A stretch of DNA of 29,209 nucleotides from positions 1-29,209 of the IMG/VR virus record IMGVR_UViG_3300017783_000139; one strand, 5' to 3'. Position numbers and translations under genes: made by a program. Below, piece by piece: positions 1-29,209 of the stretch. The notes beneath the pieces were generated by a model, which saw only the letters and a program-made list of their open reading frames with translations, did no database searches and was not told the DNA's origin. Within the stretch, counting starts at the first letter, position 1, and each line of letters starts with the position of its first letter. The DNA comes from a virus.

Positions 1-1
1 A

Positions 2-292
2 ATGAAAGATAGTTTAATATCAACAGAGGAAGAACCTAACAATCATCAAGCGTTCGGATTAAAGCAAGAGTGTATAAAAGAAGCAACAGAAGATGAAGAG
101 GCTGAGTATAGTGATAATTGGCAGTTAGATGTAGCATGGTTTGATTTACCAAATGAAGGCACAGAAGAGAATCCTGTTTACGACCACCCTTACGGATGGA
201 AGAAATACGCTATTGAGATTAATGGTCAAGGAAATTCAAGAATATTAGGTAAAAAAGGGAAACCTTTAGATTATCAAAAAATAAAGCTTTAG
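2..292 (+). CDS. Unrecognised acidic protein, possibly 5'-truncated
   Basis: I do not recognise this 96-residue protein. The N-terminal half is acidic (runs such as TEEE and EDEEAEYSD), the centre is tryptophan-rich (NWQLDVAWFDL) and the C-terminus is basic (RILGKKGKPLDYQKIKL). No signal peptide or membrane segment is visible. The ATG is at the second base of the window, so I cannot tell whether it is the true start or an internal Met of a longer gene. The stop is followed two bases later by the ATG of the membrane-protein gene, so it is probably the upstream member of the same transcript as the lysis genes. It could be the C-terminus of a virion protein, but nothing in the sequence proves this. 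Confidence 0.6.
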   Translation: MKDSLISTEEEPNNHQAFGLKQECIKEATEDEEAEYSDNWQLDVAWFDLPNEGTEENPVYDHPYGWKKYAIEINGQGNSRILGKKGKPLDYQKIKL

Positions 293-294
293 CA

Positions 295-744
295 ATGTAC
301 AGTAATATTCACACGAGTATAGGAACCATTATTCTGATAAGTATATCAAGTGTAACTGAGAGTACATTAGGTTTTACAGGGAGCATCTTTCTAGGTGCTT
401 CTTTTTCAGCCTTCTCACATTACATTGTAGATTACTTACTAGAATCCAACTATAAGCGAAGGAAAGACTTGGATATCATATTCCATGTAGTCTTTTTGAC
501 TATTGGTTTTTTCACAGGTTATTTTTGGTGGTTTTTTGGAGGAATGATTTTAGGAAACCTTTTTGACATTGTAGATAAAAAGGGAGGACTTTATGCGATA
601 GATATCAAGAAATATCCTATAACATATTATTTCCACAGAAAAAGCGGAAAAGGAATAAAATTAACAAGTAAACAAACAAGAAATATAACATACATTAATT
701 TTAGTATAGTTTTACTATATGTTATATTAGAAACAATTTTTTAA
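295..744 (+). CDS. Polytopic membrane protein of the lysis block
   Basis: This 149-residue protein has about four hydrophobic segments (roughly residues 8-21, 26-48, 61-88 and 130-147) and a basic cytoplasmic-type loop (RKSGKGIKLTSKQTRN). His6 near the start and the later SHYIVDYL motif (His42, Asp46) resemble membrane-bound metal-dependent hydrolases of the YdjM type (H near the N-terminus, then HxxxD), but the match is from memory and weak. It starts 2 nt after the preceding stop and ends 6 nt before the holin gene. Its position beside the holin and endolysin suggests a role at the inner membrane during lysis; that is inference from context. Confidence 0.65.
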   Translation: MYSNIHTSIGTIILISISSVTESTLGFTGSIFLGASFSAFSHYIVDYLLESNYKRRKDLDIIFHVVFLTIGFFTGYFWWFFGGMILGNLFDIVDKKGGLYAIDIKKYPITYYFHRKSGKGIKLTSKQTRNITYINFSIVLLYVILETIF

Positions 745-750
745 AAAACA

Positions 751-1203
751 ATGGATGACAACTTTAAATACGTATCTATTTTAGCACTAAACTTTTTTAC
801 CAAAATAGCTGCTTTAGTTATTTCTATATTTACCCCTATAAAAGCATTTGTATTTATAGTTTTTTTAATGGTTCTTATAGACACAGCTTTTGGTATATAC
901 AGTGTTCATAAAATAAAGGGGTGGGGTTATTTCACTTCAAACAAATTGTTCAATATTGTACCAAAACTGTTTTTCTATTTTGGCACAATATTATTATCTT
1001 ATCAAATTGACACCCATATTTTTGAGGGGTCTATTAACGACGTAAACATTATGGTGACGAAGGTTGTAACTTTCATATGGTTGACTATTGAAACTAAGTC
1101 TATAGACGAAACTTCGGTAAAGTTGGGAAATAAACCTATTTTAGATACGTTACAAGACACGATAAAAAGGTTTAGGTCAATAAAGAAAGATGTAAATTTA
1201 TAA
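751..1203 (+). CDS. Phage holin, toxin-secretion/phage-lysis holin type
   Basis: The 150-residue protein has hydrophobic segments at about residues 15-30, 32-50, 68-84 and 100-115. The layout matches the phage holin_4 family: an IDTAFGIYSVHKIKGWGYFTS stretch (family pattern LDxxtGixxAxxxkxxxSxk), then a KLFNIVPKLFFYFGTILLSYQID segment, then a last helix followed by ETKSIDETSVKLGNKPI, which corresponds to the E-x-x-S-x-x-E-N-x-x-x-x-G-x-P tail. Holins permeabilise the inner membrane at a programmed time so that the endolysin reaches peptidoglycan. It sits two genes upstream of an M15 endolysin, which supports the call. Confidence 0.72.
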   Translation: MDDNFKYVSILALNFFTKIAALVISIFTPIKAFVFIVFLMVLIDTAFGIYSVHKIKGWGYFTSNKLFNIVPKLFFYFGTILLSYQIDTHIFEGSINDVNIMVTKVVTFIWLTIETKSIDETSVKLGNKPILDTLQDTIKRFRSIKKDVNL

Positions 1204-1211
1204 AAAAAATT

Positions 1212-1577
1212 ATGTTTAGAAGAATTTTCACAAACATCTTTTCTACAATAAGTGGGAAAGATGTTATAAATAAGATGGATGAATGGAAACTTACATCGGA
1301 GGAGACAGTAAAATATCAGCTAGAATGGCTAAAATCTCTTCCTACAGGATTCCAAATTGCTCAAAGGTTTATTGGGGTAGGTTTTAGTATTGCTTTCCTT
1401 ATAATGGTTCTTACGGCTTATTTTATGGATTGCTTTGGTTTAGATATTACTAGCCAAAAGGAATTTATAGCTGAGACTATGGTAGACCCGATTAAAATTA
1501 TATTTTCACTTTATTTTGGTGGAGGTTTAATAAACAGTTTTAAGGGCATGATTAACAAGGATAAAAAGAAGGACTAA
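1212..1577 (+). CDS. Small membrane protein, possible second holin or antiholin
   Basis: This 121-residue protein has an amphipathic, charged N-terminal half (KMDEWKLTSEETVKYQLEWL) followed by two hydrophobic segments (about 54-72 and 93-110) and a very basic tail (KGMINKDKKKD). The layout resembles the 3TM phage holin families, where a soluble helix precedes two or three membrane helices. It lies between the holin and the endolysin, and its stop is directly followed by the endolysin ATG with no gap, so the two are almost certainly co-translated. It may be a second holin, an antiholin or another lysis accessory; I cannot separate these from sequence. Confidence 0.6.
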   Translation: MFRRIFTNIFSTISGKDVINKMDEWKLTSEETVKYQLEWLKSLPTGFQIAQRFIGVGFSIAFLIMVLTAYFMDCFGLDITSQKEFIAETMVDPIKIIFSLYFGGGLINSFKGMINKDKKKD

Positions 1578-2012
1578 ATGGGAGAATTTAAATTAAGTAG
1601 AAACTCTAAAAGAAACCTTAAAGGGGTTAGTAATTCCTTAAAGATACTTGTAGAAAGAGTTTTGGCAAAATCGCCTCATGACTTTGGGATACCTCAGTAT
1701 GGTGGTTTAAGGACAGCTCAGGAGCAAAACAATTTGTTTTGGAAAAGACCTAGCGTAACAACTTTGGATGGGTTTAATAAAAAATCATATCATCAAAGTG
1801 GTAAGGCAGTAGATATTTTTGTTTACGATGAGCATGGAGCTTGTTGGGAATGTAAAGAGAAATATAAAGAAATTTCGGAGATTTTTAAAAATGAATTTGA
1901 CTTAATGAAGGAAGAGGGACTTTTTTCAGAAAATGAATTTTTATATTGGGGTGGTGATTGGACTAGATTTAAAGATTTACCTCACTTTGAAATTAAGGAA
2001 AATAATGAATAA
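1578..2012 (+). CDS. M15 peptidase endolysin (L-Ala-D-Glu/VanY-like)
   Basis: The 144-residue protein matches the single-domain M15 endolysins typified by phage T5 L-alanyl-D-glutamate peptidase. The zinc ligands are visible as YHQSGKAVDIF (His72, Asp79, pattern HxxxxxxD) and DLPHFEI (His136); the aromatic YWGGDW and the YGGLRTAQEQ segment (Arg45) are also typical. It should cut the peptide cross-links of peptidoglycan. There is no signal peptide, so release needs the holin(s) encoded directly upstream. The ATG immediately follows the upstream stop. A strong hairpin terminator begins about 10 bases after the stop, closing the lysis operon. Confidence 0.9.
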   Translation: MGEFKLSRNSKRNLKGVSNSLKILVERVLAKSPHDFGIPQYGGLRTAQEQNNLFWKRPSVTTLDGFNKKSYHQSGKAVDIFVYDEHGACWECKEKYKEISEIFKNEFDLMKEEGLFSENEFLYWGGDWTRFKDLPHFEIKENNE

Positions 2013-2021
2013 AAAATAGTT

Positions 2022-2083
2022 AGAAAAGGGGGTATATTAAAATGCTTTTATATAATATAATATATAACCTTTTCTTTTTTTTT
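2022..2083 (+). terminator. Rho-independent terminator after the lysis genes
   Basis: An 8-bp stem (agaaaagg at 2022-2029 with ccttttct at 2068-2075) continues inward through tatat (2033-2037) and atata (2062-2066) and is followed by a nine-base T-rich run. It ends the lysis transcript before the divergent-looking but still + strand early operon. Confidence 0.7.
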
Positions 2084-2148
2084 CTATCATATATGTGGAG
2101 TAAAGGTAAAGTGCTGATAATCAGTAAATGTTAAAAATGAAAAATTTG

Positions 2149-2167
2149 GGTCTTTTTGACCTTTTTT
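2149..2167 (+). terminator. Short second terminator hairpin
   Basis: GGTC (2149-2152), five T, GACC (2158-2161), then six T. The 4-bp stem is weak alone, but it sits between the strong upstream terminator and the next promoter, so it may act as a back-up stop. Confidence 0.35.
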
Positions 2168-2249
2168 ATGTAAAAAATTTCAAAATGATTTTGTGGTTTA
2201 AAAAAAAGGTTTATCTTTGTAAAATATTAATGTAAAAAATTTCAAAATG
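2168..2249 (+). repeat. Two copies of a 20-bp direct repeat flanking a promoter
   Basis: The exact sequence atgtaaaaaatttcaaaatg occurs at 2168-2187 and again at 2230-2249. The second copy is the leader and start codon of the next gene; the first lies just upstream of its promoter. The repeat looks like a duplicated translation-start segment or a paired protein-binding site. The 62-bp offset places one copy on each side of the promoter. Confidence 0.7.
2191..2219 (+). promoter_or_regulatory. Bacteroidetes-type promoter for the HNH/exonuclease operon
   Basis: TTG at 2191-2193 and TATCTTTG at 2212-2219, 18 bases apart, match the Bacteroidetes TTG / TAnnTTTG promoter. Transcription would start shortly downstream, leaving a short A+T-rich leader before the ATG at 2247. 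Confidence 0.75.
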
Positions 2250-2453
2250 GAAAACATAACGAAACATCAAAAGCAGGTTTTAGAATTATATTTGAAAAAT
2301 GGAAAGTTGGATGATATTTTTAAATTGGAATTACTCCCAAACAGAAAATTGAGGATAGATAAGTTGGATGGTTTCATTTGGTTTGTTGGAATTTTAGGTG
2401 GAGTTAGAGTTCTTCATAAAAGTGAAACAAAAAATATAGAGGATGAGTTGTAA
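2247..2453 (+). CDS. Unrecognised small protein
   Basis: I do not recognise this 68-residue protein. It is charged, with a hydrophobic central stretch (FIWFVGILGGVRVL) flanked by lysines that is probably a buried strand-helix rather than a membrane segment. It is the first gene behind its promoter and its ATG falls at the end of the second copy of the 20-bp repeat. Its 3' end overlaps the HNH gene by 11 nt, so the two are translationally coupled. Confidence 0.6.
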   Translation: MENITKHQKQVLELYLKNGKLDDIFKLELLPNRKLRIDKLDGFIWFVGILGGVRVLHKSETKNIEDEL

Positions 2454-2928
2454 AAAATGTGGTTTAGAGAAAGAGTTGGTAAATAAACACTTCAAGCTTT
2501 GCCGAGAATGCAACAATGAGCGTCTGTATGGCAATAAGTTTGGAAAAAGGTATGATATGTCCACTTCGAAAAAAAAGCCTCTTAAAAGGACTAAAAATAA
2601 GTCAAGGACAAAAGAGAAGATATTAAAGGATGAAGAGTTCTACGAAAAGTGTTTTAATAACTCTAATCACAGGTGTGAGGAATGCAATAAGTCCTTACCT
2701 AAAAAATTTCGAAATGAAGATGGAAGGGTTTTGGCAAGATTCAGATACTCTCATATAGTTCCAAAGAGTGTGGCTCCAAAGTTAAGGCATAACATACTTA
2801 ATATAAACCATTTATGTTTAGAATGTCATCAAGAGTGGGAGAACGGAGCAAAGCATTTAATGAAAATATTTGCTAAAAATTATGAGCTATTTCCACAGTT
2901 TTTAATGCGTTGGAAATCAAAGCTTTAA
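2443..2928 (+). CDS. HNH endonuclease-like zinc protein (NinG/HNH type)
   Basis: The 161-residue protein has an N-terminal zinc finger (Cys3, Cys6, Cys20, Cys23), a lysine/arginine-rich linker (residues 43-60) and a C-terminal HNH-like core: HRCEEC (Cys78, Cys81), YSHIVPKSVAP (His104) and NHLCLECHQEW (Cys125, Cys128, His129). The order CxxC, SHIxPK, LCxxCH is that of HNH nucleases, and the two-zinc-finger layout recalls the NinG/Rap recombination protein family. It probably binds and nicks or resolves DNA. Its neighbours (a DnaQ-like exonuclease, then the replisome) fit recombination or packaging-related DNA cleavage. It could also be a free-standing homing endonuclease. Confidence 0.75.
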   Translation: MSCKKCGLEKELVNKHFKLCRECNNERLYGNKFGKRYDMSTSKKKPLKRTKNKSRTKEKILKDEEFYEKCFNNSNHRCEECNKSLPKKFRNEDGRVLARFRYSHIVPKSVAPKLRHNILNINHLCLECHQEWENGAKHLMKIFAKNYELFPQFLMRWKSKL

Positions 2929-3022
2929 GCTTTACTCCACACCTATGACAGAAATAGCGATTTTGAAAAGTTGCTAAAACAGAAAAGTAAAAAACAGTTA
3001 ACAGATTTAAAAAAGATAATAA

Positions 3023-3916
3023 ATGCAAACAAATTTAAAGAAGATTTTGGTCTATGACCTTGAAACAGGTGGTTTGGACTTCAAGCAAAATTCAATAACA
3101 GAATTTGCAGGTGTAGTTATAGACATGGAAACGTTGAAAATTGTAGACCAATTGTCAGTAATGTTTAAGCCTAGATTAGACTTAACATGGACAGAGGGAA
3201 AGTCTAGTTTACAAATAGCAAAGGTTCTGTATAAGAACTTAGCTAAGAAAGAGGAAGGTGATGACGTAAAGAGTTTGTCATATAAAGGTGAAAAGCTATC
3301 AATACACTCTATGGAAAAGTTAGCCTTAGAGATAGATGAAATTTTTGAGTGGGAGTTAGAATTTTCTAGAATTGTTACTGAGGAACAGTATTTAAGATTA
3401 TCTTCTGATAAAGATAATGATAACTATGATTTAATCGAGCTGTTTTTTAATAACACTTACAATCCACAGGCATTATCTGTAACTCACATGAGTAAGGAGC
3501 TTTTGATTGATGAAGGTGTTAATTATGATGAAGGATTTGAAAAAATATCAAACTTCTTCATGAAGTATAAGGAAGGTAACTCAAAACCAATATTGGCAGG
3601 TCATAATATAAAAAAGTTTGACAACGATTTTACTGAAAAACTTTTTGAATCAAATAGGTCTTCTTTGGATAAATTTATAAATCCGCTTATGATAGATACC
3701 CTCGAATGGGCTCGATTAAGGTGGTTTGATTCAAGCGGAGGTTTCAGTCTAGGTGTTTGTGCCAATAACGTGGGATTAACGCTTAAAGAGGCTCACAGAG
3801 CCTTACCTGACACCATTGCAAATGCAAAGTTTTTAATAAAAATGCTAGAGTCATTACGTGGAGAAGGTTCACAGGAAAGTAAGTATGTTAGAAAAAAATA
3901 TGATTTTAATTTCTAA
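3023..3916 (+). CDS. DEDDh 3'-5' exonuclease, DnaQ/epsilon-like
   Basis: All three exonuclease motifs are visible: YDLETGG (Asp12, Glu14), LAGHNIKKFDNDF (Asp200) and HRALPDT (His258, Asp263), which is the DEDDh form. It hydrolyses DNA 3' ends and is the probable proofreader for the phage DnaE, whose own PHP domain lacks metal ligands. At 297 residues it is longer than a typical epsilon exonuclease domain (about 180), because about 100 charged residues are inserted between motifs I and II (roughly 55-165). No beta-clamp or DnaE-binding tail is obvious. It starts at an ATG after a 94-nt gap in which I see no gene, and ends just before a new promoter. Confidence 0.88.
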   Translation: MQTNLKKILVYDLETGGLDFKQNSITEFAGVVIDMETLKIVDQLSVMFKPRLDLTWTEGKSSLQIAKVLYKNLAKKEEGDDVKSLSYKGEKLSIHSMEKLALEIDEIFEWELEFSRIVTEEQYLRLSSDKDNDNYDLIELFFNNTYNPQALSVTHMSKELLIDEGVNYDEGFEKISNFFMKYKEGNSKPILAGHNIKKFDNDFTEKLFESNRSSLDKFINPLMIDTLEWARLRWFDSSGGFSLGVCANNVGLTLKEAHRALPDTIANAKFLIKMLESLRGEGSQESKYVRKKYDFNF

Positions 3917-3920
3917 AAAG

Positions 3921-3951
3921 TTTGGTTAATAAAAATAAAGCTGTATATTTG
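3921..3951 (+). promoter_or_regulatory. Bacteroidetes-type promoter for the polymerase operon
   Basis: TTTG at 3921-3924 and TATATTTG at 3944-3951 with a 19-base spacer. The following gcagtg matches the start region of the promoter at 16164. Expected to drive the long operon from 3981. Confidence 0.85.
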
Positions 3952-3980
3952 CAGTGTTAGTAATATAAAAAATTAAGAAA

Positions 3981-4673
3981 ATGAAAGTTACAAGAGAAGA
4001 GGTTATAGAACATTTTAAAAATGCAAAAATTGTTGAAAGTGCTTTAGGTGCAGAATTTGATTATACGTTGGCTAGAAATTTGCATTTATTTAAATATTGT
4101 TGGTATGTTTATGACAAGGGTGGTAATAGTAGAACGGTTTTTAGTGATGGAAAGTTCGCAGAAATTATTTCAAACAAAGAGGTTGATAAAAAAGATGTTT
4201 CTACAAAAAAGGTTGTTTGTATTAAATCTCCATTCCCTAAACAGTTAACAAAAAATAGGGAGTATGAGGTTATAGGAGAAGACTTCTCAACATACAGTTT
4301 GATGTCAGATGATGGTAGTGTTTACTATTTCGGAAAAAGTTTTTTTGAAGAGGTTTCTAAAAAAGAAACACGTTATGAAAAAATTGCTAGATTGGAATCT
4401 GAGTTGGAGGCTTTGAAAAATGAAGTTCCAAAAATAAATGGTTATGAAATGAATTATGTTGAAGAGAATGTTGAAGATAGCTATTTACAAGATTATGTTG
4501 AATTTGGATGTGCAAGATTTCCAATATCATTTTTCAAAAATATCGTTTCTTATAATTCTAGTATGAATATTCGAGATAATAATAGAAGCATTGTTTCAGT
4601 AAAACTTAGTAGTGGGGTTGAAATTACTGCAGAAGATGCTGAAAATGTTGTTAATTTTTTAAAAAATAGTTAG
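3981..4673 (+). CDS. Unrecognised promoter-proximal protein with SH3-like middle
   Basis: I do not recognise this 230-residue protein. The middle (about residues 72-122, CIKSPFPKQLTKNREYEVI onward) has the strand-rich pattern of a small SH3-like beta barrel also seen in several short proteins of this window. It is followed by a short predicted coiled coil (about 131-150, RYEKIARLESELEALKNEV) and a C-terminal region ending VSVKLSSGVEITAEDAENVVNFLKN. It is the first gene after a strong promoter and is followed after one base by the kinase gene. The position suggests early, high expression, as for host-takeover proteins, but the function is unknown. Confidence 0.6.
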   Translation: MKVTREEVIEHFKNAKIVESALGAEFDYTLARNLHLFKYCWYVYDKGGNSRTVFSDGKFAEIISNKEVDKKDVSTKKVVCIKSPFPKQLTKNREYEVIGEDFSTYSLMSDDGSVYYFGKSFFEEVSKKETRYEKIARLESELEALKNEVPKINGYEMNYVEENVEDSYLQDYVEFGCARFPISFFKNIVSYNSSMNIRDNNRSIVSVKLSSGVEITAEDAENVVNFLKNS

Positions 4674-4674
4674 C

Positions 4675-5142
4675 ATGAAAGACAAGAGAGTGTGTAGGAT
4701 AGTTTGTGGAGAAATTTGTTCAGGAAAAGATACTTTAGCGAATAGTCTTATCGAATTTGGCTACACTCAAATAGATTTCGGAACTTTGGTTAGAGAAAAG
4801 TACAATACTGAGGAAAGGGTTTTCAACAACAACCTTGAACCATATTTTAGGCAAAGAATTGAGGAGTTACTTAAAGACAAGAGTATAAAAAAGTTTGTCT
4901 TTACAGGTATTCGTCAAGTGTATTTGGCAAAGATGTTGGAGGAAATGTTTGAGTTTCCACAGTTTGATTGGATATTGGTACCTAGAAAGGTGTTAAAGGA
5001 AAGATATGTTAGGAGAGATAGTGTAAAGGATAAAAAATTATCTTTTGAGGAAGCTATCGAGGGAGATAACAGTTTAGGCATGAAAGAGTTAATTCACTAT
5101 TTAGTTACAGAAAAAAAATGTAACTTTAGAAAAAATTATTAA
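4675..5142 (+). CDS. P-loop nucleotide kinase, probable dNMP kinase
   Basis: The 155-residue protein opens with a Walker A loop, CGEICSGKDTLANSL (residues 12-20), followed by IDFGTLVREKY and an arginine-rich lid-like region (VPRKVLKERYVRRDS). GxxxSGKDT followed by a short strand and a DFG-type segment is typical of phage deoxynucleoside monophosphate kinases and related P-loop kinases (T4 gp1-like). It would phosphorylate dNMPs for dNTP supply, in line with ThyA and NrdA elsewhere in the window. The specific substrate cannot be read from the sequence. The ATG lies one base after the upstream stop. Confidence 0.72.
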   Translation: MKDKRVCRIVCGEICSGKDTLANSLIEFGYTQIDFGTLVREKYNTEERVFNNNLEPYFRQRIEELLKDKSIKKFVFTGIRQVYLAKMLEEMFEFPQFDWILVPRKVLKERYVRRDSVKDKKLSFEEAIEGDNSLGMKELIHYLVTEKKCNFRKNY

Positions 5143-5144
5143 AA

Positions 5145-5255
5145 ATGAAGGTTGTTTTAATAAATTTACTTATATTTGCATTAGCGGTAGGGTTTAGTTT
5201 TTTACTAGAATATATTGTTTGCAAAATAGAGGATAAAATAGATAAGGATGATTAA
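5145..5255 (+). CDS. Tiny single-pass membrane protein
   Basis: A 36-codon gene too short for usual cut-offs. It encodes MKVVLINLLIFALAVGFSFL, then LEYIVCKIEDKIDKDD: one N-terminal membrane helix (about residues 3-25) and a charged cytoplasmic or periplasmic tail. Its ATG is 2 nt after the kinase stop and its stop overlaps the start of the polymerase gene by 8 nt, the same packing as its neighbours. That spacing, and the clear split into a hydrophobic segment and a charged tail, argue for a real gene. The function is unknown. Confidence 0.5.
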   Translation: MKVVLINLLIFALAVGFSFLLEYIVCKIEDKIDKDD

Positions 5256-6789
5256 AGAGGAAGCGTTAGAAAGGTATTGTAAAAAACAATTCTTAACATA
5301 CAGTTTAGGGGACGAGGTTCTTGAATTGGATGGTAAAAGTTATGTTGTGGTAGATAGTGACTTAATGGTTGTAGATGAGAATATGGAGGTTGCTATACCT
5401 TTAGAAGATGGTTATGATGGGTGGGTATTCGAATTCGGAGGAAGATGGTACATACAGCAATACGGAGAAGTTGATTTTCTTTTTAGAGAGCTTAAGTATA
5501 TTGGTGAGCCAAATGTTCAGGTTCCAACAAAGTCATTTTTAGGAATACGTTCAGGATATGAGCTTATGAATGGGATTGGTCTTTATAAAACTTGGGTTCA
5601 AAAAGCTAAATTTTTAGGAATCACTTCGTTAGGTATTTGTGAAAGAAACACTCTTTCAGGAGCTTTAGCATTCCAAAAAGAATGTTTGGCGAATGACATA
5701 AAACCTATTTTTGGAATAACTGTTCCTGTTGAGGGAAAGGATAATTTTGACATGAAGTTTTACGCAAAAGATTTTCAAGGGTGGCAAAACTTATTAAAGT
5801 TCAACACACAAATAAATGTTGATGGTAAAATGGCAATTAGTCAGAGTTATATAAAAGACAATCTTGAAGGATTGTTTTGCGTGGCAGACCCAAAATCTAT
5901 GAATTTTGAAGAGGTTCCTGATTTTGTTGACTATTACCAACTAGATACTCCAAACTATTTAAATACAGATACGGACTATGAGTATGTATTAAATTTTGAA
6001 AAGTTTTTAACGAGCGACTTGGAGCCAATAAATATTTCTGATGCATTTTATTTGGAGCAAGATGAATTTTTAGCAAGAGAATCTCTTTGGAAAATTGATA
6101 AGTCTTTTGATGACAAAACCAATAACCAATATTTTAAGAATAATCAGGAGAAAGCTATAGAGTTTTTACTTAGGTTTGAGAAAGGAAAAGATTATTGGAA
6201 AACAATTTTCAAAAAAGCTAATGCAAATGAGGAGTTTTTGGTAGAGAACTGTAATTTTACATACGATACAGACACAAGACATTTGCCGAAGTATAAAATG
6301 ACTGAAGATGAAAAGTCTAAATTTGACACAAATGAGGAGTTGTTTCTTTATTTGATAAAAAAGGGTTTTAAAGAAAAGAATTTTAAAGAACCTAAGAAAT
6401 ATATCGATAGGCTTAAAAAGGAAATTGAGGTATTGAAGATGGGTGATGTAATTGACTATTTCCTTGGGCTTTATGACATCATAAGGCATTCGAAAGAACA
6501 AGGCTTTTTAACAGGTATAGGAAGGGGTTCTGCAGGTGGTAGTTTAGTGGCATATCTTTTAGGTATTATACAAATCGACCCTTTAGAGTTCGACTTACTT
6601 TTTGAAAGGTTTTTGAACAGTGGACGTATGGGGGAGTGGGAAGATAGACCATTGTATTCTGTAGAAATGGATGATGGAAAAGTTGTAGATTTCGCAGAAG
6701 GTTCCTTAATACGTGTTTTGAGAAATAGCAAAGAAACGGTAGTCTTCATTCAGGATTTAGTTGAGGGTGATGAAATTTTAAGATATTAA
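5248..6789 (+). CDS. dnaE-N: DNA polymerase III alpha, N-terminal part (split DnaE)
   Basis: This 513-residue protein is the N-terminal half of a C-family replicative polymerase. Residues 1-95 are an extra strand-rich domain. From about 96 a PHP domain is recognisable (SFLGIRSGYELMNG ... NDIKPIFGI), but the usual HxH and TDH metal ligands are replaced (FLGIR, CERN), so it should be inactive as a nuclease. The palm begins with TGIGRGSAGGSLVAYLLGI (the GS motif, 426-432) and IDPLEFDLLFERFLNSGR. In normal DnaE the catalytic PDxDxDF follows within a few residues. Here a 53-residue Hint-like tail (461-513) follows and the gene ends in TAA. The rest of the polymerase is the next gene, in the same frame. 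The ATG overlaps the small membrane-protein gene by 8 nt. Confidence 0.9.
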   Translation: MIKEEALERYCKKQFLTYSLGDEVLELDGKSYVVVDSDLMVVDENMEVAIPLEDGYDGWVFEFGGRWYIQQYGEVDFLFRELKYIGEPNVQVPTKSFLGIRSGYELMNGIGLYKTWVQKAKFLGITSLGICERNTLSGALAFQKECLANDIKPIFGITVPVEGKDNFDMKFYAKDFQGWQNLLKFNTQINVDGKMAISQSYIKDNLEGLFCVADPKSMNFEEVPDFVDYYQLDTPNYLNTDTDYEYVLNFEKFLTSDLEPINISDAFYLEQDEFLARESLWKIDKSFDDKTNNQYFKNNQEKAIEFLLRFEKGKDYWKTIFKKANANEEFLVENCNFTYDTDTRHLPKYKMTEDEKSKFDTNEELFLYLIKKGFKEKNFKEPKKYIDRLKKEIEVLKMGDVIDYFLGLYDIIRHSKEQGFLTGIGRGSAGGSLVAYLLGIIQIDPLEFDLLFERFLNSGRMGEWEDRPLYSVEMDDGKVVDFAEGSLIRVLRNSKETVVFIQDLVEGDEILRY

Positions 6790-6867
6790 TTATAAAGCAC
6801 GCAGAATAATTTGAAAGTTAAAAAGATAACGATAGGTACGGCTAAGAAGTTGGTAGATGGTACATTG
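6652..6867 (+). other. Hint/intein-like insertion spanning the DnaE break
   Basis: The last 45 residues of the first polymerase gene (SVEMDDGKVVDF..., ending VFIQDLVEGDEIL) have the strand pattern and GDEIL end of intein block B. The first residues of the second gene (KVKKITIG) look like the strand that resumes after the endonuclease or split position. Block A (N-terminal Cys/Ser with its loop) and block G (HN before the C-extein) are missing, so protein splicing is not expected. The break between the genes falls where natural split inteins break. This is an interpretation from pattern, without an alignment. Confidence 0.45.
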
Positions 6868-8832
6868 CCTGATATCGACTCGGATTTTTCAGGAAAAGAT
6901 AGAGCTAGTATAAAGAAGTATATGGAACAGAGGTTTGGGGAAACTCAGGTCTGTTCTGTAGGAACATATTCAACCATGAAGCCAAAGGGACTTATAAAAG
7001 ACCTTGCTAGGGTAAATGGTGTAGATTTTTCTGAAGCCAATTTAATCACTAGTATGATTGATAAGGATGCAGTAACAATGTTTGACTTATTTAAGTGTGC
7101 CCAAAGTGAGCCAAAACTTAAATATTTCATCAAGAAAAATTCGGACATATTTCATATGCTGCCAACATTACTTGGGCAAAATAAGGCTAAGTCAATTCAC
7201 GCTTGTGCAATGATTGTTTTTCCCGAAGTTATGGGAGCTAATGAATTTGCACCAATGAGAACTCAGGATGGAATGTTAGTTTCAGAATGGGGTGGTGGAG
7301 AAATGGATGATGCAGGATTTTTAAAGGATGATATCTTAGCCATTAAGCAGTTGGAAAAATTTACAGAAATTTTAAAGCTGATAAAAAAGAATGGGAAAGA
7401 TGTTCCTGACATTTACAACTTACCATATGACAGTGAGGTGTATAGGTATTTCAGTAATGGTTGGAATGGAGATGTATTTCAAATGGGTTCAGAGGGACTT
7501 ACAGGGTATACAAAACAACTACAGCCACAGAATATTGGAGATTTGGTAGCAGCAGTGGCTTTATATAGACCTGCAGCTATGGAGAACCATTATCACGAAA
7601 TATATGTAAAGTGTAAGAATGAAGGTAGACAGCCTGAATATCTTTGGGGAACTGAGGAAATTGCAAAAGACACTTTCGGCTTATTGATTTATCAAGAGCA
7701 GGTTATGCAGGTTTTTCAGCAATTAGGTGGTTTGTCTATGAAGGAGGCAGATGATGTTCGTAGAGCTATGGGTAAGAAAAAGTTATCTGTATTACTACCT
7801 TGGAGAGATAGGGTTGAAAGTGGATATTTAGAAAGAGGAGCTACAAAACAACAGTTTCAAGAATCTTGGGATGCTATGATGGAGTTTGCTAAATATGGTT
7901 TTAACCTTTCGCATTCAGCTTGTTATGCTTTGACAGGATACATTTGCCAATACCTAAAAGTTAATTACCCAATTGAATATTGGACTGTTGCCTTAAGTAA
8001 GGGTAGTGAAGAGGATGTTTTAAGATATCTTTCAGAAATTCTTCAGGCAAAACAGATTACGATAAGTCCACCTGACATTAATAGTTCAGGAATACTTATG
8101 ACTGAAAACCAAGATAGAAAAACTATTTATTGGGGTATTGGTTCCATAAAAGGTATTGGAGAAGAAACTGCCGAACAGATAGTTCAGGAAAGACGTAAGA
8201 ATGGCGAATACAAGAGCTTTGCTGACTTCTTTTTCAGAACTGTATATAAGGGGTCAAAAGTTAAAAAAACGACTATAGAAGCTCTTATTGCGAGTGGTGC
8301 ATTTGATGAACTTTATGACTTAGAAGGTAGAGAGAAAAGAAGAATGTTATTAATCAAAAGGTACAGAAAGCTTAAGAAAGTAAAAGTAGCAAATCCACAA
8401 AGAGATGCTTACACAATTGGTTCTGTAAATGAGAATTGGTGGTGGAAAAAGCAGCAAAAAACTTTATCAGGTTTGGCTTTTATTGACTATAAAAAGATAG
8501 CGGAAGATGAAGGTTTTGAAACACCTTTTTGTACAGTTGATGAAATAAACAGACCTCAAAATAAAGAGATTTTCAGAACATTTGGAGGTCACGTTTTGGA
8601 AGTTAAAGTAGGTAAGACAAAAAGAGGTAAGTGGGCTAGGATAACCATTGACAACAACTATAAGATTTATTCTTTAATGTGTTGGTCAGATGAGTTTGCG
8701 GAGTTTGGTGAAAGGTTAGAGATGGCTGAAAAGAGTTTAATTATATTCACAGCCTCCATAAAGTACGAAGCTAAATGGGGAAGTCCAAATCAGCTTACAC
8801 TATTGGAAGATTCAGAAATTAAAATATTATAA
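6811..8832 (+). CDS. dnaE-C: DNA polymerase III alpha, catalytic part (split DnaE)
   Basis: This 673-residue protein holds the catalytic half of the polymerase. LPDIDSDF supplies the first two catalytic Asp (Asp21, Asp23, matching E. coli Asp401 and Asp403), and FLKDDILAIKQL supplies the third (Asp174). The fingers follow (VALYRPAAMENHY, IYQEQVMQVFQQLGGLSM, ADDVRRAMGKKK, FNLSHSACYALTGY), then a helix-hairpin-helix (IGSIKGIGEETAEQIV) and a C-terminal OB fold (about 575-670). The start is TTG at 6811, the only usable start after two in-frame TAA codons; it lies 21 nt after the first gene's stop and has no visible Shine-Dalgarno, so coupling to the upstream gene is likely. Both halves are needed for one active polymerase. 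Confidence 0.9.
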   Translation: MKVKKITIGTAKKLVDGTLPDIDSDFSGKDRASIKKYMEQRFGETQVCSVGTYSTMKPKGLIKDLARVNGVDFSEANLITSMIDKDAVTMFDLFKCAQSEPKLKYFIKKNSDIFHMLPTLLGQNKAKSIHACAMIVFPEVMGANEFAPMRTQDGMLVSEWGGGEMDDAGFLKDDILAIKQLEKFTEILKLIKKNGKDVPDIYNLPYDSEVYRYFSNGWNGDVFQMGSEGLTGYTKQLQPQNIGDLVAAVALYRPAAMENHYHEIYVKCKNEGRQPEYLWGTEEIAKDTFGLLIYQEQVMQVFQQLGGLSMKEADDVRRAMGKKKLSVLLPWRDRVESGYLERGATKQQFQESWDAMMEFAKYGFNLSHSACYALTGYICQYLKVNYPIEYWTVALSKGSEEDVLRYLSEILQAKQITISPPDINSSGILMTENQDRKTIYWGIGSIKGIGEETAEQIVQERRKNGEYKSFADFFFRTVYKGSKVKKTTIEALIASGAFDELYDLEGREKRRMLLIKRYRKLKKVKVANPQRDAYTIGSVNENWWWKKQQKTLSGLAFIDYKKIAEDEGFETPFCTVDEINRPQNKEIFRTFGGHVLEVKVGKTKRGKWARITIDNNYKIYSLMCWSDEFAEFGERLEMAEKSLIIFTASIKYEAKWGSPNQLTLLEDSEIKIL

Positions 8833-8845
8833 TTAAATTAAAACT

Positions 8846-9376
8846 ATGGAATATAAATTAAAAGTAGGAGAAAGAGAATTGGTCATGGAGCATGATGATT
8901 TTAAAGAGAGAATTAATTTAGAGGATTTGACAAAAATAAATCCTGCAAATATATTTGGAGATTCAAGTACAATATCATCTGATGTTGGAAAACTCGGCTT
9001 AATGAAGGCAGAGGTTTATTCTGACATGCAGAATGTAAAGTTAGAAATATCTTTCTATGAAGCTGAGTATGTTCAAAAGCTTAGAGTTGAGGCATCTAAA
9101 AACTTAGGTAAATACAAAGTAACTTTGGGTGAAGGTACAGTAGAAATTAAGTTGACTGAGACAGCTTTAAAGACTTGTTTTGAAAGCGAGGAGGAGTGGG
9201 TACAATTGAAAGAATCCCACATAAAGCTAGAGAAATATTGGAACTATTTAGATTCTATCTACTGGGCAGCTCAAGATAAGAGTAAGAAGCTTAATGGAAT
9301 GATAGATACGGTAAATCCTGAACTATACAAAGAGTTAGTTGAAAAGGAATCAACAAAAAGTTTTTTAACAAAATAG
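8846..9376 (+). CDS. Possible UvsY-like recombination mediator
   Basis: This 176-residue protein has a beta-poor, helix-rich layout. Residues 45-85 (GKLGLMKAEVYSDMQNVKLEISFYEAEY) and 100-150 (LTETALKTCFESEEEWVQLKESHIKLEKYWNYLDSIYWAAQDKSKKLNGM) follow the order seen in T4 UvsY-type proteins and related phage families: an acidic N-terminus, a long helix, a K-x-T/S-E segment, then a long helix ending A-x-x-x-R/K-S-x-x-L. UvsY loads the phage recombinase on SSB-coated DNA. Immediate neighbours here are SSB, the SbcD-like nuclease and RecA, which fits. The similarity is architectural and I am not certain; an uncharacterised replication accessory is the alternative. Confidence 0.4.
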   Translation: MEYKLKVGERELVMEHDDFKERINLEDLTKINPANIFGDSSTISSDVGKLGLMKAEVYSDMQNVKLEISFYEAEYVQKLRVEASKNLGKYKVTLGEGTVEIKLTETALKTCFESEEEWVQLKESHIKLEKYWNYLDSIYWAAQDKSKKLNGMIDTVNPELYKELVEKESTKSFLTK

Positions 9377-9462
9377 ATTATAAAATAGAAGTACAACCCA
9401 AGGCATTGTATTTTTTAACAGACGAAAGACCTTATTTATTAATTATTTAAAATTTATTTATT

Positions 9463-10353
9463 ATGGCAGGATTAAAAGGAGCAGCAGGAAACGGAAACGT
9501 AGGAACAACTTATTTATCAATTGTAAATGGGAAAATTTGGGACAAAACAGTAAAAGACTCAAACCACCCTTTCTACAAAACAGAAACATTTGTTAAACCC
9601 GATGAAACGGAAGGTACAAGAGAAGGAGCTGCTTACTTAGAGCTAAGTGGAACAATCATCAGCGTATTAGCTTGTAGAGAGCAAAAATTTGGAGATTATT
9701 TAGAAGTTGAGATTGATGCAGGTGAAGAAAAAACTTACACAATTTCAGCAAAAAGAAATGCAAGAACATCACAAGACTTAATGAAGTTCTTATTGATGGG
9801 GGATTTGTCCAAAGAGGTTGTAATTAAACCTTATGACTTTACAAACAAGGATACAGGTAAAAGAGTTAATGGAACCAACTTTTTCCAAGATGGGAAAAAA
9901 GTTATGACTAGAGACTTTGTTGGCGATGGTATGCCTGTTCAAGAAGAGGATTTTTGGAAAAATGCTGCTTCAAGAAAAATCAAGAAATACTTCTATGATT
10001 TGGATGAATGGCTAGGTGACGAAATTACTGAAAGAATTGAGCCTTTATTAGTTGAAGTTAAGAAAGAATTCTTAGCGAAAAGAAAGGTTGAGACAGAGGC
10101 TCCAAAAGAGGTTGAGGCAGAAGCTCCAAAAGAAGAGGTTAAAAGACCTTCAGTAATCGCAATGAAAAAAGTTATTAAGGCTTATATTGCAGAAAACTAT
10201 GAAGGAAAGACTATTCCAAAGTTAACTAAAGATGAAGTGCCTACTTGGTATGATTTGGCAGTTGCAGAGGATGAGTTACCTTTCGAAAATGAAGTTGAAG
10301 ATGCAGAAGTTTCTGAAGATTCAATTACGGATGAATTGAATGACTTGTTGTAA
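9463..10353 (+). CDS. ssb: Single-stranded DNA-binding protein, OB fold
   Basis: The 296-residue protein begins with a strand-rich region (TTYLSIVNGKIW ... GAAYLELSGTIISVLACREQKFGDYLEVEID ... KTYTISAKRNA) typical of phage OB-fold ssDNA-binding proteins. A duplicated linker follows (VETEAPKEVEAEAPKEEV, about 207-224), then a short helical module and a very acidic tail (DELPF at 270-274, DAEVSEDSITDELNDLL at the end). DELPF resembles the protein-docking tip DDDIPF of bacterial SSB, but is internal. It should coat ssDNA at the fork and recruit repair enzymes. An 86-nt A+T-rich leader precedes it (no clear promoter) and a strong terminator follows, as expected for a protein needed in bulk. Confidence 0.75.
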   Translation: MAGLKGAAGNGNVGTTYLSIVNGKIWDKTVKDSNHPFYKTETFVKPDETEGTREGAAYLELSGTIISVLACREQKFGDYLEVEIDAGEEKTYTISAKRNARTSQDLMKFLLMGDLSKEVVIKPYDFTNKDTGKRVNGTNFFQDGKKVMTRDFVGDGMPVQEEDFWKNAASRKIKKYFYDLDEWLGDEITERIEPLLVEVKKEFLAKRKVETEAPKEVEAEAPKEEVKRPSVIAMKKVIKAYIAENYEGKTIPKLTKDEVPTWYDLAVAEDELPFENEVEDAEVSEDSITDELNDLL

Positions 10354-10370
10354 TTCATAAAAAACCATTT

Positions 10371-10404
10371 AAGGGTATCTATTAGTTTAGATACCCTTTT
10401 TTTT
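10371..10404 (+). terminator. Strong terminator directly after the SSB gene
   Basis: An 11-bp perfect stem (AAGGGTATCTA at 10371-10381 with its complement at 10388-10398), a six-base loop, and a run of eight T. The nuclease gene starts ten bases later with no promoter between, so downstream genes probably depend on partial read-through. Confidence 0.9.
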
Positions 10405-10414
10405 AATAGATTAT

Positions 10415-11431
10415 ATGAAAAAACCATTAGCAATAATTTGGAATGACGTTCACCTTAAAACAGGTAACGAAAAAGAAATCCTAACAGCCACTAGATACAT
10501 GATAGAAAAGGCTTTAGAGTTAGGTATTAAAAGGACTATTTTTGCAGGTGATTTATTTCATTCAAGAATACACCAAAGGCAAGAAGTTTTAGAAACGTTT
10601 GACAAAATGCTCTATGAACTTAATGCTGCAGAAATACATACGGACATTATAAGTGGTAACCATGATAAGACCGAGTATAAAAGTTTTGATTCATTTTTGG
10701 ACGTGTATAGACACTTCCCAAATGTTACATATCACAGGGAAGTTTCTGATATAGAAATCGATGGAGTTGGTATAACCCTACTTCCATTTTTTGATGATAC
10801 TATGTTGGTTCCTATGATAAATGAGCATAAGGGGAATGATATTTTAATAAGTCATTTTGAAATGCAAGGCTCAACACATTTAGGAAATGTGAGTGAGAAA
10901 AAAAATATTACAAGAAAAATGCTTAAAAAGTGGGACAAGACATATTTAGGTCACTACCATAATTGGCATGAAATAACAAAGGACATAGTTCACCTACCAT
11001 CGTTCATCCAAGATAATTTTGGAGAAGATTCCAAAAAAGGATTTTCGATATTGTACGATGATGGAAGCTACGAGCTAATCCAAGGGAAGTTTAAAATCTT
11101 TGAAAAAATACAGATTGATGTAGATGATGTTGGTGTTGTAGAGTTGGATAAGATTATTAAGTCCTACGAGGATTCAGAAAATGTAATTAGGTTTGAAATT
11201 ACAGGTTCGGAATCTAAAATGAAATCAATAGATAAAACAAAATATAGAGGTGTTGACATAAAGCTAAGTTTTGAAAAAGTTTATGAAGAAAGTGACACAT
11301 CAGAAAGACAAGTTGTTCAGAAGTATGAAAAAGAGGACATTCAAAACTTGTTTTTAAAATTTTGCGAAGATAAAGGACTATCACACAAAGAAGGTGGAGT
11401 TATTTTAGATAATTTTTTAAATAAAGACTAA
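10415..11431 (+). CDS. sbcD: SbcD/Mre11-like nuclease (T4 gp47-like)
   Basis: The 338-residue protein shows the full calcineurin-like metal site of Mre11/SbcD nucleases: NDVHL (Asp11, His13), FAGDLFHSR (Asp46), SGNHDKTE (Asn82, His83), ILISHFEMQ (His147) and YLGHYHNWH (His180, His182). With the SbcC-like ATPase at 13236 it should form the ATP-dependent complex that processes double-strand ends and hairpins, equivalent to T4 gp46/gp47. It starts ten bases after the SSB terminator, and its TAA is immediately followed by the recA ATG. Its partner is two genes away rather than adjacent, with RecA and an unknown gene between them. Confidence 0.9.
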   Translation: MKKPLAIIWNDVHLKTGNEKEILTATRYMIEKALELGIKRTIFAGDLFHSRIHQRQEVLETFDKMLYELNAAEIHTDIISGNHDKTEYKSFDSFLDVYRHFPNVTYHREVSDIEIDGVGITLLPFFDDTMLVPMINEHKGNDILISHFEMQGSTHLGNVSEKKNITRKMLKKWDKTYLGHYHNWHEITKDIVHLPSFIQDNFGEDSKKGFSILYDDGSYELIQGKFKIFEKIQIDVDDVGVVELDKIIKSYEDSENVIRFEITGSESKMKSIDKTKYRGVDIKLSFEKVYEESDTSERQVVQKYEKEDIQNLFLKFCEDKGLSHKEGGVILDNFLNKD

Positions 11432-12400
11432 ATGGCGAAAAGTGGTAAAAATTCCAAGGCTATAATGAAAGCTATGGCAACTTTGGAAAAGAAGATTGGT
11501 GAAGGTACACTTATGAGGATGGGTGACTCCAACACTAGCATAACAACAATTTCTTCAGGTAGACCTGACTTAGACATCGCATTAGGTGGTGGGTATGGAG
11601 AAGGTAAGATTATAGAATTTATGTCAGAAGAGGCTTGTGGAAAAACAGGCTTGGCTTTAGAGGCTATAGCTGAAGTTCAAAGAAATGGTGGAGTAGCAGC
11701 GATTATTGATGCAGAGCACGCTCTTAATGAAGAGTACTGTGAGCTTGTTGGGGTTAAGGTTGAAGATTTGCTTTATTCTCAACCGAATTGTGGGGAGGAT
11801 GCTATTGAGACCATTAGGGAAATTATTGACACAGCAGAGGTTGACTTGATTATTGTAGATTCCATATCTTCATTAACACCAAGAGCTGAATTAGAAGGTG
11901 AAGCAGGAGAACAAAAGATGGGGCTCCATGCGAAACTTATGGGTCAGTTTATGAAAATGATTGTTGCACCTGCAGCAGAGGTTGGGTGTACTGTAATTTT
12001 AATAAATCAGCTTAGAGATAGTTTATCTATGTACGCACCTCCAAAGGTAACTACAGGAGGTAAGGCTATTAAATTCTTTGCATCTCAAAGGTTGGAAATA
12101 AAAAGAAAAGGTTGGATAAAAGAAGGTGAGGAAACAATAGGCTTTAAGCAACATATTAAAGTTATAAAAAACAAAGTAGGTGCACCTTTTAAACATACAA
12201 CCTCAGATATTATTTACGGAAAAGGTATTGACAAATTAACTAGCTTAATTGAAGGTGCTGTAAATGCAGGGGTGCTAATAAAGGCAGGTGCTTGGTATAA
12301 ATATGACGATACAAATATAGCTCAAGGTATAGCTAAGTTAAGAATTGTTTTAGAGGACAATCCTGACTTGGTGGATGAAATTGAAAAAAAATTAAAATAA
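11432..12400 (+). CDS. recA: RecA recombinase, bacterial type with altered P-loop
   Basis: The 322-residue protein follows bacterial RecA closely: IGEGTLMRMGD near the start, P-loop SEEACGKTGL (residues 65-74), IIDAEHALNEEY (catalytic Glu95), Walker B VDLIIVDSISSL (137-148), and the L2 region INQLRDSLSMYAPPKVTTGGKAIKFFAS. It promotes ATP-dependent strand exchange. Two things are unusual. The P-loop lacks the first glycine of GPESSGKT, with Ser in its place, and the segment before TTGG in L2 differs from the common GNPETTTGG. It is shorter than cellular RecA (about 350) because the C-terminal domain is trimmed. The ATG abuts the sbcD stop. A promoter starts two bases after its own stop. Confidence 0.92.
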   Translation: MAKSGKNSKAIMKAMATLEKKIGEGTLMRMGDSNTSITTISSGRPDLDIALGGGYGEGKIIEFMSEEACGKTGLALEAIAEVQRNGGVAAIIDAEHALNEEYCELVGVKVEDLLYSQPNCGEDAIETIREIIDTAEVDLIIVDSISSLTPRAELEGEAGEQKMGLHAKLMGQFMKMIVAPAAEVGCTVILINQLRDSLSMYAPPKVTTGGKAIKFFASQRLEIKRKGWIKEGEETIGFKQHIKVIKNKVGAPFKHTTSDIIYGKGIDKLTSLIEGAVNAGVLIKAGAWYKYDDTNIAQGIAKLRIVLEDNPDLVDEIEKKLK

Positions 12401-12401
12401 A

Positions 12402-12432
12402 TTTGTTAGATTGTAATAAAGTCTTATCTTTG
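12402..12432 (+). promoter_or_regulatory. Bacteroidetes-type promoter before the SbcC operon
   Basis: TTTG at 12402-12405 and TATCTTTG at 12425-12432, 19 bases apart. It starts directly after the recA stop and drives the gene at 12462. Confidence 0.85.
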
Positions 12433-12461
12433 CCATATATTAATAACTAAAAAATAGGAAA

Positions 12462-13226
12462 ATGAGTATTTTAGAAAAAGTAAAAGAAGTAGGAAGTAAC
12501 TGTGTAAGTAAAAGCAGCAATGTATTATCTTATTACAATGTTCGTAGAGCATATAAAAAAGATGGAAAAAGTGGTGTAGAAGGCTATTTAAAATTTACTA
12601 TAAGATATGAGGACTATAGAAAATTGGTAGCGTGGGTTAGAGATACCCACTATCCAACGCTTTACACCTCATCAGATATTGTTTTTGAAAAAATGGTTTC
12701 AGAAATTGTTCGTGAGTTTAATGAATTGGAGATTAGGGAAAGTAATGAATTTTTTAAGATAAGTAATTTTGGAATGTCATGCAATGACATTCCTAATCCA
12801 TTATTTAGTTTTACAGGAACATCTAATCCCTCATACCTTCACTTTGGAGCACCTTCTTTTGTAGCACCTTCTTTTTCAGAAAATAAGTTTATTGAAAGTA
12901 ATATTTTAAAAAAGGCTTTTGTTGAATTTGAGTTTGAAGGAAGAAAAGTTATGGTAGGTGCTGTATCTTTTAAAGGAAGTCGAGAAGTAAAGTTAGGTTA
13001 CAGTGTATGTATGCCTGATGATTTAGAAAACTACAAAGCATCAATCTCAAAAAAGATTTGTATTGGTAGAGCTATTAAAAAGGCAATTGATTCAGTTTCG
13101 TTTGGGTATTCGGAAAAGGACATTTTGGGTGACTACGGTGTTTTAAAGTCTATTGCGAGCAGAACTGCAAAAAAGATAGTTAAGGGAGATATCGTAATTA
13201 AGGGTATCAAACCATTAAAAAAATAA
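12462..13226 (+). CDS. Unrecognised 254-residue promoter-proximal protein
   Basis: I do not recognise this protein. It has no signal peptide or membrane helix. The N-terminal third is helical and basic (SYYNVRRAYKKDGKSG, YEDYRKLVAWVRDTHYPTLY). The middle holds a short repeated motif (GAPSFVAPSFSEN), then a strand-rich part (FVEFEFEGRKVMVGAVSFKGSREVKLGYSVCMPDD) and a basic C-terminus. The last part (about 205-250) is lysine-rich and could contact nucleic acid. It is the first gene of an operon whose other members are SbcC-like, a Cys-rich small protein and a RuvC-like resolvase, so a role near recombination is possible but not shown. Confidence 0.6.
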   Translation: MSILEKVKEVGSNCVSKSSNVLSYYNVRRAYKKDGKSGVEGYLKFTIRYEDYRKLVAWVRDTHYPTLYTSSDIVFEKMVSEIVREFNELEIRESNEFFKISNFGMSCNDIPNPLFSFTGTSNPSYLHFGAPSFVAPSFSENKFIESNILKKAFVEFEFEGRKVMVGAVSFKGSREVKLGYSVCMPDDLENYKASISKKICIGRAIKKAIDSVSFGYSEKDILGDYGVLKSIASRTAKKIVKGDIVIKGIKPLKK

Positions 13227-13235
13227 ATTTATAAA

Positions 13236-15404
13236 ATGAAATTAGATAGGTTAATATTAATAGATTTTATTACCTTTGATTTTTTAGATTATGTTTTTGA
13301 GAATAGACCCCTCCAAGTGAGGGGTTTAAATCTTACAGATGATGGTCAAAAAACAAATGGTGTTGGAAAGTCGGGTTTACAGACAGCTATAGAATATCTA
13401 ATGACAGGTCAAAGTAGTAGAGGTGTTGTTGATTCAGAGTTGGTTACTTATGGAAAGAAATCATCTCACATAGAGCTGTTTGCTTCATGTGATGTTAGAA
13501 AGCAGAACATACATATTGACTGCACAATAAATAAGAAGGGTGCAAATGTATTGGTTGTGAAAGTAAAGGGGTACGGTGAAGATTGGGTTGATGACAATTC
13601 ACAGAAAGTATCAACATCAAGCAACAATGATACTAAAAAGTATGTTACGAATTGGTTTGCCATTTCAAAAGAGGACTTGTTTAATTACTATTTGATAAAT
13701 GGAAGTAAGTTTAAATCATTTTTCACATCTTCAAACAAGGAAAAAGTTGAGCTGATAAATAGGTTTTCTGATGCAAGTATTATAGATGGTTTAGAGCAAG
13801 TTGATGTAAGTGAATTTGAGAGAGTAAAGTTGGAGGCAGATTCAAACATTTCTAGAACTGAAGGTAAGATAGAGATATTTGAAGAAAAGATTTTGGATGA
13901 AGAGTCTAGGGACTTTGAAAAAGAGTTAAGTGAAGAGGTTGAGTTAATCGAAGAAGAAATAACTGAGCACGAGGGTGAGATAGTCCATATAGTCGAGAAT
14001 AAGAAGCCTAATTTAGAAAAACGTATTGGTGAATTAAAACCAAAAGAAGATGGCTTAAACGAGCTTATAGGAGCTCAAGATGAGCTTATAAAAGGTTTCA
14101 AAAAATCTTTGTCAAAACTCAATGTAAAAATAGATGCTGCTAGAGATGTTTTTGAAAAGTCTTCTGATGCGGTTAGCGATTTTGAATCTACAGATTGGGA
14201 TAGTATTAGAGAAAAGTTTGATGATGATATTATTGAAAACAATGATAACATTAACAACATAAACAAAAAACTTGACGAGCAGAGAGAAAATTCTAAAAAG
14301 ATAAAAATTCTTTTAGAAAATCTATCTGTGAAACTTAGTGGAAAAATAGATTGCCCAAAGTGTTCTCATGAATTTTTGTTAGATGGAGACATTGATGAAG
14401 CTAGAGAAAAAGAATTTAAAGCAGGTGTTTTGGAAGCTAAAGTTTCTAATATAATTGAAGAGCTTGGTCAGCAAATCGAAGAGGAGGTTTCGTTAAGAAA
14501 AGATTCTGAGGCTGAGATTCAAAAAATAAATGACAAAGAGAAGTTGGAAAGAAAAGCTTTGGACTTGTTGGTAGAGGAAAAGTATCGATGTAAAGAGGTT
14601 GTTGAGGATTTGGTTAGCCAAAGAGGTGTTTTAGAAAGAAAGATTTCTAAAAATAAATCTATAAAGGATGGTTATAAAAATGAGATTTCAAAACTAGATT
14701 CTCAAAATGAGATTTTCAAAGACCTTATAAGTAAGCTTGCTGACGACATAGAGTCTGAAGAAGGCAAGATATCAAAATTAAGGGGCAAAATAGCCTCATT
14801 GAAGCCTTCAAATAACAAAGAGGTATTGAGAGACCTAAATGAAAAAATAAAGTCTGCTAGAGCCTATATTTCAAAACAAAGAAAAATCTCCGAACAAGCT
14901 GAAGAAAGTATTTCAAACACCGTTGAGTGGGGGCTTAACTTTAAAAGGTTTAAAATGTACGTAGCAAACCAATCTTTAGAAACTATCGAATATCACTCAA
15001 ATAGGTATTTGAAAGATATGGGTAGCGATATGAGGGTTGAGTTAAGCGGTAGCAGAGAACTTGCCAAAGGTGATATTAAAGAAGAAATTTCAGCTAAAAT
15101 TATTAGAGGTGTAGAAAGAAGCTTTAAGTCATTTAGTGGAGGTGAAAGAGGTAGATTAATTTTTGCATCAATACTTGCCAATAGACATATGATAAATTCA
15201 ACACACCCATATGGAGGTTTAGATTTCTTAAGTGTGGATGAAGTGTTTGAAGGAGTGGATTCTGAAGGTATAAAAAGTATTATAGAATCAGCAAAAACTT
15301 TAAACGTAGCAATTATGATTATTACACACGTTACTGATAGTGACACAAGTAGTGATATATTAACAATTGTTAAGGAAAACGATATAAGTAGAATTAAATT
15401 ATGA
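13236..15404 (+). CDS. sbcC: SbcC/Rad50-like ATPase (T4 gp46-like)
   Basis: This 722-residue SMC-type ATPase has a split nucleotide-binding head. Walker A is at the N-terminus (GQKTNGVGKSGL, about 37-48); the ABC signature FSGGERGR (SGGER at 634-638) and Walker B FLSVDEVFEG (Asp668, Glu669) are at the C-terminus. Between them are two long charged coiled-coil arms (about 190-370 and 400-570) joined by a zinc hook, CPKC at 373-376. It pairs with the SbcD-like nuclease to process DNA ends. It is smaller than E. coli SbcC (over 1000 residues) and close in size to phage versions. The stop overlaps the start of the next small gene (ATGA). Confidence 0.93.
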   Translation: MKLDRLILIDFITFDFLDYVFENRPLQVRGLNLTDDGQKTNGVGKSGLQTAIEYLMTGQSSRGVVDSELVTYGKKSSHIELFASCDVRKQNIHIDCTINKKGANVLVVKVKGYGEDWVDDNSQKVSTSSNNDTKKYVTNWFAISKEDLFNYYLINGSKFKSFFTSSNKEKVELINRFSDASIIDGLEQVDVSEFERVKLEADSNISRTEGKIEIFEEKILDEESRDFEKELSEEVELIEEEITEHEGEIVHIVENKKPNLEKRIGELKPKEDGLNELIGAQDELIKGFKKSLSKLNVKIDAARDVFEKSSDAVSDFESTDWDSIREKFDDDIIENNDNINNINKKLDEQRENSKKIKILLENLSVKLSGKIDCPKCSHEFLLDGDIDEAREKEFKAGVLEAKVSNIIEELGQQIEEEVSLRKDSEAEIQKINDKEKLERKALDLLVEEKYRCKEVVEDLVSQRGVLERKISKNKSIKDGYKNEISKLDSQNEIFKDLISKLADDIESEEGKISKLRGKIASLKPSNNKEVLRDLNEKIKSARAYISKQRKISEQAEESISNTVEWGLNFKRFKMYVANQSLETIEYHSNRYLKDMGSDMRVELSGSRELAKGDIKEEISAKIIRGVERSFKSFSGGERGRLIFASILANRHMINSTHPYGGLDFLSVDEVFEGVDSEGIKSIIESAKTLNVAIMIITHVTDSDTSSDILTIVKENDISRIKL

Positions 15405-15571
15405 GTTATGTAAAACAGTTTAAAGAAAAGCATGGAGAGGAGTTTTTAGAAGAAACAATAAAAGTCCTTTTGGGAGATTTTAAAAATTCAGATTGTGACG
15501 ATATACAGTGCGATGATGAAGGGTGCAATTTACACAAATCATTTTTAAAATACAAAAAAGAATATTTATGA
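15401..15571 (+). CDS. Small Cys-rich protein, possible zinc binder
   Basis: A 56-residue gene below usual length cut-offs. It starts with an ATGA overlap with the SbcC stop and ends with another ATGA overlap with the resolvase start, so it is neatly nested in the operon. The N-terminal half is an amphipathic helix (SYVKQFKEKHGEEFLEETIK). The centre reads DCDDIQCDDEGCNLH, three Cys and one His that could hold a metal ion. The overlaps on both sides and the sensible composition make it likely to be a true gene. I cannot name a function; an accessory to SbcC or the resolvase is a guess from position. Confidence 0.6.
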   Translation: MSYVKQFKEKHGEEFLEETIKVLLGDFKNSDCDDIQCDDEGCNLHKSFLKYKKEYL

Positions 15572-16140
15572 AAGTATTTGTAGGGGTAGATGTTGGTAAA
15601 GTAGGTTTTATGGTATTGTATTCTAAGAAATTTGGTTACGATTTTTACCCTATGCCAACAGAAAGGGTTGGTACAGGAGATTTTTTAAAATCAGGAAAAG
15701 AAAAAACAAAAGCAGTATTCTCTGAAAAGGGTTTACTGCTTTATGCATTTAAAATAAAGCAGAAATATGGGGAATCAGCTAAATACATTGCTTGCATTGA
15801 AGACGTAACGGGTAGGTTTGGTTGGTCTGCACAGTCTAACTTTAGCTTTGGTTATGTTATGGGAATACAGAAGTCTCTTTTGCACTTAATGGGAGCAGAG
15901 GTACATTTAGTGAAAGCTATAAAGTGGCAGTCGTATATATATTCCGACTACGAAAAAGTAATGGTTCCTAGTAAGTCAGGAAAGAAGATGGTTCACGACA
16001 CTAAGGCGACCTCAGCTAAAGTTTCACAAATTATGGAACCTGAAATAGATTTTAGAAAGACAGAGAGGTCTAAAAATATTGATGATAATAAAACAGATGC
16101 ATTTTTAATAAATGTGTATTGTCAAAAAATTTTTGGATAA
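15568..16140 (+). CDS. RuvC-like Holliday junction resolvase
   Basis: This 190-residue RNase H-fold nuclease has the RuvC layout: VGVDVGKVG (Asp8), then a YPMP segment typical of phage RuvC-like proteins, ACIEDVTG (Glu78), and NIDDNKTDAFLI near the C-terminus (Asp172/173, Asp177). It should resolve four-way junctions formed by recombination or replication. I chose ATG 15568, giving MKVFVGVDVGK, rather than the in-frame codon at 15523. The 15 residues before it are not family-like, and 15568 overlaps the stop of the upstream small gene as ATGA. It is the last gene of the operon; a promoter begins about 24 nt after the stop. Confidence 0.82.
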   Translation: MKVFVGVDVGKVGFMVLYSKKFGYDFYPMPTERVGTGDFLKSGKEKTKAVFSEKGLLLYAFKIKQKYGESAKYIACIEDVTGRFGWSAQSNFSFGYVMGIQKSLLHLMGAEVHLVKAIKWQSYIYSDYEKVMVPSKSGKKMVHDTKATSAKVSQIMEPEIDFRKTERSKNIDDNKTDAFLINVYCQKIFG

Positions 16141-16163
16141 AAATAAAAATAATTGAAAATATA

Positions 16164-16195
16164 TTTGGTGGTAACATTTTAATCACATATATTTG
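16164..16195 (+). promoter_or_regulatory. Promoter with extended shared motif (SPFH operon)
   Basis: TTTG at 16164-16167 and TATATTTG at 16188-16195, spacer 20. The block tttggtggtaacatt (16164-16178) and the block acatatatttgcag (16185-16198) are both identical to those at 26944-26978, well beyond the basic consensus. Confidence 0.9.
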
Positions 16196-16235
16196 CAGTG
16201 TCAATAATGACAAACAATAATAAAATAAGTAAAAG

Positions 16236-17051
16236 ATGAAAAAAGTATTAGTATTAGTAATGTTGGCTATAATGACAGTTTCTTGTCACGGAGTTTCACC
16301 CGATGCAGGTGAAGAGGCTGTATTAATTTATAAGCCTTGGTTTTTTGGGCACGGAAGTATAGATGATGATGCTGTTGGTACAGGATTAACTTGGTGTTTT
16401 TGGTCAACAAGTTCAGAGACATTCAACTTAAAGCCAATGAAGATAACAGAAAAGTTTGATGACCTAATCACATCAGATAATGTACCTGTAGATTTTGATG
16501 CATTTTTAACAGTTAGTTTAATTGAAGGGAAAACACCTTTTTTACTTAGAGAGTTTGGGGTTAATTGGTATAGCAATAGTTGCAAGGAACAGTTTAGAAC
16601 ATTTACAAGAAATTATGCTAAAAAGCAAAAGTTGTTTGAACTTACCACAAGTGCCGTTGTTTTAAATCAAGGAGAAAAGGTTGTGTTAGATTCCATAAGG
16701 GCTTATGTTAAAAAGAAGGGGCTTCCAATTAATATTGATGGAGTTACGATTGGTAAAGTTTCTCCACCTGCTGCAGTTCTTGCAGAAACATCAAAAACTG
16801 CAGCAATGAAGCAGAGTAAAAAAACCAACCTTGAAAGAGAAGGTTCTGAGTTGGCTAGGGTTGCTGCAGAGTCAGCTTCAGCAAAAGCTGATAAAGCATA
16901 CCGAACTGAGATGGGTATGACGACAGACCAATACTTAAGGTCAAGAGCTCTAGACATACAAGAGAAGCAGATTATAATGGCAGAAAAATCTGCAGGTAAA
17001 GTTACTGTGTTATTTAATCAGGGGGCTGTACCTACAATGAAAGTTAACTAA
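16236..17051 (+). CDS. SPFH/band-7 domain lipoprotein (prohibitin-like)
   Basis: The 271-residue protein starts with a lipoprotein signal (MKKVLVLVMLAIMTVSC, lipid-bearing Cys17). It continues with an SPFH/band-7 domain (about 24-180): EEAVLIYKPWFFG, the strand ETFNLKPMKITEKFD, SDNVPVDFDAFLTVSLIEG (family pattern TxDxxxVxxDaxvxxRI), and a C-terminal end of the domain around LPINIDGVTIGKVSPP. An alanine- and charge-rich helix (about 180-255) follows, as in prohibitin and stomatin relatives, which assemble into rings on membranes. It would sit on the periplasmic side of the envelope. It is the first gene behind a strong promoter and shares a transcript with the SNF2 helicase. Why a phage needs it is unclear; superinfection exclusion or protection of an envelope protein are possibilities. 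Confidence 0.82.
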   Translation: MKKVLVLVMLAIMTVSCHGVSPDAGEEAVLIYKPWFFGHGSIDDDAVGTGLTWCFWSTSSETFNLKPMKITEKFDDLITSDNVPVDFDAFLTVSLIEGKTPFLLREFGVNWYSNSCKEQFRTFTRNYAKKQKLFELTTSAVVLNQGEKVVLDSIRAYVKKKGLPINIDGVTIGKVSPPAAVLAETSKTAAMKQSKKTNLEREGSELARVAAESASAKADKAYRTEMGMTTDQYLRSRALDIQEKQIIMAEKSAGKVTVLFNQGAVPTMKVN

Positions 17052-17063
17052 AAAGTAAATTTA

Positions 17064-18740
17064 TTGAATAAATATTATATTGATAAGATAAATAAAACCG
17101 TTGTTCTCGATTTTGAGTTCAACGATTTAATAGTTTCTGACATTAAGGATTGTGGATATAAGGCTAGGTTTAACCCTGAGCTGAAACATTGGGTTGTTGG
17201 AGTTGATGAGTATACTATACCGAGAATACAACATGTTATCAAAAAATATGGTTTTAAGGATAGTAAGAGGAAAGAGGTTGAGTATGAAAGGTATGATTAC
17301 GGAATACCTCAAGATAAAATTGAAAGTTTAAGAAAAATTTGTGAAGAAAAAGACTTTGCATATACACCTAGAGAGTACCAATTAGAAGCTTTAGCATTCG
17401 CTTTAGAGAAAGGTAGTTTAATAAACGGAGATGACGTTGGGTGCGGAAAGACTTATGAGTCAATACTTTATGCTGAAGTCTCAGATTCTTTTCCATGTTT
17501 AATTATAACACCGAGCTCGGTAAAATATAATTGGAAAGAGAAATATGAGGAAATTTTAAAAGGAAGGAGAAGTGTATCAGTCATAGAGTCCAAGGAAACA
17601 AAGACTAGAAAAAACGATTGGACTTCAGATGTTGTTGTAATTAACTATGATATAGTTGGACAGAAAGGTGGAAAAATTAGGTTCAATGAACTTATTGATA
17701 TAGATTGGAAAATGACTATTGTTGATGAAGCACATATGCTTAAAAACAAAGATTCACAAAGGTCAAAAGCTATAAAGAAAGTTTTAAAAGATATTTCCAA
17801 AATACAGTTTTTGACAGGTACTGCGACAATGAATAAGCCTGTAGAATTATGGAACCTACTAAAATTGACTAGGTATGATGATAAGGTTGCAGGAGATTGG
17901 TATTCATTCATAAGAAGGTACTGCGGAGGATATAAGGGAAAATTTGGTTGGGTTACAGATGGAGCCACAAACATATTTGAGCTAAATAGACTTTTAAGAG
18001 AAACGTGCTATATGAGGAGAGAAAAGAGGGAGGTGTTAAAAGAAATGCCACCTGTAACAAAACAAGTTATTCACACCACATTTAGCAAGTCAAGAGAATA
18101 CAAGCACGCTGTAAATAATCTTATAGATTATATTCGAGAAACACAGGGTTCAGAAAAAGCCGAATCAGCAATGGAGGCTGAACATTTGGTTGCAATAACA
18201 CTTTTAAGAAAATTGAGTATTGAGGGAAAGATGAAATTCTTGACACAATATTTGAAAGATTGGAAAGAGTGCGGAGAAAAGTTGGTGGTATTTGGAGTTC
18301 ACAAAGAAGGTTTGGAGGAATTGTCAAAAACTTTCAAATGTCCACTTATTGCAGGAGGAGTTTCTTCAAAGAAAAAGCAAGAGATTGTTAACGAGTGGCA
18401 GAAGAGTGATGATGTTTTCTTATTTGCAAACATTGCATCAGGAGGTACAGGTATCGATGGTTTACAAAAAGTGTGTTCGAATATGCTTATAGTTGAATTG
18501 CCTTGGAGACCTTCAGATTTAGAGCAAGCTATTGGTAGATTGGATAGGTCAGGTCAAACTGTACCAACAACAATAACGTTCGCCTTATCTGAGGATACTA
18601 TAGATATGGATATGTGGGAAATGTTGGCATCTAAAGAGGCAGTTACGGAAGCTGTAAATAAAGGTATAGATGTAGCTAAAAACAAGTCAGGAATGAAGCA
18701 CGTTTTAAACAATATTATTAAAAAAGGAAAAATAAAATAG
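17064..18740 (+). CDS. SNF2-family DNA helicase/translocase (SMARCAL1-like layout)
   Basis: This 558-residue superfamily 2 ATPase has GDDVGCGKT (motif I, 122-130), IVDEAHMLKN (motif II, DEAH at 221-224), FLTGTATMN (motif III, 250-256) and a C-terminal helicase lobe ending with GGTGIDGLQKV, ELPWRPSDLEQAIGRLDRSGQT (motifs V-VI). Residues 1-65 (VVLDFEFNDLIVSDIKDCGY, then FNPELKHWVVG) resemble the small HARP-type module of annealing helicases, so remodelling of forks or recombination intermediates is likely. The start is TTG 17064; no in-frame ATG lies near, and the N-terminal module needs this start. It lies 12 nt after the SPFH stop. Confidence 0.88.
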   Translation: MNKYYIDKINKTVVLDFEFNDLIVSDIKDCGYKARFNPELKHWVVGVDEYTIPRIQHVIKKYGFKDSKRKEVEYERYDYGIPQDKIESLRKICEEKDFAYTPREYQLEALAFALEKGSLINGDDVGCGKTYESILYAEVSDSFPCLIITPSSVKYNWKEKYEEILKGRRSVSVIESKETKTRKNDWTSDVVVINYDIVGQKGGKIRFNELIDIDWKMTIVDEAHMLKNKDSQRSKAIKKVLKDISKIQFLTGTATMNKPVELWNLLKLTRYDDKVAGDWYSFIRRYCGGYKGKFGWVTDGATNIFELNRLLRETCYMRREKREVLKEMPPVTKQVIHTTFSKSREYKHAVNNLIDYIRETQGSEKAESAMEAEHLVAITLLRKLSIEGKMKFLTQYLKDWKECGEKLVVFGVHKEGLEELSKTFKCPLIAGGVSSKKKQEIVNEWQKSDDVFLFANIASGGTGIDGLQKVCSNMLIVELPWRPSDLEQAIGRLDRSGQTVPTTITFALSEDTIDMDMWEMLASKEAVTEAVNKGIDVAKNKSGMKHVLNNIIKKGKIK

Positions 18741-18747
18741 ATTTTTC

Positions 18748-18778
18748 TTGCACAGTACATTTATATAACATATATTTG
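18748..18778 (+). promoter_or_regulatory. Promoter for the ThyA/RNase H operon
   Basis: TTG at 18748-18750 and TATATTTG at 18771-18778, spacer 20. The block acatatatttgcag (18768-18781) and the following agtaataat match the promoter at 26944; the upstream half differs. Confidence 0.85.
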
Positions 18779-18808
18779 CAGAGTAATAATTAAAAAATAG
18801 ATAAAATT

Positions 18809-19180
18809 ATGGGATTTAAAATTAAGATTTATAGCGAGGAACATTCTAAGGCGGTTCAAGAAAAATTATTTGAGATAGGTTATAGTTGGAATGGCAGTAA
18901 AGACATTAAATACACTTACCTTGACCGTATAATGTTTTATGAAAATATTATTCATGGAATTTTTGTAAACTCAGCAAGTAATTTTGATAGCCCTGACTAC
19001 AACTATTTTGAGACTGTAACTCTAGACGACCTTTATTCAGGCAGGTTCAAAAAAGAAGTTTCTTTAAAACTTACTTCTGACTACACAGCTTACCTGAAAG
19101 ATGGGTTTGTACAAGTTGGGTGTCAAGAGATACCTTTTGAAAAGATTGAGGAGTTGTACAATTTAATTTACAAGAGCTAA
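18809..19180 (+). CDS. Unrecognised small phage protein
   Basis: I do not recognise a function for this 123-residue protein. The opening, MGFKIKIYSEEHSKAVQEKLFEIGYSW, has a form I associate with small phage proteins of unknown role, in which a strand leads into an amphipathic helix and a GYxW turn. The remainder alternates short strands (FVNSASNFDSP, FVQVGCQEIPF) and a final helix (EKIEELYNLIYKS). There is no signal peptide. It is the first gene after its promoter. Its TAA shares the A with the next ATG, so the two genes are coupled. Confidence 0.62.
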   Translation: MGFKIKIYSEEHSKAVQEKLFEIGYSWNGSKDIKYTYLDRIMFYENIIHGIFVNSASNFDSPDYNYFETVTLDDLYSGRFKKEVSLKLTSDYTAYLKDGFVQVGCQEIPFEKIEELYNLIYKS

Positions 19181-19419
19181 TGTTTGAGGTAGGTAAGTTG
19201 TATAGGGATAAAAAAAACGGAGCCATTTTAGGTTTGGTTGAAATCGACAAAGGTGGTGATTTTATTTTTCTTGTTCTTCAGGATGATAAGGATAGTTACT
19301 ATTCAGACGTGAATGGGTATGTAGGCTTGTTTAATGAGGATGCTAAGGAGTGCTTAGAGACATATGAGGGTGATGAAGGTTTATTAAAAATGTTTAAAAG
19401 TAAAGAGATACGGTTATGA
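19180..19419 (+). CDS. Small SH3-like protein of unknown function
   Basis: This 79-residue protein opens MFEVGKLYRDKKNGAILGLVE and continues with strands (DFIFLVLQDD, YYSDVNGYVGLF) and an acidic helix. The start, V-G-K-x-Y followed by a turn and two strands, is shared with the small proteins at 21547 and 22264, which suggests a family of small beta-barrel proteins scattered through this operon. It shares one base with the upstream stop, and its own TGA overlaps the next small gene's ATG. The function is unknown. Confidence 0.6.
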   Translation: MFEVGKLYRDKKNGAILGLVEIDKGGDFIFLVLQDDKDSYYSDVNGYVGLFNEDAKECLETYEGDEGLLKMFKSKEIRL

Positions 19420-19511
19420 GAAATTATTTAAAGAGCTTGTATTATGTGATTAGGTATTGGTTTTTGAGCGATGATGCTTGGGAGAAACAGTTAACAAGAT
19501 TAAAATTTTAA
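19416..19511 (+). CDS. 31-residue basic, aromatic-rich miniprotein
   Basis: A very short gene that overlaps the preceding stop as ATGA and ends 10 nt before the next lipoprotein gene. It encodes MRNYLKSLYYVIRYWFLSDD, then AWEKQLTRLKF. It is rich in aromatic and basic residues, with an amphipathic helix and no full membrane segment. The coupling to the upstream gene and the way it fills the gap favour a real gene, but at 31 codons the evidence is limited. Confidence 0.38.
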   Translation: MRNYLKSLYYVIRYWFLSDDAWEKQLTRLKF

Positions 19512-19521
19512 AAAGTATATT

Positions 19522-19779
19522 ATGAAAAAATTATTATTAGTAATGTTACTATCAGCTACGTTGTTTAGTTGTTCAAGTGACAATGATTTTGCCAAAGGTG
19601 AAAAAATTCTTAAGGCACAAGGCTACACAAATATTAAGAACACAGGACATTCTTTTTTTTGTTGCGGTGAAGGTGACTCTTTTTCAACAGGATTTACAGC
19701 TATAAGTCCAAAAGGAGATGAAATTAAAGGGTGTTTTTGCAGCAGTATTTTGAAAGGAGTAACAGTACGTTTTGAATAA
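19522..19779 (+). CDS. Small lipoprotein with conserved Cys-rich core
   Basis: This 85-residue protein starts with a lipoprotein signal (MKKLLLVMLLSATLFSC, Cys17). The mature part reads GYTNIKNTGHSFFCCGEGDSF, then STGFTAISPKGDEIKGCFC, then LKGVTVRF. I recognise this pattern (GYxxIxxTGxxxFxCxExDxFxTgFxAxxxxGxxxxGxxC, ending GxTxRF) from small phage and prophage proteins of unknown role; four Cys suggest disulfides in the periplasm. It would be anchored in the envelope. The next gene, an exported transglycosylase, starts inside its last codons (8-nt overlap), so the pair probably acts together. Confidence 0.7.
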   Translation: MKKLLLVMLLSATLFSCSSDNDFAKGEKILKAQGYTNIKNTGHSFFCCGEGDSFSTGFTAISPKGDEIKGCFCSSILKGVTVRFE

Positions 19780-20209
19780 ATATTTTATAGTGTTGTTGTT
19801 TTCAACAAATTTGTTTTTAGCACAGGATTTTCCAACGGAAGAGTTTTTGGCTAAACAGAGGTTTGTAGAAAGTAGTGACAGTCAGGATGCGGTTAGCTCG
19901 TGTGGTGCGATTGGGGTTGCACAATTCCTACCATCCACATGGAGTTGGATAATTGAGATTGGTTTAATAAAAGCCAACAGTGACATATCTAACAGAGAGC
20001 ATCAAATAGAGGCACAGAGAGCTTATATGACATATCTTTATAGTAGGACATGGATTATAAAAAAGGATGCCTTAGAAGCCTCAATTTCCGCTTATAATTG
20101 CGGAAGGGGTAGAGTTCTAAAACTAATGAGAATTCATGGTGTGTTGTGGAAACAATATTTACCAAAAGAAACAAAAAACTACTTAAAAAAGTTAGGTTAT
20201 GGCAAGTGA
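19772..20209 (+). CDS. Exported lytic transglycosylase (SLT domain)
   Basis: The 145-residue protein has a Sec signal peptide (MNKYFIVLLFSTNLFLA, cleavage near AQ-DF) and a compact goose-type/SLT lysozyme fold: RFVESSDSQDAVSS with catalytic Glu33, CGAIGVAQFLPSTWSW (45-59) and SAYNCGRGRVLKL. It should cleave the glycan strand of peptidoglycan in the periplasm without needing a holin. The start is TTG at 19772, chosen because it gives an intact signal peptide; it overlaps the lipoprotein gene by 8 nt. It is distinct from the M15 endolysin, being expressed with early-type genes far from the lysis cassette, so it may serve entry, exclusion or slow envelope remodelling. Confidence 0.85.
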   Translation: MNKYFIVLLFSTNLFLAQDFPTEEFLAKQRFVESSDSQDAVSSCGAIGVAQFLPSTWSWIIEIGLIKANSDISNREHQIEAQRAYMTYLYSRTWIIKKDALEASISAYNCGRGRVLKLMRIHGVLWKQYLPKETKNYLKKLGYGK

Positions 20210-20372
20210 AGTGGAACAAGTGTGTGTTGAATGTGGAGTTCCACATTTAACAGAAAAACAAAAAATGCAAGGTGGTGTTCATACATTTTCAGTTGGAGAA
20301 TGTATAGTATGTAATGAGAAAAAATTAGTAACTTCAACAAGGCACTATAACTACCTTGGTAAAAAACGATAA
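20199..20372 (+). CDS. Small zinc-ribbon protein
   Basis: A 57-residue gene below usual cut-offs, overlapping the transglycosylase gene by 11 nt and ending 2 nt before the next ATG. It has two clear CxxC knuckles: CVECGVPHL (Cys9, Cys12) and GECIVCNEKK (Cys35, Cys38), followed by VTSTRHYNYL. That is a zinc ribbon, as in many small phage regulators and adaptor proteins that bind nucleic acid or protein. The function is unknown; the tight packing and the paired motifs make it a convincing gene. Confidence 0.72.
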   Translation: MASEVEQVCVECGVPHLTEKQKMQGGVHTFSVGECIVCNEKKLVTSTRHYNYLGKKR

Positions 20373-20374
20373 TT

Positions 20375-20632
20375 ATGATTATAAAAGATAAAAGTTTAGG
20401 AAAGTATGAAATACACCATGATGGTTGCTCATACACAGTTTGTGAAAAAACCAACAGAGTTGACAAGCAAGGTAATGATATTTTTAAAAGTCATGCTTTC
20501 TGCTCATCAGTAGAAAATGCTTTGAGAAAAGTTGCAAGATTGTTAATTGAAAAAAGTGATGCTCAGTATACAGTTAGTGAATACATTACAGAATTAAAAA
20601 ACATTTCAGAAAAAATAATTAAAATAGATTAA
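20375..20632 (+). CDS. Unrecognised small phage protein
   Basis: This 85-residue protein starts with strands (KYEIHHDGCSYTVCEKTNRVDKQG) and ends with helices (SVENALRKVARLLIEK and TVSEYITELKNISEKI). The order, a beta-hairpin carrying a polar loop followed by an ALRKxxRL helix and a final amphipathic helix, is one I have seen in small phage proteins of unknown role. There is no export signal. It is followed without a gap by thyA (TAA then ATG), so it is translated with it. Confidence 0.6.
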   Translation: MIIKDKSLGKYEIHHDGCSYTVCEKTNRVDKQGNDIFKSHAFCSSVENALRKVARLLIEKSDAQYTVSEYITELKNISEKIIKID

Positions 20633-21529
20633 ATGCCAAAAATAGATTTAGAATATAATGACATCATAAAGGATGTTTTAGAGAATGGAAAAACATATAT
20701 TAATAAGAACAGGGGTATTACTAGATTACAGATTCCAAGTTATACTTTCAGACATTCTTTTGAGGATGGATTCCCTGCAGTTAGTTCTAAAAAACTTGCC
20801 TTTAAAAGTATTGTTGGGGAGCTTATTTGGTTTTTAGAGGGTAGTAATGATGTTAGGTATCTTAACAACAATGGGATTAAAATTTGGAATAAGGATGCCT
20901 ATAATTGGTACAAGTCTAAAAACACCCATGTTGGAGATAAAGCACTTTTGACATACAAAGAGTTTTCAGAAAAAGGAGAAGGTTCTGTAGGTCAAAATTA
21001 TTCTGTTCAGTGGAGAAATTTTGGAGGAAAGGTTGACCAAATTCAGGAGTTGATAGATGGCATGAAGGGGGATATTATGAGCTCTAGGTTAAAGGTTGAA
21101 GCTTGGAACCCAACGGAGCTTGATGAAACAGCACTTCCACCTTGCCATACAGGTTTTCAGATAATTGGTGTTCCTTTAGAGGGTGGTGAGTTTGGTTTCG
21201 AATTACATTGGAATCAGAGAAGTGTGGATTTATTTTTAGGACTTCCATTTAACATTGCCTCATATGCAGTTTTAGCAAAGATTTTAGAGGCTGAGACAGG
21301 TCATAAAGCATTAGGTATAGAAGGTTCTCTAAAATGTGTTCATTTGTACGGAAATTCAATAGATGCTGCCAAAGAACTAATTTCTAGAAAAGTTATCGAT
21401 GGGGATGTGTTTTTAAGTATGGATTACGATGGTTTAGACCTTATGGAGATAGATGATTTTAAACTAGAGGGATACACCTCACATGAAGCTATTAAGGTAG
21501 AAATGGTTGCTCCAACAAACGTTAAGTAA
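20633..21529 (+). CDS. thyA: Thymidylate synthase ThyA
   Basis: This 298-residue enzyme methylates dUMP to dTMP using methylenetetrahydrofolate. The catalytic motif is ALPPCHTGFQ (Cys171). The substrate-binding segment is HWNQRSVDLFLGLPFNIASYAVLA, where Asn207 corresponds to E. coli Asn177, which recognises uracil; phage dCMP hydroxymethylases carry Asp there, so this should be a true thymidylate synthase. RHSFEDGFPAVSSKKLAFKSIVGELIWFL is the usual N-terminal region. The C-terminus ends VEMVAPTNVK, a few residues past the usual AP-V-I end. The ATG abuts the upstream stop. It joins NrdA and the dNMP kinase in dNTP supply. Confidence 0.93.
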   Translation: MPKIDLEYNDIIKDVLENGKTYINKNRGITRLQIPSYTFRHSFEDGFPAVSSKKLAFKSIVGELIWFLEGSNDVRYLNNNGIKIWNKDAYNWYKSKNTHVGDKALLTYKEFSEKGEGSVGQNYSVQWRNFGGKVDQIQELIDGMKGDIMSSRLKVEAWNPTELDETALPPCHTGFQIIGVPLEGGEFGFELHWNQRSVDLFLGLPFNIASYAVLAKILEAETGHKALGIEGSLKCVHLYGNSIDAAKELISRKVIDGDVFLSMDYDGLDLMEIDDFKLEGYTSHEAIKVEMVAPTNVK

Positions 21530-21546
21530 AATAAAATTCATTAATT

Positions 21547-21741
21547 ATGGTGTCAGAGTTGGAGGTAGGTAAAAAGTATACAGACAGTACAAATACATTT
21601 ACAGTGTTAAGCTTTGAAGGTAAAAACCTTGAGGTCGTGGTGGTTAGTATTTTGGAAGATGACCACGGATATAAAGGTGTCGATGGGGAGTATAGATTCT
21701 TCTATAAACCTTTTTGTAGAATTGTGCATTTAAAAGAATAG
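21547..21741 (+). CDS. Small SH3-like protein of unknown function
   Basis: This 64-residue protein reads SELEVGKKYTDSTNTFTVLS, then KNLEVVVVSILEDD and EYRFFYKPFCRIV, an all-strand pattern of about five strands. The VGKxYxDxxNxFTV opening is shared with the proteins at 19180 and 22264. It lies between thyA and the RNase H gene, 17 nt after the first and 2 nt before the TTG of the second. The function is unknown. Confidence 0.6.
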   Translation: MVSELEVGKKYTDSTNTFTVLSFEGKNLEVVVVSILEDDHGYKGVDGEYRFFYKPFCRIVHLKE

Positions 21742-21743
21742 GT

Positions 21744-22262
21744 TTGAAAATATTATGTTATACAGATGGCTCCGCTTGTGTAAGGGGAGTCAATAAAGAC
21801 AAAGGAGGTTTTGGGGTATATTTCCCCAACCTCTTTGGCGAAAAGAAGCTTTTATCAAAAGCTTTTTTAAAAGCCAAAACAGGACAAATGGAAATTACGT
21901 CATTGCTTTATGCAATTAGGTCAATTCCAAAAGAGTGTTCTGAGAATATTGATTTAGTGATTTATTCGGATAGCGAATATGTTGTAAAGAGTTTTACAGA
22001 AAATCGTTTGAGGAAATGGATTTCAAATGGTTGGAGAAATTCTTCAGGTAATGTAAAAAACAGGGAATTATGGGAGGATGTGTTAGAGGCATTAAAAGAA
22101 AGACCAAAGGTAAAACTTCACATGAATCACATTAAGTCACATCAAGTAGAAAAAGAAAAGGATGCAGATAAAAAAGTACAACTACTTTTAGACCCACACA
22201 TTAGGGGGAATAGAATAGCTGACTTATTAGCAGACTATAAAAGACACACTAAATATTATTAA
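21744..22262 (+). CDS. rnhA: Ribonuclease HI
   Basis: The 172-residue protein has the full RNase H active site: CYTDGSACV (Asp8), GQMEITSLLYAI (Glu50), VIYSDSEYVV (Asp76), the flexible-loop His in HIKSHQVE (His133) and GNRIADLLAD (Asp160). The basic segment RKWISNGWRNSSGNVKNRELW is the usual substrate-binding handle. It removes RNA from RNA-DNA hybrids such as Okazaki primers, fitting the phage replisome. A short lysine-rich insertion (EKEKDADKKVQ) follows His133. The start is TTG 21744, which gives the correct first strand. Confidence 0.93.
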   Translation: MKILCYTDGSACVRGVNKDKGGFGVYFPNLFGEKKLLSKAFLKAKTGQMEITSLLYAIRSIPKECSENIDLVIYSDSEYVVKSFTENRLRKWISNGWRNSSGNVKNRELWEDVLEALKERPKVKLHMNHIKSHQVEKEKDADKKVQLLLDPHIRGNRIADLLADYKRHTKYY

Positions 22263-22263
22263 A

Positions 22264-22467
22264 ATGACAACATTTAAGGTAGGTCAAATTAGGCTATGTA
22301 AAAGGACTTGGGTAAAGTATACCGTACTAAAAGTAAATGACGATGAAAGTGTTGTTTTACTTTATTGGTGTGCTTGCCATGACTTTCCACATATAAAGGG
22401 TAGACCAAGAGAGGTTTACTTTAAAAAGGGGTTTGAGGAAGATAGAATAATAAAAAATGTAAAATAA
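22264..22467 (+). CDS. Small SH3-like protein of unknown function
   Basis: The 67-residue protein reads TTFKVGQIRLCKRTWVKYTV, LKVNDDESVVLLYWC, then PREVYFKKGFEEDRI. The strand order matches the small proteins at 19180 and 21547 (opening V-G-x-x-x, then a Y-x-V strand and a VVLL strand). It also has two close Cys (WCAC) not found in the others. The ATG is one base after the RNase H stop, and it is the last gene before the next promoter. The function is unknown. Confidence 0.6.
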   Translation: MTTFKVGQIRLCKRTWVKYTVLKVNDDESVVLLYWCACHDFPHIKGRPREVYFKKGFEEDRIIKNVK

Positions 22468-22478
22468 TTAAAAAATAG

Positions 22479-22510
22479 TTTGGTGGAATGATTTAAATGA
22501 CATATCTTTG
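22479..22510 (+). promoter_or_regulatory. Promoter for the NrdA/HU operon
   Basis: TTTG at 22479-22482 in a tttggtgg context shared with the promoters at 16164 and 26944, and TATCTTTG at 22503-22510, spacer 20. Confidence 0.85.
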
Positions 22511-22533
22511 TCGAGAACAAAAACTATAGAGAT

Positions 22534-22887
22534 ATGATTTTATTTAGAATTCAACACAAGTTTGGAAAAAAGGGAGTTTTTAGAACAGACATTGACTTTG
22601 ATGAACAGTCTATTGCCTATAAAGCTTTATCTAAACACAATGAAATGCCATTTCCTAAAGAGGAAGGTTTAGACATTCACCATGATGGTAGAGAATGGTT
22701 TTGTGCATACAGATGCTTAGATGACTTACTTTACTATAATTCTATTTTAGCAATAGAGCAGTTTGTAGAAAAGGGTTTTGAGATTGTTTGTATTGATGCA
22801 AAATATGTTCAGGTTGGAGAAGCGCAAGTTATATTTAGAAGAGATTGTGAGTACAGTGAAATAGTAATAACAGAAGATATATTATAG
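22534..22887 (+). CDS. Small phage protein of a widespread unknown family
   Basis: This 117-residue protein follows a pattern I recall from prophage proteins of unknown role: an R-x-x-H opening (FRIQHKFGKKGVFRT), a proline-containing middle (KHNEMPFPKEEGLDIHHD), a CAYRCLDDLLYYNS segment in place of CGFxSLxQLxxWF, then KGFEIVCIDAKYVQVGEAQVIFRR in place of GFxVxxYxVxxxxVxxGxxQxxF. No catalytic motif or signal peptide is visible. It is alone behind its promoter and separated from nrdA by attenuator-like hairpins, so it may be made in larger amounts than NrdA. Confidence 0.65.
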   Translation: MILFRIQHKFGKKGVFRTDIDFDEQSIAYKALSKHNEMPFPKEEGLDIHHDGREWFCAYRCLDDLLYYNSILAIEQFVEKGFEIVCIDAKYVQVGEAQVIFRRDCEYSEIVITEDIL

Positions 22888-22892
22888 ATAAA

Positions 22893-22948
22893 GGGACTTC
22901 CTATAAAAAAGAAGATAAAAAATAGTCCCGATTAATTTCGGGGTTTTA
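22893..22948 (+). promoter_or_regulatory. Attenuator-like pair of alternative hairpins before nrdA
   Basis: AGTCCC at 22924-22929 can pair with GGGACT at 22893-22898. Its CCC, with the next GA, can instead form CCCGA (22927-22931) paired with TCGGG (22938-22942), followed by a T-rich stretch. The two pairings share the same CCC, so only one can form at a time. This is the arrangement of a transcription attenuator. Alternatively the second hairpin is a plain weak terminator. Confidence 0.45.
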
Positions 22949-22974
22949 TATAATAAATAAACAATAACTCCTTA

Positions 22975-25398
22975 ATGAAAATTAAAAAAAGAAACGGAAG
23001 GTTGGTAAATTTTAATGCCAACAACATTACAAAAAGAATTAAAGACCAATCTAAAGGTTTGAATGTTGACTCTGATGAAGTTGCTATAAAAGTAATACAG
23101 TCAGTTGCTGATGAAATGACAACAGAGTCTTTAGATATATTGGCAATTGAGCAGGCTGCTACTATGTGTACGGTACATCCCGATTATTCAACATTAGCCT
23201 CTAGGCTATATGTAACATTATTGCATCAAATAACACCTGATACGTTATCAGAGGCTGTAGAAAAGGCTCATAATGAAACAGGGTTCGTTTCAGACAAGTA
23301 TGCAGAATTTGTTAAAGAAAATGCTAAAAAATTAAACAAAATGATTAGGAATGAAAGGGATTTCAACCATGATTATTTTGGACTAAAAACATTAGAAAGG
23401 TCATATCTAATCTCTAAGGAAAGAAAAAATACTGAAGGTAAAGTTGTATCAAAAGAGATTTTTGAGAGACCTCAGTATATGTGGATGCGTACAGCGATTG
23501 AGGTTACAGGGTATGATATAGAAAAAGTTAAGGAAACTTACACGGCTATGAGTGAGAAGTATTACACTCACGCAACACCTACACTATTTAACTCAGGAAC
23601 AGTATTGCCCCAATTATCATCTTGCTTTTTGTTAGGTATGAAAGGAGATAGTATAAAGGGTATTTACCAAACACTAGCTGACTGTGCTGACATATCAAAA
23701 CTTGCAGGTGGAATAGGTATTCACGGTCATAGCGTTAGAGCATCAGGTTCATATATAAAAGGAACTAATGGTACATCAAATGGTTTAGTGCCAATGCTTA
23801 AAGTGTTTAACGAGACTGCAAGGTATGTAGACCAAGGTGGTGGAAAAAGAAAAGGTTCTTTCGCTATCTATTTGGAGCCATGGCACGCAGATATTTTTGA
23901 TGTATTAGACCTTAAGAAAAATACAGGAAAAGAAGAAATGAGAGCTAGGGATTTGTTCTATGCATTGTGGATTCCTGACCTATTTATGGAAAAGGTTATG
24001 AAGGGCGATGATTGGTACTTATTCTGTCCAAATGAAGTCAGAAAGGTTTATGGAAAGGACTTTTCTGATGTGTATGGAAAGGACTTTGAAACTATGTATG
24101 AGGATGCTGTTTCAAAAGGAATTTATAAAAAGAAAGTTTCTTCACATGAACTTTGGGAAAAGATTTTAGAGTCTCAAACAGAAACAGGAAACCCTTACAT
24201 TGGATATAAGGACAAAGTTAATATGGCGAATAACCAAAAGAACTACGGTCTCATTAAGTCCTCTAACTTATGTATAGAAATTAATGAGTATTCTGATGAC
24301 AAGGAACAAGCTGTATGTAATTTAGCATCTATTGCTTTATCTATGTTTGTAAGAGAAAAACGTGGTAAAAAATATTTTGACTTTGCTGAGCTTAAGAGGA
24401 TTGTAAAGTTAGCAACTAAAAACTTAGATAATGTTATTGATGCAAACTATTACCCAACTCCTGAAACAGAGCTATCTAACAGTAAACATAGACCAATTGG
24501 TTTAGGTGTTCAAGGATTGGCAGACGTATTTGCCATGATGAAGGTGGCATTTGACTCAGAAGAGGCTAGAGCTTTAAACAAAAAGATTTTTGAACATATG
24601 TATTTCTATTCATTGGAAGCATCCAATGAAATGGCTATTGAGAAAGAACCTTATGAGACATTTTGGGGTTCTCCTGCAGCAGTTGGGGAGTTACAGTTTG
24701 ACTTTTGGGGTGATGCTGAATTAGACCCTGATTTAGATTGGGATACATTAAAAGATGAAATTAAAGCAAATGGTTTAAGAAACTCTTTAAATATAGCATT
24801 GATGCCTACAGCATCTACTTCTCAAATTTTAGGGAACAATGAAGCTTTTGAGCCATTTACTTCAAATATGTATACTAGAAGTACACTTTCAGGAACTTTT
24901 ATTGTGGTAAACAAACACATGGTAGAGGATTTGGAGGAAATTGGTTTGTGGAACAGTGAGATGAGAAATTACTTAATGAGGGCTAACGGCTCTATTCAGT
25001 CAATTGAAGGTATACCTCAAGAGATAAAGGATAGGTACAAAACAGCTTACGAACTCTCCATGAAGTCGGTTATTGATTTAGCTGCAGATAGACAAAGGTT
25101 TGTATGTCAAGCTCAATCAATGAATTTATTTATGGTTGATATAAATAGTTCAAAGTTGACTTCAATGCATTTCTATGGCTACAAGAGGGGTTTAAAAACA
25201 GGTATTTATTACCTTAGAGGTAAATCTGCTGTTAATGCAATTCAATTTACATTAACTGATTCAAAACCTAAAGAGGTTGTAGAAAAGTCTGTAGAAGAAC
25301 CAATAGTTTCAGAAGAAATGACTCCTGAAGAATTTAAAGCAATGTTAATTAGGAGCCAAAACGCTGACCCTGACGATTGCGAAATGTGTGGTTCTTGA
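22975..25398 (+). CDS. nrdA: Ribonucleotide reductase class I, large (alpha) subunit
   Basis: The 807-residue protein reduces ribonucleotides to deoxyribonucleotides. It begins with an ATP-cone (MKIKKRNGRLVNFNANNITKRI). It carries the active-site Cys in QLSSCFLLG (Cys217), the catalytic NLCIE motif (Asn431, Cys433, Glu435) and AVCNLASIAL (Cys448). Further on are MPTASTSQILGNNEAFEPF, the radical-transfer tyrosine pair in GIYYLRGKSAVNAIQF, and a C-terminal CEMC (802, 805) for reduction by thioredoxin or glutaredoxin. A tandem eight-residue duplication (VYGKDFSD, VYGKDFET, about 358-373) is unusual. No small subunit (NrdB) lies in the window. An attenuator-like leader precedes it and a very stable hairpin follows it. 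Confidence 0.95.
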   Translation: MKIKKRNGRLVNFNANNITKRIKDQSKGLNVDSDEVAIKVIQSVADEMTTESLDILAIEQAATMCTVHPDYSTLASRLYVTLLHQITPDTLSEAVEKAHNETGFVSDKYAEFVKENAKKLNKMIRNERDFNHDYFGLKTLERSYLISKERKNTEGKVVSKEIFERPQYMWMRTAIEVTGYDIEKVKETYTAMSEKYYTHATPTLFNSGTVLPQLSSCFLLGMKGDSIKGIYQTLADCADISKLAGGIGIHGHSVRASGSYIKGTNGTSNGLVPMLKVFNETARYVDQGGGKRKGSFAIYLEPWHADIFDVLDLKKNTGKEEMRARDLFYALWIPDLFMEKVMKGDDWYLFCPNEVRKVYGKDFSDVYGKDFETMYEDAVSKGIYKKKVSSHELWEKILESQTETGNPYIGYKDKVNMANNQKNYGLIKSSNLCIEINEYSDDKEQAVCNLASIALSMFVREKRGKKYFDFAELKRIVKLATKNLDNVIDANYYPTPETELSNSKHRPIGLGVQGLADVFAMMKVAFDSEEARALNKKIFEHMYFYSLEASNEMAIEKEPYETFWGSPAAVGELQFDFWGDAELDPDLDWDTLKDEIKANGLRNSLNIALMPTASTSQILGNNEAFEPFTSNMYTRSTLSGTFIVVNKHMVEDLEEIGLWNSEMRNYLMRANGSIQSIEGIPQEIKDRYKTAYELSMKSVIDLAADRQRFVCQAQSMNLFMVDINSSKLTSMHFYGYKRGLKTGIYYLRGKSAVNAIQFTLTDSKPKEVVEKSVEEPIVSEEMTPEEFKAMLIRSQNADPDDCEMCGS

Positions 25399-25413
25399 AA
25401 AATAATTAACAAA

Positions 25414-25431
25414 ACCCCACTTCGGTGGGGT
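25414..25431 (+). other. UUCG-tetraloop hairpin after nrdA
   Basis: accccac, ttcg, gtggggt: a perfect 7-bp stem closed by a C(UUCG)G tetraloop, an unusually stable RNA fold. No T-run follows, so it is more likely a mRNA 3'-end stabiliser or processing barrier than a classic terminator, though partial termination is possible. Confidence 0.75.
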
Positions 25432-25454
25432 AATATAATAAAAAATATAAATAA

Positions 25455-25859
25455 ATGTACAGTAAAAAACCAAGAAAGAGAAAATTAAAAACTTCAACAG
25501 TTAGAAAGCCAAAAGAAAACTTAAGTACTTTAGAACTACAGAAACAAGTTTCTGATGAAATAGGAGTACCTAAAACTGAGGTTGCTAGAGTAATTAATTG
25601 TTACTTTGAAAAAATGAAGGAGGGGTTGGAGTCTAAGAAAACTATCTATATGAGTGGTTTAGGTATACTTTACCCTTGTTTAAATCCTCCAAGAACAGGA
25701 GTTTGTATGGGAGAAAATTTTGACTCAGATGAAAGAGCAGATTTGCCTGCTAGATGGGCATTAAAGCTTCAAGTGAGTAAAACATTCAAAAAAACAATGT
25801 CAGAATTAGATGTTAGTGAGGAGGAAATTGATAATATGTATTATAAAGATAAAGAATAA
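25455..25859 (+). CDS. HU/IHF-like DNA-binding protein
   Basis: This 134-residue protein has a lysine/arginine-rich N-terminal tail (KKPRKRKLKTSTVRKPK), then helices (LQKQVSDEIGVPKTEVARVIN, YFEKMKEGLESKKT), then the strand turn IYMSGLGILYP and NPPRTGVCMG, which corresponds to the GLGxF and RNPxTG segments of HU-family proteins. The arm after it is shortened and changed, so DNA binding may differ from HU. It probably compacts or bends DNA, or helps replication. It is co-transcribed with nrdA across the UUCG hairpin. Moderate confidence, because the similarity is short. Confidence 0.65.
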   Translation: MYSKKPRKRKLKTSTVRKPKENLSTLELQKQVSDEIGVPKTEVARVINCYFEKMKEGLESKKTIYMSGLGILYPCLNPPRTGVCMGENFDSDERADLPARWALKLQVSKTFKKTMSELDVSEEEIDNMYYKDKE

Positions 25860-25863
25860 AAAC

Positions 25864-26067
25864 TATGGAAGGGTTTTAGAAAGATTAATTAATGAAAGTG
25901 ATGAGCTAGTTGAAAAAAATAAATAAGTTAACTAGTTTCACAAAAAACACTGTAGTTTTTCTAAGGTTGACGTTGAAGAGCAGGCTTTACTTAGAATACA
26001 GTTGGACTCAATGTCCACATATAGCAGGATTTTAAAACTTAGAATTAAGAAACATGAGCAAAATTAA
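25864..26067 (+). pseudogene. Decayed small phage gene with two compensating frameshifts
   Basis: Reading across frames gives YGRVLERLINESDELVEKIN, KLTSFTKNTVVF, then SKVDVEEQALLRIQLDSMST and YSRILKLRI, which matches a small phage family I recall (RVxxExxELxxKxxxLxxF ... F..LxxxEQxxLxxQxxxMxxYxxILxxRI). The first and last parts are in one frame. The middle is displaced by an extra base in the A-run at 25913-25919 and restored at the T-run 25956-25960. In the main frame this leaves TAA at 25924 and another stop. No ATG start lies in frame; the nearest possible start is TTG at 25828. The end overlaps the next gene by 14 nt. It could also be a sequencing artefact at the two homopolymers. Confidence 0.65.
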
Positions 26068-26896
26068 AAAAGAATTATACGATAAGGTTGAGAAACTTAG
26101 TGAGCAAGGTTATAAGATTGGCGCAAAGTTGTTAGAGAAAGAATTAGGAATATCAAATAGGTTAGCACATACATACTCAACCATTTATAACAATAGGGGA
26201 GCACTGCACTCTATGTTTGTTGGTGGACTAACTGAAAGTAAGGAAGATAAAAGAAGAGTATTAGTTATAGGTGATTTACATGAACCTTTTTGTCTTGATG
26301 GATATTTGGAGCACTGTAAAGAAATTTACAAAAAATACAACTGCAATGAGGTTGTGTTTATTGGAGATGTTATCGACTCACATTATAGTTCATACCATGA
26401 GACAGACCCTGATGGAATGAGTGGAGGAGATGAGTTAAAAATAGCTAAAGTCAAGTTGCAGAAGTGGTATCAGGCATTTCCTGATGCTTATGTCACAGTA
26501 GGTAATCATGATAGAATTATTTCTAGAAAGGCATTTTCTGCAGGAGTTCCTAAAGAATGGATAAAGTCTTTTAATGAAGCTTTAGATGTTCCTAAATGGA
26601 AGTTTGTTGATAGAGTTGTTATTGACAATGTACAGTATCTACATGGAGAAGGTGGAACTGCACATACTAAATGTAGAGCTGATATGATGAATACAGTTCA
26701 GGGGCATCTGCATACTCAATGCTACATTCAGCATTTCGTTGGAGCTAACTTTAAAGTATTTGGTGTCCAAGTGGGTTGTGGAATAGATTTTGAAAAATAT
26801 GCTTTCGCTTATGCGAAGCGAGGAAAGAAGCCTGCAATTAGCTGTACGGTAGTATTAGATGGTGAAACTCCTATAAATGAACTTATGAATTTATAA
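26054..26896 (+). CDS. Calcineurin-like metallophosphoesterase with HTH-like N-terminus
   Basis: The 280-residue protein begins with a small helical, HTH-like module (about 1-60, YKIGAKLLEKELGISNRLAH). A calcineurin-like phosphoesterase follows: VIGDLHEPF (Asp74, His76), FIGDVIDSHYSSYH (Asp105), TVGNHDRI (Asn151, His152), YLHGEGG (His197) and VQGHLHTQ (His218, His220). It hydrolyses phosphoesters; phage members of this family are known as protein phosphatases or nucleases, and the substrate is not evident here. The start is the ATG overlapped by the decayed gene, and the end is followed by a strong terminator. It is distinct from the SbcD-like protein, which has a different C-terminal part. 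Confidence 0.85.
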   Translation: MSKIKKELYDKVEKLSEQGYKIGAKLLEKELGISNRLAHTYSTIYNNRGALHSMFVGGLTESKEDKRRVLVIGDLHEPFCLDGYLEHCKEIYKKYNCNEVVFIGDVIDSHYSSYHETDPDGMSGGDELKIAKVKLQKWYQAFPDAYVTVGNHDRIISRKAFSAGVPKEWIKSFNEALDVPKWKFVDRVVIDNVQYLHGEGGTAHTKCRADMMNTVQGHLHTQCYIQHFVGANFKVFGVQVGCGIDFEKYAFAYAKRGKKPAISCTVVLDGETPINELMNL

Positions 26897-26901
26897 AGAA
26901 C

Positions 26902-26935
26902 AAAAGGTGAAAATTAATTTTTTCACCTTTTTTTT
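26902..26935 (+). terminator. Strong terminator after the phosphoesterase gene
   Basis: A 12-bp perfect stem (aaaaggtgaaaa at 26902-26913 with its complement at 26920-26931), a six-base loop and an eight-base T-run. It closes the NrdA operon just before the next promoter. Confidence 0.92.
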
Positions 26936-26943
26936 GCGTTTTG

Positions 26944-26975
26944 TTTGGTGGTAACATTATTTTGACATATATTTG
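26944..26975 (+). promoter_or_regulatory. Promoter with extended shared motif (replication protein)
   Basis: TTTG at 26944-26947 and TATATTTG at 26968-26975, spacer 20. Shares tttggtggtaacatt and acatatatttgcag with the promoter at 16164. Confidence 0.9.
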
Positions 26976-27006
26976 CAGAGTAATAATCTTAAAAATTTGT
27001 AAAAAA

Positions 27007-27762
27007 ATGAAGGTGACTATAAAGAGCATAGGTCAAATAGTTGATGACAATTTGACCTTGGAGGAAAGGGGTATTTTGATAACAATTATAGCATTAAAAG
27101 ATGTAACACCAAAACTAACTTTAGCAAAGGTTAGGAGCTCAATAAAGTTATCAAAACATTATGAATCCCTCATTAAGCTCCATGATAATGGTTTTATTGT
27201 TTGGAGTGGATATAAGGCAGCTAAAAAATCTTTAGAACAAAAGAAGCCTGACCCAAGAATTTCTGAAATAATACTTTTCCTAAACGGACTTTACAAAATG
27301 AGGGTTGGTATAGAGACTCAAAGTGTTGTTACTTTAATACGTGCTCTTTTAAAAGACTATTCTGTAGATGAGATTAAAAGCGTTGTTGCTAACAGGTATG
27401 TTGTTTGGAAAGACAATCCAAAAATGAAGGGACATCTCAAGCCTCAAACAGTATTTAGAAAAAGTAAGTTTGAAAAATACTTTGAGGAGGTGAGTAGAAC
27501 AAAAGAGGGTGAGAGTTTTGTAACTGCTTCAGCATTGAGTTTAGAAAAAGGTTCTGAGATAACACTTGAGATTGCAAAAAAACTTACACAGAATGATGTT
27601 TATAATATTAGATTGTGTAACTTTGTAAATGGAGATTATGAAAAAGGTTCTTTAAGTAAACGTTTGGGGAAAGACCTTGTTAGCAGTTTAAGATTTAGGG
27701 ACTCTGAGACCAAAATGAGTGGAATAGAGAGCTTTAAAGTAATTTATGAAGGAAATGTATAA
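27007..27762 (+). CDS. Phage replication protein with conserved phage C-terminal domain
   Basis: This 251-residue protein has a helical N-terminal part that looks like a winged helix (LTLEERGILITIIALKDVTP, then LTLAKVRSSIKLSKHYESLIKL and GFIVWSGYKAAKK). A domain I recognise as the conserved phage C-terminus Phg_2220_C follows: ISEIILFLNGLYKMRVG, then VVTLIRALLKDYSVDEIKSVV, VVWKDNPKMKGHLKPQTVFR, KSKFEKYFEEV. Proteins with this layout are replisome organisers that bind the phage origin. The start is ATG 27007; the in-frame TTG at 26941 would place the promoter inside the gene, so it is rejected. The C-terminal 90 residues after the domain are not familiar. It is alone on its transcript. Confidence 0.75.
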   Translation: MKVTIKSIGQIVDDNLTLEERGILITIIALKDVTPKLTLAKVRSSIKLSKHYESLIKLHDNGFIVWSGYKAAKKSLEQKKPDPRISEIILFLNGLYKMRVGIETQSVVTLIRALLKDYSVDEIKSVVANRYVVWKDNPKMKGHLKPQTVFRKSKFEKYFEEVSRTKEGESFVTASALSLEKGSEITLEIAKKLTQNDVYNIRLCNFVNGDYEKGSLSKRLGKDLVSSLRFRDSETKMSGIESFKVIYEGNV

Positions 27763-27766
27763 AAAG

Positions 27767-27797
27767 TTTGGTAGATTAAAATATTGTATTATATTTG
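27767..27797 (+). promoter_or_regulatory. Promoter for the RNA ligase gene
   Basis: TTTG at 27767-27770 and TATATTTG at 27790-27797, spacer 19, four bases after the upstream stop. Confidence 0.85.
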
Positions 27798-27820
27798 TAC
27801 CATAATTAAAAATAAATATT

Positions 27821-29161
27821 ATGATAAACATTAGTAAAGATGCAAATAAAAACTATTTGTGTAAAGTAGTAAAGTTAAAAGGAGTTACAAAACTTGAAGG
27901 TTCAGATTTTTTACAAACAGTTACAATTGATTTTAACACAGTTGTAACGGGGTTGGATGCAAAAGATGGTTTAGGGTATGTTTACTTTCCAATTGAAAGT
28001 AAAATATCAAAAGAGTTTTTATCTTCAACAAATTCTTTCAGAAACTCTGAGTTAAATGAAGACAAAGAGAAGAAAGGGTTTTTTGATGACAATGGTAGAG
28101 TTAGGGCTATGAAACTTAGAGGTGAAAGGTCTATGGGATATATTGTTCCACTTGAAACTATATTCGAGTGGTCAGGTTTAGGTAAAGAGTATGCAAGTAT
28201 TGAAAATTTAGAAAATGAAGAATTCGACACAATTAACAACAAATTACTTGTTGAAAAATATGTTGTAAAAACAAAGGTTGTTGGAAATGTAAAGCAAGGT
28301 AAAGAGCCAAAACTTTCTAGATTGATTGATGGTCAGGTTCATTTACACATTGACACTGAAAACTTAAGGAAGAACTCACATAAAGTTAAACCTAACGATA
28401 CCATTTCAATTACATACAAAACCCATGGTACATCATGGTGGTGTGGAAACGTACTTGCAAAGCGTGAATTAAGCGTGATAGATAAGGTTTCTAAGTTTTT
28501 TGGAGGTAATGTTCAAGAAGAAGAGTATGACCTCATATACGGCTCAAGAAAGGTTGTTAAAAACAAAGCCTTTGGAGACCCTAAAGGAAAAGACCATTTC
28601 TTCGGATATGATTTATGGGCTGACATTAAAGACCAAGTTGGAGAATATATTCCAAAAGGTTGGACACTTTATGGTGAGATGTTAGGTTATGATAAAAACG
28701 GAGCCATGATTCAAAAAGGTTTTGACTATGGTTGTGCTGTGGATAATCCTGACAAACCACAAAGTAAAATTGAGGTTTATAGAATTACAAACACCACTCC
28801 TGATGGATTGGTGACAGAACTTTCTTATCCTGAGATTAAAGCTTTTTGTGATAGGGTTGGTTTAACTTGTGCTCACCTAATGTTTTATGGAAAGGCAGAA
28901 GATTGGCTAGACACACAAGAGGTTTTAACTGTAGATTTAGAAACAAAAGATTTCAATGAGGTTTTTGTAGAGTACTTGGAGAATGCTTACAACGAAAAGA
29001 ACTGCTTTATGTGTGATAACAAAGTTCCTGAAGAAGGTGTTGTTATTAGAGTTGAGGATTTGTTTGAGTGTAAGTCATATAAACTAAAGAGTTTTAATTT
29101 CCTCCAATGGGAAACCAAAGAGCTTGATAAAGGAGAGATAGATATTGAATCTGCAAATTAA
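27821..29161 (+). CDS. RNA ligase, Rnl-type nucleotidyltransferase
   Basis: This 446-residue protein belongs to the covalent nucleotidyltransferases. Motif I is ITYKTHGTSWWCGN, with Lys200 as the expected AMP-bearing lysine. Downstream are TLYGEMLGY (motif III-like), GVVIRVED (motif IV-like) and YKLKS (motif V, about 420-424). The N-terminal 190 residues are mostly strands and contain an OB-like module, as in RNA ligases of the DRB0094/Rnl5 type. It seals RNA nicks or ends, perhaps to repair tRNAs cut by host defence nucleases; that role is inferred, since no kinase partner is in view. It has its own promoter and is the last complete gene. Confidence 0.82.
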   Translation: MINISKDANKNYLCKVVKLKGVTKLEGSDFLQTVTIDFNTVVTGLDAKDGLGYVYFPIESKISKEFLSSTNSFRNSELNEDKEKKGFFDDNGRVRAMKLRGERSMGYIVPLETIFEWSGLGKEYASIENLENEEFDTINNKLLVEKYVVKTKVVGNVKQGKEPKLSRLIDGQVHLHIDTENLRKNSHKVKPNDTISITYKTHGTSWWCGNVLAKRELSVIDKVSKFFGGNVQEEEYDLIYGSRKVVKNKAFGDPKGKDHFFGYDLWADIKDQVGEYIPKGWTLYGEMLGYDKNGAMIQKGFDYGCAVDNPDKPQSKIEVYRITNTTPDGLVTELSYPEIKAFCDRVGLTCAHLMFYGKAEDWLDTQEVLTVDLETKDFNEVFVEYLENAYNEKNCFMCDNKVPEEGVVIRVEDLFECKSYKLKSFNFLQWETKELDKGEIDIESAN

Positions 29162-29162
29162 T

Positions 29163-29193
29163 TTTGTAGATTCAATTATTTAATGTATATTTG
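29163..29193 (+). promoter_or_regulatory. Promoter for a gene beyond the window
   Basis: TTTG at 29163-29166 and TATATTTG at 29186-29193, spacer 19, two bases after the RNA ligase stop. The gene it drives lies past the right edge. Confidence 0.8.
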
Positions 29194-29209
29194 TAAAAAA
29201 CAAATTAAA

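What the first reader, a model, noticed from the sequence alone, without database searches (positions are those of the whole stretch)
6787..6813. Replicative DNA polymerase split by two in-frame stops next to the catalytic Asp motif
The two halves of DnaE are in the same reading frame and are separated only by TAA-TTA-TAA plus five codons before a TTG start. The first half holds the GS motif (RGSAGGS); the second holds all three catalytic aspartates. Other genes in the window stop at TAA, TAG and TGA, so TAA is not recoded. The likely meaning is a two-polypeptide polymerase that reassembles across the palm; stop readthrough or a recent lesion are alternatives. Every motif on both sides is intact, which argues against decay.
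Basis: partly seen in the sequence, partly recalled or inferred. Interest (0 to 1): 0.82.

Follow-up and report, generated by a model that had tools for sequence, protein, structure and literature searches.

The report
Two-piece phage polymerase with intein-like clip
This virus of Bacteroidota bacteria makes its DNA-copying enzyme as two separate proteins cut right beside the active site, and both cut ends carry pieces of a 'dead' protein-splicing domain that probably clips the halves together; the same cut is kept in many related viruses, where extra genes have moved into the gap.

Summary
In detail: DnaE is encoded as 5248-6789 (PHP + first half of palm, GS motif) and 6811-8832 (TTG start; catalytic Asps, fingers, HHH). 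It is neither a lesion nor readthrough. Every sampled relative in the window's clade (Cellulophaga phages phiST, phi19:2, phi13:1, Tenacibaculum phage Larrie, IMG/VR contigs) is split at the same place, and the window's TTG aligns with their start codons. Across split relatives the two genes lie in any frame (26/21/26), and in 47 of 73 the gap exceeds 420 nt, usually holding another gene; the window's shared frame is chance. A sequence profile and a Foldseek-searched AlphaFold model both point to a Hint (intein/hedgehog) fold. Its splicing residues are missing, so it is most likely a dead split intein acting as an assembly clip in the palm (inferred, untested). The site is broken in two or three separate lineages and attracts HNH and GIY-YIG genes. 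In 11 relatives head and body are out of frame exactly before the catalytic Asp, resembling T4 gene 60 bypassing; the window lacks this.

The parts
5248..6789 (+). dnaE N-half gene: PHP domain and N-terminal part of the DnaE palm, plus Hint-like C-terminal tail
   Evidence: PF02811, PF07733 positions 6-98; PHROG 13169 to its last positions; orthologue annotated DNA polymerase III alpha subunit in phiST and Larrie
6523..6543 (+). GS motif RGSAGGS of the palm
6634..6786 (+). N-terminal piece of the split Hint-like domain (EWEDRPLYSVEMDDG...EGDEILRY), matching intein blocks B and N4 without the catalytic Thr/His
   Evidence: top PDB hits are inteins, 9.8e-5 and 1.1e-4; Intein_splicing in 8 of 25 tails, best 1.1e-4; AF2 strands; Foldseek to Hint folds
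6787..6810 (+). Stop TAA (6787), second in-frame TAA (6793) and the rest of the 21-nt spacer to the next start
6811..8832 (+). dnaE C-half gene (TTG start): catalytic Asps of the palm, fingers, helix-hairpin-helix
   Evidence: PF07733 positions 100-260, PF17657, PF14579; PHROG 12219 from position 1; TTG aligns with ATG of relatives
6811..6864 (+). C-terminal piece of the split Hint-like domain (MKVKKITIGTAKKLVDGT), predicted long strand joining the sheet; no terminal Asn
6865..6888 (+). LPDIDSDF, first two catalytic aspartates of the palm

Best explanation
The phage's replicative DnaE is made as two proteins from two adjacent genes. The cut lies in a loop of a Hint-type (intein-like) domain that once entered the palm between the GS-motif segment and the catalytic-Asp segment. 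This domain cannot splice in its present form: intein block A with residue 1, the block-B Thr/His pair and the C-terminal Asn are all missing. Its N piece (tail of the first protein) and C piece (head of the second) are predicted to pair as one small beta domain, so it most likely acts as a permanent, non-covalent clip that joins the two half-palms. Shown by sequence: two genes, conserved cut, Hint homology of the tail, loss of splicing residues, purifying selection on tail and head in a gut-clade pair. Inferred: that the halves bind through the clip, and that the assembled enzyme polymerises.
For: Same break and aligned start codons in phiST, phi19:2, phi13:1, Larrie and IMG/VR relatives. Of 168 dereplicated junctions, 89 are unsplit without insert (18-45 nt between FERFL and PDID), 6 unsplit with insert, 26 split with a gap under 420 nt, 47 split with a longer gap; N-to-C frame in split loci is 26/21/26. 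Gap genes include a Dda-like helicase, methyltransferase, HNH and GIY-YIG. Tail profile against PDB: PI-PkoII 9.8e-5, a PolB split intein 1.1e-4, TFIIB intein 2.7e-3. Pfam Intein_splicing hits 8 of 25 tails, best 1.1e-4. Insert-only AF2 model: the first 43 Foldseek hits are all intein/hedgehog Hint domains, with alignments of about 50-110 columns. Read-through AF2 model: pLDDT 89.8, pTM 0.81, tail strands plus head strand in one region; TM-score 0.81 (target-normalised) to E. coli alpha. No head of 82 has Asn before C/S/T and none has HN. dN/dS in the L056/L058 pair is 0.08 for the tail and 0.05 for the head. Fused forms keep the insert in one ORF (L024, L029, L170), as a tolerated structural domain would. 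Precedent: split gene 43 halves of phage 25 co-purify and polymerise, and split NrdA of Aeh1 is active (PMC2988022).
Against: No biochemistry. The AF2 chain was tethered by reading TAA as Gln, so pairing of separate chains was not predicted. Foldseek E-values for the small domain are modest (best 5.7e-3) and that model's pLDDT is 71.5. Pfam matches are below the gathering cut-off, and DrmE_C matches equally many tails. In Cbast-clade comparisons synonymous sites are near saturation and the tail evolves faster (w up to 0.5), so selection there is looser than on the bodies. The insert could be a Hint-fold element that was never a splicing intein.
Confidence: 0.82

Rival explanations
1. Live split intein: the two proteins trans-splice into one DnaE and the Hint pieces are removed.
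For: Hint homology; split DnaE and PolB inteins exist, e.g. MIJ3 PolB with HNH between the halves (PMC6892783); 12 of 78 unique tails have Cys after the (P)ER.
Against: In the window's clade block A is absent (about 9 residues from GRMG to the first strand), block-B T..H is absent, and no head of 82 ends in Asn before C/S/T. Fused forms keep the insert without splicing residues.
Confidence: 0.04
2. Ordinary two-piece polymerase; the tail and head are an unrelated beta insert (SH3-like or OB-like) that is only a surface feature, and the halves assemble through the rest of the palm.
For: Small beta domains are easily confused; DrmE_C matches 8 of 25 tails, and P-type ATPase and SH3-like proteins appear lower in the PDB list. 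The large palm interface alone might suffice.
Against: Top sequence-profile hits and the first 43 fold hits are all Hint domains; nearly every split form in both clades keeps both pieces.
Confidence: 0.12
3. Stop codon readthrough or recoding makes one full-length protein in this phage.
For: The halves share a frame here with only two TAA codons between them.
Against: Relatives have the halves in other frames or with whole genes between them; the C half has its own start codon aligned with ATG in relatives; TAA is the usual stop in this genome.
Confidence: 0.01
4. Recent nonsense lesion or assembly error in one contig.
For: Single metagenomic contig; reads not available.
Against: Same split in GenBank isolates and many independent contigs.
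Confidence: 0.005

Closest known systems
Split DNA polymerase III alpha of Cbastvirus phages (phiST gp044/gp045; Larrie ORF97/98)
   Same: Same two genes, same break, same tail and head; 53-64% identical proteins
   Different: Annotated only as two alpha subunits or polymerase subunits (PMC10013915); no mention of a split or Hint insert found in the held literature. There the halves are in different frames.
Minimal split PolIII alpha of group 2.2 jumbo phages (PMC7824862)
   Different: Minimal enzyme with distantly located genes, accompanying a family B polymerase, no Hint insert reported; here a full DnaE from adjacent genes with PHP, fingers and HHH
Fractured genes with split inteins and endonucleases (Dassa et al. 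2009; phage MIJ3 PolB, PMC6892783)
   Same: Replication gene broken at a conserved motif by two Hint pieces, with endonuclease genes able to sit between (in relatives)
   Different: MIJ3's intein keeps blocks A, B, F and G; here the splicing residues are gone. Dassa 2009 itself was not held and could not be read.
Genes split by homing endonucleases: T4 39/60, Aeh1 nrdA, phage 25 gene 43A/43B (PMC2988022)
   Same: Two polypeptides replace one replication enzyme; an active precedent exists for a split polymerase
   Different: Family B polymerase or other enzymes; no retained Hint domain at the break mentioned

Membership tests
DnaE-type DNA polymerase III alpha | PHP, palm with GS motif and catalytic Asps, fingers, HHH | tested here: met
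   Pfam; TM-score 0.81 (target-normalised) to E. coli alpha; motifs
Split phage DnaE (PHROG 13169 + 12219 pair) | Break between GS motif and PDxDxDF with tail on the N protein and head on the C protein | tested here: met
Hint (hedgehog/intein) fold | Hint sequence profile and fold | tested here: met
   modest E-values but consistent
Splicing-competent (split) intein | Nucleophile at residue 1 with block A | tested here: not met
   block A absent in the window's clade; residue after GR is Met
Splicing-competent (split) intein | Block B Thr/His | tested here: not met
   T..H positions replaced; the four chance [TS]xxH matches do not fall in block B
Splicing-competent (split) intein | C-terminal Asn followed by C/S/T | tested here: not met
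   0 of 82 unique heads
Gene split by a homing endonuclease | Endonuclease gene in the gap | tested here: not met
   Window gap is 21 nt with no gene; met in relatives L009, L026, L132, L150, L190 and others
T4 gene 60-like bypass (relatives only) | Take-off codon followed by stop, 5' stem-loop, matched landing codon, one product from two frames | tested here: inconclusive
   Stop in 9/9 short elements and stem-loop met; landing codon fully matched only in L132 (another Pro codon in L325); product not testable here; absent from the window

The most novel reading that the evidence does not exclude
A dead split intein has been kept as an assembly clip in a replicative polymerase, and the same palm site is a hot spot where, in relatives, homing endonuclease genes accompany a very short ribosomal bypass. 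Ribosomes would leave the Pro codon of PDxD, skip a stop and a few bases (a 7-11-nt insertion) and resume at the catalytic Asp codon, guided by a 23-nt stem-loop just upstream. That would be a natural 'stop-hop' family in an essential enzyme.
Probability: 0.45. Interest if true: 0.92.

Novelty: new variant of a known kind. Interest (0 to 1): 0.74.

Why it matters
How split phage enzymes reassemble is described as an open structural question (PMC2988022). Here the two ends carry matching pieces of a protein-splicing fold that has lost splicing, which gives a testable answer and a case of a selfish element turned into a structural part of a replicative polymerase. It also offers natural split sites and interaction tags in DnaE. 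The relatives' out-of-frame elements would, if confirmed, supply the short-distance bypass sites that a recoding review says were long presumed to exist (PMC5009743).

Tried and rejected
Readthrough and lesion: rejected by relatives. Group I intron between halves: no Rfam match in the window or six relatives. Live intein at this site: none found among 78 tails and 82 heads. Genome-contig scans gave nothing: A3 was too diverse, A1 had no confirmed hit. NCBIfam gave only weak hits. Several hand-trimmed insert alignments misplaced ends and were dropped (A5-A7). A first script mis-assigned reading frames and was redone (replaced). A plain frameshift as the single cause of the out-of-frame heads: rejected as a uniform explanation, because 7-nt and 8-nt insertions need different shifts. 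Re-initiation: possible where GTG overlaps or follows the stop (L189, L331, L325) and perhaps at upstream ATG in L274, but no adjacent start in the others. IMG/VR pattern scans for the short element found real copies only in dnaE; the other matches looked like chance.

Full report
OBSERVATION. The two ORFs, the TAA-TTA-TAA spacer, the TTG start and the motif positions are as described. One Pfam domain, DNA_pol3_alpha, is divided between them: positions 6-98 in the first and 100-260 in the second. TAA is the commonest stop in the window (26 of 36 genes counted; TAG 6, TGA 4) and TTG starts 5 of 36, so neither codon is unusual; the Larrie paper reports 6.3% TTG starts (PMC10013915).

THE SPLIT IS OLD AND CONSERVED. 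Cellulophaga phages phiST, phi19:2 and phi13:1 and Tenacibaculum phage Larrie, filed under Cbastvirus, have two adjacent alpha-subunit genes at the same break. The window's TTG codon aligns with their ATG: MKVKKITIGTAKKLVDGTLPDIDSDF against MKVVKIKETTAPKLVNGTLPDIDSDF. In phiST and Larrie the two genes are in different frames. In a tree of 48 rows the window sits in a clade of ten split polymerases (100/100) whose nearest outgroups, L020, L036 and L019, are unsplit and lack the insert. A second clade of 14 split polymerases (100/100), including Bacteroides phage BS-TP1 and human-gut contigs, lies elsewhere in the tree, and L026 is a third occurrence in a separate group (the deep branches between these groups are partly unresolved). 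So the same site was broken at least twice, or broken once and healed several times; I cannot decide which. L110 is a different, long-branched case and I leave it out.

CENSUS. Over 168 dereplicated junctions there are 89 unsplit without insert, 6 unsplit with insert, 26 split with a gap below 420 nt and 47 split with a larger gap. The N-to-C frame among split loci is 26/21/26, as chance predicts. The gaps hold a Dda-like helicase (about twenty distinct loci), methyltransferase, HNH, GIY-YIG or small unknown ORFs. Separate translation is therefore the rule, and the shared frame in the window is coincidence. The 420-nt cut is arbitrary.

WHAT IS AT THE BREAK. Unsplit DnaEs without insert have 6-15 residues between FERFL and PDID; split forms add a tail of roughly 50-95 residues to the N protein and a head of roughly 15-40 residues to the C protein. 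A profile of 25 tails searched against PDB sequences gives three inteins first (2cw7 9.8e-5, 9hth 1.1e-4, 5o9j 2.7e-3). Pfam Intein_splicing matches 8 of 25 tails, best 1.1e-4, below its curated cut-off; DrmE_C also matches 8. The window chain with TAA read as Gln, used only as a modelling tether, folds with pLDDT 89.8 and pTM 0.81, and the tail strands (463-513) and head strand (to 536) lie in one beta region. The whole model matches bacterial PolIII alpha. The insert alone (pLDDT 71.5) searched with Foldseek gives intein or hedgehog Hint domains for its first 43 hits, best E 5.7e-3, TM-score up to 0.58. I take the Hint identification as well supported, by two methods of which the sequence profile does not depend on the tether.

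IT SHOULD NOT SPLICE. In the window's clade there is no room for block A; the block-B Thr/His positions are replaced; of 82 unique heads none has Asn before Cys, Ser or Thr and none has HN. Twelve of 78 tails have a Cys where an intein would begin, but no head offers the terminal Asn. Fused natural forms (L024, L029, L170) retain the insert without splicing residues. Tail and head are under purifying selection where synonymous sites are not saturated (L056/L058: tail w 0.08, head 0.05, bodies 0.016-0.028); in Cbast pairs the estimates are higher and unreliable.

MECHANISM. Shown: two genes, a conserved break, a Hint domain shared across it, lost splicing residues. Inferred: tail and head associate as strands of one domain and hold the half-palms together. 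Known split enzymes of this type work (gene 43A/43B of phage 25, NrdA of Aeh1; PMC2988022). Nothing here measures binding or activity.

A HOT SPOT FOR MOBILE GENES, AND A POSSIBLE STOP-HOP IN RELATIVES. In 11 dereplicated relatives the head reads normally up to ...SLP or ALP, but the body beginning with the catalytic Asp is in another frame. In nine the insertion is 7, 8 or 11 nt and in all nine it begins with an in-frame stop, e.g. L132 CCG TAGGGCCG GAT, L265 CCG TAAGGTCG GAT, L009 CCG TAAGGCG GAT. Two (L011, L026) have 40-43 nt with an internal hairpin. All nine short cases have a 23-nt hairpin of 9-10 pairs ending on the first base of the Pro codon; 76 intact heads rarely do (rank test p=1.5e-7). 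Eight distinct hairpins show changes on both sides in 7 of 10 pairs and 97.5% paired cells, far above slid controls; the hairpin was found by looking for stems in these same sequences, so the figures are somewhat flattering. HNH or GIY-YIG genes lie just upstream in 9 of 11 out-of-frame loci and 12 of 76 intact ones (Fisher p=2.3e-5, not corrected for relatedness). The L331 element recurs in a separate contig (L338). This resembles T4 gene 60, where an endonuclease split a gene and a 50-nt insert with a stop after the take-off codon and a 5' stem-loop is bypassed (PMC5009743). Differences: the gap is far shorter, the landing codon is usually only a partial match, and the stem ends inside the take-off codon. 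Re-initiation at GTG could serve three of the nine, and in some others a more distant start is possible. The window has none of this.

COMPARISON. Works like: split phage polymerases and fractured genes. Membership: a split DnaE (met), Hint fold (met), splicing intein (not met), endonuclease-split gene (not met in the window itself). Searches of the held open-access library found no paper describing the Cbastvirus split or a Hint insert, but most subscription papers are not held.

Noticed in passing
L009 4527-4640, L132 3772-3880, L150 5931-6039, L190 7174-7281, L189 around 1615-1723, L265, L274, L325, L331: Head and body of the dnaE C half are out of frame exactly before the catalytic Asp codon; each short insertion (7-11 nt) begins with a stop codon and follows a 23-nt covarying hairpin. 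Candidate natural ribosomal stop-hop, mostly beside homing endonuclease genes.
   Followed up: partly
L011 940-1040 and L026 10328-10420: Longer out-of-frame insertions (40 and 43 nt) with an internal hairpin at the same codon, directly downstream of GIY-YIG genes.
   Followed up: partly
L011 980-3478: An apparently intact mini-intein (CVSFRTL...VTCN followed by SHA) at the FNK/SHA site of DnaE, the classical cyanobacterial DnaE intein position as I recall it; in the same polymerase as the broken palm site.
   Followed up: no
L170 around 1270-1620: A gut-clade polymerase in which N half, Hint insert and C half are fused in one ORF, with QLADVD in place of SLPDVD.
   Followed up: partly
L192, L183, L200 C heads: Loci with HNH but an intact frame have altered residues just before the Asp motif (RQLADVD, ASFPDVD, GSCGDVD), as if the endonuclease target had been changed.
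   Followed up: no
window 6616-6786 and Pfam PF24957: The tail weakly matches DrmE_C, the C-terminal domain of a DISARM defence protein (E 0.0063); DrmE may carry a related beta domain.
   Followed up: no
window 3023-3916, 11432-12400, 17064-18740: Neighbouring replication and repair genes: an exonuclease (RNase_T) that could proofread for the two-piece polymerase, RecA, and an SNF2-type helicase.
   Followed up: no
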